Origin: Ferrimicrobium sp.
GTDB taxonomy: Bacteria; Actinomycetota; Acidimicrobiia; Acidimicrobiales; Acidimicrobiaceae
Direction: 5' to 3'
Assembly: GCF_027319265.1 (NCBI RefSeq)
Contig: NZ_DAHVNP010000070.1
Location: 62,001-126,000, forward strand
DNA: 64,000 nucleotides
Shown here in pieces: positions 1 to 64,000 of this stretch. Every line of letters begins with the position of its first letter. Position 1 is the first letter of the stretch. Position numbers and translations under genes: made by a program. Under the pieces are notes generated by a model that was not told where the DNA came from, ran no database searches, and saw only the letters and a program-made list of their open reading frames with translations.

Positions 1-311
1 GTTTGGCAATGGACACACAACAGATGATGATGCGCCACCGCAACATTTGGGTCATAGCGTTTTACCCCATCGTCAGCCAAGAGTACGCGGACCTCGCCCA
101 TGCTGACAAGTTCACGTAGGGTGTTGTAAACGGTAGCCTGACTGATCTCCTCGAGCCGCTCGCGCGCAAGACTGTAGATCTCTTCAGCGCTCATATGGAC
201 ATGGTCGCCTTGGAGCGCCTCTGCCACCACACGACGCTGGGCACTGAGTCGCCAACCCCGACTGCGCAGGCGATCAATTAACTGTTCAGGGTTTGCTACA
301 GCCGACTCCAT
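1..311 (-). CDS. Fur-family transcriptional regulator (N-terminal part, cut by window edge)
   Basis: Translating the minus strand from the ATG at 311-309 gives about 103 residues of a ferric-uptake-regulator-family protein. There is a winged-helix region (LSAQRRVVAEAL, then SQATVYNTLRELV) and the start of the dimerisation/metal domain (YDPNVAVAHHHLLCVHC), including the His cluster and the first Cys pair expected of a structural zinc site. The C-terminus lies outside the window. The sequence cannot separate a peroxide sensor (PerR/FurA type) from an iron sensor (Fur). The gene was inferred by direct translation because it runs off the edge. A perfect palindrome just upstream of the start suggests autoregulation. 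Confidence 0.85.
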   Translation of the reverse strand, partial: MESAVANPEQLIDRLRSRGWRLSAQRRVVAEALQGDHVHMSAEEIYSLARERLEEISQATVYNTLRELVSMGEVRVLLADDGVKRYDPNVAVAHHHLLCVHCQ

Positions 312-363
312 GCCTCCAGTATAGAGACTTGTCGAAAAACAGAAGTTCTGCCGTACTTCTAGT

Positions 364-380
364 TTTAGAATCGTTCTAAA
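364..380. promoter_or_regulatory. Fur/PerR-type operator upstream of the Fur-family gene
   Basis: TTTAGAA-TCG-TTCTAAA is a perfect 7-3-7 inverted repeat 53 bp upstream of the fur-like start codon. Its size and AT-rich half-sites resemble PerR/FurA boxes. It probably serves autorepression, which is inferred from position. Confidence 0.6.
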
Positions 381-729
381 CCCACCCCGGAACCCGCTCG
401 TGAACTCATTGCCTTTCACAACGTTGTGCCGGACAAAAACTGACCGCCAATCCTCCGATAGAACCCATCTCGCCAATCATCAACGTGGCCGTCGTCGGTA
501 GCATACGGATCTCATGTCCAAAGAGCAAGACTATAGCTGAGCCTGCTCAGTCGCGGTTCGGCTGTTGGGGAGTACGCCTTTGAAAGGCGTGCCGGAAACG
601 TGTTGGAAGGAGACCGAACCGATGTGCGAGGATGATAGATCCGCGAACTACAACCGGACGATCGGCCCCTCCACCCTGGCAATGCATTCCTCTGCGTGAT
701 CTTTGCAACCCTGCGATCTTTGCAGCGTC
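381..729. other. Intergenic region without a supported gene
   Basis: No convincing coding sequence is seen here. It contains a perfect palindrome at 574-590 (ACGCCTTT-G-AAAGGCGT) and a direct repeat GATCTTTGCA at 698-707 and 715-724, just past the end of the next gene. The palindrome could be an operator or a terminator stem, and its function is unknown. Confidence 0.4.
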
Positions 730-1176
730 CTAGCTCTTGGCGGTCGCCACAAAGACAGGAATGTGGCGGGTCGTCTTGGTCTGATATTCCGCATAGGGCG
801 GGAAGGCGGCAACCGCACGCTCCCACCACAACACCCGCTCCTGACCCTCAACCTGGCGAACCGTCGCATCCATGAGAAGCTCCCTATCATGGATGGTTAC
901 TTTGTTGGGATGGGCGATGAGATTGTAGAACCAGAACGGATGTTCAGGTGCGCCGCCCTTTGAGGCGACAAGTGCATACTCGCCTTCATGCTCCACCCTC
1001 ATGAGCGGCGTTTTGCGCAACTTACCGGTCTTTGCCCCTAGGGTCCAGAGAATAATCACTGGGAGTCCGGTATCGGCTAGTGTCCCGCCTTCACGCCCAT
1101 TCGTGCGCTCATAACGTTCTACTTGATCGCGAACCCACTCTTGGGTACTCGGCTCGTACTCACCTAACAGCGCCAT
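730..1176 (-). CDS. Deazaflavin (F420)-dependent nitroreductase/quinone reductase family protein
   Basis: This 148-aa protein has the length and core of the Ddn family: G-KTGKLRKTPLMRVEHEGEYALVASKGG, then PFWFYNLIAHPNKVTIHD, and a Tyr-containing C-terminal segment. Members bind F420 in a split beta-barrel and reduce quinones or nitro compounds. The family is typical of Actinobacteria. The gene stands alone, with no operon partner visible. The assignment to the family is strong, but the substrate cannot be told from the sequence. Confidence 0.85.
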   Translation of the reverse strand: MALLGEYEPSTQEWVRDQVERYERTNGREGGTLADTGLPVIILWTLGAKTGKLRKTPLMRVEHEGEYALVASKGGAPEHPFWFYNLIAHPNKVTIHDRELLMDATVRQVEGQERVLWWERAVAAFPPYAEYQTKTTRHIPVFVATAKS

Positions 1177-1699
1177 ATCGCCAGTTTAGGAGATGGACCG
1201 CAAAAGGTCACCATCATCGATCGCTCTCGAGCCAGGAAACTTGACGATCTTGCCCTCACGAAGGTCCTGCCTCTTTCAACATCCGATCACCCTCCCACAA
1301 GTTTTGCAAAGACTCGACCTCGGATTTGTAACTTGACCAAACAGCAGCGTCGTCTCGCATCTGTCCTCGTTGTTTCTGTCAATCAGAGGTGTGTCGTGTA
1401 CGAGGGGCCGTCCATTGTCAATTTGACCCTGGAGAATGGAGTACACGGTAGTGTGGTTATTCTTTCATGACTAGCCGACTGTCCTGATTGCACATTCCAT
1501 AGCCCTGAAATGGTACTTCCCGTAAGAATTTGGAACGAGTTTCCAAAATCTCCGGGGATAGTGGACAGCGTAGCTCATGAGGGTGCCTCGAGATCGTTGC
1601 AAGAGCAAGCATCTCCCCATCAACACATACCGGTCGAGACACGTATTAGGTGAACTAGGTGCGAGTGGCCTTTCAACGGCCCTCTCTGAAGCGATTCCG

Positions 1700-1884
1700 C
1701 ATCCTCCGAGATGATCACCGGAGAGGCAATTGGCATCTTGCGATGATCGCGCAAAAAGTAGACGACTTGACCTGGCACTTGTAGCTTGGGTACGTAGACG
1801 CATCGCTAGATCCGGTCGAGACACTGAACGATCGAGAATCACATGGTTATCGAGGAGATCATGCACGTTTGCAATGTCGCCCAC
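1700..1884 (-). pseudogene. Frameshifted remnant of a conserved hypothetical protein
   Basis: On the minus strand one frame reads GDIANVHDLLDNHVILD. After a frame change the next reads CLDRI, a stop, then YVPKLQVPGQVVYFLRDH and KMPIASPVI. Together they resemble the N-terminus of a conserved uncharacterised actinobacterial protein that I recall as 'H-VLDIECLDRIYLN-YVP-LQV-GQVV'. The frameshift, the in-frame stop and the loss of the downstream part show decay. The family recall is from memory and unverified. Flanking DNA at 1177-1699 shows no supported gene. Confidence 0.5.
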
Positions 1885-1961
1885 ATTCGACCTTTACCAG
1901 GGTAAGGTCAGTTCTTGGTGAGTTTCGCAAACGTGGATGGGGCAATTTCGCAAACAGCCCT

Positions 1962-2006
1962 TGGTGGAGACGAGGGGACTCGAACCCCTGACCTCCTGCG
2001 TGCAAA
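1962..2006 (-). repeat. Distal attachment site: duplicated tRNA-Ala 3' half
   Basis: These 45 bp are identical to 8864-8908 and end with the CCA complement on the left. Beyond 2006 the match stops and no tRNA 5' half can be formed, so this is a displaced tRNA end and not a functional gene. It marks the left border of the element. Confidence 0.9.
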
Positions 2007-2114
2007 TCAGGGATACCCTGTCTTAGGGTGTCTTATGCAGTCTAACCGGGTGTATGCAAACTACCGTAACGCCAAGATATGAGCCGTTCTCCCAGTTCAA
2101 AGGTGATGACACCT

Positions 2115-2343
2115 TAGGGGCCACGGTAGGGGCCATGGAGCTTGATTTAGGTCATCGTCCATGGTTGAAAAGGTATAGGGGCCAGCGTAGGGGCCACGGT
2201 AAGGGCCACGGATTCTATGCAACGACTTGTAAACTCCCTGTTTAACGCACTGATTAGCTCGTCATCGAACCCGACCGAACTACACGTAGGGGCCACGGAG
2301 CTACTGTCGTAGGAGCTACGCAATTGTTTGCAGTTATGCGTAT
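2115..2343. repeat. Cluster of 12-bp direct repeats (probable integrase arm sites, left end)
   Basis: The unit TAGGGGCCACGG or a close variant occurs at 2115-2126, 2127-2138, 2176-2187, 2188-2199, 2200-2211 and 2287-2298, with a weaker copy at 2310-2321. Units often abut head to tail. The pair at 2176-2198 is repeated exactly at 8786-8808 near the integrase start, and CAGTTATGCGTAT at 2331-2343 recurs at 8829-8841. Repeats shared by the two ends of an integrase element are best explained as arm-type binding sites. Confidence 0.7.
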
Positions 2344-2414
2344 GATCGCCAGAGCTAAGCTCCCCCCAGCTCATGGCCTATATTGTGGTGTGAGGGTCGA
2401 GAGTCTTTCTGTTG

Positions 2415-2936
2415 TCAGTCCTGTGACGTTGGCGGCAAGCCAAGCTCAGAGCGCACTATGTTCGCGTCGTTGTTAGTGACCGAGGCCGCTTGCTCTAGCT
2501 GAGTAACCCACGATGAAAGACTAAAGACGTTAGCGCTTGTCACTGAGTTCAGTACTCCATCCATCGAACTAGCCGCGGTCGTCAGGTTGTGGAGCGCTGT
2601 CGCCGCCTTGGGGTACTTGACCGCAAGTGCATTCAACTCGTTCTCGCCTTTGGTAAGCGCTGAGTTAACAGGTGCGAGGGCCGCCGTAACCGTGCTTGTC
2701 GGCGTACTGTTCGTCCAACCGTTCGCCTGCTTGCCGAGTGCGGTGAGCGCCGAGTTCATCGGACCTATTGCAGCGGTGTAGACCTTGGCCGCCTGTGCCT
2801 CAGTCATCGCAACGGGTGCCGCGCTTGGGGTCGTTGTCTTCTTTGTTGTTGTCGTCGTAGCGCTTGATTTCGCAGCCGTTGATCCGCACGCTGCGAGCAC
2901 AAGCGCACTCGCCCCGATCATCAACAGTTTTCTCAT
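2415..2936 (-). CDS. Predicted lipoprotein, element cargo
   Basis: The ATG at 2936 (MRKLLMIGASALVLAACGS) is chosen because GGAAGGA lies about 9 nt upstream, whereas longer versions lack a usable ribosome site. The protein is 173 aa, with a signal peptide and lipobox LAAC at about residue 17, a Thr/Ser/Lys linker, and an alpha-helical Ala-rich domain. It is probably anchored on the outer face of the membrane. No enzymatic motif is visible and I do not recognise the family. It lies at the end of the element, separate from the overlapping operon. Prophage and satellite lipoproteins sometimes block superinfection, but that role here is conjecture. Confidence 0.75.
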   Translation of the reverse strand: MRKLLMIGASALVLAACGSTAAKSSATTTTTKKTTTPSAAPVAMTEAQAAKVYTAAIGPMNSALTALGKQANGWTNSTPTSTVTAALAPVNSALTKGENELNALAVKYPKAATALHNLTTAASSMDGVLNSVTSANVFSLSSWVTQLEQAASVTNNDANIVRSELGLPPTSQD

Positions 2937-3013
2937 TGTTTCCATCCTTCCCAGAGCGAGCAGACCCGCTCGACCGTCTCCAAGCATACTCTCAGGTGCC
3001 CGGGCGTGTATGT

Positions 3014-3451
3014 TCACCGCTTGTTGCGCCAAGTGCCTTCCTCAAGTTCCCTAAGTTTGCGCTCTGCATCGGCGATAAGCTCATCGACCAATTCCTCGGT
3101 GATCAACATCGGTGGCTTCGGCGGCACCACATCAAGCGCGTAGAGCTTGGCCTGGCGCTCTAATAGTCTCGCCGCGACCTCGATTGCCCGCGGTTCGCCT
3201 CGCTCTATTCTCGGCCAGAGCTTGGACAAGAGTAACCGGATCGTCGCACCTTGCTCAGTCCGCAGTAGCTCCACGTCTTTCGCTGGGATCTCTCGCAGCG
3301 CAGACGTGACCAACTCGTGAGCTGTGCTGTCCGCGCACCCCATCGCATCCGCGATATCTCGATACGTCATCCCTGTCAAGCGCAGTTCAAGCGCGCGTGC
3401 CCTTCTCTGCGCTACTTCAAACTTGGCAGCGTCTCGCTTCCCGGTGCTCAT
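3014..3451 (-). CDS. HTH protein, resembling phage terminase small subunits
   Basis: The start is ATG at 3451, which overlaps the upstream stop as ATGA. The 145-aa product has a helix-turn-helix in the first third (ALELRLTGMTYRDIADAMGCADSTAHELV) followed by a long charged helical region with RTEQGATIRLLLSKLWPRIERG and AARLLERQAKLYALD, then an acidic/basic tail. HTH followed by a helical segment is typical of small terminase subunits and related phage DNA-binding proteins, but no large terminase is encoded nearby. It is the last gene of a chain of overlapping genes. It could equally be a transcription regulator. Confidence 0.6.
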   Translation of the reverse strand: MSTGKRDAAKFEVAQRRARALELRLTGMTYRDIADAMGCADSTAHELVTSALREIPAKDVELLRTEQGATIRLLLSKLWPRIERGEPRAIEVAARLLERQAKLYALDVVPPKPPMLITEELVDELIADAERKLRELEEGTWRNKR

Positions 3452-3609
3452 TGTTCGCCCTCCCACTGTTCGGCTTCGCCACGCTCAGCATCCCGTTCCA
3501 AGCCATCGAGGAACTGCGCCCAGATCCGCTTGTGAATCGCGTCGAGCCGCTCTTGATCGCTACCGCTTGACTGGCCCCTATCTACTGGCTGGCTATCCCT
3601 ATCCTTCAT
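3448..3609 (-). CDS. Small acidic hypothetical protein
   Basis: The start is ATG at 3609, inside the last codons of the preceding gene (11-nt overlap). The stop overlaps the next start as ATGA. The product is 53 aa, highly charged, with IHKRIWAQFLDGLERDAERGEAEQW. There is no recognised domain. The overlaps on both sides argue for a real, translationally coupled gene. Confidence 0.55.
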   Translation of the reverse strand: MKDRDSQPVDRGQSSGSDQERLDAIHKRIWAQFLDGLERDAERGEAEQWEGEQ

Positions 3610-3790
3610 TTTCGACCTCCAATCGTGCACCTCTGAGTGCCTCCCAGGCCGCCGCTATCTCCGTGAACTTCTCGACAAGTTCGTAGAACTCCGCAAAGTT
3701 CACCGACTCATCAAACCGCGCTTTCTTGACTTCCACGATTGCCCGATGCGCCGCTATCTCAGCTTCCAAAATCTCCAGCTCGCTAGCCAT
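3599..3790 (-). CDS. Small coiled-coil hypothetical protein
   Basis: The ATG at 3790 is preferred because GGAGG sits 5-6 nt upstream and the start overlaps the stop of the previous small gene. The 63-aa product (MASELEILEAEIAAHRAIVEV...) is almost wholly helical with heptad-like Glu/Ala/Leu spacing, suggesting a coiled coil. Upstream in-frame starts are possible but lack a ribosome site. Function unknown. Confidence 0.55.
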   Translation of the reverse strand: MASELEILEAEIAAHRAIVEVKKARFDESVNFAEFYELVEKFTEIAAAWEALRGARLEVENEG

Positions 3791-3929
3791 TTCGGCCTCC
3801 ATACACGATCCGTAATACTTCGCGGTACAACTCGTCACGTACTTCCTTCGGCGCGGCTTGCGCTGCTCGCCAGCTGTTTAACGCTTCGCAGAACTCGCGC
3901 AACTCCGTCTCTCCGTTTGTCGTTCTCAT
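3783..3929 (-). CDS. 48-aa hypothetical protein
   Basis: Direct translation of the minus strand from ATG at 3929 gives a 48-aa ORF (MRTTNGETELREFCEALNSW ... VRDELYREVLRIVYGGRNG). A strong ribosome site (GGAGGG) lies 4-5 nt upstream. Its ATG overlaps the stop of the preceding gene as ATGA, and its stop overlaps the start of the next. Amphipathic helical character, no known family. Confidence 0.55.
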   Translation of the reverse strand: MRTTNGETELREFCEALNSWRAAQAAPKEVRDELYREVLRIVYGGRNG

Positions 3930-4282
3930 TGATCCCTCCGTGCCCTCGGTGGCCGTCCCAGCGCGCCTCTTAGGCGACTCAAATCGCCACTCGGAGCAAG
4001 TTGGGGTTTCGGTAGATTGTCCTCTTCTTCATGCACCCACACCTCGATCAGCGCATCCCACAACCACGTAGCATCGACCGGCTCAGGCAGCCCGAAAAGA
4101 TCGCGGTGATAGTTCAACACATGCGCCCACGAGTCAACCACGCTTCTCGCGAGATCAAGCGCCAGGGCTGCGATGCTGTAGAGCGTTCCCGAGGTTCCGG
4201 TTAACTTTGCCCCATGGATGGTGATGAGTTGGTACTTCTCGCATCCATTCGTGTCTTTGTCCGGATCGTAGTCAGCTTGCAT
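3926..4282 (-). CDS. Hypothetical protein in element operon
   Basis: The 118-aa product starts with ATG at 4282, overlapping the last 11 nt of the primase gene, and its stop overlaps the next start. It has a central helical region (LYSIAALALDLARSVVDSWAHVLNYHRDLFGLPEPVDA) and a basic Pro-rich C-terminus. No catalytic motif or known domain is recognised. Coupled translation with the primase suggests a replication or packaging accessory role, as inference only. Confidence 0.55.
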   Translation of the reverse strand: MQADYDPDKDTNGCEKYQLITIHGAKLTGTSGTLYSIAALALDLARSVVDSWAHVLNYHRDLFGLPEPVDATWLWDALIEVWVHEEEDNLPKPQLAPSGDLSRLRGALGRPPRARRDQ

Positions 4283-6857
4283 CGGCCAACCTCCTAGCGG
4301 CGCATGGCTTGCACAACGTGCCGGTTGAGTTGACTAGTCGCCGCCCACACTCCGCGCAATCACGCGGCTCAGGCTTTGGTTCCTTCTTGAGTTGTTCCCG
4401 TACTCTGTCTACTTGCGTTAGCTCGGTCATCTGTGCTGTCTCCTTCGTTACGTAATGGTTCATCGCTACTACTTCCTCCGTTGCTTGCTCGTTTCCGCTT
4501 TCCTCTGCAGATGTGTTGACAAACGTTGACAATGTTGACAAAGGCCTCTGACCTGCGGTTATGTCCCCATTCGGTGTTGACAAAGGTGTTGACACTGTCA
4601 ACAGTTGCTCGCCACCGCGCCAATTCGAGCCGCGCGAATCCAGGCGCTCGATGAGGCCTAATTTCTCAAGTTGCTCAGCCGCCACGTCAAAGCGAGCGCG
4701 CAGACCTCGAAACACCGACCGGTACGCATCGCGTGCGGTGAACTCTTGGCGATGCTTCGCCCACTCCCATAATCTCGTAGCGTCTCCTGAGAGCGCTGGC
4801 GCTACGTCCTCGCCGCCATACTCACGTCTGGCATGCCATGCGAGCCACTCACCAATCGCAAGCGCCGCGCCAATTTCATCGGCTGTAATGCGGCCTGCGA
4901 GGTTGCCGGTGGCCATGGCGTGGATAGTTGCCGCAATGCGCACGATACGCCCAGCCTGCTTGCCTGCCCAACCGTTCAGAATGTCACCCGAGTAGAGCGC
5001 GGTCATCTCGGACTCTATCTCATCCTTCATGGCCACGAAGAGCTGGAATGCCGCCGCGTCGAGTCTCATCGGCTCTGGCTGCTCATCTGCATAGGCTTCG
5101 CTGAATAGCGCAGTCAACCGCTCACACCAAGCGCGGCTAAGTGACTCTGGCATCTGCTCACCAAAGCCAAAGCGAACGCCAACCAATGACTCAGGACGAA
5201 CCGGACAGAGCCTCGCGAGCAACCCTCGACCTCCTGCTTCCGCGTCTCCTGCCACTTGTGCCCAAGCGCTCGGCTGGCCCATGAGCAAGAGCGGAACCCG
5301 CAGCTCAGTAACCCGAATCTCGCCCCGAGTGACACGGTGCGATGTATAGTGGCCAGCGTCGTAACCTGCGAGCAACACCTCGTAATTTGTCCCTGCCTTG
5401 TTGTAGCGTCCAAGATCACCGAAAACGCCCCCCGCCTCATCCGATACGACCGCGATGCGTGCGATGTCCTCCCCTTGCGCCGCTGCTAGCGTTTCCAACG
5501 CTTCTGCCGTAGCCTTGCTCGCCACTGCCGAGAAGCGCGCGGGCACTTGGTGCGACTCCAATCGCGCCAGTGCCTCTGCGAATGCTGTGCCACCATCTTT
5601 GCGAGCTTGATCACGCGCGAGCGCTAGTAGCTCGTGTTCAGCTTTGGTCTTGGCGATCTCATCATCTCGACCTTGGCGAGCTGCCTTCTCAGCGTCCCAT
5701 ATCGGCCCCATTGCCGCGCTTAAGACTGGTGTTTTCCGCTCCGCTGGCGGTGCGATGACCAAGAGGTGAAGCACCCCAGGCTCGCGCCAATCCTGCGTAA
5801 TCTCCACCGTCGCGCCGAGTCCGACGGGTATACCGGCCACGCCCAAAGCGGTTGCGAAGGCGAAGCCTGGCGAGACCTGGTAAGCACTCGCCAGAGCTTT
5901 AGAGTATTGACCAAGTAGGCCGGTGCTCCGCAGAATCTCGCTCAGATCTGGCTCAGGATCGTATTTGTCAACAGGTGCAGTGTCCGTGTCAACACTTTTG
6001 TCAACACCGATTTGCACTGTTTCCCCTGGTAGATCGGTTTTGTCAACGTTGTCAACGTTTGTCAACACGTCTAGCCCGCCGAGCATATCCTGCCAATTCT
6101 GAGGATGATGAGCTATCGCATCGCTCGCATCTTTGCAACCATCAGGACAGTGCAGCTCTCGCAACGTAAGCGCTCCCAAGTACCCCTGTTCCCTCAAGGA
6201 TTCAGCCACGGCCTTAGCGTGATTGCGGCCTGGTTCGTCTCGATCAGCCCAGATTACGATATCTTTGAACCCCGCTACGATGATCACACGAGAGTGGCCA
6301 GGTCGCCACTTCCCAGCGCCCGCCGCATTGCAAGTCGCCGCCGTGCCCTGCGACCAAAGAGCGAGTGCATCCTTCTCGCCTTCGACGATCACCAACGGCA
6401 ACTCTGGATTGTTTTTGATCGCCTCGGTCAGTTCCGGCAAGATGAAAGGTAGGGAGCGATCCTCGGGTGCGAGATCTTTCAAAGACCAAGCCCAGCCACC
6501 GTTGCCGTCTGGCCTGCGCTGACTGAACCCCTTCGGTTGATACCGCACCGCTTGAAACGCGAGTGAGCCGTCAGCTCTCCGGTAGTCGTAAGTCGCTACG
6601 ATTCTCTTCTCTGGCCTCGGTTTCTCCTGCTCATTGAACAAATCGCGAGCTTCCAGATCAAGAGCAGAGAGGATCGCGTCAGTACTGCATAACGCAAAGC
6701 AATTGAGCAAGACCCGACCATCTGCGCCCACCGAGACGCTGAGCGATGGGTTGTTGTCCTGGTGAGCCGGACACGTAACCAAATATCCCTCGTGGTTTGA
6801 GTTGATCTTTGAACCGTGCGCCGAGAGTGCGCCGAGAACACGGTTGAGGGCCGTCAC
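4272..6857 (-). CDS. Primase/helicase-like replication protein (CHC2-like zinc, Toprim, DUF3987 region)
   Basis: This 861-aa protein starts with GTG at 6857, overlapping the excisionase stop as GTGA. Residues 29-57 hold a C-x2-H-x20-C-x3-C zinc motif, as in DNA primases. A Toprim-like segment follows (LPLVIVEGEKDALAL near 155, and DIVIWADRDEPG near 200). From about 310 to 690 the sequence resembles DUF3987/YfjI proteins, with a degenerate P-loop-like stretch (IAPPAERKTPVLS). The C-terminus carries a second zinc ribbon (CAECGRRL ... CKPC). Such proteins prime or initiate replication of phages and satellites. Two linkers contain dense GTTGACA/TGTCAAC motifs, described separately. This is the probable replication protein of the element. 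Confidence 0.8.
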   Translation of the reverse strand: MTALNRVLGALSAHGSKINSNHEGYLVTCPAHQDNNPSLSVSVGADGRVLLNCFALCSTDAILSALDLEARDLFNEQEKPRPEKRIVATYDYRRADGSLAFQAVRYQPKGFSQRRPDGNGGWAWSLKDLAPEDRSLPFILPELTEAIKNNPELPLVIVEGEKDALALWSQGTAATCNAAGAGKWRPGHSRVIIVAGFKDIVIWADRDEPGRNHAKAVAESLREQGYLGALTLRELHCPDGCKDASDAIAHHPQNWQDMLGGLDVLTNVDNVDKTDLPGETVQIGVDKSVDTDTAPVDKYDPEPDLSEILRSTGLLGQYSKALASAYQVSPGFAFATALGVAGIPVGLGATVEITQDWREPGVLHLLVIAPPAERKTPVLSAAMGPIWDAEKAARQGRDDEIAKTKAEHELLALARDQARKDGGTAFAEALARLESHQVPARFSAVASKATAEALETLAAAQGEDIARIAVVSDEAGGVFGDLGRYNKAGTNYEVLLAGYDAGHYTSHRVTRGEIRVTELRVPLLLMGQPSAWAQVAGDAEAGGRGLLARLCPVRPESLVGVRFGFGEQMPESLSRAWCERLTALFSEAYADEQPEPMRLDAAAFQLFVAMKDEIESEMTALYSGDILNGWAGKQAGRIVRIAATIHAMATGNLAGRITADEIGAALAIGEWLAWHARREYGGEDVAPALSGDATRLWEWAKHRQEFTARDAYRSVFRGLRARFDVAAEQLEKLGLIERLDSRGSNWRGGEQLLTVSTPLSTPNGDITAGQRPLSTLSTFVNTSAEESGNEQATEEVVAMNHYVTKETAQMTELTQVDRVREQLKKEPKPEPRDCAECGRRLVNSTGTLCKPCAARRLADAS
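4515..4602. repeat. Iteron-like GTTGACA cluster within primase gene, first cluster
   Basis: GTTGACA occurs at 4515-4521, 4525-4531, 4534-4540, 4576-4582 and 4588-4594, and an inverted TGTCAAC at 4596-4602. The last two copies form the perfect palindrome GTTGACA-C-TGTCAAC. The copies are read in different codon frames (as LST, FVN and TVS), so a protein-level repeat alone does not explain them. Confidence 0.6.
5966..6066. repeat. Iteron-like TGTCAAC cluster within primase gene, second cluster
   Basis: TGTCAAC occurs at 5966-5972, 5987-5993, 5999-6005, 6041-6047, 6050-6056 and 6060-6066, in the orientation opposite to the first cluster. Here the coding strand reads them mostly as Val-Asp. Density and orientation suggest protein-binding iterons or a replication origin for the element. 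Confidence 0.6.
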
Positions 6858-7057
6858 GGCTGCGCCTCGCTACTGAGATTCGCAATGAAGGCCGCAAGGT
6901 CTGAGGACCTGATAAGTCTGCGGCTCCCAATGTAGACCGAGCGCAAATCTCCGCGGCTCAGAATGCCGTATAGAGTGGCGCGTGACAAGCGCAGAGCCTG
7001 GGCGGTTTCGGAGACGGTTAGCAGCTGATCGAATGGTTGATATTCGTTTTCGGACAT
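6854..7057 (-). CDS. Excisionase-family HTH protein
   Basis: This product of 67 aa (ATG at 7057) or 73 aa (GTG at 7075, directly abutting an AGGAG) contains a MerR-like/HTH_17 domain: LLTVSETAQALRLSRATLYGILSRGDLRSVYIGSRRLIRSSDLAAFI. The order of helix-turn-helix, then a wing with GSRR-I, then a terminal helix is typical of Xis/AlpA-like recombination directionality factors and regulators. It is the first gene of the minus-strand operon and overlaps the primase start, so it probably controls excision and the operon. Confidence 0.75.
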   Translation of the reverse strand: MSENEYQPFDQLLTVSETAQALRLSRATLYGILSRGDLRSVYIGSRRLIRSSDLAAFIANLSSEAQP

Positions 7058-7141
7058 GAGGTTCCCTATGCCCACCTCCTAGCCAAAGCCAATCGGTCGA
7101 GCGATAGGGTCCTTTTGGGGCCCGCAAACTTTCGTTGTCTA

Positions 7142-7147
7142 TATAAT
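7142..7147 (+). promoter_or_regulatory. Possible -10 element in divergent intergenic region
   Basis: TATAAT sits 43 bp before the zinc-ribbon gene start on the plus strand, inside the 7058-7189 divergent region. There is no good -35 at the usual distance, so this is only a candidate. Confidence 0.3.
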
Positions 7148-7189
7148 AGCATCCCAACTAGATCATTTGTACGCGATTAGACTATAGGG

Positions 7190-7651
7190 ATGAGCCTCAA
7201 GTGCCCGAAGTGCAGCACCACGTTAGCGAGGGTGCGACCGATCAAAGACGGAATAGTCGAGGTGCGAACGAAGCGCATGCAGCGCCGTCCAGCCGATACG
7301 TACCGCGCTGAGGGTCTGCTCGTATTTGACAATGAGGCATCACGTACTCAATGGCAAGCGATCACTGAACCGACGCGCGTCGAGTGCTGTGGCATCGTTC
7401 AGACCGCATCGCCCGCAGCGCTCCTAAAGCGCGCGGCTTTGGCTCCCTACGTCAAACCTCGATGGATGACCAAGATTGAAGCACTAATAGCCGCCGCCGA
7501 TGGTGAGCTGGTTCACGTGAGCATCAACGAGTCAACAGGTGATCAGCGAACCCTGAGCGCCGGGATCGTCGACCGCGAAGAGTCCGCCAAAACTTATCGG
7601 GACGGGGCCGCGGCCCCGCTGTTCATGCCCTCAGCTTCCCAAGAGCCTTGA
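7190..7651 (+). CDS. Zinc-ribbon hypothetical protein of the element
   Basis: This 153-aa protein starts MSLKCPKCSTTLARV, has a second Cys cluster (VECCGIVQ near residue 66), then a helical C-terminal half. The spaced CxxC and CCG pairs look like a zinc ribbon. It is the only plus-strand gene of the element, divergent from the excisionase operon and overlapping the integrase end by 21 bp on the opposite strand. It may act as a regulator, as inferred from this position. No family recognised. Confidence 0.6.
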   Translation: MSLKCPKCSTTLARVRPIKDGIVEVRTKRMQRRPADTYRAEGLLVFDNEASRTQWQAITEPTRVECCGIVQTASPAALLKRAALAPYVKPRWMTKIEALIAAADGELVHVSINESTGDQRTLSAGIVDREESAKTYRDGAAAPLFMPSASQEP

Positions 7652-8767
7652 GCTAGAGTCGATCGCCACTCGCAAATCCTCAACTGCCAAATGAGCGTAG
7701 ATGGTGTCGGTGACCGCGGTCGAACTGTGACCCAGCACCCGAGAGATTACTGGCATCGGGACACCTTGACTCAACAACAACGACGCGGCCAAATGCCGCA
7801 ACTCGTGTAGGTGTCGCTCTCCAAGGTCTGCACTTCGAGCGAGACGCGCGAACTTATGGCTCACCGTATCTGGGTCGAGCGCCTTGCCAAAATCACTCAA
7901 GAACATATAGCCGGACTCCGCGCGAATCCCTAAGCTGAGCAGGCGTTCTACCTCTGCCCTCTGTGTGACCCTGTGAGCCTCTAGGACCGCCGCCAGCGGC
8001 TCCGGGACAGGTATAACCCTCTGACTTCTTGCAGTCTTGGTGGGTCCTTCTACGACGCTATCCCACGCCTTCGAGCGAGACTTGTTGATCGTGAGGGTGC
8101 GTGTGGTGGGGTCGTAATCGTCCCAACGCAGAGCCAGCGCCTCACCTCGCCGAAGCCCGAGAGTAGCCAACGTAAGGTACAAAGGCCCGAGGCGTTCTGT
8201 CTCGCAAAGCCTCTTGAATCTCTCGATCTGAGCTGGTGTCCATGCGGTTAGCTCCTTGCGTTCCTGCTTGATCGCCCGCGTGCCCTTTGCAGGATCAGTT
8301 ACGAGCAGTCCTTGGCTCACTCCCCAGGCGCAAGCGGCCCTGAGCACGGTGCGCGCAATCTGGCGCGAGCGCGCCGAGCCCTCAACCTCCCCGATAGCAC
8401 GATCAAGAGTCGCTGAGCGAAGCTCCGTTAGCTTTGCCCCTGAGATAGGTGTAAGCTTTTCCACCGCCCATTTGTATTGACCTTGCGTAGCTTGTGCCAC
8501 GTCAGGTAGTTTCACCTCAAGCCACGTGGCCAAGAGATCGCCCAACGTCGCGGGTCGAGACTTAGCTAGTCCTTTGTCCCTCTCAGCGCGAAACTCCTTG
8601 AGCGCTTGCTCGGCTTCTTGCTTGGTGGTGCATACGCGCGTCCGCGTCCTCGACTTGCCAAGCTCATCTGTCCATCGGAGCACGGCTCGATACTCGGTCG
8701 GCGAGTAATACTTGACCGATCCCATCCCTCTAGCCCTGCGCGTCTCTGGCTGTCTCATGCTGTCCAT
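7631..8767 (-). CDS. int: Tyrosine recombinase (site-specific integrase)
   Basis: This 378-aa protein has an N-terminal arm-binding region (GSVKYYSPTEYRAVLRWTD), a SAM-like core-binding domain (about 72-160) and a catalytic domain. The catalytic residues are visible: Arg206 (LGLRRGEA), Lys244 (GPTKTARS), His321 and Arg324 (HELRH), His347 (VLGHSS) and nucleophile Tyr357 (TIYAH). All are intact, so the enzyme should be active. The start lies about 100 bp from the intact tRNA-Ala, with arm-type repeats between. It mediates insertion at the tRNA 3' end. Confidence 0.95.
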   Translation of the reverse strand: MDSMRQPETRRARGMGSVKYYSPTEYRAVLRWTDELGKSRTRTRVCTTKQEAEQALKEFRAERDKGLAKSRPATLGDLLATWLEVKLPDVAQATQGQYKWAVEKLTPISGAKLTELRSATLDRAIGEVEGSARSRQIARTVLRAACAWGVSQGLLVTDPAKGTRAIKQERKELTAWTPAQIERFKRLCETERLGPLYLTLATLGLRRGEALALRWDDYDPTTRTLTINKSRSKAWDSVVEGPTKTARSQRVIPVPEPLAAVLEAHRVTQRAEVERLLSLGIRAESGYMFLSDFGKALDPDTVSHKFARLARSADLGERHLHELRHLAASLLLSQGVPMPVISRVLGHSSTAVTDTIYAHLAVEDLRVAIDSSSRLLGS

Positions 8768-8785
8768 TGTACCCCAGGAATTCGT

Positions 8786-8841
8786 TAGGGGCCAGCGTAG
8801 GGGCCACGAAGCCTCAGATTCTCCTATCCAGTTATGCGTAT
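8786..8841. repeat. Right-end arm-type repeats
   Basis: TAGGGGCCAGCG at 8786-8797 and TAGGGGCCACGA at 8798-8809 match the left-end pair at 2176-2199. CAGTTATGCGTAT at 8829-8841 matches 2331-2343. They lie between the integrase start and the attachment core. Confidence 0.7.
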
Positions 8842-8863
8842 AGCGCTCTGAACTGGGGTTATA

Positions 8864-8939
8864 TGGTGGAGACGAGGGGACTCGAACCCCTGACCTCCTG
8901 CGTGCAAAGCAGGCGCTCTTCCAGCTGAGCTACGCCCCC
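8864..8939 (-). tRNA. tRNA-Ala(TGC)
   Basis: The minus strand folds into a full cloverleaf: acceptor GGGGGCG/CGTCTCC, D-arm GCTC/GAGC, anticodon stem with loop containing TGC, T-arm GGTTCGAGT, and an encoded CCA. The last 45 nt are the attachment core shared with 1962-2006, so the integrated element supplied the present 3' half. Confidence 0.95.
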
Positions 8940-9207
8940 TTAATCCGACCATGATGATTTGAGTGGACCTCAAGAGTCTAACCGTCTCTCAGAAAGTGCC
9001 GACTGATCTTAGCCGCTTAGATCGAATGAATCATTATCGCTCAGCACTCCGCCTCAACTATCGTACTTGGATACCGCCGCTGGCGCCTTGAAGCAGAAAC
9101 GTAAAGAGACTCATCTGTAATAAAATTTTCATAAAATCTGCCTCTAGTGCCTTCTGGTTCAGATAGTATCGACCCAACATTGGTCGCAGTGAAGCCAAGG
9201 GGGGCAA

Positions 9208-10680
9208 ATGTCAGCAACATCAGATTCTGGTCGGCTAAAAGCTGGTGCGATTGGGCGCCGCGAGGTGCTCTTCCAAAGCATCACCGCGATGGCTCCAGGA
9301 GCAGCAATTGCAGCGTCGATTCCCGCAGGAGCAGGATTTGCCGGCGGCGCACTCACGTTGGCGGTGATCGTTGCGCTCATCGGTAGCCTGCTCACCGCCT
9401 ACTCCATCAGCGAACTCGCTTCCCGAATTCCATCAGCAGGTTCATTTGCGACCTACGCTTCGCAGGCTCTCCACCCAATCGTTGGATTTTTTGTCGGTTG
9501 GGGATACGTATTCGTCTACGCGTTAGTACCGGCTCTCCTCTTTCTGCAGCTCGGTTTCACCATCGCCGGTACCTTCAATTCTGAGTTCGGTTATCCGAGC
9601 AGTCTTTGGTGGCCATGGTCACTCGTCGGAATCGCCCTCGTCGGAGCTCTCGCGCTTCTCGGCATCACGACCTCGGCCAAAACAGGCACGATCCTTGGGA
9701 GTATCGAGATTGTCATCTTTCTCGCCGCGGGTATCCTCTTCGTAGTGCACGCGGGCTCGCACAACACACTCTCCGTCTTCACCACTAAATACACCCCGAA
9801 GGGATTCCACGGGCTCTCGGGTGTCTTCGCTGGCTCGGTTTACAGCCTCCTCGCCTTCGCAGGATTTGAAGCGGCAGCACCGCTCGCAGAAGAAGCGAAG
9901 GATCCCAAACGAACGATCCGCTTTGCCATTCTCGGATCCACCTTGGCGATTGGCTTAATCTATGTCTTCACCACCTATGCAGCCTCGGTCGCCTATGGTC
10001 CAGCTCGCTTTAGCTCCTTTGCAGGCGCTGGGGCAGCGTCCTGGGTTGGCCTGAGCCGAGACTTCTATGGCCTCTTCTGGATCTTGATCTTCTTGGCGAT
10101 CATTAATTCGACCATTGGTAATGCAAATGCTGGCACCTCTGTATCCACCCGTATGGCCTTTGCCTTAGGGCGAATAGGAGTCTTCCCGGGTGTGCTTGGC
10201 AAGGTTCACGCCAAAACCAAGGTTCCTCAGTTCGCTGTCTACTCGCAGATCATCGTCTCGGCAGCGGCAACGCTGCTTCTTGGACTAGCCTTCGGACCAG
10301 AGAACGGATTCGCACTCGATGGCACCCTCATCACGATTGTCGTCGTCGCGGTTTACATCCTGATGAATCTCTCTTCAATGGTCTACTTCGCGAGGTCAAT
10401 CTCCGAAGATCGCTTCAACTTCTTCTCTCACGGTATAGTGCCGTTGCTTGCCATCGCCTTTCTTTTCCCTGCCCTCCTTGCTGGAGCTGGGATCGCGGCA
10501 TTCTCGTTTATCTCCCCTCTTACCGCACCCGCATCCTATGCCGGACCCATCGTCGCGGTCTGGTTGATCCTTGGTGTGATAGTATTTCTACGTCTTCGAT
10601 CAGCCTCTCCAGGTGCAGTGAACCGCATCTCCGAAGTCTTCCTCGAAGAGATTGTCGATGAGTCTGGAGCACCATCATGA
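9208..10680 (+). CDS. APC-superfamily amino acid/amine permease
   Basis: This 490-aa integral membrane protein has about 12 hydrophobic segments. The N-terminal signature (VLFQSITAMAPGAAIAASIPAGAGFAGG) and ISELASRIPSAGSFATY in TM2-3 are typical of amino acid-polyamine-organocation permeases. ATG at 9208 is preceded by AAGGGGGG. The stop overlaps the start of the formamidase gene as ATGA, so the two are translationally coupled. The substrate may be an amide or amine hydrolysed by the partner, which is inference. The 8941-9207 leader is AT-rich near 9120 and probably holds the promoter. Confidence 0.85.
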   Translation: MSATSDSGRLKAGAIGRREVLFQSITAMAPGAAIAASIPAGAGFAGGALTLAVIVALIGSLLTAYSISELASRIPSAGSFATYASQALHPIVGFFVGWGYVFVYALVPALLFLQLGFTIAGTFNSEFGYPSSLWWPWSLVGIALVGALALLGITTSAKTGTILGSIEIVIFLAAGILFVVHAGSHNTLSVFTTKYTPKGFHGLSGVFAGSVYSLLAFAGFEAAAPLAEEAKDPKRTIRFAILGSTLAIGLIYVFTTYAASVAYGPARFSSFAGAGAASWVGLSRDFYGLFWILIFLAIINSTIGNANAGTSVSTRMAFALGRIGVFPGVLGKVHAKTKVPQFAVYSQIIVSAAATLLLGLAFGPENGFALDGTLITIVVVAVYILMNLSSMVYFARSISEDRFNFFSHGIVPLLAIAFLFPALLAGAGIAAFSFISPLTAPASYAGPIVAVWLILGVIVFLRLRSASPGAVNRISEVFLEEIVDESGAPS

Positions 10681-11702
10681 AGAACCCTGTGATCACCTTT
10701 ACTCCTACTGAAGAACAGCTTTGCTGGACGTTTGGTGGTCGAGAACCCGTCATGGAGATCGACCCGGGGACGATCTTGGAGGTCTTCACCGAGGATTGCT
10801 TTGCTGGCAAAGTTCGGGCCAAAACTGACCTTGTCTCGGAGGTTTGTGAGTTCCCGTTCCTCAATCCACAGACTGGACCTTTTTACCTCAAGGGCGCCGA
10901 GGTTGGCGATACCGTCGTAGCCCACTTCATCGAGATCGAGCCAGCCCGGGATTGGGCGGTGTCCACTACCGTCCCGCTCTTTGGTGCACTCACCTCGACC
11001 CACCTCACGGCAACGTTGCAGGACCCCCTCCCCGAGATCGTCTGGATCTGGGAACTTGATCGACAAACTCGACAATGCCGATTTCGTTCCGATGTTGGTG
11101 AATTCTCAGTCGAGCTCCCCATGGATCCGATGCACGGAACCGTTGGCGTCGCGCCGGCCAATCTCGAGGTACGCTCTGCGCTGGTACCTGATGCACACGG
11201 TGGTAATATGGACACTCCTGAACTACGTGCTGGTGTCACCTGCTACTTCGGGGTCAACGTCGAGGGAGCACTCTTCTCTCTCGGTGACGGACACGCACGG
11301 CAAGGCGAGGGAGAAAGTTGTGGTGTAGCCGTTGAATGCGCGATGAACACCGTCGTCTATCTTGACCTCATCAAAGGCACTCCCACGCCTTGGCCCAAAT
11401 TGGAGTCTGACAAGTACCTGATGACCACCGGATCAGCCCGTCCGCTTGAGGATGCCTTTAGGATCGCTCAGGTGGAGATGGTGGACTGGGTCGCATCCCT
11501 CTGTGGGATAGGGCGCATGGACTCCTATCAGCTGGTCTCACAGCTTGTTGAGTCTCCGTTAGCAAACGTCTGTGACACCAACTACACCTCAGTTGCCAAG
11601 GTCGATCGCCACTACCTTGGCGACATCACCGCACCATACCAGAACGCACATCATCTCGCGAGACAGGTAGGGCTCGAGTACCTGACAGCTCGTTCATCGT
11701 AA
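10677..11702 (+). CDS. Acetamidase/formamidase family protein
   Basis: This 341-aa protein belongs to the FmdA/AmdA family: PVMEIDPGTILEVFTEDCFAGKV near the N-terminus, TGPFYLKGAEVGDTVVAHFIEIEP, PMHGTVGVAP, HGGNMDTPELRAG, and FSLGDGHARQGEGE, which holds the conserved DGHAxQGDGE-like motif. The family hydrolyses formamide or short amides to ammonia and acid in the cytoplasm. Overlap with the permease gene suggests a nitrogen-scavenging unit. Length is usual for the short bacterial subfamily. Confidence 0.88.
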   Translation: MKNPVITFTPTEEQLCWTFGGREPVMEIDPGTILEVFTEDCFAGKVRAKTDLVSEVCEFPFLNPQTGPFYLKGAEVGDTVVAHFIEIEPARDWAVSTTVPLFGALTSTHLTATLQDPLPEIVWIWELDRQTRQCRFRSDVGEFSVELPMDPMHGTVGVAPANLEVRSALVPDAHGGNMDTPELRAGVTCYFGVNVEGALFSLGDGHARQGEGESCGVAVECAMNTVVYLDLIKGTPTPWPKLESDKYLMTTGSARPLEDAFRIAQVEMVDWVASLCGIGRMDSYQLVSQLVESPLANVCDTNYTSVAKVDRHYLGDITAPYQNAHHLARQVGLEYLTARSS

Positions 11703-11751
11703 CTATCGCTCCAAAAGACACGAACTTCTCACCCGGCTAGGCTCTGGGCCA

Positions 11752-12258
11752 ATGGATGACGCGACCATCGAGAAGATTTCAATTTCCATTCTGACTGAGA
11801 CGGACTGGCAGCTATGGAGGTCTCTCCGTCTGCAAGCGCTTGCCGACGCCCCCAACGCTTTTGGATCCACCCTTGAACAATGGAGTGGGAAATCCGATCA
11901 AGAATCACGGTGGCGGGACCGCTTGCGTAACTCTGCTCTCGCCTTGGTCTGTCTCTTTGACCACCAACCCGCCGGGATGGTGGCGACAACGACGCCGACC
12001 GCTGGCGAGACAGAACTGGTGTCCCTATGGGTCTCTCCCGAATTCCGGGGTCGAGGAGTCGGTGATCGGCTGATTGGTGAGGTATTGCGCTGGGCGAGCG
12101 AACGAGATCTCGCCCAAGTGCGTCTCTACGTCCGCGAGATGAACCGGGCGGCCATTGCGCTCTATGAACGACATGGATTCGTTGACACCGGTGAGCGATG
12201 CGACGAGATGGATGGCATGTGCGAAGTGAGCATGCTCCGGGCTCTGCGCCAATCATAA
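11752..12258 (+). CDS. GNAT-family N-acetyltransferase
   Basis: This 168-aa protein has the GNAT fold markers: LVSLWVSPEFRGRGVGDRLIGEVLRWA (acetyl-CoA-binding R/Q-x-x-G-x-G/A loop) and LYVREMNRAAIALYERHGFVDTGE. The early segment ISILTETDWQLWRSLRLQALADAPNAFG is typical of the RimI-like/toxin-resistance branch. The substrate is unknown. There is a 49-bp gap from the formamidase gene and no strong promoter, so co-transcription is possible. Confidence 0.85.
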   Translation: MDDATIEKISISILTETDWQLWRSLRLQALADAPNAFGSTLEQWSGKSDQESRWRDRLRNSALALVCLFDHQPAGMVATTTPTAGETELVSLWVSPEFRGRGVGDRLIGEVLRWASERDLAQVRLYVREMNRAAIALYERHGFVDTGERCDEMDGMCEVSMLRALRQS

Positions 12259-12536
12259 CCCGGTGCAGGTGAGTCAGTACTGAGCTACCCGTAGGAACGA
12301 GCCCGAGGGCACGAACCAGATGGTCATCGAACGCCACAAAGAAGAAGTGTTCCACGAGAACCGGGATACTCCTGTTGACAACTGGAGCCGTACTACTCGC
12401 CAACCAAAACCTTTCCATCCGATCAATCGTGCACAACACCCACTACTGCTCCAGATCACCGGTTTGGAATCCTCGTGAAGATCCTGCATCGTAGGCACCA
12501 GCCTCTCAACGAACCCTCCTTCCTCCCAAGCGTTTT
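12259..12536. other. Intergenic region, possible decayed ORF on minus strand
   Basis: Open but unrecognised minus-strand frames exist here (for example one with IDRMERFWLASSTAPVVNRS). They extend antisense into the acetyltransferase gene and show no known motif. I do not call a gene. Confidence 0.3.
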
Positions 12537-12569
12537 GTTTACCTTTCGTTCACAGTTCCATTACCTACA
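12537..12569 (+). promoter_or_regulatory. PHO-box-like tandem 11-bp repeats
   Basis: GTTTACCTTTC (12537-12547), GTTCACAGTTC (12548-12558) and CATTACCTACA (12559-12569) form three contiguous 11-bp units. The first two match the actinobacterial PhoP direct-repeat pattern GTTCACCNNNN. A TATGCT at 12590-12595 could be the -10. It lies 91 bp before a phosphate-type MFS transporter. Confidence 0.55.
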
Positions 12570-12659
12570 CGCAACCTTTTGTTTTCTTTATGCTCGCAAT
12601 CGGTTGCTAGCTTGAGAGTCGAAGAGTGCATTACCTTCGCGGTCAGGAGGGTCCCGATA

Positions 12660-14102
12660 ATGGAAGATTCAGAGGCGTCGATTAGCAACCTCTACCACTC
12701 GCTCGACGAGGCGAAGGTTGGACGCAAGCACTGGGTGACGGTGTTTACCTCGGGAATGGGGTTCTTCACCGACGCGTATGATCTCTTCATCATCGGTACG
12801 GTGACGGTCCTCCTTACACCAATCTTTCACCTCAACACCGACCAGATCTCGTTGTTGAACTCCATATCTCTCCTGGCATCGGTGGCTGGTGCGCTTACTT
12901 TCGGCCGATTGATGGACAAACTCGGTCGCAAGCGCATGTATGGGGTCGAAGTGGCCATTTTGGTCGTTGGCGCGATCCTGAGCGCCTTCGCTTGGAACTT
13001 CACTTCCCTGCTGATCTTTCGAATCATCGTTGGATATGGTGTCGGTGGCGATTACGCGACCTCTGCAGTTATCACCTCTGAATATTCGAACCGTCAATCT
13101 CGAGGCAAATTAATCGGCACCGTCTTCTCGATGCAAGCTCTTGGCCTCGTTGCTGGTCCAGCAATCGCGACCATTTTCCTCAGCAGTGGCGTTCCCTCAG
13201 ATCTTTCCTGGCGGATCATGCTCGCCATCGGAGCGATTCCAGCCGCCTCGGTGATCTACCTTCGCCGCAAAATCCGTGAGACCCCCCGTTATACCCTGGG
13301 AATCAAGGGCGATCTCGCAGCAACGGCGCAAACCGTCGAATGGGTCACAGGTGTACACACCTCCGTCACACCGGATGAACAAAGTGTCACCTCCGCAAAG
13401 ATGCGCCCTCGCCCGATTGCCAAGCTGACCCAGAAACCCTTCTTGCTCAGACTCATAGGGACCGCGGGTGGTTGGTTCTTGCTCGACATCGCCTTCTATG
13501 GCAACTCGGTCTCATCACCATTGATTTTGAAGTTGCTCCAGCCAAAGGGGTCGTTGCTCTCCCATACATTACTCTCTCTCTTGATCTTCGCTGTGGCCGC
13601 CTTCCCTGGCTACTGGCTGGCGGTCTTCCTGATGGATCGAATTGGTCGCCGACGTATTCAGTGGCAAGGCTTTGCCGTCATGGCCGCAGCCTTCGCCCTG
13701 ATCTGGTTGATCCCGGATGGTGCGAGTTCGGTGGCAATCTTCCTACCACTCTTTGCGATCAGCTATTTCTTCACCGAGTTCGGTCCAAACGTCACCACTT
13801 TTGTCTACCCAGCTGAAGTCTTCCCAACGTCAATACGTGGTACTGGCGACGGTATCTCGGCAGGAATGGGGAAGTTTGGTGGTTTCCTTGGTGCGCTACT
13901 CGTCCCTCATCTGCTCCAGTCGGTGGGGATCAGTGGCGTCATGGGAATCATGGCTGGCGTGTCTGTTATTGGGGTTCTGCTCACCATCGTTGCACTCCCT
14001 GAGCCGCGCGGACGTTCGCTCGAAGACGCTTCGCATGAGACGCCGGTACTCTTTGAGCACGAATCGACTACCAGCTCATCCCCCACCGCGAGTGCCAGTT
14101 AG
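12660..14102 (+). CDS. MFS transporter, phosphate:H+ symporter-like (PHS family)
   Basis: The ATG at 12660 is chosen because AGGAGGG lies about 9-10 nt upstream. The product is 480 aa, with 12 predicted TM segments. The start of TM1 (TSGMGFFTDAYDLFIIGTVTVLL), GRLMDKLGRKRMYGVE in the first cytoplasmic loop, RIIVGYGVGGDYATSAVITSEYSNRQSRGK, and the second-half motifs FGPNVTTFVYPAEVFPTSIRGTGDGISAGMGKFG are characteristic of PHO84-like phosphate symporters and sugar-porter relatives. The upstream PHO-box-like repeats support phosphate. Organic acid transport is an alternative. Confidence 0.8.
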   Translation: MEDSEASISNLYHSLDEAKVGRKHWVTVFTSGMGFFTDAYDLFIIGTVTVLLTPIFHLNTDQISLLNSISLLASVAGALTFGRLMDKLGRKRMYGVEVAILVVGAILSAFAWNFTSLLIFRIIVGYGVGGDYATSAVITSEYSNRQSRGKLIGTVFSMQALGLVAGPAIATIFLSSGVPSDLSWRIMLAIGAIPAASVIYLRRKIRETPRYTLGIKGDLAATAQTVEWVTGVHTSVTPDEQSVTSAKMRPRPIAKLTQKPFLLRLIGTAGGWFLLDIAFYGNSVSSPLILKLLQPKGSLLSHTLLSLLIFAVAAFPGYWLAVFLMDRIGRRRIQWQGFAVMAAAFALIWLIPDGASSVAIFLPLFAISYFFTEFGPNVTTFVYPAEVFPTSIRGTGDGISAGMGKFGGFLGALLVPHLLQSVGISGVMGIMAGVSVIGVLLTIVALPEPRGRSLEDASHETPVLFEHESTTSSSPTASAS

Positions 14103-14733
14103 CTAATTACCGCAGATACCTCGTGGCGTCACGCACGTCACGACAGTGGTAAGTTTGTGCTCACTCGCAAATAGAACAAGTCCGTTTCCCACAGAAGAGG
14201 CACGCGAGCGAGCAGCACTTCCTTGACGGACTCGAGCATTCAGCCGTTGGTGCCCTTGAGGCAGCATTTAGGTGATGGGCATTGTGGCATCAGAGGATCG
14301 CCATCGTTATGGCCTTGCACAGCAGTCCTTGCGATTTCCCTTTGGTTCGGACGGAGAACGATCCGCGCTGCATTGCGGAGCTCTTGTCACCGCAGAGTAC
14401 GACCGACTCCACAGCTGCGATCCGCTCGGACCGGTCTGATCACCATTCATCACACGAGCGATTCCGACTGGGACAGCAGCACGGGAATCGCGATAGAGAG
14501 ATGATCAAGTCGGAAGATGACTGCGGTCGACGGTGCTCGCCGATGTCAACACCAACGCGGCCAGCAAGCAGATCAAAGCCATCCACGACGCCGGGCCACC
14601 TCACCCCACAAGCGCTAGCCCGATCTTGGAGTAGCTTCGCAATCGAACTCCTGCCATCTCTTACGAATAGGCATTGTTCATAGCTGAAACCGAAGGCGCA
14701 CACCGTGCTCACAACACAGCTCTGGCAAGGGAG
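14103..14733. other. Long intergenic region without supported gene
   Basis: Several frames are open for 70-130 codons but none shows a recognisable motif, ribosome site or consistent codon use. A stretch near 14540-14600 reads LADVNTNAASKQIKAIHDAG in one frame and may be gene debris. I see no RNA gene before the tRNA at 14734. Confidence 0.35.
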
Positions 14734-14807
14734 TGGGGCTACCTGGACTCGAACCAGGGACCTCAGCATTATCAGTGCTGCGCTCTAACCAACTGAGCTA
14801 TAGCCCC
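14734..14807 (-). tRNA. tRNA-Ile(GAT)
   Basis: The minus strand reads GGGGCTA-TAGCTCAGTTGGTTAGAGC, an anticodon stem-loop with CTGATAA (anticodon GAT), T-arm GGTTCGAGT, then TAGCCCC-A. All four arms pair. CCA is not encoded, unlike in the tRNA-Ala above. Confidence 0.95.
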
Positions 14808-14887
14808 AGAAACATCCACTTTAACAGCCGCATGGGTCGGCGTCCGCCGGTTTATCTCCTGGAACCGAGATTGTGATCTCCGCTCGA

Positions 14888-15799
14888 CTACGGAAGCTTC
14901 GCTGGCACACCTGCTGAAACGATCCCGCCTCCCCCATCGTTCTGTCCAGAGCCAGACGCGCCCGATCCTGCTCCAGCGGGTTGGTCACCCGTATTGGAGT
15001 TTGATCCCGAAGTATTGCCATCCCCGGTAGAAGAGGTGGGATTCAAGCCAAACCCTGGAACACTCGGATTCGGTATCTTTGTGCCGAGAATCGCTGAACA
15101 AAACTCAGGGACAGTCAACCCACGATTCAGTGCACTCTCTGCCAATCGTAGAAACTGTTTTGACGACTGTAGCTTCGAAACTTTGGTTGTCACGGCAGAG
15201 GAACTTTGTACTTCACTGAGCGCTTTGCTGTAGGACATACACAGACCGTGATAACTCGCGGGCACCGCGCTACCCACCTGGCCTGGTGCGACAAGTGTGC
15301 CCTGCCCGTTTTGCTTCCCTTGGCCGTTTTGCTTCCCTTGCTCCTTAGTCTGGCCAGACTCCGCCACCTTTGTTGAATGCTCCGATCCAGATGGTGTCTT
15401 CTTGCCGTTTTGACCGTTGTCCTCCTTCGACGGAGCGACCTGCTGGTGCGAAGGACTCACTTGTACTTTCGATTGCGTTGCTTGTGTGGCCGATGGCGTT
15501 GTAGTTGCTGCTGGATGCGTAAACGCATGCGTCAACGCGGCAGTGAATCCGCCTCCCACCACCACGAACGCAGCAGCCGCGGCCGCTACCTTGAGCGGGG
15601 TAAAACGTGAGAACGCTCGTCGCCGTTGTGCTGACCCAACCACCACCGACCGTCGGAACGCGGCAACGGCCACATCCTCGGCGACTAACTCGTGGGTGGT
15701 CGCTGGAGCTTGGGCAGTGCGGACTAGCCGTGCGAGATGACCATTGGAACTCGTAGCGCCACGACCACCCAAAATGTCTTCGATCTCGTCCGGATCCAA
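14888..15799 (-). CDS. Single-pass membrane protein, possible anti-sigma factor
   Basis: This 303-aa protein has an N-terminal cytoplasmic region of about 65 residues, one TM segment (LKVAAAAAAFVVVGGGFTAALTHAF) and a long low-complexity extracellular part rich in Gln, Gly, Ser and Thr. A short duplication (KQNGQGKQNGQG) precedes a small Cys-containing domain (YHGLCMSYSKAL ... VPEFCSAILG). The gene starts 52 bp after the ECF sigma gene in the same direction. That arrangement suggests it senses an external signal and binds the sigma factor. No canonical zinc anti-sigma motif is seen, so the role is inferred. Confidence 0.65.
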   Translation of the reverse strand: MDPDEIEDILGGRGATSSNGHLARLVRTAQAPATTHELVAEDVAVAAFRRSVVVGSAQRRRAFSRFTPLKVAAAAAAFVVVGGGFTAALTHAFTHPAATTTPSATQATQSKVQVSPSHQQVAPSKEDNGQNGKKTPSGSEHSTKVAESGQTKEQGKQNGQGKQNGQGTLVAPGQVGSAVPASYHGLCMSYSKALSEVQSSSAVTTKVSKLQSSKQFLRLAESALNRGLTVPEFCSAILGTKIPNPSVPGFGLNPTSSTGDGNTSGSNSNTGDQPAGAGSGASGSGQNDGGGGIVSAGVPAKLP

Positions 15800-15851
15800 C
15801 GCTCTTCCACTCCTTACCTTGTCAGAATAAACGCAGCGAAGGCTGCTTACG

Positions 15852-16391
15852 TTACGCCTTATCCTTCAGATGTTCAGCGAGTTTTGCGAGCGCTCGGTGT
15901 TGCGCGACGCGTACCGATGCCTCGCTCTTACCTAAGAGGTCGCCCACCTCCTTCGCACTAAATCCTCCAAGCACCCTTAATAGCACGATTTCGGCTTGCT
16001 CGTCATTCAGCCCCTCCACCAGAGCAGCGACTGCCTCGTCGATCTCTAATTGCTCAGGCGGAGCAACCTCCGACAGCTCGTGCACGTCAGAGTCTCGTGC
16101 GATTTGTGGTCGAACAGCCCGGCGTCGGTAGAGGTCGATCATTCGACGTCGCGCGGTAGCAAAGATCCAGGCACGAAAGGCGAGCTCGTCACCAACAAAC
16201 TTGGACAATCCTTTGGTGACCGAGATCCAGACCTCGGCAGCGACGTCTTCGGCATCACCTCCAAGGCGACCTCGCAAGAACCGCAGCAGGCCAGGGTGAT
16301 AGGTTCGATAGATAACCCGAAAAGCTACCTCATCACCCCGTTGCGCCTGTTGGAGAACCTCTGGGAAGTCTTCAATACCAAATTGACTCAA
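15852..16391 (-). CDS. ECF-type RNA polymerase sigma factor
   Basis: The TTG at 16391 is preferred (GAGGAG 4-5 nt upstream), giving 179 aa, the usual ECF length. A 225-aa ORF extends further upstream to an ATG at 16529 but has no sigma similarity there. Region 2 is seen as AFRVIYRTYHPGLLRFLRGRLGGDAEDVAAEVWISV and AFRAWIFATARRRMIDLYRRR, and region 4 as LNDEQAEIVLLRVLGGFSAKEVGDLLGKSEASVRVAQHRALAKL. The next gene is a membrane protein that may be its regulator. Confidence 0.88.
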   Translation of the reverse strand: MSQFGIEDFPEVLQQAQRGDEVAFRVIYRTYHPGLLRFLRGRLGGDAEDVAAEVWISVTKGLSKFVGDELAFRAWIFATARRRMIDLYRRRAVRPQIARDSDVHELSEVAPPEQLEIDEAVAALVEGLNDEQAEIVLLRVLGGFSAKEVGDLLGKSEASVRVAQHRALAKLAEHLKDKA

Positions 16392-16721
16392 CCGGCTCCT
16401 CGATATGTGTATGCGCAAAATGCGGCTATCTCGGCAATAGTCTTGGAACGACTCTACAGCCCTACCCAAGAACTCACGCACGGATCCGGATGAAGGTAAG
16501 TCCGAATCTTCCTGCCAGGTATGCATCACCCCAAAGCATCTGGGTCACGTGTTCAAAATGTCGCTCCTGTACGCCCTGTCAGCGTTTTGGGCGAACCATG
16601 TCAACAGTTCTTGATACCTCTCTTGCCCCGCGTCAACAGACTCTCAACGTTGCGGCCAATCTCCAAGCCGGACCGGTGCTCGAACATAGGATGAGCCCAT
16701 GTTCTGGAACTGGGAGTCTAC

Positions 16722-18410
16722 ATGGCGTTTGTAATCGAAATCATTGTCCTACTGGTCGTGCTCGGCCTGATCTGGCGATATCTGGGTTCATATCTGACGG
16801 CAGTGTTCACTGGGCGAGTCCATTTTCTGGACTGGATCGAGTTACCTCTCCTTCGTCTCCTCGGTATCCAACCGGGCGCGGAGCAGAGCTGGCGTCGGTA
16901 TCTCCGGTCCTTGCTCGTCTTCTCTCTCGTCTCCTTGGTGATCACCTACCTACTGCTGGCTCTCCAGGGACATCTCCCGCTCAACCCCGAGCATCTTGGT
17001 GACGTGACACCAGCACTGGCCTTCAACACAGCGGTGTCGTTTCTCACCAACACCAACTGGCAAAACTACGCTGGCGGGACGACGATGTCCTATCTCTCAC
17101 AGATGGTCGCCCTGGCGACGCAAAACTTCGTCTCAGCCGCCGTTGGTCTTGCCGTCGCGATCGCGGTGATCCGCGGCTTTTCCCGGAAGCGATCGAGTAC
17201 CCTTGGCAACTTCTGGATCGACACCATTCGTGGAGTGTTCTACGTTCTTCTCCCAATCTCGATCGTCATGACGCTCGTCTTCGTCTGGCAAGGAGCTCCC
17301 CAGACGCTCCTTGGCCCAGCGCACATTCATGATGTCTTGAACGGCGTCCACCAGACCATCCTGCGAGGACCGGTGGCCTCCCAAGAGGTGATCAAGCAGC
17401 TCGGCACCAACGGTGGCGGTTTCTTTAACGCCAACTCTGCACACCCCTTTGAAAACCCGACCGGATTCACGAACTTCCTGGAGATCGTTCTGATCCTCTG
17501 CATCCCTGTTGCCCTGACCTACACCTTTGGCAAGATGGTCGGCAACATCAAGGAGGGCGTTGCGGTGCTCATGGCGATGATTATCCTCTTCGCTGGCACC
17601 TTCGCCTTCACGCTCGCAGCGGAAAAAGGCGGCAATCCCGCCGTACACGCAGCTGGCATCACCAGTACCCGCGGCAATATGGTCGGCAAAGAATCACGAT
17701 TCGGTGTCGACAATTCGGTACTCTTTAACGTAACATCAACACAGACCTCGACCGGATCGGTAAACTCCTCCGCGGACTCCTACACCCCGATCGGTGGGCT
17801 TGGCATGCTAGCAGGCATGATGTACGGTGAGGTCTCCCCCGGCGGTATTGGCAGCGGCATCTACACCATCTTGATCTTCGCTATCCTCACCGTCTTTATC
17901 GCCGGTCTGATGGTAGGGAGAACACCTGAGTACGTGAGGAAGAAGATCCAGAAAACCGAGATTATCTGGGCGTCGATCGGAGTGCTGGTGATGCCGATCA
18001 CCGTCCTGATCTTGACCGCGATTACCGTTGCCCTCCCTGATGGACGAGCGGCCATCTTGAACCACGGACCTCACGGATTCTCCGAGATCCTCTATGCCTT
18101 TACCTCGCAGGGCAACAACAATGGCTCGGCCTTTGCCGGCCTCTCGAGCAACACCGCGTACTTCAACATCACCGGTGCTATCGCCATGCTGATTGGAAGA
18201 TTCGGCGTCATCGTACCGGTGATGGCACTCGCCGGCTCGTTGGCGGCCAAAGAGGAGGTACCGGTAACCGCCGGGACGTTCCTGACTGCAACCCCGATGT
18301 TCACCGGTCTACTGGTCGGAGTGATTTTACTGGTTGGTGCTCTTAATTTCTTTCCGGCGGTGGCTCTTGGACCCATCGCGGAAGCGGTCTCACATGGGAG
18401 GTTTTTCTAA
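16722..18410 (+). CDS. kdpA: Potassium-transporting ATPase subunit KdpA
   Basis: This 562-aa K+-channel-like subunit of the high-affinity Kdp ATPase matches the usual length. The selectivity-loop motifs are visible: FNTAVSFLTNTNWQNYAGGTTMSY, LGTNGGGFFNANSAHPFENP, GMMYGEVSPGGIGSGIY and FTSQGNNNGSAFAGL. ATG at 16722 has GGGAG upstream. No kdpF micro-ORF was found before it. It forms an operon with kdpB (start immediately after the stop) and kdpC. Confidence 0.97.
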   Translation: MAFVIEIIVLLVVLGLIWRYLGSYLTAVFTGRVHFLDWIELPLLRLLGIQPGAEQSWRRYLRSLLVFSLVSLVITYLLLALQGHLPLNPEHLGDVTPALAFNTAVSFLTNTNWQNYAGGTTMSYLSQMVALATQNFVSAAVGLAVAIAVIRGFSRKRSSTLGNFWIDTIRGVFYVLLPISIVMTLVFVWQGAPQTLLGPAHIHDVLNGVHQTILRGPVASQEVIKQLGTNGGGFFNANSAHPFENPTGFTNFLEIVLILCIPVALTYTFGKMVGNIKEGVAVLMAMIILFAGTFAFTLAAEKGGNPAVHAAGITSTRGNMVGKESRFGVDNSVLFNVTSTQTSTGSVNSSADSYTPIGGLGMLAGMMYGEVSPGGIGSGIYTILIFAILTVFIAGLMVGRTPEYVRKKIQKTEIIWASIGVLVMPITVLILTAITVALPDGRAAILNHGPHGFSEILYAFTSQGNNNGSAFAGLSSNTAYFNITGAIAMLIGRFGVIVPVMALAGSLAAKEEVPVTAGTFLTATPMFTGLLVGVILLVGALNFFPAVALGPIAEAVSHGRFF

Positions 18411-20450
18411 ATGGCTACCAGCGTTCGAACCAAGGGAGTCGCGGGGTCGAAGTCCCTCTTTGACCGCGACATCCTCACCGCTGCCATCAAGGCGTCATTC
18501 ATCAAACTCGACCCTCGGGTCCAGGTGCGCAACCCTGTTATGTTCGTGGTCTACCTCGGGACCGTGGTGACCCTCATCGCATCGATTGTCCACACCTCAC
18601 TCTTTTCGTGGATGGTCACGATCGTCCTCGCCTTTACTGTGTTGTTTGCCAACTTTGCAGAGGCGATGGCCGAGGGTCGAGGCAAGGCCCAGGCTGATAC
18701 CCTTCGTCGAACCCGAACCGAGACTGAGGCACGAAGGCTTAACTCCGATGGATCCGAGGAGGTCGTGCCAGCCAATCAACTCCAGACCGGCGACCTCGTC
18801 GTCTGTGAAGCCAACGACGTCATTCCCTCCGATGGAGAGATCGTCGACGGCGTTGCATCCGTCGACGAGTCCGCCATCACGGGGGAGTCGGCACCAGTCA
18901 TCCGCGAAGCTGGGGGTGATCGGTCGTCGGTGACGGGTGGCACCATGGTGCTTTCGGATCGCATCGTGATCAAAATCACCGCGACGCCGGGCAACTCGTT
19001 CCTCGATCGAATGATCTCGCTAGTCGAGGGTGCGAACCGCAAAAAAACGCCCAACGAGGTCGCACTCTCCATTCTCCTGATCGCATTGACCGTGATCTTT
19101 GTTCCCGTGGTGGTGAGCTTGGAGTACTTCGCCCACTTTTCGCATACAGGAATCGCGATCGTTACCCTTGTCGCCCTTCTCGTCTGTCTCATCCCGACGA
19201 CGATCGGTGCCCTCCTCTCGGCGATCGGGATCGCCGGAATGGACCGAATGGTTCAAAAGAACGTGCTGGCCATGTCAGGCCGAGCCGTTGAGGCCGCCGG
19301 CGACGTTTCGACCCTGTTGCTCGACAAGACCGGAACGATCACCTTTGGCAACCGAATGGCGTCGCGCTTTGTCGGCGTCGGCGGCACCTCCAATGAAGAG
19401 ATGGCTCGAGTAGCTCGACTCGCCTCGATGGCTGATGAGACACCCGAGGGTCGTTCCATCGTGGTACTGGCGAAAAACGAGTACGGCATCCGTGACAACG
19501 AAGTCGGTACCGATTACGAGTTCGTTCCCTTCTCAGCTACCACCCGTATGTCTGGCGTGAACATCAATGACACCCAGATTCGCAAGGGGGCAACCGAAGC
19601 GGTTAAACGGTGGGTGATCGACCAGGGTGGAGAGGTTCCCAGTGAAGTTGACGATCTCACCAAGGAGATCGCCAACGCTGGCTCGACCCCACTGGTGGTC
19701 GCTGAGAACAAGAGAGTGCTCGGCGTCGTCGAACTCAAGGACGTCGTGAAGCCTGGTATCAAGGAACGCTTCGCCCAGCTGCGTAAGATGGGCATCCGCA
19801 CCGTGATGATCACCGGAGATAACCCTCTTACGGCAGCCGCGATCGCCTCAGAGGCTGGCGTCGATGACTATCTCGCTGAGGCGACACCAGAGCGCAAACT
19901 CGAACTCATCAAGGAGGAGCAGGAGGGGGGCAAACTCGTTGCGATGACCGGTGACGGTACCAACGACGCCCCAGCGCTCGCCCAGGCAGACGTCGGGGTT
20001 GCGATGAACTCAGGCACGGTCGCTGCCAAGGAGGCAGGGAACATGGTCGATCTCGATTCAAGTCCCACCAAACTGATCGAGATCGTCGAGGTGGGCAAGC
20101 AACTCCTCATCACCCGAGGGGCGCTCACCACCTTCTCGATCGCCAATGACCTCGCGAAGTACTTCGCCATTATCCCCGCACTCTTCATTGCGGCCTACCC
20201 ACAGTTGAAGGTGCTCAACGTCATGCACCTTCACTCCCCGATCACCGCGATCCTCTCGGCAGTGATCTTCAACGCACTGATCATCATCGTTCTGATCCCG
20301 CTGGCGCTGCGAGGGGTGAAGTTTCGACCCGCCGCTGCCGGTGAGATCATCCGAAGAAACGTATTCATCTATGGAGTGGGTGGGGTGATCCTCCCCTTCA
20401 TCGGCATCAAACTTATCGATATTCTTCTCACGGTCACGAGGTTGTACTAA
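18411..20450 (+). CDS. kdpB: Potassium-transporting P-type ATPase subunit KdpB
   Basis: This 679-aa P-type ATPase is the catalytic subunit. It shows the phosphorylation motif [13 protein letters not shown], the actuator motif [12 protein letters not shown], the nucleotide-binding region ([14 protein letters not shown], and the KGATEAV segment), the hinge [25 protein letters not shown], and the Kdp-specific [20 protein letters not shown]. Its ATG follows the kdpA stop directly and its last base overlaps the kdpC start, indicating tight coupling. Confidence 0.97.
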
Positions 20451-20986
20451 TGCTGACTCAAATCCGCCGCTCAATCGTTCTCGCCCTCTTCTTCGCTATC
20501 ATCCTCGGTCTTGCCTATCCACTTGTTGAGACTGGGCTGGCCAATGTCCTCTTTCCCACCCAGGCAAAAGGTTCACTCACCCCGTACGGCTCCACCGAGA
20601 TAGGCCAGCACTGGAGTGGAGACCGTTGGTTCCACGGTCGGCCAGATCTCGACAATGACACCGAGACGGGAGGCACCAATCTTGGCCCTCGGTCAAAGCA
20701 ACTGCTCGATAACACCAAAGCACTCGTGGCGTTCTGGCATGCCCAAGGTGTCGACCCCACCCAAGAACTGGTCACCACATCAGGAAGCGAGGTCGACCCC
20801 GACATCTCCCAAAAGAGCGCTCTTGTCCAGATCCCAATGATCCACCGATCAACCGGCATCTCGGTTAGCCGCCTACGCCAGCTCATCGACGCACAGACCA
20901 CCGGGCCTGAATACGGCATCTTTGGCGATGGCTACGTGAACGTACTGAGCCTGAATCGTGCACTCGCGGCGATCGAAGGGCGCTAG
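20450..20986 (+). CDS. kdpC: Potassium-transporting ATPase subunit KdpC
   Basis: This 178-aa protein has a single N-terminal TM segment (RRSIVLALFFAIILGLAYPLVETGL), then the conserved GQHWSGDRWFHGRPD, a Ser/Asn-rich loop, and the C-terminal ISVSRLRQLIDAQTTGPEYGIFGDGYVNVLSLNRAL. It stabilises the KdpABC complex. The start overlaps the kdpB stop. It is the last gene of the operon before a strong hairpin. Confidence 0.96.
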   Translation: MLTQIRRSIVLALFFAIILGLAYPLVETGLANVLFPTQAKGSLTPYGSTEIGQHWSGDRWFHGRPDLDNDTETGGTNLGPRSKQLLDNTKALVAFWHAQGVDPTQELVTTSGSEVDPDISQKSALVQIPMIHRSTGISVSRLRQLIDAQTTGPEYGIFGDGYVNVLSLNRALAAIEGR

Positions 20987-21039
20987 CTGGCTCGCGTCAC
21001 GGTGGGTGGAAACAGACAGCGAGCAATGCGTGATCCACG

Positions 21040-21073
21040 GACGACAACTAGGCGACCCCGCCTAGTTGTCGTC
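21040..21073. terminator. Bidirectional terminator between kdpC and kdpD N-half
   Basis: A 15-bp perfect inverted repeat (GACGACAACTAGGCG and its complement) flanks a 4-nt loop ACCC. It lies between the convergent kdpC and kdpD genes, and the last codons and stop of the kdpD gene are inside it. There is no U-tract on either side, as is common in high-GC bacteria. Confidence 0.75.
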
Positions 21074-22213
21074 AATCTCAGCAAGTCCTGGGTCATAGTC
21101 GCGGATCCCGATCACATGGACATCAATGCCCAGCGGACCGACTTTACGAAGGACCTGATTGACGATAGAACCCTTCAACAGTTCATCGCGCCGAGAACGC
21201 TTTGAGGCACCGATGACAATCTGGGTGATCTGATGCTCGAGCGCGGTCTCAACCATGACATCGGCCACCTTGGTACCGTACTTCTCCAAGAAGACAACCC
21301 CAAGATCATGGCTCAACTTCCTGAGCGCCTCGATCTCCCGGGAAGCCGACTCCGATATGTCGGTGTCGGGCATGATCAACAACGAGCGCAGGTCCGCCTT
21401 AGATCGAGCCGCCATCCTCGCCGCCCGACGAAGAACCCGTGGAGTCTCCGGCGAGAGGCTCAATCCCACCAAGTAACGCTCTCTCGTCTCAAAAACTCTC
21501 CGACCCTGTCGGTTTGCGAACGACAAGAGCAGATCTTCGTCCGCTTCGTCAGCCACAAAACGCAGGGCCAACTCTCGCAGGGCGGTCAGATTCTGCGTGG
21601 TGAAGAAGTTGTCAAGTGCCGACTGGATCTTCGACTCGGGGTAGATGTTGCCGTGAAGCATTCGCCGCCGCAGTTGCTGTGGGGAGGAGTCGATCAGCTC
21701 GAGCTGATCGGCTTGGCGTACCACCCAGTCCGGTACCCGCTCGGAGATTCGGACTCCGAGCATCTCCTCAACCGCACCGGCGATGCTCTCGATATGTTGC
21801 ACGTTCAGAGTTGCGATGACATCGATTCCCGCATTCAGCAGATCAAGCACATCCTCATAACGCTTTTCATGTGGTCCGGATCCTGGAATATTGGTATGTG
21901 CGAGCTCATCCACCAGCACCACATCAGGATGACGAGCCACAACCGCCGCGGTGTCCATCTCCATGAATTGACGCCCTTGGTAGGTCACCACCCGTTGGGG
22001 AATCACAGGAATCTCGCGGATCAGCTCCTGGGTGTGGACCCGCCCATGGGTCTCAACCAACCCGATCACCACATCGGCACCGCGTTGCATCCGCCGCCAA
22101 CCCTCGTCCAACATGGCGCAGGTCTTACCCACCCCCGCCATCGCCCCCAGATAGATACGAAATCGACCGGCAGCCTCGACCTCATTGCTTGCGGATTGTT
22201 CCACGCTCGACAT
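21062..22213 (-). CDS. kdpD: KdpD N-terminal sensor half (KdpD domain + universal stress domain), no kinase
   Basis: This product of about 383 aa (ATG at 22213, with a TTG at 22231 also possible) carries the KdpD cytoplasmic domain: GRFRIYLGAMAGVGKTCAMLDEGWRRMQRGADVVIGLVETHGR with a Walker A-like GMAGVGKT, DELAHTNIPGSGPHEKRYEDVLDLLNAGIDVIATLNVQH, and a UspA-like domain from about 250 on. The protein ends after the Usp domain and lacks TM segments, HisKA and ATPase. The missing parts are encoded divergently at 22276-23751. It probably acts as a soluble K+ or second-messenger sensor that works with the separate kinase. Confidence 0.92.
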   Translation of the reverse strand: MSSVEQSASNEVEAAGRFRIYLGAMAGVGKTCAMLDEGWRRMQRGADVVIGLVETHGRVHTQELIREIPVIPQRVVTYQGRQFMEMDTAAVVARHPDVVLVDELAHTNIPGSGPHEKRYEDVLDLLNAGIDVIATLNVQHIESIAGAVEEMLGVRISERVPDWVVRQADQLELIDSSPQQLRRRMLHGNIYPESKIQSALDNFFTTQNLTALRELALRFVADEADEDLLLSFANRQGRRVFETRERYLVGLSLSPETPRVLRRAARMAARSKADLRSLLIMPDTDISESASREIEALRKLSHDLGVVFLEKYGTKVADVMVETALEHQITQIVIGASKRSRRDELLKGSIVNQVLRKVGPLGIDVHVIGIRDYDPGLAEIDDN

Positions 22214-22275
22214 ACCTCGGTCTATCTCCAAGTCGACAATGATACGATCTCTATACTAGGGGCGGTGGACAGAAT

Positions 22276-23751
22276 ATGATGGGTAGAGCGATCACAGCAC
22301 ACGACCGATCAGCGTTGCTTGGATCGGGTCTCAGTATTTTCATGATCGGTGTGTTTTCGGCGCTGCTGGTACCATTGCGCACGCATCTCCCACCCGCATC
22401 CATCGCGCTCATTCTTGTCGTCCCTCTGGTGGCCAGCATCGCCGTTGGCGGCATCTCGGCCGGAGTAGTCGCCACCCTTGCTGGTTTTGGCGCCTACGAT
22501 CTCTTTTTTATCCCTCCTTATGGCACCCTCGCTGTAGGGGTAGCGTCAAATTGGATACCCCTTGGTGTCTATGCTTTGGTCGGTCTCGTCACTGTCCTGA
22601 TTGACCGTCGCTTCCGACTCCAAAGAGAGCGCGCCCTCTACCAGGCGCATATTCTCGAACAACTGGCCAATCTTCCCGCTACGCTCATCAGTGAGCGCTC
22701 CCTTGAGGGTGTGTGGCGAAGCGCCACTGAACAGATCGTTCAGCTCCTGGATCTCCAAGGGGCGATGGCGTTGCGCCCAACAGACAACCTGCTCCGACCG
22801 GCGAACATCGTCGGCGACCACCAGATGGCCACCTCGATAGCCAGCGCCTTTGTTGGATCAAACGGCATGGCTCGGAGTGGGGAGATCACCATTGAGGGAA
22901 TACGAGTCCGCTCCTTTGCCTTATCGACGCTCAGCGACAACTTCGGGTTCCTGGTGATCTGGAGCGATGACCTGCCTGATAGCCTCGTGCAGGCACTGAA
23001 TGTGGTAGCCAACCAGATATCTGCCGCCCTTGAGCGAACACAGCTCCATGAGACGCGCCTCAAACTCGATACGCTCCAACAGATCGACGGTTGGCGCGCC
23101 TCCCTCCTGAGAACGGTGTCCCATGACCTGTTGACACCACTTGCTGGCATCAAGACCGCCACCACCGCGCTCAACGAATTCGGTGATGGCCTCGAACCAC
23201 ACGAGCGCGAACAGCTCCTGGATACCGCACTCAGCCAAATCGACCGATCTATTCAGTTGGTCAGTGATCTACTCAATGTCACGCGAATCGAGGCCGGCGC
23301 CTTTCATCTCCAGTATCGGTCGGTGAACCTGATCGAGTTAATCCAAGAGGTAGCAATGGGTATCGATTTTCTCTCGGTCGAATCAAAGCTCGACCTCTCT
23401 GCACCGCCTGAACTACCCCTGGCTCGGGTTGACGTTGGGTTGGTACGCGAGGTGATCTGGAATCTGCTCGATAATGCTGTCCGTCACTCGCCAATCGGTG
23501 ACGTGGTCCAGGTAGCGATCGAACTCGACAAGGCGTTCTTTGTCGTCCACATCCACGATACCGGCCGACTCGTCGAGGGTGCAGATCAGATACGGCTCTT
23601 TGAGTGGTTCCATGCCGTAGGCAAGAGTGGGCGCAGTGGATTAGGCCTTGCAATTGCACGATCCTTCATCGAGGCCCACCATGGTCAGCTCTCAGTGCAT
23701 ACGACAGAGAGCGGAACGACCTTCACCTTCACGCTCCCAAGGCAACCATGA
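22276..23751 (+). CDS. KdpD C-terminal half: DUF4118-GAF-histidine kinase
   Basis: This 491-aa protein begins with four TM segments (DUF4118-like, ending in LFFIPPYGTLAVGV), a coiled-coil and GAF-like region (about 130-260), then HisKA with His283 (VSHDLLTPLAGIK) and an HATPase with N-box near 396 (NLLDNAVRHSP) and G-box GRSGLGLAIARSFIEAHHG. This is the order of the C-terminal half of KdpD. It is divergent from the sensor half across 44-62 bp and overlaps kdpE as ATGA, so it is the kinase of the system. Confidence 0.92.
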   Translation: MMGRAITAHDRSALLGSGLSIFMIGVFSALLVPLRTHLPPASIALILVVPLVASIAVGGISAGVVATLAGFGAYDLFFIPPYGTLAVGVASNWIPLGVYALVGLVTVLIDRRFRLQRERALYQAHILEQLANLPATLISERSLEGVWRSATEQIVQLLDLQGAMALRPTDNLLRPANIVGDHQMATSIASAFVGSNGMARSGEITIEGIRVRSFALSTLSDNFGFLVIWSDDLPDSLVQALNVVANQISAALERTQLHETRLKLDTLQQIDGWRASLLRTVSHDLLTPLAGIKTATTALNEFGDGLEPHEREQLLDTALSQIDRSIQLVSDLLNVTRIEAGAFHLQYRSVNLIELIQEVAMGIDFLSVESKLDLSAPPELPLARVDVGLVREVIWNLLDNAVRHSPIGDVVQVAIELDKAFFVVHIHDTGRLVEGADQIRLFEWFHAVGKSGRSGLGLAIARSFIEAHHGQLSVHTTESGTTFTFTLPRQP

Positions 23752-24428
23752 CCTCCGTTCTTATCATCGACGATGACCCAGCACTCAGTAGAGTGCTCCG
23801 CATTGGATTGAGCGCCGCGGGCTATGACGTCACCGTTGCCCTGCGGGGTCTGGATGGACTGGCTCGGGCCATCCAGGATCATCCTGATCTTTTGGTCGTC
23901 GACCTTGGTCTACCGGACATCGATGGCGTGACCCTCGTTGCAGAGCTACGTCGCTATCACAAGAAGGGCCTTGTCGTCCTCTCAGCGGCAGGCGATGAAC
24001 ACACCAAAGTCAAAGCCCTCGACCGTGGTGCCGATGACTATGTCACCAAGCCCTTCGGGTTGAGCGAGTTCGAAGCTCGACTACGCGCACTGGAGCGCCG
24101 CATGGACCTAGCCGCTCCGATGGTCACCGAGATAACCGCTGCGCCAGGATTGGTGATCGACCTCGCAAAACGTCGCGTGATCGACGATGTCCAAGGTGAG
24201 ATCCGACTCACGCCGCGAGAATTTGATCTCCTACGGTTCTTGGTTGAAAATCAACGGCGTCTCTGCACGCATCAGCTCCTCCTGACGACCCTCTGGGGAG
24301 AGGGCTACGACGACCCGCACCATGTACGTGTGTACGTCAATCGACTGCGAACCAAGTTGGGTCCATCCAGCCAATACCTCCGGTCCAGAGCTGGACTGGG
24401 CTACCTCTGGGAGAGCGAGGCTCCGTGA
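23748..24428 (+). CDS. kdpE: OmpR-family response regulator KdpE
   Basis: The start ATG at 23748 overlaps the kinase stop. The 226-aa protein has a receiver domain (IIDDDPALSRVLR, phospho-acceptor Asp52 in LLVVDLGLPDIDG, VTKPF near 100) and an OmpR winged helix (IRLTPREFDLLRFLVENQRRLCTHQLLLTTLWGEGYDDPHHVRVYVNRLRTKLG). Context makes it the activator of kdpABC. The regulated promoter is probably in 16530-16721. Confidence 0.94.
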   Translation: MTSVLIIDDDPALSRVLRIGLSAAGYDVTVALRGLDGLARAIQDHPDLLVVDLGLPDIDGVTLVAELRRYHKKGLVVLSAAGDEHTKVKALDRGADDYVTKPFGLSEFEARLRALERRMDLAAPMVTEITAAPGLVIDLAKRRVIDDVQGEIRLTPREFDLLRFLVENQRRLCTHQLLLTTLWGEGYDDPHHVRVYVNRLRTKLGPSSQYLRSRAGLGYLWESEAP

Positions 24429-25048
24429 CAACCGTTACCCATGGATACCCTCTCGGTCACTACCAACACGCTCTACGACCCATGCGATACCTTCGCTGCG
24501 GCCGTTCGCTCCATCTGGGAGAGCTATCTCTGTCTTCTCCTGATCTCCAAGGGGGCCTTCCTGATCGCGTAGTCTGCCAAGGCAATCGCCGATGCGAGCA
24601 CCATGGTGCTAATCGGATTGACACCCAAGATCGTCAGCTCGACCGCCATCGCCGCGATCACGACGCTCAAGAGTAGGCGGGGAACGTCCCTTCCAGAGCG
24701 TCCAGCCGCAGACCAATCACCGCAACCTCTACCCCATGCGAGCGCTCGAATCTCTGCCGAGAGATACTAGAGTTTTCGCGAACGCTCACACGTGGCGCGT
24801 GGGAAGCTTCACGAACCCGGCATGCTGGTCCTAGCGATACAGGCGCAAGTCGCGCGATTCATAAGAGGGTGCATCGATAGTACTACTTTGTGTCTGCGCA
24901 TTCACGCCTCGCGGAGTCGTATCGATTCGCACCTCCAATGGTCGTTTGACCAGTCAGGTAGGTGCGAATTGTCACTGGTGAACCTTTCGCAGCCCGGTGG
25001 AGATCAGGAAGCCTCTCGTCAGATCCAATCACCGTTTCCGCAGAAGCC
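24429..25048. other. Intergenic region with possible degraded membrane-peptide ORF
   Basis: On the minus strand about 24546-24690 one frame reads RLLLSVVIAAMAVELTILGVNPISTMVLASAIALADYAIRK, a plausible two-segment membrane peptide. It lacks a ribosome site and a clear start. An adjacent frame upstream reads VIGLRLDALEGTFPAYS. This may be a frameshifted remnant. Otherwise only the nested palindrome at 24925-24969 stands out. Confidence 0.3.
24925..24969. repeat. Nested inverted repeat, possible terminator of the di-iron protein gene
   Basis: ATTCGCACCT (24925-24934) pairs perfectly with AGGTGCGAAT (24960-24969). Inside, TGGTC (24939-24943) pairs with GACCA (24948-24952). It lies 80 bp past the stop of the minus-strand gene at 25049. 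No U-tract. It may be a terminator or a protein-binding site. Confidence 0.45.
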
Positions 25049-25852
25049 TCACTGGCGGAGAGCTGCTGCTTTGCCGCCACGGCGCGCCGCGGTCTCGAGC
25101 AAGGTGAGCCCGTCAAGACCCGGTAGTCGCGAAAATTTCCGGTCGACCCTTTGTGCGGCTACCAGACCCTCTTCATCGGCGAATAGATAGGATGCCATAT
25201 GAGCGACTTCGCTATTGGAGACAACTCCACTACCCACTGGGGCCCAGAACTTGGTGAGGGCGAATCGAGCCAGACGCTGCGCACGTCTGCTCTTCAAGAG
25301 ACGTTTCCGAGCCTCACCCTCATAGAAGTCAAGGTGTCTACCCTCCTGTTTCATGATCCGACGAACGAGTTCAGAGAGCTCCGGGTGTTGGGCTTTGGCG
25401 ATCATTCTTGCGTACGCCGCCTGGGCAGTCAACTCGTTGATCGCACCCCAACACATCTGGATTGCAACAAAATCGTCTGCGATCAACGACCCAATATTGA
25501 AGGTCAATAGTCGTAGTTCATCAAGCCATTTTCGCTCACGACGAAGGTCTTGTGCTGACTCTTTAGCTCCCGGTAATCGGTGCAGTTCGAGCACCTGACC
25601 AAGTGCTTCTCCATGCCAAAATTCCTCGTAGTTCCAGCAAGCGAGGAACGCGGTGATATCTGGATCGCGATGCGCGCTCGTGGCCAAGATCTCTCGAAGA
25701 TAGCAGATTGTATGACTCTCAACATCGCACATGTAACGGAGGCAACGGAGCGTTTCCACTGCTAACGGTTGCGTCTCGAAGGAGTTAAAATCGATCCCTT
25801 CAAGATCTACTCGAGCCGAACGCCCGATAATAGAACGACTAGATACAGGCAT
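25049..25852 (-). CDS. Ferritin-like di-iron protein
   Basis: This product of 267 aa (ATG at 25852, with GTG at 25870 possible) is largely helical. The motifs suggest two iron-binding helix pairs: VESHTICYLREIL, FLACWNYEEFWHGEALGQVLE (E-E-x-x-H), and a later INELTAQAAYARMI with KQEGRHLDFYEGEARKRL (E-x-R-H). The spacing resembles ferritin-superfamily carboxylate di-iron enzymes related to acyl-ACP desaturases and their kin. The substrate is unknown. No partner gene is adjacent. The di-iron reading is from motifs seen, and the precise family is uncertain. Confidence 0.65.
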   Translation of the reverse strand: MPVSSRSIIGRSARVDLEGIDFNSFETQPLAVETLRCLRYMCDVESHTICYLREILATSAHRDPDITAFLACWNYEEFWHGEALGQVLELHRLPGAKESAQDLRRERKWLDELRLLTFNIGSLIADDFVAIQMCWGAINELTAQAAYARMIAKAQHPELSELVRRIMKQEGRHLDFYEGEARKRLLKSRRAQRLARFALTKFWAPVGSGVVSNSEVAHMASYLFADEEGLVAAQRVDRKFSRLPGLDGLTLLETAARRGGKAAALRQ

Positions 25853-26033
25853 ATCATTTCTTCGTTCCACGAGCGGTCTCTGGATGTTCGGTTCACCGAC
25901 AACTGTTGTTCGTTAGCTCGCATCCAGAGAACAACCAATAAACAGGCCGGAGTTCCTCACCCTATCTACGATGTCGTCAATGCCCTATCGAGCTTGCTGA
26001 TCGATCGCAGTCGAAGAGATTGATGGTAAGCCA

Positions 26034-26810
26034 TCAACAATAAGGTTGCTTCTCTTGCTCAGTCAACAGTAGATTGCGAATCGAATCAATCTCATCATCA
26101 GCGATGCCCTGCGCCCGCAACCACTCCTCGATTGATCCAGCTGAACTTCGAATCCGCTCCAGTACTGCGAGGATCGTCTCCGGATTGGAGGAGAACAACA
26201 CTGCAGGGATCTGCTGTATGACCTCAAGCTCTTGCGGTTGTGTACTTCGCATGCGATCAAACCATGCCTTGGTCGCCCTATCCGTCAACTGATAGTCCCG
26301 TGCGATACTCTCATCTGGTACGCCAAGGAGGTCGAGCAGCAAGGCGGCAATCAATCCCGTCCGATCCTTGCCGGCAACGCAGTGGAAGACGAGCGGGTAG
26401 CTCGTGGGAAGCGCAAAGAGGTGGAAACTCGCTACGATAGCATCCGCGCCGCGTTCCAACAGATGCAGATAGCGGGTATTGATGTACGTTTGGTCATCCA
26501 CGCCGGGACTGTGCACACCAACCACGTCTTCCACCAACGAGAGATGGGCATAGGTCAATGGTGATGGATACTCGTCAACGGGAAAACGACCGAGTCGATC
26601 AACCTCCTCACTACTGCGCAGGTCGATCACGGTACGGAGACCGAGCCCTCCAAGACGATCGATGTCAGAGCTTGTCAACTGCGCTAAGTTATCCGCACGA
26701 TACACCAGACCCAGGCGAACACGTCGCTCGGTAATGGTTGGGTAACCGCCAAGGTCGCGAAAGTTCAATGGACCTTGTAACTGGATCCGAGGATCGAGTT
26801 CTCCCATCAT
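26034..26810 (-). CDS. Protein tyrosine phosphatase family protein (MptpB-like)
   Basis: This 258-aa protein has the phosphatase P-loop HCVAGKDRTG, with Cys144 and Arg150. Preceding it are GPLNFRDLGGYPT and VYRADNLAQLTSSDIDRLGGLGLRTVIDLRSSEEVDRLG, the typical start of the atypical Tyr/Ser phosphatases related to mycobacterial PtpB. It hydrolyses phosphotyrosine or phosphoinositides in relatives. ATG at 26810 has AAGGAA upstream. Confidence 0.88.
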   Translation of the reverse strand: MMGELDPRIQLQGPLNFRDLGGYPTITERRVRLGLVYRADNLAQLTSSDIDRLGGLGLRTVIDLRSSEEVDRLGRFPVDEYPSPLTYAHLSLVEDVVGVHSPGVDDQTYINTRYLHLLERGADAIVASFHLFALPTSYPLVFHCVAGKDRTGLIAALLLDLLGVPDESIARDYQLTDRATKAWFDRMRSTQPQELEVIQQIPAVLFSSNPETILAVLERIRSSAGSIEEWLRAQGIADDEIDSIRNLLLTEQEKQPYC

Positions 26811-26908
26811 TTTCGTTCCTTGTGCCTCTCTATCGCCATCCTCGCCTCGTTGCCGCTACCTCTATGTGCCCTCAGCCTCGCCAGGAACCCAGTAGGAAGT
26901 CCAAGAAC

Positions 26909-29368
26909 CTAGGTCTCATCCTCTATCTCTGAATCCTGCACGACCCCTACCGAAGAGATCACCTCGGAACCCTGGAGGGTCATCAACTTGACCCCGGTAG
27001 CGATTTTTCCTTGCGCAGAGATCGACTTCGCCCGTACGCGAATTGTTTGTCCATTGGAGCTCACGATAATCAGCTGCTCGTCCTTGGATACGAACTCCGC
27101 TGCGACGAGATGGCCTTTTTGAGCCGTCAGCTTCATCCCGTGGACACCAGCGCCACCACGCTTCTGTGCTGAGAAATAGTGCGGGCTGATGCGTTTGCCA
27201 TAGCCGTTGGAGGTGACCAAGACTACTTCACGATCGTCATCAATCATGTCTCCCCCGATAACCCGATCATTAGGTCGCATGCGCATCGCCTTAACCCCAG
27301 CCGTTGCGCGTCCTGTTGATCGCACCTCTTCAATGGAGAAGCGGATCACCATCCCGTCCTTCGAGAAGATCATGGCCTCCTGTTCGGCGTGGGCCGTCAT
27401 CACCTTGACGAGGCTATCGCCTTCACGTAGATCGATCGCTATCAATCCATCGCGTCGCGACCGAGCATACTCGGGCATCGGTGTTCGCTTGATCATCCCC
27501 TGTTCGGTAATGAACACAAGGTCGGTCATCTCCGGAAAATCCTTTGTCCCCATCACCGCAGCGATAGACTCCCCATCCTGAAGAGGGATCAGGTTCACCA
27601 TGGCTGTACCACGAGCGCTACGCTCGAGCCTTGGAAGCTCGTAGCCACGGAGCTGATAGACCTTGCCTCTCGACGAAAAGATAAGAATCTTCGAGAGCAT
27701 GGAGGAAGGAATGAGATGGCTAATACCATCCTCCTCCTTAACCTTGGCACCAACCACTCCTCGGCCCCCACGGTTTTGCGCACGAAACGACGCCTCTGGC
27801 ACCGCCTTGATGTACCCCGATCGAGAGATCATCACCACCAAGTTCTCATCTTCGATCAGGTCCTCTGCTGAGAACTCGCCTGGATCGATGACAAACTGCG
27901 ATCGCCGCGGCTGTTCGTAGGGTTGCGACGCCTCGACCAACTCCTCCTTGACGATCGTGTCAAGACGTACCCGATCACCAAGGATGGCCTCTAGATCAGC
28001 GATCGACAGATGGAGCTGTACCGACTCCTCCTCAAGTTCGGACCGACCCAGGCGTGTCAATCGCCCGAGTGTCATGTCGAGAATGTGGTTGGCCTGTAAC
28101 TCCGAGAAGTCGAATGGGCTCGCCATCAACACCTCGCGTGCCTCCCGCCGGTCCGCTGACCCTCGAATCGCTTGAATCACAGCGTCGAGCTGATCGATGC
28201 AGCGTAACAAGCCATCGACGATGTGCAGCCGTTCACGTGCCTTTCGCAGTCGATACTCCGACCGGCGTGTCACTACCTCACGCTGATGGTCGATGTACAC
28301 CTGGATCGCTTGGAGCAGGTTGAGAGTCCGCGGGACGCCATCGACAATGGCGAGCATGTTGATCGCAAAACTCGATTGCAACGGGGTGAGCTTATAGAGA
28401 TTATTCAGGACAACATTTGGGTTCGCGTCGCGCTTGAGCTCAATCACAAAACGACTCTCTCGCCCGGAGGAGTAGTTCTGAACATCAGAGATACCATCGA
28501 TCAACTTGTCCTCGACAAGCTTCTTAATGCGCTCAGCAATCTGCTCAAAGGAGGTCTGGAATGGAATATCGGTTACGACAATCTGCGAACGATTCTTTAC
28601 TTCCTCAATCTCAGCAACTGCTCGGAGGCGAACCGACCCTCTCCCTGTTCGATAGGCTGCCACAATACCCTCGCGTCCGAGTATCTGACCACCCGTAGGA
28701 AAGTCAGGTCCCGGAACGATGCTCAAAAGATCGTCAACCACCGCATCTGGGTGGTCGATCACATAGATCACCGCCTGCACGACTTCGGCCAAGTTGTGCG
28801 ACGGAATCTGTGTCGCCATTCCAACCGCGATCCCTTGTGACCCATTCACGAGGAGGTTGGGGAACCTCGCTGGAAGCACGGAGGGCTCAACGGATTGAGA
28901 ATCATAGTTCGGTACGAAGTCAACCGTCTCCTCGTCGATGCTAGCGAGCATCTGGAGAGCGATTGGAGCCAATCGACACTCGGTATAGCGAGAAGCGGCA
29001 GGTCCTGTCGAGGGATCAGGAGCTCCAAAATTACCATGCCCGTCGATCAGGGGATGGAGTAGCGAGAAGTCCTGCACCATACGAGCCAAGGCGTCGTAGA
29101 TAGCCGCGTCACCGTGAGGGTGAAATTTACCCATCACATCACCAACGACCTTGGCACACTTGACGTGGGGTCGATCAGGTCGATAACCGTTATCGAACAT
29201 CGAGTAAAGGATCCGTCGGTGAACCGGCTTCAAACCGTCACGGGCATCGGGCAAGGCACGCGAAATGATGACCGACATGGAGTATTCAAGGAAGGAACGC
29301 TCCATCTCCTCCTGTAACTCTACTAACTGAACTTGGGTGGGTTCGAAACCCTCTGGATCGTCTGGCAT
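26909..29368 (-). CDS. gyrA: DNA gyrase subunit A
   Basis: This 819-aa protein has the breakage-reunion domain with catalytic Tyr128 (AASRYTECRL) and the C-terminal beta-pinwheel repeats ending before a short acidic tail. Near residue 85 the segment reads HPHGDAAIYDALARMVQ, with Ala at the position of E. coli Ser83, as in mycobacteria. ATG at 29368 has AAGGAG upstream and lies 8 bp after the gyrB stop, so the two form an operon. It supplies negative supercoiling as A2B2. Confidence 0.98.
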   Translation of the reverse strand: MPDDPEGFEPTQVQLVELQEEMERSFLEYSMSVIISRALPDARDGLKPVHRRILYSMFDNGYRPDRPHVKCAKVVGDVMGKFHPHGDAAIYDALARMVQDFSLLHPLIDGHGNFGAPDPSTGPAASRYTECRLAPIALQMLASIDEETVDFVPNYDSQSVEPSVLPARFPNLLVNGSQGIAVGMATQIPSHNLAEVVQAVIYVIDHPDAVVDDLLSIVPGPDFPTGGQILGREGIVAAYRTGRGSVRLRAVAEIEEVKNRSQIVVTDIPFQTSFEQIAERIKKLVEDKLIDGISDVQNYSSGRESRFVIELKRDANPNVVLNNLYKLTPLQSSFAINMLAIVDGVPRTLNLLQAIQVYIDHQREVVTRRSEYRLRKARERLHIVDGLLRCIDQLDAVIQAIRGSADRREAREVLMASPFDFSELQANHILDMTLGRLTRLGRSELEEESVQLHLSIADLEAILGDRVRLDTIVKEELVEASQPYEQPRRSQFVIDPGEFSAEDLIEDENLVVMISRSGYIKAVPEASFRAQNRGGRGVVGAKVKEEDGISHLIPSSMLSKILIFSSRGKVYQLRGYELPRLERSARGTAMVNLIPLQDGESIAAVMGTKDFPEMTDLVFITEQGMIKRTPMPEYARSRRDGLIAIDLREGDSLVKVMTAHAEQEAMIFSKDGMVIRFSIEEVRSTGRATAGVKAMRMRPNDRVIGGDMIDDDREVVLVTSNGYGKRISPHYFSAQKRGGAGVHGMKLTAQKGHLVAAEFVSKDEQLIIVSSNGQTIRVRAKSISAQGKIATGVKLMTLQGSEVISSVGVVQDSEIEDET

Positions 29369-29376
29369 ACCGCTCC

Positions 29377-31314
<1,938 letters not shown>

Positions 31315-31385
31315 TCACTCCTTCATCTTGCACGACTGTCTAGTCAAGAAAAATCGCTTGGATTCATTCTACTAGGTGAGGGGCG

Positions 31386-31706
31386 TCAAGGTGCCTTTTG
31401 AACAGCAACGATACGCACTTGTCCACTGAAACCAAGGCTCTCTAGTTGTGTCGCTAACTGCGAGGATCGCAGTTTCACTAGTGGTACTATTTCTCTTGTT
31501 GTCGTGACTACAATATCTCCCTTTCTTCCTAGGTCGATGGCGATACCCTGAGCCACATCGATGCCGAATAAACCATCAAGAACACCCTGAACTTCGACCA
31601 ACTTAGCATGATCGATAAGTTGTAAGTCGTCCACTACTGCCAGAAGAACAGCTCGAATTGAAGCAGGGTTCTTTGACCGACTTTGGTTAGTGTGCGTTAG
31701 ATACAA
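31386..31706 (-). CDS. dciA: DciA-like (DUF721) helicase-loading protein
   Basis: The TTG at 31706 is preferred because GGAGGG lies 4-5 nt upstream. It gives 106 aa and overlaps the recF end by 20 bp. The core (NPASIRAVLLAVVDDLQLID, and a C-terminal beta-rich half with TREIVPLVKLRSSQLATQLESLGF) matches the small DUF721/DciA proteins commonly encoded between recF and gyrB in Actinobacteria. These help load the replicative helicase. Sequence identity to the family is modest, and position carries much of the assignment. Confidence 0.75.
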   Translation of the reverse strand: MYLTHTNQSRSKNPASIRAVLLAVVDDLQLIDHAKLVEVQGVLDGLFGIDVAQGIAIDLGRKGDIVVTTTREIVPLVKLRSSQLATQLESLGFSGQVRIVAVQKAP

Positions 31707-32748
31707 CGCGCCCTCCTTGTACGTCAAAGACGGTCCATCCATCAGCATCGACCAACCGGTCAGTGGTTGTAGCAAACGTCTGATAGTGCCCAACCAGGTC
31801 GAGCAACCTCGCTGCTCTTTGCTGATCAAACTCGGCGAAGACGTCATCGAGTATGAGAATTGGCGACTCACCAATCTCTTGTTCTAACAACTGGGCACTC
31901 CCTATCCGTAGCGCGATAGCGAGCGAGCGAATCTGACCCTGAGATGCCGTTGATTTCGCCTGAAGTCCATTGAGTTCGATCGAGAAGTCATCACGATGGA
32001 AGCCAACACTTGTTGTTCCCTTTCGAAGATCTTCCGATCGAGCTCCAATGAGATCCTCAAGGGGATCCTTCTTCCAACTCCTTACATATTGAAAATCAAG
32101 ATCCTCATGAGCACCCGATATATTGGTATTAAAACCCGCTACCATCGTGCATAGAAAACCCAACATCCGTTCTCGTTCATCTGCGATTATTGTTGACGAT
32201 TTTGCCAGTTCTTGATCGAAGAAATCGAGGCTTACCATGTCCGGTCTACTCGACCGAATAAGATTCTGTCGTTGCTTCAGTATCTTATTCGCTCTCGATA
32301 GTGTCCGTTGCATCGCTTGACTCGATCGCGCCAGAATACTATCTAAATACTCTCGCCGTACCGTCGGGAGACCGACGACCAGATCGCGGTCCTCGGGTAC
32401 GAAACTAACCACTGGAAACATCGCTCCGAGCTGAGCGATCCTCACCCGTTGATCATCGAGCAGAATGCGCTCGCGTTGTTGGGAACTGCCAACCATAGTG
32501 ACTAGGTGAGGTAGGTGGTCTGCGACCTCTACTTGGGCGCGCGTTCGCCAATACTCGCTGCCTCGTTGGAGGAAGGTTTGATTATCAAAGGTGCGAAAGG
32601 AACGACCGTTGAGCGCCACGACGACCGCCTCAGCAACACTCGTCTTACCTGCTCCGTTCGGCCCAACTAGTAAGTTCCTCTGGGCGAAGTCGAGTTCAGT
32701 TAAGGAGAGGTTACGAAAGTGCTCGATCGCTACACTCAGTACCTTCAC
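31687..32748 (-). CDS. recF: DNA replication and repair protein RecF
   Basis: This 353-aa SMC-like ATPase has Walker A at residues 29-36 (GPNGAGKT), FVPEDRDLV, a QGQIRSLAIALR signature region and Walker B ILILDDVFAEFD. It loads RecA at gaps. The start is GTG at 32748, three bases after the dnaN stop. It lies in the classic dnaA-dnaN-recF cluster. Length and motifs are normal. Confidence 0.96.
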   Translation of the reverse strand: MKVLSVAIEHFRNLSLTELDFAQRNLLVGPNGAGKTSVAEAVVVALNGRSFRTFDNQTFLQRGSEYWRTRAQVEVADHLPHLVTMVGSSQQRERILLDDQRVRIAQLGAMFPVVSFVPEDRDLVVGLPTVRREYLDSILARSSQAMQRTLSRANKILKQRQNLIRSSRPDMVSLDFFDQELAKSSTIIADERERMLGFLCTMVAGFNTNISGAHEDLDFQYVRSWKKDPLEDLIGARSEDLRKGTTSVGFHRDDFSIELNGLQAKSTASQGQIRSLAIALRIGSAQLLEQEIGESPILILDDVFAEFDQQRAARLLDLVGHYQTFATTTDRLVDADGWTVFDVQGGRVVSNAH

Positions 32749-32751
32749 GAC

Positions 32752-33858
32752 TTACTTTTGTACGATAGGCATTAAAAGGTAAATGAATGATCGGGAATCT
32801 GAGTTGGTGATGCTAGCGGCTCGATTCGACTCGAGAAACTCGAAACGGACCACCTCCGACTCGACTCCATCGATACCCTCTGCGAGAAGGTCTGGATCAA
32901 AACTGATCGTGAACTCCTCGTCTGAGAAGTTCACATCGATGACCTCATGGACCTGACCGATTTGAGGAATCTTCACACTCAGCTCACACGAAGTTCCGGT
33001 GATGGTCATCCTGAGCATCGACGAGTTGCGTGCCTCCTTCGCCATTCGACGTAAGGTCCGCAGCGCAGAGATGAGTTGTGATCGATCAGCGAGCATGACC
33101 CGTGAGTAGGAAACATCGACTAGTCGTCGATAGTCACGAAATGGTTCATCGATGAGGCGGGTAGCAAGTGTCGTTGCCCCAACTGAGAAGACCGCCTCTC
33201 GTGCTCCGATCTTGACGTTGAGTAGTTGATCGGATGCCGAGCTCGAGAGGATGCGTTCAAGCTCGCGCACTGCTCTGGTGGGGATAACCACCTCGCCATT
33301 GTCGGAGTCACTCAACATATTGATGCCGGCGATATCCCGAAGTGCGAGTCGAATCCCATCTGTTGCTACTAACCGCAGGCCCTCTGGTGATGAAGCAAAC
33401 AACATGCCTGAATAGATCAGATCTCTGGTGTCGTCACGACTGGCAGCGATCGCCACCTGTGAGATACCGCTTGCCAACTCAGCGGAGGGTACGGTAACGC
33501 CCGCATGATCCTCAACTCCAAGCGGGGGGACCTCAAACTCATTGAGCAGGTTCAACGATACCTCAGCCCGACCTGAGCGGAAAGAGACGGTAGCGTCCTC
33601 CACCACAATCTCCACGCGATCACCCGGTAAGGACTTCATGAGATCAACGGCAAGTGACGCTGGGGTAGTGAAACGGGTATCGCCCCCATCAACTGGCACA
33701 GTTGCCCGAATCGAAAGATCGCTCTCACGCCCTTCGATCTCTAGTAGACCAGCTGCAACTGTCCATCGCAGACCAGTTATCGACCCTCGAGAACTCAACG
33801 CTCTCGAGGCATTTGCGAGGGCCTCGGTGAGTGGCTCACGGTCGGAGATGAATTGCAC
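32752..33858 (-). CDS. dnaN: DNA polymerase III sliding clamp (beta subunit)
   Basis: This 368-aa protein spans the three-domain clamp, with the conserved ARNSSMLRM segment near domain 3 and the terminal LLMPIV. It tethers the polymerase to DNA. The start is GTG at 33858, with AAGGA about 7 nt upstream. It is followed closely by recF. The upstream intergenic region holds the proposed oriC, so its promoter probably overlaps the origin. Confidence 0.96.
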   Translation of the reverse strand: MQFISDREPLTEALANASRALSSRGSITGLRWTVAAGLLEIEGRESDLSIRATVPVDGGDTRFTTPASLAVDLMKSLPGDRVEIVVEDATVSFRSGRAEVSLNLLNEFEVPPLGVEDHAGVTVPSAELASGISQVAIAASRDDTRDLIYSGMLFASSPEGLRLVATDGIRLALRDIAGINMLSDSDNGEVVIPTRAVRELERILSSSASDQLLNVKIGAREAVFSVGATTLATRLIDEPFRDYRRLVDVSYSRVMLADRSQLISALRTLRRMAKEARNSSMLRMTITGTSCELSVKIPQIGQVHEVIDVNFSDEEFTISFDPDLLAEGIDGVESEVVRFEFLESNRAASITNSDSRSFIYLLMPIVQK

Positions 33859-34090
33859 AGGCCATCCTTTCTAGTTGATATCAAGGTAATAGTAGTAATA
33901 GGGGTTCTGGATTGTGGATGAAACTCAATTACACCTGATGAAAGGCGGTTTTGTTATACACAGGTTCTCGTGTGTCATCCACAGCAATGTGGAGAATCCT
34001 AGTGCGTCTCCCTTTATGGTGAAGTCCGCCCTGGTGGGATGTTGAAAACTTCTGGGTTGTGCACACGAGATCCACATAGTTATCCACGTT
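33859..34090. other. Probable oriC: dnaA-dnaN intergenic region with basal unwinding element
   Basis: DnaA-box-like sites are seen at 33913-33921 (TCATCCACA on the minus strand), 33954-33962 (TTATACACA), 33975-33983 (TCATCCACA) and 34080-34088 (TTATCCACG, overlapping the dnaA stop), with weaker ones near 34069. Beside the first box lies a short GC-rich spacer (33902-33911), then five TAA/TAG trinucleotides (TAATAGTAGTAATAG, 33887-33901). Read from the box this is ACTACT-type trios, the order described for bacterial basal unwinding. The AT-rich TTGATATCAA (33876-33885) follows. Confidence 0.7.
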
Positions 34091-35480
34091 GCCGAGAGGG
34101 ATCGCGAAGAAGTTTGAAAAGTTGATCTACCTGTTCAAAAGTCTCGATGGAGGTCTGCATGACACTCTGCACTTTTTGAACAGCATGGATGACGGTGGTA
34201 TGGTCACGCCCTCCGAACTCTCTACCGATCTCGGGATAGCTCAACTCAGTGAGTTCGCGCATGATGTACATCGCGATCTGGCGAGCCATCGCGATGGGTC
34301 GCTTGCGGGATTGTCCGAGCAGTTCCATAGGGGTGGTATTGAAGAAGGTCGCGGTAACGGTGATGATCTCTCGGGGGTCGCGTGGTTGCAGACGCTGGGA
34401 GCTGGTGATGAGATCAGAGAGGACGATCTGGGCGAGATCGAGGGTGACAGGGACCTGATTCAGGCTTGAGTAAGCGGAGAGGCGAGTAAGAGCCCCCTCG
34501 AGTTCCCGAATGTTGTCGGTGATATTGGTGGCGATGAGCTCGATCACGGAAGGGTCGAGGCGGAATCCAGAGTCTTCAGCCTTACGTTGGAGAATTGCGG
34601 ATCGCGTCTCAAGGTCAGGTGGTTGGACATCAGTGATGAGCCCCATCGCAAATCGACTACGTAGACGCTCTTCGAGGGTGGCGATGGCTTTGGGTGATCG
34701 ATCAGAGGTGAGGACGATCTGTTTCTGCGCGCCGTACAGGTAATTGAAGGTATGGAAGAACTCCTCCTGAATCGCCTCTTTGTTCTGAAGGAACTGGATG
34801 TCATCCACAAGGAGGACATCACACTCGCGGTAGCGCGCCTTGAAGTCGGAGGTTTTGTTGCGTTGAATGGCATCGACGAACTCATTGAGAAAGGTCTCAG
34901 TGGAGACATATTTCACGTACTTATCGCGGTAGTTGTGTCGAAGGTAGTTACCAATGGCATGGAGAAGGTGCGTCTTGCCAAGACCAGCACCACCATGAAT
35001 GAAGAGCGGGTTGTAGGAGGCGGCCGGTGTCTCGGCTACGGCAAGTGATGCGGCATGGGCGAATCGGTTGGAGGATCCGATCACAAAAGCTTCAAAGGTG
35101 TAACGGGGGTCAAAAGCGCTTGAGAGGCGAGCCTTAGAGTTTGTCTGTCGTACGGGAGCTCGGTTCTGCCCGAAGAGGTCCTCCTCGACGATGCTGGGGT
35201 CTGTGCGGTCAGCGCGATAAGCGAGATTTTCATTTGCTCGAACTTGGATCTTCACCGGAACGTGATGGCCGATCGCCTCTGAGAAGAGGGTTCCAAGGAC
35301 TTCGCGGTACTTGGTCTCAAGTCGCTCCTTGGCCAATGGCGAAGGAGTCGCCAACACGACCTCCTCGGTCGTGATCATCACAGGCGTGATGGAGATAAAC
35401 CATGTCTTCCAAGCCGCCTCACCAACGTGGTCACGGAAGCGTTCTGAGATGCTGTTCCATAGATCCTCATGCTCTGGCAA
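34080..35480 (-). CDS. dnaA: Chromosomal replication initiator DnaA
   Basis: The TTG at 35480 is preferred (GGAGGG 5 nt upstream). A longer 477-aa reading from 35513 would run through the DnaA-box leader. The 466-aa protein has domain I (EDLWNSISERFRDHVGEAAWKTWF), the AAA+ core with Walker A FIHGGAGLGKTHLLHAIG and Walker B VLLVDDIQFLQNK, and domain IV with the signature REFGGRDHTTVIHAVQKV. It binds DnaA boxes on both flanks of its own gene. Confidence 0.97.
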   Translation of the reverse strand: MPEHEDLWNSISERFRDHVGEAAWKTWFISITPVMITTEEVVLATPSPLAKERLETKYREVLGTLFSEAIGHHVPVKIQVRANENLAYRADRTDPSIVEEDLFGQNRAPVRQTNSKARLSSAFDPRYTFEAFVIGSSNRFAHAASLAVAETPAASYNPLFIHGGAGLGKTHLLHAIGNYLRHNYRDKYVKYVSTETFLNEFVDAIQRNKTSDFKARYRECDVLLVDDIQFLQNKEAIQEEFFHTFNYLYGAQKQIVLTSDRSPKAIATLEERLRSRFAMGLITDVQPPDLETRSAILQRKAEDSGFRLDPSVIELIATNITDNIRELEGALTRLSAYSSLNQVPVTLDLAQIVLSDLITSSQRLQPRDPREIITVTATFFNTTPMELLGQSRKRPIAMARQIAMYIMRELTELSYPEIGREFGGRDHTTVIHAVQKVQSVMQTSIETFEQVDQLFKLLRDPSRQRG

Positions 35481-35494
35481 GAGGCCCTCCTCTC

Positions 35495-35538
35495 TTATCC
35501 ACAGAGTTGTCAACCTGTGGATATGAACCTGTGGAAAA
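35495..35538. promoter_or_regulatory. DnaA boxes upstream of dnaA
   Basis: TTATCCACA at 35495-35503 is a perfect consensus box, followed by TGTGGATAT at 35516-35524 and TGTGGAAAA at 35530-35538. They lie within 60 bp of the dnaA start, so they may mediate autoregulation or belong to the origin. The remaining leader to rpmH (35539-35722) shows a hairpin ACGGGT-TGAGT-ACCCGT near 35676 and nothing else. Confidence 0.75.
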
Positions 35539-35722
35539 CTGTTGCTGTCCAGAGTAACGCACCATCATAGATGAGTTTTGTAGGGTTGTTGGGCACTTCG
35601 CGGTATTTCATTGACTCACGATGGCCGATGAGGGGCATCGACCACCACCGTGTTGGGTGAGAGCAGCTATGCTGTACGGGTTGAGTACCCGTCTGGAGTA
35701 GGACGGCGGTAAGGGAGTTAGT

Positions 35723-35857
35723 GTGAAGAGGACATTTCAGCCGAACAATCGTCGGCGATCGCGAAAGCATGGTTTCCGTCATCGAATGGCGACGAGAGCT
35801 GGTCGAGCCATCATTAAGGCCCGTCGTGTTAAGGGAAGAGCGCGTCTCTCCGCATAG
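35723..35857 (+). CDS. rpmH: Ribosomal protein bL34
   Basis: Direct translation from GTG at 35723 gives the 44-aa protein [20 protein letters not shown] ... RARLSA, the typical L34 sequence and length. GTAAGGGAG lies 6 nt upstream. The gene is the first of the plus-strand run away from dnaA, followed at once by rnpA. Confidence 0.97.
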
Positions 35858-35860
35858 TGG

Positions 35861-36235
35861 GTGGTTGAACTCGAGTCATTGCGGACCCGCGCAGAGTTCG
35901 ATAGCGTCTTCGCCCAGGGCAAGAGGTGGCGCGGTCGTTATATCAATGTGGTCTTCCTCGTCGACACTTGCATCGACACTGACCAAAATGTCCCACGAAC
36001 TCCTCGGCTAGGTATAGCGGTGGCGCGTCGCTTTGGCAATGCGGTAGAACGGAATCGATTCCGTCGTAGGGTTCGAGAGGTGCTGCGGAGTTTAGATCTT
36101 CCATCCGGAAGCTACTTCGTTAGCCCGCGCTTGCCTTGTGATGCTGTGTCGTTTGCAGGTTTGAGAGACGACTTCACTAGGCTGTGTGTCGAAGGACTCG
36201 GCTGCCGTACGAAGAAGGTGACGAATGAGCGCTAA
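35861..36235 (+). CDS. rnpA: Ribonuclease P protein component
   Basis: This 124-aa basic protein has the RnpA signature [21 protein letters not shown]. It is the protein cofactor of RNase P in tRNA maturation. It starts with GTG at 35861, three bases after rpmH, and its end overlaps yidD by 11 bp. Length is usual. Confidence 0.95.
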
Positions 36236-36509
36236 GAAGCTCTCACCCCTACAGGTCCTCATGGTGAAGGTAATTGATGGGTATCAGTTTGTTCGACGTG
36301 GTCGTCCTTCCCCCTGCCGGTACCTACCAAGTTGTTCCGAGTATACCAAAGAGGCGATCCAAGAATACGGCGGTCTACAAGGGATGTGGCTCGGTGTTCG
36401 CAGAGTTGCCCGATGTAATCCGTTTGGATCAAGTGGCTATGACCCTGTTCCTCCAAAGACGCATGTCGCAAAGCATGGGAGAAAATTGAATCATGAACAT
36501 ACTCGGTGA
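36225..36509 (+). CDS. yidD: Membrane protein insertion efficiency factor YidD
   Basis: This 94-aa protein has the conserved [26 protein letters not shown], and [17 protein letters not shown] near the end. It assists YidC-dependent insertion at the membrane. It overlaps rnpA upstream and yidC downstream, giving a tightly coupled cluster. Confidence 0.95.
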
Positions 36510-37488
36510 TATTCTACGCCCGATCTTTGACCTGCTCGCAGGCATTATCACGTTCTGGTATGCACTGATACCGAGCTATGGCATCGCGATATCACTCTTA
36601 ACCATCACGGTCATGGTGGCGATCTCCCCGTTGACTATCAAGAGTACGAAATCAATGCTCCAGATGCAGGCGATCCAGCCAAAAATCAAGGAACTGCAGA
36701 AGCAGTTCAAGGGCGATCGCCAGGGTCTAGCCGAGGCCCAGCAAGCCCTTTTTAAGGAGAACAAAGTCTCCCCTGCCGGTGGCTGTCTGCCGATGTTGCT
36801 CCAGTTTCCGTTGTTGATCGTGATGTATGACGTCATCCGAGGGCTCACCAACACCGTGAAGACCGCTCACGGGATCGTCGCCTCACCGAAGTACATCATC
36901 CATTCCAGCTTGCTGTACAAACATTTGGTGCTTGACCACGGCGTGATGAAGTTTTTGGGGCTGAACCTCACACTGACCGCGTTGCATCTGCACCTCGGTT
37001 TTCTCGACTCATTGCCCTATTATCTCTTGGTCATTATCTCTGTCGGTCTGCAGTACCTGCAGATCAAACAGATCACCGGCAAGAACCCGGCGGCGGCAGC
37101 GGCAAACCCGATGGCGTCGAAGACCCAGCAGATCTCGACATTGGTGTTTGGCTTTATCTATCTAGACATCCCAGCTGGTGTCGTTGTCTACTTCCTCGTC
37201 TCTGGTATTTTCCGAGTCGTGCAGCAAGAGTTGATGTGGCGACACGACCCCACGCTCCGATCGCATTCAATAGAGGCACGGAGGAAGGCGTCCGAGGCCA
37301 AGCAAAACCAAGTGATCGAAGCGAGGGAGATTGTTCGCAGACCATCACCGCAACGAAATATCCTGCGCAGATTACTGCCTGGCGCTACCCCGGCGCTATC
37401 GACGGATAACAACGCAAGCCCAGTCGATCCACCAAAGCCGCGAGCGCCTCGGGATAATCGTTCCAATAAGAAGAAAAAGCGTCGCTAG
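36493..37488 (+). CDS. yidC: Membrane protein insertase YidC
   Basis: This 331-aa protein is of the actinobacterial size. It has an N-terminal TM, the hydrophilic groove region ([67 protein letters not shown]), further TM segments and a basic C-terminal tail (RSNKKKKRR) that may contact ribosomes. It starts inside the last codons of yidD. It lacks a large periplasmic domain, as in Gram-positive YidC. Confidence 0.95.
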
Positions 37489-37553
37489 TCTATCTTCTAG
37501 CTGATGGGGCTGTGATGGCCAAAAAATAGAGAGACAAGGAGCTAACTGCTGCA

Positions 37554-38453
37554 ATGGAGTGGATTGAAACCACTGGTAAGGATCTCGATGAGGCGAAGGA
37601 ACTCGCCCTCGAGCACTTAGGTGTCGAGGAGAGTGAAATCGAGTTTGAGGTCTTGGATGAAGGACGCTCTAGTTTTCTAGGGTTTGGTAGGAAGTCGGCG
37701 CGTATTCGAGCCCGACTCCGCCCGTCGTTCCCCAATCCAAAACGTGAGCGCAAGCCGAGGAAACCACGGCAACAGAGCGCAGGCACGACCTCGTCACTAT
37801 CGCCTGTATCAAACAGCGAGGCTTCGAGCGATAAAATCGAAAAGCCCAGGGCTGAGAGGCCACGAACCGAGAGACCAAAGGAGTCAAAGAAAGTGGAATC
37901 AGAGGAGAATGCCGCGCCGCGAGCTGAGCGTGAGGAAGTCAGTAGGGTCGAGCTCGCCAATGCAGCTCAAGAGTTTCTTGCCGGTCTCATGCATGAGTTC
38001 GGGCTTTCTGGCGAGGTGACGGTAACGCATCTCGACGATGAGTCTATGGAGCTTGAGATCAACGGTGAAGGGCTCGGTTCGCTTGTTGGCCCACGCGGCA
38101 GTGTATTGACCGCCGTACAAGAGGTGACGCGGTCGGTGGTGCAGACACGGGCTGGTGAGGGAGCTGGCCGTGTCGGCGTGGATATCGCTGGCTACCGCCA
38201 GAAGCGGCGTGAGGCTCTCGAGAAGTTCGCACGAGATCAGGCCGCGAAGGTTCGTGAGACCGGTGAAGAGTTGGTCTTTGAAGAGATGTCCGCCCCGGAT
38301 CGCAAGATTATTCATGACACGGTTGCCGAGATCGCGGAGGTCGCTACCCGTTCCGAGGGTGACGAGCCGCATCGCTACGTCGTGATGTTCCGCGAGGGGC
38401 CAATGAGTCAGGAATCCGATGATGATGGAGCGACTGCAAGAGTCGATTCATAA
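37554..38453 (+). CDS. jag: RNA-binding protein Jag (KhpB)
   Basis: This 299-aa protein has an N-terminal Jag_N domain (MEWIETTGKDLDEAKELALEHLGVEESEIEFEVLDEGRSSFLGFGRKSARI), a long charged, disordered linker (Arg/Pro/Glu/Ser), a KH-like motif (GEGLGSLVGPRGSVLTAVQEVTRSVV) and a C-terminal R3H-like region (MSAPDRKIIHDTVAEI). It binds RNA in relatives and affects cell division. The end overlaps rsmG. Confidence 0.93.
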   Translation: MEWIETTGKDLDEAKELALEHLGVEESEIEFEVLDEGRSSFLGFGRKSARIRARLRPSFPNPKRERKPRKPRQQSAGTTSSLSPVSNSEASSDKIEKPRAERPRTERPKESKKVESEENAAPRAEREEVSRVELANAAQEFLAGLMHEFGLSGEVTVTHLDDESMELEINGEGLGSLVGPRGSVLTAVQEVTRSVVQTRAGEGAGRVGVDIAGYRQKRREALEKFARDQAAKVRETGEELVFEEMSAPDRKIIHDTVAEIAEVATRSEGDEPHRYVVMFREGPMSQESDDDGATARVDS

Positions 38454-39036
38454 GGCACAGGCGTGGGGTTTTATAGGTGGAGATATTGATCTCCACCTTG
38501 ACCACTCCCACGCTTTTGTCGAAGTTCTCCAGAGCTTGGGGTTCGCCGAAGAGTCAGGAGTGGATCTTGGTAGCGGAGGTGGACTACCGAGTCTTATTCT
38601 CCTTTCTGAGCTTCCATCCATTCGTTTGACCTTGGTGGAAGTGATGATCAAGAGAGCGAACTTTCTAGAGACTACCATCGATGAGGCGGGCTTCGGGGAA
38701 CGGGCTCACGTCGTCATACGTCGAGCAGAGGAGCTGGCACACGACGCTGAGCATCGCGAGCGATACGGATTCGTGACCGCGCGCAGTTTTGCGAGCCCAG
38801 CGGTCACCGCCGAAGTCGCCACCGGGTTTTTGCGGCCTGGTGGTAAGGTTATCGTCTCTGAACCGCCGGAGTCGACGGGCGAGCGGTGGCCAGCAGACGG
38901 ACTTGCACTCCTCGGGTTGAGCTTATCCCAGGTCTATCAAGGACGTTATAGTTTTGCGGTGCTCGCGAAGTCCCACGCATGTGATCGTCGGTATCCGCGA
39001 CGATCCGGTAAGGCTTGGAAGCAGCCGTTGTTTTAA
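38419..39036 (+). CDS. rsmG: 16S rRNA (guanine-527-N7)-methyltransferase RsmG
   Basis: This 205-aa Rossmann-fold SAM methyltransferase has the motif I-like VDLGSGGGLPSLIL, then LVEVMIKRANFLE and VTARSFASPAV. It modifies G527 of 16S rRNA. The start lies inside jag; ATG at 38419 and two following ATGs are all possible. It is slightly shorter than many homologues at the N-terminus. After the stop the same frame stays open for 180 codons, described next. Confidence 0.92.
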   Translation: MMMERLQESIHKAQAWGFIGGDIDLHLDHSHAFVEVLQSLGFAEESGVDLGSGGGLPSLILLSELPSIRLTLVEVMIKRANFLETTIDEAGFGERAHVVIRRAEELAHDAEHRERYGFVTARSFASPAVTAEVATGFLRPGGKVIVSEPPESTGERWPADGLALLGLSLSQVYQGRYSFAVLAKSHACDRRYPRRSGKAWKQPLF

Positions 39037-39156
39037 GGCTCAGATGAGCTGAGGCTTGACTCCCCCACTCTGGGGATCGATGAGCACCAGCAGCCCGGAC
39101 CGGTTGGCTCCCGGATCGCAGAGATTGCGCGTTTCGGGGCACATGGTGAGCCGGGT

Positions 39157-39576
39157 TTGCGAAAAATGCCCGTCACCCAAGCTGATCCAGCACCAGCTGG
39201 ATGTGCGATGGAAGATTCCAGCGGACGTTATGGGTACTTTGAGGTTGGTCCCGTATGTCCCTCCTGCGACTCTTTGGTAACTGGGTGCGCCTCCTCAGCA
39301 AGGCTACTATCCCGGCAGAGGACCATCGACTGCGCTCCCCTACCCTCTACCCTAGGCGAGGAAGTCTTGGTGAGTGCGACGGGAGCACGCCAAAGGGAGA
39401 TCTCCGACGCACCGCCGTTCTTAGGGCGTGGTTTGCAAGGAATGGAGAAGCGATCCGGGCCCTTCTGGGTACGTCTGAGTGGGTACACTGCACCATTGTT
39501 GCTAGCACTGCCAGATGCGCTCGTTGAGAACGTTGTCCCGATAGGAGGTTTGCGGGGGGAACGGGCTTGCGCGTGA
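39157..39576 (+). CDS. Hypothetical Cys-containing protein (doubtful)
   Basis: A 139-aa frame from ATG at 39157 contains VGPVCPSCDSLVTGC and a hydrophobic end (LSGYTAPLLLALPDALVENVV). The frame is already open from just after the rsmG stop (39037). No ribosome site precedes the ATG and no homologue is recognised, and competing frames are open on both strands. It may be a genuine lineage-specific gene or chance. Confidence 0.3.
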   Translation: MRKMPVTQADPAPAGCAMEDSSGRYGYFEVGPVCPSCDSLVTGCASSARLLSRQRTIDCAPLPSTLGEEVLVSATGARQREISDAPPFLGRGLQGMEKRSGPFWVRLSGYTAPLLLALPDALVENVVPIGGLRGERACA

Positions 39577-40113
39577 TGAGGGGGCGTAGGTTCTCATCAG
39601 GACTGCTGTGACTGATCTCGATGGTGATGGTAGGCGTGGGGATCGAGTCTCTTCACGCGTCGACATCCGCGGGCATCCGGTACGGAGAGGGGTCCACTGG
39701 CGGCTTTAGGGCAGTCCTGTAGGTCGCTATATGTCCCCTGCAGGATGGGTGGTTTGCCCAGGCTGTGGGCAGGGCATCGGGATGTTCGAGCCTGTACAAC
39801 GGTGCACGGTGAGGTCATGGGTTTGCTGTCAAGGTGAAATGGGGTTCGCGACTGAGGCAGGTTGGCAGCGTACCGACTGCAGTTACGTCGCATCCGTAGA
39901 ACGATCTTATTGCGGCTGTTCGGCGGGGATAAGGGTGATCTATGGGTGTTGAGGATCCGTAATGGTGGGACGAGCGAGACCACCGCACCAGGGTGACGGG
40001 CCAGCTCCGTGTTCGCGGAGAGGGGTATTCTTGTGAGCGAGGTACTAAGGTAGGTCAATGGTTTTCTTTCGATCGGTGCCACGTGGGACAGGATCGGTGA
40101 GAGGTCATGGTGG
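39577..40113. other. Intergenic region upstream of parS/parA
   Basis: No supported gene is present. The plus strand has several short open frames with no motif. The segment ends in the parS site and probably carries the parAB promoter. Confidence 0.4.
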
Positions 40114-40127
40114 GTTTCACGTGAAAC
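40114..40127. promoter_or_regulatory. parS centromere site
   Basis: GTTTCACGTGAAAC is the perfect palindromic core of the ParB-binding parS consensus (TGTTTCACGTGAAACA). The outer pair here is G at 40113 and A at 40128, so 15 of 16 consensus bases match. It lies 38 bp before parA. It is the only copy I found in the window. Confidence 0.92.
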
Positions 40128-40164
40128 AGACCGAACGGTGTAGTGATAGAGTGAGGGAGGTTGC

Positions 40165-40935
40165 GTGGTGAGCGAGGGAGCAAGAGTGATTGCGCTGGCG
40201 AACCAAAAGGGTGGGGTTGGGAAGACAACGACGGCGGTAAATCTCTCAGCTGCACTCGCAGAGCTTGGCCATCGAGTGCTCGTGCTCGACCTCGATCCGC
40301 AGGGTAACGCGACCACTGGATTGGGTGTGAGCCCCAGGGAGCTCGAATACTCTGTCTACGACGTGCTGATGAAGGACGAGCCGATGGAGAATGTGGTAGA
40401 GGCCACGATGGTGGCAAACCTCTTCCTTTGCCCTGCCACCATCGATCTAGCTGGTGCGGAGATAGAGCTGGTGTCGGCGTTCTCTCGTGAGCTACGGCTT
40501 CGCAGGGCACTAGATGCGGTGCGCGAGGACTTTGACTATGTGGTGATTGACTGTCCCCCATCGTTGGGCTTGCTCACCATCAATGCACTGTCAGCGGCAG
40601 ACACAGTGATGGTTCCGATTCAGTGTGAATATTATGCGCTAGAGGGGCTTTCGCAACTGTTTCGGAACGTGGGGCTGATCCAGGCGTCACTCAATCCTTC
40701 CCTCACAATTGATTACGTGGTAATGACGATGTATGACGCGCGTACGAATCTTGCTGAGCAAGTGGTACGCGAGGTGCGCGAGTACTGTGGTGATAAAGTC
40801 TGTAGCACGATCATTCCACGCACTGTTCGTCTCTCCGAGGCACCCTCCTTCGGTAAGCCAATCACGGTGTTCGATCCTGGGTCTCGAGGGGCGATTGCCT
40901 ACCGACATCTCGCGAAGGAAGTGACCCATGGCTAG
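40165..40935 (+). CDS. parA: Chromosome partitioning ATPase ParA (Soj)
   Basis: This 256-aa protein has a deviant Walker A at the N-terminus (NQKGGVGKTTTAVNLSAALAELGHRVLVLDLDPQGNATTGLG), Walker A' DLDPQGN, and Walker B YVVIDCPPSLG. It binds DNA with ATP and moves ParB-parS complexes. Both GTG at 40165 and GTG at 40168 fit GGGAGG upstream. It overlaps parB by 8 bp. The chromosomal type fits the parS site and oriC proximity. Confidence 0.96.
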   Translation: MVSEGARVIALANQKGGVGKTTTAVNLSAALAELGHRVLVLDLDPQGNATTGLGVSPRELEYSVYDVLMKDEPMENVVEATMVANLFLCPATIDLAGAEIELVSAFSRELRLRRALDAVREDFDYVVIDCPPSLGLLTINALSAADTVMVPIQCEYYALEGLSQLFRNVGLIQASLNPSLTIDYVVMTMYDARTNLAEQVVREVREYCGDKVCSTIIPRTVRLSEAPSFGKPITVFDPGSRGAIAYRHLAKEVTHG

Positions 40936-41836
40936 GCAATCAGGGTTGGGTAAGGGGCTTGGAGCGCTAATCCCGGTGCCAAGCGAGCGTTTTGCTGAGG
41001 GTATGCAAGAGATTCCCATCGGCATGGTTCGCCCCAATCGTTTCCAGCCGCGCAAGGCCTTTTCCGATGAGGGGTTAGCGGCGCTTGCTCTCTCGATCGC
41101 CGAGTTGGGAGTCTTGCAACCGATTCTGGTGCGACGGCACGATGATGGGTTTGAATTGGTAGCGGGGGAGCGGCGCTGGCAGGCAGCGCAGCGCGCGGGC
41201 TTGACGACGATTCCAGCAGTGATTCAGGACCGGGATGATCTTTCTTCGCTTCAGGCAGCGGTGGTGGAGAATTTACATCGTGAGGATCTGAACGCTTTGG
41301 AGGAGGCTGCTGCATATCGACAGTTGATCGATGACTTTGGTCTCACCCATGAAGTAGTTGCACAACGTGTGGGTAAGAGTAGGTCTGCGGTATCGAACGC
41401 TCTGCGTCTTTTGCAACTACCATCGAGCGTACAACGCCGTCTGGTTGACGGTTCCCTCTCGGCAGGCCATGCGCGGGCATTGCTCGGTTCGCCAGACCGC
41501 AAGCTCCAAGAGCAGTTGGCGGATACCATTGTCGATGGTGCTCTGAGTGTTCGTGAAGCTGAGGAGCTCGTCCGACGTAGCACTGGTGAGGTTCAGCCAG
41601 GTACGGGAGCCAGCGTGCTCCAAGAGAGCTCTCGTGGGGATCGAGGCATGCCTGTAGGCAATGTCCGCCCTGCGGTGGTGGTAGAGGTAGAACGATTGCT
41701 CTCTGAGACGTTGTTGACTTCGGTGGCGATTGAGGTCAAAAAGACGGGTTCAGGGGTGGTGAGGATCGATTTTGCTGATCTGTCTGACCTGCATCGGATC
41801 GCCTCCGCGATCGTGGACCCAGGGTTTGAGTCTTAA
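40928..41836 (+). CDS. parB: Chromosome partitioning protein ParB (Spo0J)
   Basis: This 302-aa protein begins MARQSGLGKGLGALIP, followed by the CTP-binding ParB domain (IPIGMVRPNRFQPRKAFSDEGLAALALSIAELGVLQPILVRR and GERRWQAAQRAGL), with catalytic-type VVENLHREDLNALEEA, and an HTH region (EVVAQRVGKSRSAVSNALRLLQLP). It loads at parS and slides as a CTP clamp. It is co-transcribed with parA. Confidence 0.96.
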   Translation: MARQSGLGKGLGALIPVPSERFAEGMQEIPIGMVRPNRFQPRKAFSDEGLAALALSIAELGVLQPILVRRHDDGFELVAGERRWQAAQRAGLTTIPAVIQDRDDLSSLQAAVVENLHREDLNALEEAAAYRQLIDDFGLTHEVVAQRVGKSRSAVSNALRLLQLPSSVQRRLVDGSLSAGHARALLGSPDRKLQEQLADTIVDGALSVREAEELVRRSTGEVQPGTGASVLQESSRGDRGMPVGNVRPAVVVEVERLLSETLLTSVAIEVKKTGSGVVRIDFADLSDLHRIASAIVDPGFES

Positions 41837-41927
41837 TTGAGGGTTTGATCGAGGTTCAAGATGAGGGTTGTACACAGCTGTGCATAAGGTTGTGGATGAA
41901 GCACCCGTAGTCTGTGCGTAACCTGAG

Positions 41928-43316
41928 TTAGGCGTCGTGAGACTGCTGCTGCCACCAGGCAAGGAGGCGCTCGATGGCTTGGTCTCGCTGAAGTGGACCC
42001 TCGTCCAGTTCGGTCTCGAGGAGAAAGGCCAAGGCCTTTCCGACGGCCGGTGATGGTGGGATCTGGAGCAGCTCCATGATGGCTAGTCCGTCCAAAGGGG
42101 GGCGCAACGAGGCAAGGGCCTCTGCTTCCTGAAGGCGCATCACCCGTTGTTTGAACTCTTCCATTCGCCTCGTCATCGCTTGAAGCTTGTGTTGATTGCG
42201 AGTCGTGGCGTCACACACGGTGAGCTCGTTGAGGTCGTCGTAGAGCTCGCCGGCGTCGCGGACGTAGCGACGGACGGCGGAGTCGGTCCAGCCATTCTCA
42301 TAACCATGGAAACGAAGATGGAGAGCGACGAGTTTGGCGACCTCCTGGGTGAGGTCTTTCGGGTAGCGGAGGTCTGTCATGATGGCGGTCGTCATTCTCG
42401 CACCGACGACGTCGTGAAAATGAAAGGTGACACCGTCGGGGCCGATCGCCCGGGTCTTGGGTTTGGCGATATCATGGAGGAGAGCGGCCAGGCGGAGGCG
42501 GAGGCGGGGTGAGCATTTCTGCACCACGGCGATGGTGTGGGCAAGAACGTCTTTATGGTGATGCACTGGGTCCTGCTCGAGGCGGAGGTTGGCGAGCGCC
42601 GGCAAAAAGTTGCTGGCAAGCGGAGTGTTGACGAGGAATTGAAGACCGCGGGTGGGGTTGGGTATAGTCAGCAGACGGTTCAGCTCATCGCGGATTCTTT
42701 CACGCGAAAGAATGTCGAGACGAGGCGCGAGTAGTTCGATAGTTTCGAGCATCTCTGGTTCCGGCACGAGATCAAAGCGTGCGATGAAACGAGCAGCCCG
42801 CAGCATACGGAGTGGGTCCTCGCTAAAAGAGGTGGTAGGGGATACCGGTGTGCGCAAACGGTGGGCAAGGAGGTCTTCAAGACCGTGATAGGGGTCGATC
42901 AAGCGTGGTTCCTTCGCGGTTAGCTCGAGAGCCATAGCGTTGATGGTGAAGTCGCGACGTGCGAGGTCGTCCTGGAGTGAGGTCGAAAAAGTCACGTGGG
43001 GTTTGCGACTCGTATCGACGTAGGCTTCCGCTCGGTGGGTCGTGATCTCTAACCGCAAGTCCTGCAGTGAACAGGCGATTGTCCCGAAGCGCTCACCGGC
43101 TCGATTGACTGAGTGTACCAGCCCCGCCAGATTTGAACGTATCTCGTCGGGTTCAGCGTCGGTGGTGAGGTCGACGTCGGTGAAGGCATCGACGTCGCCA
43201 AGAAGCAGATCACGGATGATGCCGCCGACAAGGTAGAGCCGAAAGCCACGCTCCGAAAATCGTGCCGCAATGGGTTCAAGTGTGTGAATAACAGGTTCGA
43301 AGCGGTTAGGGATCAC
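41928..43316 (-). CDS. pcnA: CCA tRNA nucleotidyltransferase with HD domain
   Basis: This 462-aa protein has the class II polymerase-beta-type head: LYLVGGIIRDLLLG, then FTDVDLTTDAEPDEI with the catalytic Asp pair, RRDFTINAMA, and the HD region with H and D (HHKDVLAHTIAVVQ, LAALLHDIAKP). It adds CCA to tRNA 3' ends. It lies in the mycobacterial order next to the parB side. Start ATG at 43316. tRNA-Ile in this window lacks an encoded CCA, which this enzyme would supply. Confidence 0.93.
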   Translation of the reverse strand: MIPNRFEPVIHTLEPIAARFSERGFRLYLVGGIIRDLLLGDVDAFTDVDLTTDAEPDEIRSNLAGLVHSVNRAGERFGTIACSLQDLRLEITTHRAEAYVDTSRKPHVTFSTSLQDDLARRDFTINAMALELTAKEPRLIDPYHGLEDLLAHRLRTPVSPTTSFSEDPLRMLRAARFIARFDLVPEPEMLETIELLAPRLDILSRERIRDELNRLLTIPNPTRGLQFLVNTPLASNFLPALANLRLEQDPVHHHKDVLAHTIAVVQKCSPRLRLRLAALLHDIAKPKTRAIGPDGVTFHFHDVVGARMTTAIMTDLRYPKDLTQEVAKLVALHLRFHGYENGWTDSAVRRYVRDAGELYDDLNELTVCDATTRNQHKLQAMTRRMEEFKQRVMRLQEAEALASLRPPLDGLAIMELLQIPPSPAVGKALAFLLETELDEGPLQRDQAIERLLAWWQQQSHDA

Positions 43317-43372
43317 TCAGCGGACATTCCTATCGTTGGTCTATGGGTTCGTCTGATCGGAGAGATGGCGCA

Positions 43373-44410
43373 TCAACGCGGTGGCACGTCATCGCCACGG
43401 GCCAGGAGCGTCTCTTGACGCATCCTTGCCAGGGTTGAGACGATCTCGTCCTCAACGACTCCCGGTGGGTCGGCTGGATCAAGGCGTCTCGAGACACCAA
43501 GTAACGCTTCGATGGATGCCTCCGTCGATTCCGCCAAGGCAGCGAGATTGTAACCACCCTCAAGAAAAGCCACCGTTTTCCCGTGCGGTACGAACTGGAG
43601 AGCCCACTGAGTCAGATGGTAGTAGTCGTTCGCTCCGTAACCGAGATCGGTGAGCGGATCATCGCGGTGGCCATCAAAACCTGCTGAGATCAGCAGCCAG
43701 GTTGGAGCAAAAGTAGTGATCACTGGCGCAGCGATCGTGTCGAGGGCAGCGAGAGCCGTTGCTCCGGTGGTGCGCGGTGGTAACGGGATGTTGATGGTAG
43801 TCCCGATCGCTGCGCCCTCTCCGACCTCGAATACCTTGCCGGTACCAGGATACAGAGGGTACTGGTGGATCGATACATAGAGGACAGAGGGCTGCGAGTA
43901 GAAAATGTCTTGCGTGCCATTGCCATGATGGGCATCGATATCCACGATGAGTACCTTCTCACCCTGGTCAACGAGTCGCTGAGCCGCTACGGCAATGTTG
44001 TTAAAGAGGCAGAACCCCATGGACGTATCAGTGGTTGCATGGTGTCCTGGAGGCCGCACCGCGACAAAGGCTGCGTCACCCTCTCCTTGCTGGAGACGTG
44101 TGATAGCGTCGAGGCCAGCGCCAGCGGCCAGCAGGGCGATATCGTAGGATTGATAACCCACTTGGGTGTCGGCATCGATCGGCCCGCCACCCATGAGGCA
44201 GAGTTGGCGAATCTCGGCGACGTGCGCGCTATCGTGCACACGAGTAACCGAGGCGGTGGCTGCTGGTGTGGGTTTGAAGGTGACGATATCATCGCGAAAA
44301 CGGTCAAGCACCGTAGCGATGACCTCAAGTCGGCTTGCTGACTCTGGATGGAAGAGACCGGTATCGTGTTCTAGGTATTCGGGATGTGTTCCGAACAGTA
44401 CGGTCATCAT
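43373..44410 (-). CDS. Histone deacetylase-family (AcuC-like) hydrolase
   Basis: The start ATG at 44410 (MMTVLFGTHPEYLEHDTGLFHPES) is where the family similarity begins. A longer open frame to 44854 shows none. The 345-aa product has the catalytic RPPGHHATTDTSMGFCLFNN, metal ligands DIDAHHGNGT and a later SAGFDGHRDDPL, all intact. Relatives deacetylate acetyl-CoA synthetase, polyamines or other small substrates. There is no obvious partner gene. Confidence 0.9.
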   Translation of the reverse strand: MMTVLFGTHPEYLEHDTGLFHPESASRLEVIATVLDRFRDDIVTFKPTPAATASVTRVHDSAHVAEIRQLCLMGGGPIDADTQVGYQSYDIALLAAGAGLDAITRLQQGEGDAAFVAVRPPGHHATTDTSMGFCLFNNIAVAAQRLVDQGEKVLIVDIDAHHGNGTQDIFYSQPSVLYVSIHQYPLYPGTGKVFEVGEGAAIGTTINIPLPPRTTGATALAALDTIAAPVITTFAPTWLLISAGFDGHRDDPLTDLGYGANDYYHLTQWALQFVPHGKTVAFLEGGYNLAALAESTEASIEALLGVSRRLDPADPPGVVEDEIVSTLARMRQETLLARGDDVPPR

Positions 44411-44527
44411 CCCATGATACCGGGTTGGTCCAGCGAGTTTGCAGGCAGGGCTACGTCGGCAACTAAGGTTTGGATGAGTGATCCTTCGCGGATGGAGGGC
44501 AACTGAAGAAAGGACCGTTGACGCTAG

Positions 44528-45247
44528 TTGGCTGCGCTGAGAAGTGTCGGTGGTATCCAAGTTCGATATTCGCCGTGGTATGGGAATTTGCAGGCGGTGC
44601 TTGTGGCGGCACCCACGCAGGTGTGGATGCGCGATCCGGAGATCCTGATGCGCGCGATAGCCGTAGGTCGGCAGATGGGTTACTCTCATTTTTTGGTGCA
44701 GGCGACAGGAGCGACACAGAAACAGGTCTTGCTCAATGCTGGATTCCGGGAGTTGGATCGACTGCATGTGCTCTTCCGAAGATGTGCGCTTCCGCTCCCT
44801 AAGGTACCGGATTCTGCCAGTATCGGCAGGCTTCATCGAGCCAGTCCACTCCACATTGAGGAGGTGATTCGGGTTGACAACGCTTGCTTTGAGCCGTTTT
44901 GGGCGATGAATCAGCTCGCACTCTCTGAGGCGGTAGCCGCAACACCAAGAAGTCGGTTTAGGGTGATGACAGTAGGCGACTCCGATGTTCTCGCGGGCTA
45001 CGCTATCTTTGGCTTAGGTGGTGGAGAAGGTTACCTGCAGAGGATCGCGGTTGATCCTCAATGGCAGGGGCGCGGCTTTGCTACTCGACTTATCGTCGAC
45101 GGACTACGGTGGGCCAAGAGGTGGAGAACACGGCGAGTTGGAGTCAATACACAACAACGTAACGAGAACGCCCTCAGACTCTACCTCAAGCTCGGTTTCG
45201 AGCAACAGGCGGAGGGTATCTCGATTTTTGAGCCTGCTTCTCCGTAG
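44528..45247 (+). CDS. GNAT acetyltransferase
   Basis: This 239-aa protein (TTG at 44528, an uncertain start) has a poorly conserved first half and a clear GNAT second half: EEVIRVDNACFEPFWAMNQLALSEAV, GYLQRIAVDPQWQGRGFATRLIVDGLRWA (CoA loop), and VNTQQRNENALRLYLKLGFEQQAEG. The acceptor is unknown. The gene overlaps the following DUF6049-like gene, so they are co-transcribed. Confidence 0.8.
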   Translation: MAALRSVGGIQVRYSPWYGNLQAVLVAAPTQVWMRDPEILMRAIAVGRQMGYSHFLVQATGATQKQVLLNAGFRELDRLHVLFRRCALPLPKVPDSASIGRLHRASPLHIEEVIRVDNACFEPFWAMNQLALSEAVAATPRSRFRVMTVGDSDVLAGYAIFGLGGGEGYLQRIAVDPQWQGRGFATRLIVDGLRWAKRWRTRRVGVNTQQRNENALRLYLKLGFEQQAEGISIFEPASP

Positions 45248-47057
45248 CAGCTTCGTATTCATCCTGATTTTGTTGGCCTTTCCGCTGCGAAGCGGATCGG
45301 ACCTGACGGCTGCAAGAGCGAAGGTAACCCTAACCCAGGATGTGGGTATCCTGGTGAACCCGCAACCACTCTCACTGCACTTCACCTGGACTGGTCCCTC
45401 CTCGAATGTGGAGGCGTTTCTTGTCGTCTATCCGAGCACATCCTCACGTTTTCAGCTGCGCCAGACCCTCAAACTCGGTCCGAGTGGCTCGCCTTTGGCC
45501 TTGTCGAGGCCCCGTGCGCTCTCGTCGTTGGGCTCGTCCCGTGGTTATGACTTGACGTCGCGGATCTTTGCCGACCTCTCCTGTGGTACGAACTGTGCAG
45601 GGGTCTATCCGGTTGAACTTCGACTCGCTAACAGCCAAACAGGGGTCACCCTCGATCAGCTGATTTTGGGGATCCCGTTCCTTCCGTCAAGCACCGCGGT
45701 CACGGCACCGCTTGGGGTAGCGCCAGTCCTCCATTTCGAGCTATCGACTACCGCAAAGCGTGTTGATGCGGCCCTCTCGCGTCTGTCGAGTTCACCAGTG
45801 GCCGCATCGATCTCATTGGGTGGCGCAATCGGCACTTCCGTTGCGCTCCAGAAAAAATATGCCAGTCTGATTGGCCCGTCGAACCTCCATCAGCGCATCG
45901 TTTCGCCGTACGCTGCCGCGGCTACCAGCTGTCCTCGTTCGCCATTCTCCTCGTTTATTGGTCTAAGGGCACGACTTCGACTCTCTGGTCTAATTAACGG
46001 GACGGGATCCAAGACGGCGGTCCTCTATCAGCACCCTACCCGTCATACCCTCAGTGTGCTGGGCCAACAACGGATCGATTCGGTCGTCGTCCCCGATGGG
46101 GTATTGAGCCAACTCGCCTCGGTGCTCTCGGTGTCCGACCCAGCTTACATCCGCAGCGATGGGCTTACGATTTTGGGCGCGAGTGGACAGCTCGGTAACG
46201 AATTCGCCAACGCGGATACACCGCTGGGTTATCAACGGCTGGTAGCAGATCTCGCCCAGTTTTATTTTCAAGCACCGGCGCAGAGTGGAAGGGTGGCAGT
46301 GATGGAGGTTAACCTCACGACACCTGGACAGATCGAGGACATTACCACGGTGCTTGACCATCTTGGGGCCAACCCATTACTCAAAAGCATGACGATCCAA
46401 ACCGCAGCCGCCCTGCCAAGCAGTCAGATCTCGCTCGCGAATCTTTCGCTAGCTCCCACTCCAAAGCATTGCAGCGCGCTAACCAAAGAACAGCGTCACC
46501 GATTGGCTCGGTTAAGCGCCCTTGCGTCAGCTGATAGTGGATCGCGAGATGGCTTAGTCGGGATCATCGGCTTGGCTCAACTCGCCACCTCAAGCGACTC
46601 GCATGCGGCCACACAGGCGCTGCCCTTGCTTGGGCAACAAGAGCAGGAGCTGCTCGATGATGTACAGTTGGTTGGTTCCAAGACCATCACTCTCACCTCT
46701 CATAGCGTGTCGGTACCGCTCACTCTCTCCTCGCGGTTACCCTTTCCTATCCGTGTTCAGCTCTCGATCCGGTCATCGGAGATCTCGTTCCCTAAGGGGT
46801 CGAAGCGTAATATGGACTTAACAAAGGGGACGGCTACCGTGGGACTGCCGGTCGTGGTGAAAGCGCTAGGAACCTTCGCGGTAACCGCGGTGGTATCGGC
46901 TCCCAACGGACAGGTGCTTATCACGGATGTCCTCACGGTCCACTCCACTGGATTCTCCACGGTCGGCATCGTGTTGACGGTCGGAGCTGCACTGGTCTTG
47001 GTCTCATGGTGGGTACGCACTGCTCGTCGCCACCATAAGAAGACGAGCACCGAGTGA
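45228..47057 (+). CDS. DUF6049-like extracytoplasmic protein
   Basis: The TTG at 45228 is preferred: GGAGGG 11 nt upstream, followed by a signal-anchor (LLLRSSFVFILILLAFPL). An ORF in this frame starts earlier at 45018 but overlaps the acetyltransferase gene throughout. The 609-aa product is a large extracytoplasmic protein with a C-terminal TM (GIVLTVGAALVLVSWWV) and a basic tail. By position, before murJ, and by this architecture it matches the mycobacterial protein next to MurJ. Role probably in the cell envelope. The stop overlaps the murJ start. Confidence 0.75.
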   Translation: MSLLLRSSFVFILILLAFPLRSGSDLTAARAKVTLTQDVGILVNPQPLSLHFTWTGPSSNVEAFLVVYPSTSSRFQLRQTLKLGPSGSPLALSRPRALSSLGSSRGYDLTSRIFADLSCGTNCAGVYPVELRLANSQTGVTLDQLILGIPFLPSSTAVTAPLGVAPVLHFELSTTAKRVDAALSRLSSSPVAASISLGGAIGTSVALQKKYASLIGPSNLHQRIVSPYAAAATSCPRSPFSSFIGLRARLRLSGLINGTGSKTAVLYQHPTRHTLSVLGQQRIDSVVVPDGVLSQLASVLSVSDPAYIRSDGLTILGASGQLGNEFANADTPLGYQRLVADLAQFYFQAPAQSGRVAVMEVNLTTPGQIEDITTVLDHLGANPLLKSMTIQTAAALPSSQISLANLSLAPTPKHCSALTKEQRHRLARLSALASADSGSRDGLVGIIGLAQLATSSDSHAATQALPLLGQQEQELLDDVQLVGSKTITLTSHSVSVPLTLSSRLPFPIRVQLSIRSSEISFPKGSKRNMDLTKGTATVGLPVVVKALGTFAVTAVVSAPNGQVLITDVLTVHSTGFSTVGIVLTVGAALVLVSWWVRTARRHHKKTSTE

Positions 47058-48655
47058 TCGCACAACTCAAGCGTCTTCTCTTTGGGACGCGGGAATCGGC
47101 TAGTCAAAATGCGGCCTTGCTGGCGGCCGGAACACTGACCTCTCGCCTGACCGGATTGGCGCGTCTTATCGTGCTCGCCGTCGTGCTCGGCGTACGTCCG
47201 CTCGCTGATGCCTATAACCTTGGCAACAATACCCCAAATATGCTCTATGACCTCCTCTTGGGAGGGGTCATCTCAGCAACCCTGTTACCGGTACTCTCGG
47301 CGCGTTTTAGCGTCGCGGGGCGTCGGTTGGGCACGAGGTCACAAGCTACGATCTTGACTCTTGGGATCGTCGGTCTGCTAGTGGCGACGATGATTTTCGA
47401 ACTACTGGCACCGGCGATCATCGGTCTCTACACAATCGCGAACCATCACGCCTATGCACTAGCGCAACGGGAACTAGCCACCGAGTTGCTGCGTCTCTTT
47501 GCGCCACAGCTCTTTTTTTATGGCGCCATCTCGCTGTTCACCGCCGTCTTGAACCTTCGAGGCAACTTCGCCTCGGCGGCGTTCGCTCCGATCGCGAACA
47601 ACATCGTCTCGGTCGCCTCACTCGTGACCTTCGCCACGCTCTATCCGGGTGCAAATCTTAGCGTGGTGTTAGCCCACTCGGATGCCGTGTTGATTCTGGG
47701 TCTCGGTTCGACCGCGGGTGTAGCGGCGCAGATGCTCGTTCTGTTACCGGTCATGTTGCGGCTCGGGATTGAGTTCCGTCCATCCTTTGCTCTTCGAGAC
47801 CCCGCGGTTCGTGAGATGTTCTCCCTTTCATCGTGGACCATTGGCTTTGTGATCGCCAACCAGATCGCCGTCTTCGTGATCCAGGCTATCGCTGACCCTC
47901 GACCTGGGTTTATCAGTGCGTACAACTATGCCTATCTGTTTTTCCAATTGCCTTATGCGATCGTCTCGCTCTCGATTATGACGGCGCTCCAACCCCGGCT
48001 GGCTCGACTGTGGGCCACGAGTGATCGGCAAGGCTTTGCTACCAACCTTACCCGCGCGCTTCGGGCGAGTGTGGCGATCACACTACCGCTCGCGGCAGTC
48101 ATGTTGGTTGGTGCTCCAGTGGGACTCGATCTGGTGCTTCGCTATGGAGCGGTAGGCATGGCCGGCGTCAAGCTGACCGCCATGGCGCTGCAGGGATTCG
48201 CGGTGGGCTTGCCAGGATTCGCTCTTTTCCTCTCGATTGTGCAGGGTCTTCAGGCGACCCGCAATGCCCGAGTCGTCTTCGTCCTCTACCTTGTAGAGAA
48301 TGGGCTCAACATCGTGCTCGCCTTTGCGTTGGTCAACCGATATGGAATCGTCGGGTTGACGACATCCTTGTCCATTGCCTACACAGTGGCGGCGCTGCTG
48401 GGTCTCTTCGTGTTGATGAGAATGCACGCGCTTCGCGCACCGGGGCAACTCGTACGGGTGTGGTTGCAGCTTGGGGTGATTGGTGCCATCGCAGCCCTGG
48501 TGCTGTGGAGGACCTTGCCTTCGATCACTGCGTCAAGGAGTGTTGGTTTTTTCCTTCAGACCCTGGGAGCACTCCTGATTTGTGCAGGCGTCTTCGTGGT
48601 TCTCAATGCGCTCGCAACTAGACTTGGCCGCCAAGGAAGGGAGATCCATCGATGA
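47054..48655 (+). CDS. murJ: Lipid II flippase MurJ (MviN)
   Basis: This 533-aa polytopic protein with about 14 TM segments has the N-terminal ASQNAALLAAGTLTSRLTGLARLIVLAVVLGVRPLADAYNLGNNTPNMLYDLLLGGVISATLLPVLSAR that marks MurJ. It flips lipid II for peptidoglycan synthesis. GTG at 47054 overlaps the previous stop. It lacks the long cytoplasmic regulatory domain that mycobacterial MurJ carries. Confidence 0.93.
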   Translation: MIAQLKRLLFGTRESASQNAALLAAGTLTSRLTGLARLIVLAVVLGVRPLADAYNLGNNTPNMLYDLLLGGVISATLLPVLSARFSVAGRRLGTRSQATILTLGIVGLLVATMIFELLAPAIIGLYTIANHHAYALAQRELATELLRLFAPQLFFYGAISLFTAVLNLRGNFASAAFAPIANNIVSVASLVTFATLYPGANLSVVLAHSDAVLILGLGSTAGVAAQMLVLLPVMLRLGIEFRPSFALRDPAVREMFSLSSWTIGFVIANQIAVFVIQAIADPRPGFISAYNYAYLFFQLPYAIVSLSIMTALQPRLARLWATSDRQGFATNLTRALRASVAITLPLAAVMLVGAPVGLDLVLRYGAVGMAGVKLTAMALQGFAVGLPGFALFLSIVQGLQATRNARVVFVLYLVENGLNIVLAFALVNRYGIVGLTTSLSIAYTVAALLGLFVLMRMHALRAPGQLVRVWLQLGVIGAIAALVLWRTLPSITASRSVGFFLQTLGALLICAGVFVVLNALATRLGRQGREIHR

Positions 48656-49491
48656 GTGTCGCCGTAGTGGTCGATTCGGCGTCCGACCTGCCGAACGAAT
48701 TGGCTGATGCCCTAGGGATCCGTCGTGTACCATTAACGATTAGCCTGGATGGGGTTGACTACAAAGACGGAACCGAGCTTTCGCGGGAACGGTTTTGGGA
48801 ACTCGCTCAGCGAGCGAGCGATCTGCCGAAGACAGCAGCCCCATCGCCAGCAGAGTTTGACGCCGCCTTCAGTAGCGAACTTGACGCCGGTGCGAACCAC
48901 GTCATCTGCCTCACCATGACCAAGGATCTGTCGGCGACGTATCAAGCGGCACTGGCTGCAGCGAGCGCCTACTCAGGCCGCGTCTCAGTTTTTGATACCC
49001 GGAGCTTGACGGTTGGCGAGGGGTTGGTGGCGGTGAGTGCAGCAACCGCCGCGCAGGCTGGGGCGGATACCGAGCAGTGCCAGCGGATCGTGCGCGCGGC
49101 GATCGAGCGAGTGGTCACCTTCGGTATGCTCGACACCCTTGAGAACCTTCGCCGGGGCGGAAGAATCGGTGCAGCGAGCGCCCTGTTGGGTACCGTCATG
49201 TCCTTCAAACCGCTGATCGAGGTGCGTGATGGTGCGATCGAGGCGGCGGGGCGGGTGCGCACTCGCAAGAGCGCCATTACTTCGCTGTTGGAGAAGTTCG
49301 CTGGTGGTGGACCCTATGAGCGGGTTGGTCTCGTCCACGCGATGGCGAACGACCTCGATGCCGTGCTAGCGCGTGTACGTGAGGTGACCGGTGTGGATGA
49401 GGTGGTGGTCTCGGTCATGGGCGCCACCATTGGGACCCACGCTGGCCCAGGTGCCCTTGGTATCTCGGTGCTCAAGCACGAACCCAAGTAG
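48652..49491 (+). CDS. DegV-family fatty-acid-binding protein
   Basis: This 279-aa protein opens with VAVVVDSASDLPNELADALGIRRVPLTISLDG, has the Ser/Thr-containing loop LTMTKDLSATYQAALAA, and ends GTHAGPGALGISVLK, all DegV hallmarks. In relatives it binds fatty acids and works with a fatty-acid kinase. ATG overlaps the murJ stop. The kinase gene is not in the window. Confidence 0.9.
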   Translation: MSVAVVVDSASDLPNELADALGIRRVPLTISLDGVDYKDGTELSRERFWELAQRASDLPKTAAPSPAEFDAAFSSELDAGANHVICLTMTKDLSATYQAALAAASAYSGRVSVFDTRSLTVGEGLVAVSAATAAQAGADTEQCQRIVRAAIERVVTFGMLDTLENLRRGGRIGAASALLGTVMSFKPLIEVRDGAIEAAGRVRTRKSAITSLLEKFAGGGPYERVGLVHAMANDLDAVLARVREVTGVDEVVVSVMGATIGTHAGPGALGISVLKHEPK

Positions 49492-49516
49492 GATGGTAGG
49501 CAAGGAGGTAGGGTAC

Positions 49517-49852
49517 GTGGCTGATTATCACGGCGAAACAGAGGGTCAGCGTGACCTAGCCGCTCGCGCGGCGGAGTGGGTTGACGAGATCGCTAAGTTT
49601 CTACAGAGCAAAGCGGTGTCGCCGTTGTTTTGGGTCGCACGCGCTATCATCTTTGGCCTACTGGGTTTGGCGCTGGCGGTGGTCGCCGGCGTGTTGACCG
49701 TCGACGCCTTGGTCAAGCTGCTCGATGCCTATCTCTTCGCAGGACGGGTATGGATCACGTACTTTGTGATCGGTGGGCTCGCCCTGTTGCTATCGCTGTA
49801 TGCCTGGCGCAAGATGGGCAAGTATCGCCTTGTCACCGGCGCTTCGGCGTGA
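49517..49852 (+). CDS. Small membrane protein
   Basis: The GTG at 49517 is chosen because GGAGG lies 8 nt upstream. The product is 111 aa, with a soluble N-terminus of 35 residues and two hydrophobic segments (IIFGLLGLALAVVAGVLTV and WITYFVIGGLALLLSLYAW). No known family. It follows the DegV gene by 25 bp. An ATG at 49493 is also possible. Confidence 0.6.
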   Translation: MADYHGETEGQRDLAARAAEWVDEIAKFLQSKAVSPLFWVARAIIFGLLGLALAVVAGVLTVDALVKLLDAYLFAGRVWITYFVIGGLALLLSLYAWRKMGKYRLVTGASA

Positions 49853-50004
49853 TGGGGCGCGCGTGGGCTTACGCAGGACCCAGGGGGCGATAGCGACTGC
49901 TGCCGGTAATAGGGCAGCTCCTGTCGTGGTGCGAACCTTGAGCACACGAACTGCGTCGACGAAGTGAGCCGGACGAACACGGTGGTGAAGGAGAAAGGAC
50001 TCTA

Positions 50005-50970
50005 ATGACAGAGCATGTGAAGGTAGTAATTATTGGTTCGGGGCCAGCTGGCCTCACGGCGGCCATCTATGCGGCCCGAGCCGACTTCAGCCCAGTCATA
50101 CTCGAAGGCGAGCCATCGTCAACCTCTGATCAGCCTGGTGGCCAGCTGATGCTAACAACGGAGATCGAAAATTTCCCAGGTTTTGTCGACGGCATCCTCG
50201 GCCCAGAGCTCATGGGTAACTTCCGAAGTCAAGCGGAACGCTTTGGTGCAAGAATGCATGGGGCCAAGGCTGCTCGAGTCGACCTATCTGGTCAACACGC
50301 CGCTATTTGGGCATCTGATGCGACCCCTGACGAGCCGACCTACACCGCTGACGCCGTGATCGTAGCGACCGGCGCCCGTTCATTGATGCTCGGACTCGAT
50401 AACGAACTACGGCTGGTCGGTCACGGCGTCTCAACGTGTGCAACCTGTGACGGCTTTTTCTTTCGCGGCCACCGTATCGCGGTCGTTGGTGGTGGTGACT
50501 CTGCGTTGGAGGAGGCGTTATTCCTCACCAAGTTCGCCGAGTCAGTGACGATTATTCACCGTCGCGATGCGCTGCGGGCCTCGAAGATCATGCAGGACCG
50601 GGCCTTTGCCAACCCGAAGATCTCCTTCCTATGGAATCGTCAGGTGACGGCATTGCACGAAGAGGGTGGTTCGCTCGCCGGCGTGACCGTGCAGGACCCA
50701 GCGGGTGGACCCGAAGAGCGCCATGACTTCACCGGTCTCTTTGTGGCGATTGGCCATGCACCCAACACCGATGTCTTCAAAGGACAACTCGAGATGGATG
50801 ACCTTGGCTACCTCGCGACGCAGCCGGGTTCTACCGCAACCAGCGTCAGGGGGGTATTTGCCGCAGGCGACGTACAGGATCATATCTATCGCCAGGCGAT
50901 CACGGCGGCTGGTTCTGGTTGTCAAGCGGCGCTCGATGTTGAGCACTACCTTGCTGCGCAAGAGGCCTGA
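50005..50970 (+). CDS. trxB: Thioredoxin reductase
   Basis: This 321-aa flavoprotein has FAD-binding GSGPAGLTAAIYAARA, NADPH-binding VVGGGDSALEEA, and the redox CATC pair at Cys145 and Cys148. It reduces thioredoxin with NADPH. ATG at 50005 has AAGGAGAAAGGA upstream. trxA follows 74 bp later. Confidence 0.96.
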   Translation: MTEHVKVVIIGSGPAGLTAAIYAARADFSPVILEGEPSSTSDQPGGQLMLTTEIENFPGFVDGILGPELMGNFRSQAERFGARMHGAKAARVDLSGQHAAIWASDATPDEPTYTADAVIVATGARSLMLGLDNELRLVGHGVSTCATCDGFFFRGHRIAVVGGGDSALEEALFLTKFAESVTIIHRRDALRASKIMQDRAFANPKISFLWNRQVTALHEEGGSLAGVTVQDPAGGPEERHDFTGLFVAIGHAPNTDVFKGQLEMDDLGYLATQPGSTATSVRGVFAAGDVQDHIYRQAITAAGSGCQAALDVEHYLAAQEA

Positions 50971-51043
50971 GGAATACTTCGGTGATGACGATGTTGATAG
51001 TTGCACGTGCAAGTACTGTCACGGCGAGTGAATGGAGAAGAAG

Positions 51044-51376
51044 ATGAGTGTACAGATTATTGAACTCAATGATCAGAATTTTGATGACCGTATCAAGGCG
51101 TCGCAGACACCGGTACTAGTAGACTTCTGGGCAGAGTGGTGTGGACCGTGCAAGATGATTGCTCCGATTCTCGAGGAGATAGCCCAGGACAAGAATGGTC
51201 AGCTGGTGATCGGGAAGTTGAATGTGGACAACGCATTGCAGGTGGCACGGAAGTTCGAGATCATGAGTATCCCGACGCTGATGCTGTTTCGAGACGGCGA
51301 ACCGGTGAAGCGTATCGTAGGAGCGATGTCCAAGAAGGCACTGTTGAAGGAGCTGGACCCAGCGCTAGCGGGGTGA
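51044..51376 (+). CDS. trxA: Thioredoxin
   Basis: This 110-aa protein from ATG at 51044 (GGAGAAGAAG upstream) has the active site WAEWCGPCKM at Cys33 and Cys36, the fold core, and the typical MSIPTLMLFRDGE. It is the substrate of the TrxB above. Its stop overlaps the start of the cwlM-like gene. Confidence 0.96.
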   Translation: MSVQIIELNDQNFDDRIKASQTPVLVDFWAEWCGPCKMIAPILEEIAQDKNGQLVIGKLNVDNALQVARKFEIMSIPTLMLFRDGEPVKRIVGAMSKKALLKELDPALAG

Positions 51377-52353
51377 GTGCTGAGGGAACCGCGGCACTGA
51401 TCCCTCATTCTGAGGCGAGCTTGGCGGATGTCGAGATGCGTCTGGTTCGGCTTGGTTTTCTGTCTCCCGATGTAGGGTTGGTGGGCCTATCCGATGCGCT
51501 TGTCGCTTTCCAGTCCTCTCGTGGAATTCCTGAGACAGGGGATTGCGATCGTATCACCTGGAGGAGTTTGGTTGAGGCTGGATTTGCCTTTGGGGATCGA
51601 GTTCTGTATCTGCGAAATCCCAGTTTCCGTGGTGAGGATGTGGCCTGGTTGCAGGAGCGACTCGGTAACTTAGGGTTCGATCCGGGGAGAGTCGACGGTA
51701 TCTTTGGTACGAGAACGCGAGATGCCCTGCAGGATTTTCAATCGAATGTAGCGCTTCCTGCCGATGGAATCTGTGGAGGAGCAACCGTCGACGAGTTGCG
51801 TCGTGTCTTTGGACGCAGCACTGAGCATATCCATGGAGTTCGTGAGCGACAGCGCCTTCGCATCCGGACAAAGCCGTTGTCAGAGGCCTCTGTGGCGATC
51901 CTTGCTGCCCTTCCGCTGGAACAGCAGGCAGATCTGCTTGCCCAGCGTCTGCGTGCAAGGGGAGCCAAGGCGGTGGCGCTCACCGACGCCGATCAATCAC
52001 ACCTCGCCACCATCGTGAACACGCGGGAACTCGATCTCGTGACCTATTTCGACTTCTCGACCTCGGGGTTGCAGGTCGCGTACTACTCCGGTTTTCGTTA
52101 CACCTCGCCCGCGGGCATGTTGCTAGCCCAGATGGTCGCTGATGGTCTCTCACGTCTCGAACTGCCGGTGATGATCAGCCTTCGTGGGATGACCTTGCCG
52201 ATCCTTCGTGAGACGAGGATGCCTGCGGTTTCGATCGCTATCGACCACCCCCACCGTTGGCTCATCTTGGGCCCTGAGGTGGTGGAGGCGGTCGCAGCTT
52301 CCATTGAGGAGTTTCTGGTGAACCCCGAGTCTGGCACTCCTGGAGTCGGCTAG
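51373..52353 (+). CDS. cwlM: CwlM-like peptidoglycan regulator (two PG-binding domains, degenerate amidase)
   Basis: GTG at 51373 overlaps the trxA stop. The 326-aa protein has two peptidoglycan-binding_1-like repeats (about 12-60 and 75-140, e.g. WLQERLGNLGFDPGRVDGIFGTRTRDALQDFQ) followed by a region that lies where an N-acetylmuramoyl-alanine amidase would be. The zinc-ligand signatures expected in an active amidase_3 (DPGHGG, a His in HANA, and the Glu) are not recognisable here. By position after trxB-trxA it is the CwlM homologue of mycobacteria, a regulator of MurA. Cytoplasmic, with no signal peptide. Confidence 0.8.
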   Translation: MSAEGTAALIPHSEASLADVEMRLVRLGFLSPDVGLVGLSDALVAFQSSRGIPETGDCDRITWRSLVEAGFAFGDRVLYLRNPSFRGEDVAWLQERLGNLGFDPGRVDGIFGTRTRDALQDFQSNVALPADGICGGATVDELRRVFGRSTEHIHGVRERQRLRIRTKPLSEASVAILAALPLEQQADLLAQRLRARGAKAVALTDADQSHLATIVNTRELDLVTYFDFSTSGLQVAYYSGFRYTSPAGMLLAQMVADGLSRLELPVMISLRGMTLPILRETRMPAVSIAIDHPHRWLILGPEVVEAVAASIEEFLVNPESGTPGVG

Positions 52354-52358
52354 CCGAC
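52345..52358. terminator. Palindrome overlapping cwlM stop (convergent terminator)
   Basis: GTCGGC-TA-GCCGAC is a perfect 14-bp palindrome containing the cwlM stop, in the 11-bp gap between the convergent cwlM and ino1 genes. The stem is short, so the call as a terminator is tentative. Confidence 0.4.
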
Positions 52359-52364
52359 GGTTAG

Positions 52365-53438
52365 CTAAGAGCGGGAGCGTGCATACTCATTGACCATCTC
52401 TTGCGCGACTCCATCACGGAACTGCTGAGGTGGTGACTTCATGAAATAGGCAGATGGCCCGAGAAGTGGCCCGCCCTCGCCGCGGTCAAGGGCGATCTTG
52501 GCACAACGAACGGCGTCGATGATGACGCCTGCGCTGTTGGGGGAGTCCCACACCTCAAGTTTGAGCTCGATGTTTAAGGGAACATCACCAAAGTTGCGAC
52601 CCTCAAGCCGAATGTAGGCCCATTTACGATCCTCAAGCCACGGCACGTGATCTGAGGGGCCGATGTGGACATCGTCGGCTTCGATGCCGTTGTCGATCTG
52701 GCTGGTGACGGACTGCGTCTTCGAGATCTTTTTCGACTCCAGTCGCTCGCGCTCAAGCATGTTCTTAAAGTCCATGTTCCCACCGACGTTGAGCTGGTAG
52801 GTGCGGTCGATCACAAGCCCACGGTCCTCGAAGAGGCGAGCGAGCGTGCGGTGCACGATCGTGGCGCCAACCTGGCTCTTGATATCATCGCCAACGATAG
52901 GAACGCCAGCGGCGGTGAACTTGGCTGCCCACTCTGGATCAGAGGCGATGAAGACCGGGATGGCATTGACAAAGGCCACCTTGGCATCGATGCAGGCCTG
53001 AGCATAGAACTTCTGTGCCTGCTCGGAGCCGACCGGCAGGTACGCGACCAGCACGTCTGCTTGTACAGCTCGGAGCGTCTCCACGATGTCGACTGGTTCG
53101 ACCGGAGACTCTTCGATAGATTCCCGGTAGTACTTGCCAAGGCCATCGAGTGTTGGTCCTCGCTGGACCGTCACCTGACTCTCAGGAACATCGGCAAACT
53201 TGATGGTGTTATTGCGACCGGCAAAGATCGCCTTGGAGAGTGGGACACCAACCTTGGTGGCGTCGACGTCGAAGGCAGCGACGAACTCCAGATCGCTGAC
53301 GTGGTAGTCGCCGAGCTGGACATGCATAAGACCAGGGACTTCGTCCTCTGGGTTCGCTCCTCGATAGTAATGCACCCCTTGGATGAGTGAGCTAGCGCAG
53401 TTTCCCACGCCGGCGATTGCTACGCGTACTTTTGACAT
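52365..53438 (-). CDS. ino1: Inositol-3-phosphate synthase
   Basis: This 357-aa protein has NAD-binding [17 protein letters not shown] and the conserved [52 protein letters not shown], and [27 protein letters not shown] motifs. It makes inositol-1-phosphate from glucose-6-phosphate for phosphatidylinositol and mycothiol. The gene is followed upstream (its 5' side) by padR at 26 bp, so they are co-transcribed. Confidence 0.94.
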
Positions 53439-53464
53439 CGGTTTCCCCGTTTCCTTTCTTCTGC

Positions 53465-54082
53465 TTACCGCGAGAGCGTAGGTTGCTCTCGAAGATCCTT
53501 GAGTTCACGCTCGATCCACTGGAGTTCAGCGTCGAGACGATACTCGAGACCATGCTTGACCTGGCCGAGACCGTTAGAACGTGCCGACAGTTCACCAAGG
53601 GCACGCATGCGTTCATTGATGAGGCCAACCCGTCGCTCGAAGAGGCGGATGCGTTCAGCCTCGGTGAGATGGTCCGAAAACGCTAATGCGAACCAGAAGG
53701 TGCGATCGTCGTCAAGGGCGATGCCACGCAAGAGCTCGAGTAGCGCGGTCTGGCCGGCGGTGGTGATGGTGTAGACCTTCCGATTGCGACGCCCATTGGC
53801 GGGTTGTTCGCCACGCTGGAGCAATGCGAGTTCTGCTGCGAGAGCCCCAGAGAGTTGACGCGAATCGAATGCAGGAGTGTTGGTTGTCTCCGAGCGAATG
53901 AGCCCGCGACGCTCCAACTTGGCCAGTGCCGGATACAGCGATCCCCAGGACATAGTCATCAGGGCGCCAAAAGCGGTGTCGATGCGCCGTTTGAGTTCGT
54001 AACCGTGCATACCTTCGTCCGCGAGAAGGCCGAGTAGGAGCAGCTCTGTGGCTGAGCCACTGGAATGAGTACTCGTGCGCAT
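53465..54082 (-). CDS. PadR-family transcriptional regulator
   Basis: This 205-aa protein from ATG at 54082 has the winged helix [51 protein letters not shown] and a helical C-terminal half with a long coiled coil. PadR proteins repress their own operon. It precedes ino1 (also in mycobacteria, Rv0047c-like) and probably controls inositol synthesis. The regulated promoter region carries an imperfect palindrome upstream. Confidence 0.88.
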
Positions 54083-54116
54083 AAGAGGTAGTATAGCCGG
54101 TCGTAGTACCAATGCA

Positions 54117-54135
54117 ATATAGCGAAGTGTTATAT
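54117..54135. promoter_or_regulatory. Candidate PadR operator
   Basis: ATATAGC-GAAGT-GTTATAT is a 7-5-7 inverted repeat with one mismatch, 35 bp upstream of the padR start. The size and AT-rich half-sites fit PadR autoregulation. Confidence 0.4.
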
Positions 54136-54511
54136 CACCGCGCGAACAATCTCGTCAGCTGGTCTCCTTGATTGGAGCGATCGCCAGCGCACAACGTCAA
54201 ACCGTCTTGGAAGGTGGAACTCTGGGCCCACCGAGCTCGGTTGTCCAATAGCGTGGGACACCGCTGACCATGGTGTGGTCGCGGTTGGAGCAGGTTCTTC
54301 GTCGCAGTGGGGGTGCGCCGCTGCAAGGTTCTTGGTGACAAGGTGCGACGGTGTATCATCATGGGGCCCACCGATACCCTCTGGCGAACACGATCTCGAC
54401 GGTGAACGATCTTTGGCACGAATGTCGTCGTGTGTCGGGAGCACCCGTCAACGTGAGGCTGTGCTTGGCGGGTGTCCTGTTGGCTGGTGTGCCAAGTGGT
54501 AGCCTTGGTGC
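54136..54511. other. Intergenic region without supported gene
   Basis: Short frames are open on both strands, but none has a motif or a ribosome site. I see no RNA gene or clear terminator here. Confidence 0.35.
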
Positions 54512-55948
54512 ATGCCCGAACTCTTCAATCAGATGCCGACGGCCATCGAACTTGCAGGGTTGATCCGGTCGCGCCAGATCAGCCCAGTGGAGGTGTTGAC
54601 CTATACCGCCGAACGGATTCACGCGCTCAACCCACAGGTGAATGCTATTGTCTGGTCCGATGACGAGGAGGCGAAACGGCGCGCATCGGCGATGACGGAT
54701 GTGCTCGTTCATACGAGTGATGAGGAACTCCCGCCCTTTTTTGGGGTGCCACTCCCGATCAAGGATCTCACCGAGGTGGCGGGTTGGCCGGCGACCTACG
54801 GGTCCCTAGCGGTCTCAGACGAGCCCAAACTCGAGAGCGAGTTGGTGGTGCGCGCCTTCGAACGGGCGGGGTTTCTGCTCTTTGGACGCACCAACGCTCC
54901 TGAGTTTGGCCCGATCCCAGTGACGGAGAATCTCCGTTATGGGGTCACTCGAAACCCATGGGATCTTGATCGCACGCCCGGGGGATCGAGCGGAGGGGCG
55001 GCTGCGGCAGTAGCGGCCGGGATGTTCTCCATCGCCCACGGCAATGACGGTGGAGGTTCGATCCGGATTCCCGCCTCCTGTTGTGGACTTGTAGGTCTGA
55101 AGGTGGCTCGCGGAAGGGTCCCGTCCCGTAACTTCTCGTGGGAGGGTGGCTCGGTCGAGGGTGTCCTCGGTCGCGACGTCGCGGACGTGGCGACGGTGCT
55201 CGATCAGATTGCCGGACCCGATCCGCTGCAGTGGTACAACGCTCCTGCGCCTGAACAACCCTTTGCGAACGCCCTTGCTGGGGAGCCAGCACGACTACGA
55301 ATCGGCATGGTGACGACCGCTCCCTTTGGCCTGCCAGTCGATCCCGCATGTCTAGGGGCTGTCGAGGCTACGGCTCAGACACTTGAATCCCTCGGCCACG
55401 TAATCGAGTCGTTCGAACTGCCCAATATCGATGACTTCCTGGGTCCATTTCTGAACATCGTGAACACAGGCCTCGCGGGCTATCGCGATGTGGATTGGAC
55501 AAAGACGGATCTGCACATCCAGCGGAACCGCGAGGCCGCCCTAGGGGTCTCGAGCCTTGACTACGTGCAATCCGTCGCCGATCTCCAGCGCTGGACGCGC
55601 GGATTCCTCAGTCGATGGGGGAGTGACTTCGATATCCTGCTCAGCCCGACGATGGCGATTCTTCCTCCTCGCGCTGGTGCGGTACTCGAGGAGCTGCACG
55701 CATCTGGTGAGACGTCGAGCTCTTCGCTCACCGTTCTGCAGATGGCGGTATTCACCTCTGCGTTCAACATGACGGGACAGCCCGCAATCTCATTGCCGGT
55801 TCACGTGACTGCGACTGGCATACCTGTGGGTATCCAGTTGGTGGCGGGTCCTTGGGATGAGTACACGTTGCTCGGTTTAGCGGCGCAACTCGAGCGGGCA
55901 TTTGGCTGGCGTGAACGTCGACTCCCGTTCCCTGCATCGCAGGAGTAA
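54512..55948 (+). CDS. Amidase-signature family protein
   Basis: This 478-aa protein has the amidase signature. FGVPLPIKDLTEVAGW carries the catalytic Lys, and the Ser-rich stretch is TPGGSSGGAAAAVAAGMFSIAHGNDGGGSIRIPASCCGLVGLK with the Ser-cisSer-Lys triad. Members hydrolyse amides, including indoleacetamide and peptide amides, or act as the GatA subunit. No gatB or gatC is nearby, so a free amidase is more likely. The substrate is unknown. Confidence 0.9.
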   Translation: MPELFNQMPTAIELAGLIRSRQISPVEVLTYTAERIHALNPQVNAIVWSDDEEAKRRASAMTDVLVHTSDEELPPFFGVPLPIKDLTEVAGWPATYGSLAVSDEPKLESELVVRAFERAGFLLFGRTNAPEFGPIPVTENLRYGVTRNPWDLDRTPGGSSGGAAAAVAAGMFSIAHGNDGGGSIRIPASCCGLVGLKVARGRVPSRNFSWEGGSVEGVLGRDVADVATVLDQIAGPDPLQWYNAPAPEQPFANALAGEPARLRIGMVTTAPFGLPVDPACLGAVEATAQTLESLGHVIESFELPNIDDFLGPFLNIVNTGLAGYRDVDWTKTDLHIQRNREAALGVSSLDYVQSVADLQRWTRGFLSRWGSDFDILLSPTMAILPPRAGAVLEELHASGETSSSSLTVLQMAVFTSAFNMTGQPAISLPVHVTATGIPVGIQLVAGPWDEYTLLGLAAQLERAFGWRERRLPFPASQE

Positions 55949-56076
55949 CGACTCACGTAGATCTGGTGTCCAGATGTCGTTTTGCAAATCTGAGGCTGGT
56001 CATAAGCCAGAGCTTTGATCGGTCAGGGGCACCCTGATCGACTCTTGAGGTGGACTGCGTCGGGGATCTGAACGTC

Positions 56077-56292
56077 TCAACGAGAGAGGTGACGAGAACC
56101 AGATGTTTCAGGTTCAAAGAGAGATGATCGTGGTTCACGCTCACCCCGCATTGCCAAGGTCCCCTCCCGCCTTGCGGCGACGAGGGAACGCACGGTATTG
56201 GGAGAGCAGTGACACTCTCTGGCTGCTTGATTGTAGGACTGGTAGAGGTCATAGGCCTCGAGTATGTTCATGGCTTGGTTACTATCCGTCAT
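56077..56292 (-). pseudogene. Remnant of IS21-type transposase (IstA-like N-terminus)
   Basis: A 71-aa minus-strand frame (MTDSNQAMNILEAYDLYQSYNQAARECHCSPNTVRSLVAARREGT) resembles the N-terminal helix-turn-helix of IstA-type transposases. It breaks off after about 50 residues, and the downstream frame (55953-56252) gives no continuation. No istB is present. Repeats at 56416-56481 on its 5' side look like an IS end. Assigned as decayed IS debris. Confidence 0.55.
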
Positions 56293-56299
56293 GGTTGAG

Positions 56300-56353
56300 G
56301 GCTCCCTATGGGTTTGGCGACTACAACTATCACCAGTATGCCCATAGGGAGCC
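56300..56353. repeat. 13-bp inverted repeat hairpin
   Basis: GGCTCCCTATGGG (56300-56312) pairs perfectly with CCCATAGGGAGCC (56341-56353) across a 28-nt loop, directly upstream of the IstA-like remnant. It may be part of the IS or a transcription-stop structure protecting it. Confidence 0.5.
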
Positions 56354-56415
56354 TGCCTTGTTGTTGTAGATGTGCACCCGCCTGTACCTAGGCCTCTAGG
56401 TCCCCTCCAATGCCA

Positions 56416-56481
56416 TGCAGTTTTGGTGTCCGCCAGCGTGCAATTATTTGGCCGTCACTGTGCAGTTTTGGATGTCCGCCA
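56416..56481. repeat. Tandem terminal repeats of an IS21-like element
   Basis: TGCAGTTTTGG-TGTCCGCCA occurs at 56416-56435 and again with one extra A at 56461-56481. A related TGCAATTATTTGGCCGTCAC lies between them at 56439-56458. Multiple repeats of this sort mark ends of IS21-family elements. Region 55949-56648 otherwise has no gene. Confidence 0.5.
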
Positions 56482-56648
56482 ATGCCTTATGGGAGGTGTA
56501 ACGGGTCCCAACGAAGCAGTGGATGAAGGGCAAATCTGCGCGAGTCGTTTTCTAGAAGCTTCACGCAATGTAAGCAGGGTAACGTCGTGGGAATCATCAG
56601 GGATGATATGCCGCGCTACTCGCAACACGTACGCAGATCTTTGGTAGC

Positions 56649-59168
56649 GTGAATGAGATGGAGTTTGATGATGAATTGCTGAACGCCGTCCATGAGGAAC
56701 TTGGTCGCGATGCGCTGCCCATCGGGATCCTCGCCACTCGCCTGCGTGAACGAGAGGATCTCACCTCGCTGGTAGGGGTCCCTAGTGAAGAGCTTGCAGA
56801 GATACTCCGAGAGGAACTTCCCTCAACGGGCGAGTTCTGGCTGACCCGGAACGAGATGGTGATCGCAATCGACAACATGCTCGATGGTGTCAAGCTCGCT
56901 CATTGGGTGACGTCATTCGAGCTTGAGCATGAGGTGCTCGAAGCCTTCCCTGATTTAGCTCTCATTGACTGCGATTTAGTCGAGGCCATCCCATTAGCTG
57001 ATGGCGGTGAGCTTGCCTTCGAGGTTGGCTCTGATCTTGGCTTCGCGGAACAAGAGGATGCAGAATCAAAGTTCTTCTACAAAGGAAGTCGGGATTGGTT
57101 GCGAAGTATCGAGGAACCCTCGTTGGCGGTGCTAGCGCGCCGTGATGGCGTGATCGCTGTGGAGTTAGGTGAACACATCGGCGACGGTGTCCGCGAGGAG
57201 GAGGCGATCCGGGAGGCATTCGATGAGCTCAGTGAAGCTGGAGAGCCACTCGACGCCATCGAGCTGCTCCTTGAGGTGCTGGCTCGTGACGCAACTCTTT
57301 TTCGCAGTCCGGTGCCACCCTTCACCGATCTGTGCGAACGTGTCGGCTTGAAGGCGGTCGGTTCAGTTGTCTATGTTGCTGGCGATGAGCTCAGCGCGGG
57401 CGGGATGGTCAGGGATGCCATCGCAAAGCAGTTTGGTTTTGACCGTTGTTGTGAGACAGCCTTTACTGAGGTGCTCGTCTACTTGCTGGGAGCGTTGAGT
57501 GATGACGACCCTGTTGATGACGATGATGAAGAGCAGCTGGGCCGGGTTATCTTGGGGCATCTTGCTCATGGTAGTGTGACACCAGCACTGGGCGAAACCA
57601 TTCTCGAGGACAGTGGTGAACCCAGTACCGTTCTAGACGCATTTCTTGCAAGGCTGAGCGCTGCTGGGCTTGAGTCGGCGCAAACCCACTACTTGCAGGC
57701 GTTGAATCTAGAGCGTGATGGTGCAGTGGTAGAGGCCAAACAAGAGCTTGAGTTGGCAATCAGGTTGGACCCTTGGTATCGTCCAGCCTTGGAGGAGTTG
57801 GCCTGGTATGTGAGCGATAGTGGCGACCTACGACGTGCTGATGGACTCTACGCAAGGGCCGGGGTCGATGAGGACGAGCCCGAGCGTGCCTACCTGCAGG
57901 ATCTTTTGTCCCAGCCAGCACCAGGGGTCGGACGCAATGACCCATGTCCTTGCGGATCAGGTCGTAAATACAAACTCTGTTGTCTGGGCGACAGGACTCG
58001 ACCGATCGAGAGGCGAATTGGCCTGCTCTACCAAAAGATCGTCACCTTTGCGCTCCGGTCCCAAAATCAAGATCTCGTGCGGCCCATCATGGAGACCATG
58101 GAAGATAGCGAGGTGGAGGCGCTCCAAGGTGCAACGCTCCCATTCCTTATCGATCTCATAGCAATGAGCCGTGAGATGTTGGAACGTTTTCTCAACGTCC
58201 GGGGCACGCTTTTGCCAGCTGACGAGCTCCAATTGGTCCGCGAGTGGGTCGATCTTGGTCCATCACTGTGGCAAGTCGTTGCGATCGATCCTGGCACCTC
58301 CATCACGATGTTCGATACCATCGGTGGTCTCTCGCGAGTGGTGCAAGAGCGGTCGATGGCGAGTGAGATCAGTGTGGGTGACTACCTCTATGTCCGCGTG
58401 GTTCCGGCGGGGACAGGGTTTCAGGTCATCGGCATTCCGCTACGGTTGTCAGCGGTACAGAGAGAGACTCTGTTGGTTACCCTTAGCGCAGGGGGTGGTC
58501 CGACTGAACTCGCTGCTTGGATCAGGTCGATGTCGACTCCTGTCGAGATGAGGACTTTTGATGATGAGGAAGTCGTGTTCTGCGAGAGCGTGCTTGTCTC
58601 GCAGACCACCAGTTGGGAAGAGATGACGCCAGTCCTCGACAAGCTGTTCGAGCGTGACCAGGGAGAGCGTTGGAAGGTCATCGATCGAAGCGCGTCACAC
58701 GGGATGGTGCGTGGTTGGCTAGAGCGTGTTGATGACCAGTTGGTGGTCACGACGAATGCCGTGGAACGTGAGGAGAGTATCTTAGGAATGCTAATGGGAG
58801 CCATCGACGACCTTGAGATCGTTGAGGCAACACGAAGGGATTTTGAGGAGGTACAAGAGGACCGAGAGGACGTGTCTTTGTCACCGACTTCGAGAAGCCG
58901 ACAGTTGACAGAGGAGCAGATCGCCTCGAAGGAGGTGCAGGCAGCGCTAGAAAAATTTATTCGGGAACGAGAGATGGCCTGGCTTGACGAATCGATTCCG
59001 GCATTGCATGGGCTCACTCCACGGCAAGCGGCACAGGATCTAACTCGTCGAGAGGAACTTGTTGCCCTCCTGAACGAATTCGATCATTACCCCACCCCTG
59101 GGGCTGGTGCGGTCACCTTTGATGTGGACCGACTGCGTGCACTCCTTGGGATTGGACGCGATGGCTAA
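56649..59168 (+). CDS. Large acidic SEC-C/TPR protein
   Basis: This 839-aa protein (GTG at 56649, with an ATG at 56658 also possible) is strongly acidic. A TPR-like pair of helices (about 350-405, ALNLERDGAVVEAKQELELAIRLDPWYRPALEELAWY) precedes a SEC-C zinc motif near 434 (GRNDPCPCGSGRKYKLCC). The region after this is unassigned, and the C-terminus has WLDESIPALHGLTPRQAAQDLTRREELVALLNEF, resembling the C-terminal part of some antitoxin-like domains. SEC-C proteins bind zinc and often associate with SecA or nucleases. Function unknown. It lies next to IS debris. Confidence 0.7.
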   Translation: MNEMEFDDELLNAVHEELGRDALPIGILATRLREREDLTSLVGVPSEELAEILREELPSTGEFWLTRNEMVIAIDNMLDGVKLAHWVTSFELEHEVLEAFPDLALIDCDLVEAIPLADGGELAFEVGSDLGFAEQEDAESKFFYKGSRDWLRSIEEPSLAVLARRDGVIAVELGEHIGDGVREEEAIREAFDELSEAGEPLDAIELLLEVLARDATLFRSPVPPFTDLCERVGLKAVGSVVYVAGDELSAGGMVRDAIAKQFGFDRCCETAFTEVLVYLLGALSDDDPVDDDDEEQLGRVILGHLAHGSVTPALGETILEDSGEPSTVLDAFLARLSAAGLESAQTHYLQALNLERDGAVVEAKQELELAIRLDPWYRPALEELAWYVSDSGDLRRADGLYARAGVDEDEPERAYLQDLLSQPAPGVGRNDPCPCGSGRKYKLCCLGDRTRPIERRIGLLYQKIVTFALRSQNQDLVRPIMETMEDSEVEALQGATLPFLIDLIAMSREMLERFLNVRGTLLPADELQLVREWVDLGPSLWQVVAIDPGTSITMFDTIGGLSRVVQERSMASEISVGDYLYVRVVPAGTGFQVIGIPLRLSAVQRETLLVTLSAGGGPTELAAWIRSMSTPVEMRTFDDEEVVFCESVLVSQTTSWEEMTPVLDKLFERDQGERWKVIDRSASHGMVRGWLERVDDQLVVTTNAVEREESILGMLMGAIDDLEIVEATRRDFEEVQEDREDVSLSPTSRSRQLTEEQIASKEVQAALEKFIREREMAWLDESIPALHGLTPRQAAQDLTRREELVALLNEFDHYPTPGAGAVTFDVDRLRALLGIGRDG

Positions 59169-59237
59169 GTCGATTTCTCGTTATCAGGCGCAGAAGGCGG
59201 TGAAAGGGAGGATCGGCGTTGCGGCGCATCAGCCGCG

Positions 59238-60110
59238 GTGAGGCTCACACGGTTGCAGGGGTCTAAAGCGTCGATGATGACGACCGAAGTTGCGTTGCTG
59301 CGCACACGGGCTGACCAGTACCTCGATGAGGCTCCGCGCGCAGATAGCGAGGCGATCTCCGTCGGTGCGCTGACGCTGTTCGTAAGCCGCACGCCATGGG
59401 CCTATTATGCCCGTCCTGATCGGAGTGGTAGAGCGGTTCGCCCACGAGATCTCGTGCGGTTGCGGCGTGCCTGCAAGAACTGGCGACAACCACTCCAGCT
59501 CGAGTGGATCTGCGACCTACACCCATCGCTGGAGGCGGTGGTCCGCAAATTTGGACTGATAATCTCGGAACATCCACTCCTTGTGATGACACAGGAGATG
59601 CTCGAGGTGCAAAGGAGGTCAGTGCGCACCGTCGTTCTCGATCCAGAGGACTTGGGGCTGCTCAAGGCTCGCGCTGTCGCCCATGTCGCCTTCGATCAGA
59701 CGGTGGGCACACAGGCTGGGGTCGTACAGCGGGAGGCTCGGTTTGCCCAACTCGATGCCGACGAGATCCGACATGTTTTCGCGCGGGCACGCTCGGGGCG
59801 AACCGTCACGGGGATAGCTGTCCAGGAGGGGAGCGGAGCGGTCGCCGTTGGCTCCTACAACCGGGTGGGTGATACCGCTGAGATCGTTGGCGTTGGAACC
59901 CTGCCCGCCTACCGCCGACGTGGCTTTGGATCAGCAGTCGTGCAGCTCTTATGTGAGAACGCCTTCGCAAATGGTATTCAACTTGTTCTCCTTACCGCTG
60001 AGGATGAGCAGGTCGCTCAGATCTATCAGCGCCTTGGCTTCCGTCGCATTGGAACCTACATGGGTGCCGAGGAACAAGGGCCAAAGGTGGATCGCGGTGG
60101 CCGATCCTGA
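59238..60110 (+). CDS. GNAT-family acetyltransferase
   Basis: This 290-aa protein (GTG at 59238, with ATGs at 59274 and 59277 possible) has a long N-terminal region with a Trp/Pro-rich segment and a C-terminal GNAT domain: AEIVGVGTLPAYRRRGFGSAVVQLLCENAFANGIQLVLLTAEDEQVAQIYQRLGFRRIGTYM. The CoA loop is R-R-R-G-F-G. Substrate unknown. It follows the SEC-C gene by 69 bp. Confidence 0.85.
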   Translation: MRLTRLQGSKASMMTTEVALLRTRADQYLDEAPRADSEAISVGALTLFVSRTPWAYYARPDRSGRAVRPRDLVRLRRACKNWRQPLQLEWICDLHPSLEAVVRKFGLIISEHPLLVMTQEMLEVQRRSVRTVVLDPEDLGLLKARAVAHVAFDQTVGTQAGVVQREARFAQLDADEIRHVFARARSGRTVTGIAVQEGSGAVAVGSYNRVGDTAEIVGVGTLPAYRRRGFGSAVVQLLCENAFANGIQLVLLTAEDEQVAQIYQRLGFRRIGTYMGAEEQGPKVDRGGRS

Positions 60111-60149
60111 AGAAGTATGACTGGATCCAGTGACACGGGTTTGAGACGA

Positions 60150-60187
60150 CAGACTCATGAGGATCTTGGCGATCTCTCGTGAGTCTG
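60150..60187. terminator. Terminator hairpin between convergent genes
   Basis: CAGACTCATGAG (60150-60161) pairs with CTCGTGAGTCTG (60176-60187), 11 of 12 bases, with a 14-nt loop. It lies between the convergent acetyltransferase and unknown-protein genes. Confidence 0.6.
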
Positions 60188-60215
60188 CCTCTCTGGTGTG
60201 GTTGCGCTCAGCGCC

Positions 60216-60602
60216 CTAGACCATCGTCTCGATCTGCTTGAGGATCTTGTTTTCCACTTCTGCCGTCCAAGCCATCTCAGCGATGTCAACGGGGAGAAAG
60301 AGGTCGGAGACCAGAAGGGTCTCGATGGCGGTGACCGCGAGTTCCTTCTTCCAGTTCCCCACCCCAATGGTAAGCGTTACATCATCAGATGGACCTGAAA
60401 GCGAGATTATGAGTGCACGTTGAGCCGAGATGACTTCACTGAGGAAGCCGCCCTTCTTGGCTTGCACGACATAACCCTTGTCTGCATCACCTGCGCTCTC
60501 AACGGTAAACCCATCACTCTTGAGATACTCTTCGATCTTGTTTGCGAAAGTATCGAGATCAACCTGCTTGCCCTTGAATGATACGGACTTCTTTCCAGCC
60601 AT
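60216..60602 (-). CDS. Conserved-looking small hypothetical protein
   Basis: This 128-aa soluble protein (MAGKKSVSFKGKQVDLDTFANKIEEYLKSDGFTVESAG ...) has alternating strand/helix character, IISLSGPSDDVTLTIGVGNWKKELAVTAIETLLVSDLFLP, and a terminal amphipathic helix. ATG has AAGGAG about 8 nt upstream. No family is recalled. The four tandem repeats directly upstream suggest regulated expression. Confidence 0.6.
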   Translation of the reverse strand: MAGKKSVSFKGKQVDLDTFANKIEEYLKSDGFTVESAGDADKGYVVQAKKGGFLSEVISAQRALIISLSGPSDDVTLTIGVGNWKKELAVTAIETLLVSDLFLPVDIAEMAWTAEVENKILKQIETMV

Positions 60603-60616
60603 AAGGTGTACTCCTT

Positions 60617-60676
60617 TATTGGGATAGTCATTATTGGGATAGTTATTTTATCGGGGATATCGATGTTGGGGATAGT
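60617..60676. repeat. Four tandem repeats in the promoter region of the 60216-60602 gene
   Basis: TATTGGGATAGT (60617-60628), TATTGGGATAGT (60632-60643), TATCGGGGATAT (60649-60660) and GTTGGGGATAGT (60665-60676) are spaced 15-17 bp apart. The regular spacing suggests a helical array of binding sites. The further region 60677-60893 has no supported gene. Confidence 0.55.
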
Positions 60677-60893
60677 CAACAGTAGCCTGCCACGGATATG
60701 GGCGTGATGCAAACCGATTCTTTCAGGTTCTGCGCGATCACCAGATCCGTGGCTCCAGGGCGCGAGGAACTGAGGTATCACGCACCCTCTGTTTCAAGGT
60801 CCATCTCAGGCGAGCAGTTGACAACGAGCGAGGTGATCGCGTGATCGACACGGTCGTGATCGGCCGTGAGAAATTGTGATTCCAGTCTTCAGG

Positions 60894-61412
60894 TCAACAA
60901 CCAACCGCCCCATCAAGGAGTTCTCGAAGGAGATCTGCGTGTCCATTATGGCGGGCGTACTCCTCGACGAGATGGGTGAGGATCCAGCGGAGGCTGACTG
61001 GCTCATTGCCACCAATACTGAGCTGATCAAGCGTGAAGGCTGCCATCAATTGATCGCTCCGGCGTTGTTCCTCTTCCCATGCGTCGCGGTCGTGAGCGAA
61101 CGAACTCGTCTCAAGATCGTTGAAGTCTGCGTCAGGGGAGGAGTCGCTGCAGTAGTAACGCGTCGCGGTGGTGATGCCATGGAGCACGGTGCTCGTCCAG
61201 TAAAACTCTACTTCGGTCAGATGCCGAACCAATCCGTGCAGTGACAGGGAAGAGGTGGGGATGGGCCGGTCATTCAGCCGTTCCTCATCGAGTCCTTCAC
61301 ATTTGAGGAGCAACGTCACGCGGTGATAGTTGAGCCATCCTTCGAGCATCTCGCGCTCGTTCGCGCTTGGTGCTGGCTCGCTGCGGCGCGGATCAATCAA
61401 GTCGTTGCTCAA
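60894..61412 (-). CDS. DinB-like (DUF664) protein
   Basis: The TTG at 61412 is preferred (GAGGGAG 6 nt upstream); an ATG at 61466 is possible. The 172-aa product matches the four-helix DinB/DUF664 fold: LHGLVRHLTEVEFYWTSTVLHG, and WILTHLVEEYARHNGHADLLRELLDG with metal-binding His residues. These proteins may be thiol-dependent enzymes. Context gives no partner. Confidence 0.8.
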   Translation of the reverse strand: MSNDLIDPRRSEPAPSANEREMLEGWLNYHRVTLLLKCEGLDEERLNDRPIPTSSLSLHGLVRHLTEVEFYWTSTVLHGITTATRYYCSDSSPDADFNDLETSSFAHDRDAWEEEQRRSDQLMAAFTLDQLSIGGNEPVSLRWILTHLVEEYARHNGHADLLRELLDGAVGC

Positions 61413-61466
61413 TGGTTCTCCCTCGGATCTCGGGCCAGCCGTGTCTCGTGTCGTGAGTAGTTTCAC

Positions 61467-62096
61467 TTTTTGGGGTTATCGCGTGGTCCGGCGTCGGGCA
61501 GATCGAGCGCGTGCCCCTGTGGTGATCGCACGTCAAGCCTACGTTATCATAGATCGTCCACCGACTAGAGCGATTGAGCTGCTTGAGGCCCCCGTTGGCG
61601 AGACGACCAAGCAGGTGCGTCGTTCCAACAGCCGTCAAGGGCTCGGGCTGGTTGGCGGTGGCCCCACGAGCTCCGCCAAGCACAAAGAGCGGCAATGATG
61701 AAGAGGATCCCATGATGGCAGGAGGGCGACCCAACATCGATAGTCTCGGCTTTCACCTCCTCAACTCATGGAGGCGGCTCGATGTTCTAACTCGGGACCA
61801 GGTGGGTTGATCCGGGTGCCCGCAGGCCAAGGCCCAGCTGGTGGCGGGTTCTTGAAACGCGGAATAGATTGCGGTTCCAGTTTGTGTCCGAATATTGTGC
61901 CCCATTAGCTCCGATAAAAAGAGAAGTTGTCGCCGTTTTATTGAGATCACACTCACTCCTGCTGAGCTCAGAGCGAGCAGTGATAGCGAACGTAGATCTT
62001 CGACTTGTTCAAAGTGATTTCTTTGGGCTTCACACCCACTGTTGCAATATCGAGGAATTCGGGAAAAGTCACTCAGCGAGGAGTATTATTATCTCT
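61467..62096. other. Intergenic region without supported gene
   Basis: Several open frames with no recognised motif are present on both strands. It probably holds the promoter of the DUF3494 gene. A frame from 61869 runs into it but lacks signal-peptide character until 62097. Confidence 0.35.
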
Positions 62097-63041
62097 GTGA
62101 GATTAAAAAATATTCTGTTGGGTTCCAATCAAAAAGTATGGTTGGCGGCGCTTTCTGTCAGTGGAAGTGTCGTTCTGGTCGGAGGTGTTGTTGCCTTTAC
62201 CCCGCTGGTTGCCGTAGCCGCCTCTGTGCCCAGCATTGACCTGGGGACGGCGGGTGCCTACTCGGTGCTGGCCGGCTCTACCATCACGAATACGGGCAAT
62301 TCGACCCTGCAAGGGGATCTCGGGCTCTCGCCTGGAACTGCGGTAACGGGGTTTCCGCCTGGGCTGGTCAGTGGTGCCACCAATGTCGGTAATGCCAATG
62401 CCGAACAGGCACAGGTCGATACAACGACGGCGTATACGCAGGCTGTCGATGCTTCCCCTTCCACGACCCAACCGGCTGATCTGATCGGCCTGACGCTTTC
62501 ACCTGGAGTCTATTCTGTGCCAGCTGGTATTTCGAACCTGACGGGTACCTTAACCCTTAATGGGCAGGGCAACCCAGATGCAGTGTTCATCTTCCAGATG
62601 CCATCAACGTTGATTACGAGCAGTGCAAGCGATATCGTGCTAGAAAACGATGCAAACGCATGCAATATTTTTTGGCAAGTGACGAGTTCGGCAACACTCG
62701 GTACGGGTTCATCATTTCAGGGTACGATCATAGCCCTCACCTCAATCACAGCGGACACAGGCGCAACAATTACTGGGCGTCTGTTGGCTCGAAATGGTGC
62801 CGTCACCTTGGATTCGAATACGATCGCTAATCCCGTTTGTTCTGCAACGACGACCACCACACCGCCGACCAAGACCACCACACCGCCGACAGCAACTCCA
62901 ACTGGGGCGACGGTTGTGCCAGCGTCGCACACTGGTGAGCCATGGTCGGGGTGGCCATGGTGGCTTGGAGTGGGAATCATGGGGTCTGCGGGTCTCCTCC
63001 TTCTGCGGCCGAGGCTTGCCAGAGCTCACCAGATTCGGTAA
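62097..63041 (+). CDS. DUF3494 (ice-binding/adhesin-fold) surface protein
   Basis: The GTG at 62097 gives 314 aa; GAGGAG lies 13 nt upstream, a long spacing. It has a signal peptide ending near AVAAS and a DUF3494 beta-solenoid domain (IDLGTAGAYSVLAGSTITNTGNSTLQGDLGLSPGTAVTGFPPG, GNPDAVFIFQMPSTLIT, CNIFWQVTSSATLGTGSSFQGTIIALTSI). A Thr/Pro linker follows, and the C-terminus VPASHTGEPWSGWPWWLGVGI, then a TM segment and RPRLARAH, resembles a sorting signal. Such domains bind ice, or in non-cold habitats serve as adhesins. The next gene encodes a sortase. Confidence 0.85.
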   Translation: MRLKNILLGSNQKVWLAALSVSGSVVLVGGVVAFTPLVAVAASVPSIDLGTAGAYSVLAGSTITNTGNSTLQGDLGLSPGTAVTGFPPGLVSGATNVGNANAEQAQVDTTTAYTQAVDASPSTTQPADLIGLTLSPGVYSVPAGISNLTGTLTLNGQGNPDAVFIFQMPSTLITSSASDIVLENDANACNIFWQVTSSATLGTGSSFQGTIIALTSITADTGATITGRLLARNGAVTLDSNTIANPVCSATTTTTPPTKTTTPPTATPTGATVVPASHTGEPWSGWPWWLGVGIMGSAGLLLLRPRLARAHQIR

Positions 63042-63210
63042 CGATCTCCGTCATTGCTGTGCATTTTCATGAAGGTGACGGGTGTCCATTTACCTCGGAG
63101 GATCTTGATCGCCCTGATCGTTTTGGTTGGCTGAGGCCAGTACGCACCAGGCTGGCCCACGACTTGATAGCGGGTGTCGGTGCTGACTCAACGTCTAGGT
63201 GGTGGTGCGC

Positions 63211-64000
63211 GTGAGATATCGACGGCGACTGGTCCGCGTTGTGGGCGTGCTGCTACTCCTCGGGGCGATTGTTGGCGTGGCCTACCCATTGTGGTGGCAG
63301 CATCGCCAAACCATTGAAGGTAGCCGAGAGATTCATCGGCTTGTGGGTATGGCGGCAGCTAGTTGCACTGGTGTGTCGTCAACTGGCCCTGGTGTACTGC
63401 GTATTCCCGCGGTGGCGGTGGTCGCTCCCGTTGTGGAGGGCACCTCGGAGGCCGTGTTAGCCATCAGCGTTGGCCATGAGTCATCGAGCCCCTGGCCGGG
63501 TGAGCGCGGCACATCGGTCCTTGAGGCACATGACGTGGGTTACTTTGCGAGTAACCAGTTACTTCGCCCAGGTGATATCGTCACCTACACCCGCGCCTGT
63601 CGAACCTATCGCTATCGAGTGGTCGGACACTATATCCTTCATCCAGGCGATACCATCCCTTCGCCAGGAGCAAGTGGGCTTGTGCTGGATTCATGCTGGC
63701 CAACTGATGCGCTGTGGTTCACCCCGAGTCGTCTTATCGTGACTGCGGTGCTCACCGGGGTGCGTAGCGACAAGCGTGTGGCTACGAGCGTGGTCCCAAC
63801 GGTGTTCGTGCCACTCCTGCCCCGAGGCATCCCAACGCCCCCCAACCTCTTTGATGAGGGCTGGTTGGCCGGAACCTTGACCTTTACTGGCACACCCGCA
63901 CTCGCATGGAAGGATGGACCGGCGCCTCTGGCCTGGGAGCGCGTTGGCCTTCGAGCGTTTTCGGCATTGCGAATGGGTGAACAGACCAGGGCATCATGGC
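63211..64000 (+). CDS. Sortase-family transpeptidase (cut by window end)
   Basis: Direct translation from GTG at 63211 gives 263 residues and runs off the window. It has an N-terminal signal anchor (VVGVLLLLGAIVGVAYPLWW), catalytic His107 (LEAHDVGYF), catalytic Cys162 (LVLDSCWP) and Arg174 (TPSRLIV), the order expected in sortases, class E-like. It lies 170 bp after a DUF3494 protein with a candidate sorting signal, suggesting a substrate-enzyme pair. The C-terminus is not in the window. Confidence 0.8.
   Translation, partial: MRYRRRLVRVVGVLLLLGAIVGVAYPLWWQHRQTIEGSREIHRLVGMAAASCTGVSSTGPGVLRIPAVAVVAPVVEGTSEAVLAISVGHESSSPWPGERGTSVLEAHDVGYFASNQLLRPGDIVTYTRACRTYRYRVVGHYILHPGDTIPSPGASGLVLDSCWPTDALWFTPSRLIVTAVLTGVRSDKRVATSVVPTVFVPLLPRGIPTPPNLFDEGWLAGTLTFTGTPALAWKDGPAPLAWERVGLRAFSALRMGEQTRASW

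Follow-up and report, generated by a model that had tools for sequence, protein, structure and literature searches.

PICI/SaPI-type satellites encode an integrase, an excisionase, a pri-rep module that is sometimes fused and sometimes a small terminase subunit (TerS), carry no structural genes, and use an iteron origin with two iteron sets, located after rep, with the sets around an AT-rich region (as described in part of PMC6092414). The phage-inducible chromosomal minimalist islands (PICMIs) of Vibrionaceae have few genes and lie beside fis, PICMI115 being 6,110 bp long; their search model has four parts, among them a PF00589 integrase, a PF12728 HTH_17 protein and a PF13148 DUF3987 primase, and DUF5906 is also named (sections of PMC10803314). 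Among actinobacterial phage satellites, MulchRoom and MiniFlayer of Streptomyces have genes for the capsid and for both terminase subunits and no primase, according to portions of PMC10690885. Phage P4 combines its primase gene, alpha, with two iteron sites annotated outside that gene, ori1 and crr (NC_001609). The ori1 site holds six type 1 repeats, a 43-bp gap separates the repeat groups in both sites, and crr lies just beyond the 3′ end of the primase gene. One P4 site, ori2, is said to lie inside alpha, and the P4 helicase is of the SF3 type, as opposed to the DUF3987 type of the element described below. In origins of the lambda O type, iterons occupy the coding sequence of the initiator, between its domains, but they form a single cluster and the initiator is not a primase-helicase.

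Here, we describe a 6,902-bp element inserted at tRNA-Ala(TGC) within the window, the whole 64,000-nucleotide stretch of DNA that was analysed (Table 1). The observation of an integrated element is confirmed. It is bounded by a 50-nt att repeat, the first 45 bp of which are free of mismatches, in agreement with the 45-bp duplication of the original prediction, whose limits of 1962–8908 were correct to within the repeat and whose intact tRNA-Ala is indeed present. Sister genome G004 retains the uninterrupted site: the joined flanks align to it unbroken over 3,195 bp at 92% identity. Lack of homologous elements with the same gene order would have spoken against the prediction; a search of sister genomes found one (L010), in the same tRNA and with the conserved genes in the same order. 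Six of the seven putative arm-type sites lie at equal att offsets in the two elements, namely the first four on the left and the sites at 8786 and 8798 (78 and 66 bp, respectively), the fifth left site being 11 bp away in L010. The arm site is absent from the G019 element and the partial G023 element.

Table 1. Features of the integrated element and its insertion site, in window coordinates
Feature	Position	Strand	Details
attL	1962..2011		copy of tRNA-Ala 3′ end, 50 nt, 49/50 identical to attR; empty site in sister genome
Putative integrase arm-type sites TAGGGGCCA (n=5)	2115..2295	+	starts 2115, 2127, 2176, 2188, 2287
Putative lipoprotein cargo	2415..3032	-	lipobox-like start by eye
TerS homologue (small terminase subunit), 150 aa	3014..3466	-	phrog_645 4.4e-23
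ORF, 60 aa	3448..3630	-	homologue in 0/6 loci searched; no family match
ORF, 79 aa	3599..3838	-	62% over 55 aa vs sister element
ORF, 48 aa	3783..3929	-	homologue in 0/6 loci searched; no family above cut-off
ORF, 118 aa	3926..4282	-	34% over 104 aa vs sister element
Primase-helicase, 861 aa	4272..6857	-	CHC2/Toprim, DUF3987 helicase, putative winged helix, CxxC tail
Iteron array 2	4515..4602	-	spacings 8,12,42,9,10
Array-2 spacer motif ACCTGCGGTTATGT	4551..4564	+	complement encodes ITAG; within 13-nt run identical in all three elements
Iteron array 1	5966..6066	-	6 GTTGACA copies, one strand; spacings 10,9,42,12,21
Array-1 spacer motif ACCAGGGGAAACAG	6017..6030	-	
HTH_17 excisionase / AlpA-type protein	6854..7075	-	PF12728 3.8e-11; TIGR01764 4.2e-9
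Small CxxC protein, divergent	7190..7651	+	ORF; zinc-ribbon-like by eye
Tyrosine integrase, 378 aa	7631..8767	-	Phage_integrase E 2.8e-20
Putative arm-type sites TAGGGGCCA (n=2)	8786..8806	+	starts 8786, 8798
attR core	8864..8913		within intact tRNA-Ala
tRNA-Ala (TGC), intact	8864..8939	-	

The predicted integrase-excisionase-primase module is supported by family matches for all three proteins. The integrase is 89% identical to that of the sister element, and the Arg, HxxR, His and Tyr positions, which we take to be the catalytic residues, can be seen by eye, as the original prediction had held. The small HTH protein exceeds the cut-off of the NCBIfam excisionase domain TIGR01764. In the 861-aa protein, the Toprim and DUF3987 domains are matched; its CHC2 part has a weak Pfam match (E 0.077), yet falls within phrog_6088 coverage. 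The model of the putative winged helix is poor (mean pLDDT 54) and unfit for fold search. The divergent CxxC protein is 38% identical over 84 aa to a protein of locus L015 and found no family above cut-off in profile searches; it and the HTH_17 protein are the only regulator candidates, with no Stl/Rpr repressor recognisable. The true start of the lipoprotein is probably inside the called ORF, and no counterpart was detected in the sister element. PADLOC gave one weak match among nine proteins. No structural, lytic, relaxase or large-terminase family was matched among the 10 ORFs scanned, as had been predicted for structural genes.

The earlier view that this gene set fits no recognised family was too strong. 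The element contains the three PICMI model parts named above (PF00589, AlpA PF05930/PF12728 and PF13148), with no match to DUF5906, and shares the small gene number of PICMIs (sections of PMC10803314). It differs from them in its insertion site, the att core lying within tRNA-Ala rather than beside fis, in its actinobacterial host, and in encoding TerS, the word 'terminase' having 0 occurrences in the main text of PMC10803314. Like PICIs, it has a specific attachment site, its own integrase, a pri-rep module and no lytic or structural phage genes, and its TerS and pri-rep layout is PICI-like (compared with part of PMC6092414). With respect to MulchRoom and MiniFlayer, its gene content is the reverse (portions of PMC10690885).

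Homology and synteny support the 150-aa protein as TerS-type, as first suggested. In all three places examined (Arthrobacter phage Bolt007, Streptomyces phage mu1/6 and one genome of the same order), terL directly follows the TerS homologue, and in the relative from G019 a tail-protein match adjoins TerS. A Foldseek search of the TerS model against PDB returned nothing at E 0.001 or better. Against BFVD, eight matches reach 0.001, one of them named as a terminase small subunit and others as HTH or uncharacterised phage proteins; their query-normalised TM-scores are just 0.31–0.37, so that family likeness is supported but a matched fold is not. VIA-align gave two phage G20c small terminases with Z of 4.6 and 4.3, under the tool's informative level, and PDB sequence searches gave no decisive match.

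The presence of TerS without TerL, together with the lack of structural families in the 10 ORFs, supports a phage satellite, and the best reading is one close to PICIs and PICMIs. It is also conceivable, if unlikely, that the locus is an integrative mobilisable element or plasmid remnant moved by conjugation or by the integrase alone, with the TerS-like protein acting as a regulator. The TerS family carries an HTH, 14 of its 18 phage records lack the name terminase, and the search for a helper phage proposed in the original prediction found none: TerL families PF03354 and PF03237 were not found in the element's own genome, nor were relatives of its TerS among the IMG/VR candidates scanned. The placement of the TerS homologues directly before terL in 3/3 places and the lack of a relaxase family in the 10 ORFs speak against this reading. 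Of the two identities first proposed, phage satellite is supported and mobilisable plasmid-like element is not.

The most unusual feature of the element, absent from the original prediction, is a pair of iteron arrays within the primase gene. Two inter-domain linkers hold six or seven iterons each, array 1 between the Toprim and helicase domains and array 2 between the putative winged helix and the CxxC tail, so that the stretch coding for helicase and winged helix is enclosed by the two arrays. The general spacing is ~9, 9, 42, 12 and 20 bp, with the order reversed in array 2, where five copies are opposite in orientation to those of array 1. The outermost copy of array 2 departs from this mirror symmetry, being 8 bp away instead of ~20 and on the other strand. 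These arrays are the only clusters in window positions 1901–9000 with at least five exact 7-mers in 130 bp; no cluster corresponding to a PICI origin after rep was found outside the gene in that range.

Could the repeats merely reflect the protein or its promoters? Inter-domain linkers are commonly of low complexity, and TTGACA is the sigma-70 -35 hexamer, both of which would suit repetitive linkers or -35-like boxes. We regard this as quite improbable. Iterons are found on both strands and in two or three frames, and with synonymous codons shuffled, 0/300 shuffles reach the observed 12–13 copies in each of three genes. Moreover, the iteron of a related element, AGCGATG, is unlike a -35 box, and a promoter scan of the element gave two matches, compared with 2.1 expected.

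The arrangement shares with P4 two iteron sites with P4-like spacing and a primase-helicase gene. It differs from the annotated P4 sites in lying inside the gene, in its iteron, and in AT content, which is 42–57% in the array segments versus 60–65% in P4 segments; an AT-rich melting region is therefore not evident in these segments. The same two traits, in-gene location and no evident AT-richness, set it apart from PICI origins (part of PMC6092414), and having two opposed arrays sets it apart from the lambda O type. We found no paper on iteron arrays within a primase gene, in a search that covered subscription literature, including the P4 origin papers, thinly, and we do not claim that such arrays are absent from print.

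Relatives show how the arrays change. A single-primase scan of genome contigs and viral contigs gave no relative and was outperformed by an alignment-based search. A class-wide search gave matches in 8 of 395 genomes, own genome included, at E 1e-20 or better, with a full-length match in the own genome only. Both arrays are present in three elements only (window, G001 and G019), all from one bacterial family. Candidate boundary marks of the G019 element are a 14-bp repeat and, beside int, a tRNA-3′-like stretch, a second copy of which was not found in the contig. The iteron is GTTGACA in the window, AGCGATG in G001 and ATTGACA in G019, and the layout is kept: array 1 has spacings of 9, 9, 42, 12 and 19 in G001 and 9, 9, 42–44, 11 and 20 in G019, where in both cases some copies switch strand, and array 2 has 20, 12, 43, 9 and 9 in both, with one extra copy each, against 12, 42, 9 and 10 for the reverse copies of the window. 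The array-2 spacer contains the sole run of at least 11 aligned nt identical in all three primase genes, and ACCAGGG, part of the array-1 spacer, is retained in G019 in a different reading frame. A swap of the whole inter-array segment between the window element and G001 is not clearly supported by their identities (helicase 61% and putative winged helix 48%, compared with 68% before the segment and 63% beyond it). In a shuffle test over 135 of 150 loci (15 frames were too short), 15 loci exceeded all 30 shuffles in copy number; several of these excesses stem from CG-rich low-complexity motifs and were not counted as arrays.

Alternatively, the element's TerS could bind the arrays as packaging (pac/cos) sites, in which case they would not be an origin of replication. 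TerS is conserved along with the element, and terminases can bind repeated sites, such as the R sites of lambda cosB (part of PMC6092414). On the other hand, arrays of similar geometry near the P4 primase are annotated as ori and crr repeats, and TerS is 66% identical between the window and G001 while the iteron is wholly different, an argument weakened because the primase is likewise 58% identical. On balance, packaging sites seem improbable.

We infer instead that the initiator gene itself houses a bipartite origin of the P4 type. On the strength of the att repeat and the empty site, the integrase and HTH_17 protein would integrate and excise the element at the 3′ end of tRNA-Ala. The CHC2/Toprim-DUF3987 protein would then replicate the excised circle, its putative winged helix probably binding the iterons of both opposed arrays, which, judging from their geometry and DNA-level constraint, may form the bipartite origin. 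The element's TerS would direct its DNA into particles, with TerL and capsids supplied by a tailed helper phage. We consider this overall account, a ~6.9-kb satellite with an in-gene origin and TerS-directed packaging by a helper, probable. Since the arrays flank the segment coding for their reader domain, origin and initiator could be passed on or swapped together. Slightly favoured, in our judgement, is the broader proposal that the primase-helicase ORF makes up a whole replicon on its own, its frame doubling as a bipartite origin, and that lineages switch the iterons of both arrays together, keeping spacing and spacer motif through each switch.

If true, actinobacterial phage satellites would possess a self-contained, exchangeable origin-initiator cassette, and TerS-bearing, PICI/PICMI-like satellites would extend into an actinobacterial lineage. 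The finding points to DNA that serves both as protein code and as origin, in which iterons are replaced wholesale and geometry stays fixed. As the gene exists in three natural versions, initiator-origin specificity and its change would become directly testable.

The att duplication, a 50-nt direct repeat (49/50 identical) enclosing 6,902 bp, and an intact tRNA-Ala(TGC), the 3′ part of which is the right repeat copy, bear out the original prediction of an element in tRNA-Ala. Comparison with other genomes supports integration. When the two element flanks were joined and used as an empty-site query, an unbroken match was obtained in the sister genome G004, starting at window 1904, crossing the tRNA and ending at 12000 (3,195 bp, 92%). 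Two further close genomes, G002 and G003, carry the tRNA and give short matches spanning the junction, and the primase match is absent from both. A repeat with GTTTCGCAAAC-type ends adjoins the tRNA, with further copies elsewhere in these genomes; in G004, by eye, it comes after a transposase-like stretch. The DNA to the left of the element is thus a possible hotspot for insertions.

Features of the element and its relatives, with domain matches and iteron spacings
Feature	Location	Details
Repeat with GTTTCGCAAAC-type ends	window 1904-1961; L202:912-967; L210:1280-1390	adjoins tRNA
Direct repeat copies	window 1962 and 8864	
Putative lipoprotein ORF	window 2415-3032	between TerS and attL
Small terminase homologue (TerS), 150 aa	window 3014-3466	
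Extra TAGGGGCCA copy	window 3572	opposite strand
Primase, 861 aa	window 4272-6857 (-)	DUF3987, E 3.4e-67; Toprim, E 1.3e-6
Array 1	window primase, between Toprim and helicase	window 10,9,42,12,21; G001 9,9,42,12,19; G019 9,9,42-44,11,20
Array 2 (spacings reversed)	window primase, after putative winged helix	window 12,42,9,10; G001 and G019 20,12,43,9,9 (one extra copy each)
Divergent small CxxC protein	window 7190-7651	between int and xis
HTH_17 protein		HTH_17, E 3.8e-11; also TIGR01764 excisionase domain
Integrase		PF00589, E 2.8e-20
G001 CxxC-bearing ORF	L010:12629-13228	same int-xis place
G019 element region	L011:16756-18494	also encodes RusA-like resolvase
G023 partial relative	L015:13933-17059	beside tRNA-Ala(GGC)

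A homologous element in a sister genome, for which the original prediction had called, is present in G001, in the same tRNA and with conserved genes in the same order (identity 89% for integrase, 66% for TerS and 55–59% for primase). With the own genome counted, primase matches occur in 6/60 close genomes, 43/396 genomes of the phylum and, at E 1e-20, 8/395 of the class; across these searches, only G001 and G019 encode a further near full-length primase. TerS matches occur in 7/98 genomes and are strong only in the own genome, G001 and G019. Loci L125 and L126 seem to duplicate the contigs of the G001 and G019 elements, whose lengths they match, so the independent full-length relatives number two. 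The partial relative in G023 has an integrase 56% identical, and its contig terminates within the primase.

The listed genes are all on the minus strand, save one divergent gene. No similarity was detected between the CxxC proteins found between int and xis in the window and G001, so this slot is variable. The putative lipoprotein, not detected in the G001 element, is possible cargo. Both the window and G001 elements carry seven terminal copies of the nonamer TAGGGGCCA, five towards the left end and two towards the right, with first copies 153 bp (left) and 78 bp (right) from att; six of the seven offsets from att are identical between the two, and one differs by 11 bp. It is absent from the G019 element and the partial G023 element, and the window has one extra copy. 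We infer that these copies are integrase arm-type sites.

In the window primase gene, GTTGACA or its complement occurs 12 times, always within one of two linkers. The same two linkers hold 13 copies (6 and 7) of AGCGATG in G001 and of ATTGACA in G019. The outermost copy of window array 2 is misplaced, 8 bp away and on the other strand. Synonymous-codon shuffling (300 per gene) produced at most 7, 8 and 6 copies in the three genes, versus 12–13 observed, and the copies occupy two or three reading frames. The array-2 spacer includes ATA ACC GCA GGT in all three genes, inside a 13-nt run that is their only stretch of at least 11 identical aligned nt; over the whole gene, 43 of 283 identical residues, these four included, share a codon. 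ACCAGGG of the array-1 spacer is retained in G019 in a different frame. In the window, each spacer motif starts 10 nt from a triple repeat, and the two face one another. From these sequence patterns, we take the iterons and spacers to be constrained as DNA rather than as protein code.

In the P4 record, ori1 is annotated with six type 1 repeats (spacings 10,11,22,43,10), and crr repeats (9,43,18,14) lie just past the 3′ end of alpha. A strict detector for P4-like arrays within 1.5 kb of a primase, applied to 116 of 133 loci (some near-identical to each other), found arrays at 9/116 versus 0/580 Markov-randomised controls. Two are the G001 and G019 relatives; among the other seven, five arrays lie at or beyond the gene's 3′ end, one (L130) inside near that end and one (L101) upstream. 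A 3′-side array beside such primases is thus a known kind of arrangement. Looser inspection revealed iteron clusters of varying spacing in the C-terminal coding part of L149, L231, L037 and L229. Since no N-terminal-linker array comparable to array 1 was seen in these four genes, L018 or L131 (at approximate coordinates), the in-gene pair has so far been seen only in the window, G001 and G019. Viral contigs and genome records from several bacterial groups (L082, L099, L148, L149, L156) also show P4-like arrays with element-specific sequences close to CHC2/Toprim primases; the array of L148 carries the P4 repeat GGTGAAC.

In P4, protein binds at the origin repeats. By analogy with the P4 annotation and SaPI Rep, the primase would bind the two arrays and open DNA there; its winged-helix domain is weakly predicted. 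The C-terminal domain of SaPI Rep is described as recognising iterons directly downstream of its own gene (PMC7581432).

The 150-aa TerS matches phrog_645, labelled 'RNase E'. This label is probably wrong, because all three members with neighbours examined precede terL: the homologue lies directly before terL in Bolt007 and mu1/6 (both phages whose neighbourhoods were examined), and in a same-order genome it overlaps the large subunit gene by 4 bp. A homologue is present in 18 phage records, four of which name it terminase small subunit. The TerS model is fair (mean pLDDT 77); it has an HTH followed by long helices and matches BFVD phage proteins, some so named, with low TM-scores. Searching the own genome with PF03354 and PF03237 found no TerL, while positive controls were detected (PF03237 is present in 2/60 genomes, the own genome among those searched); the element therefore has TerS without TerL. 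In the G019 element, the protein adjoining TerS matches a minor tail protein C-terminus and, speculatively, may affect the helper's tail.

PICMIs and PICIs are the closest known systems (PMC10803314, PMC6092414). PICMIs share an integrase, an AlpA-type protein and DUF3987 with the window element (PMC10803314), which departs from their fis site and from the downstream origin of PICIs (PMC6092414). Because of these two differences, we file the element, judging from sequence, as a putative new variant of phage satellite, a member of neither group.
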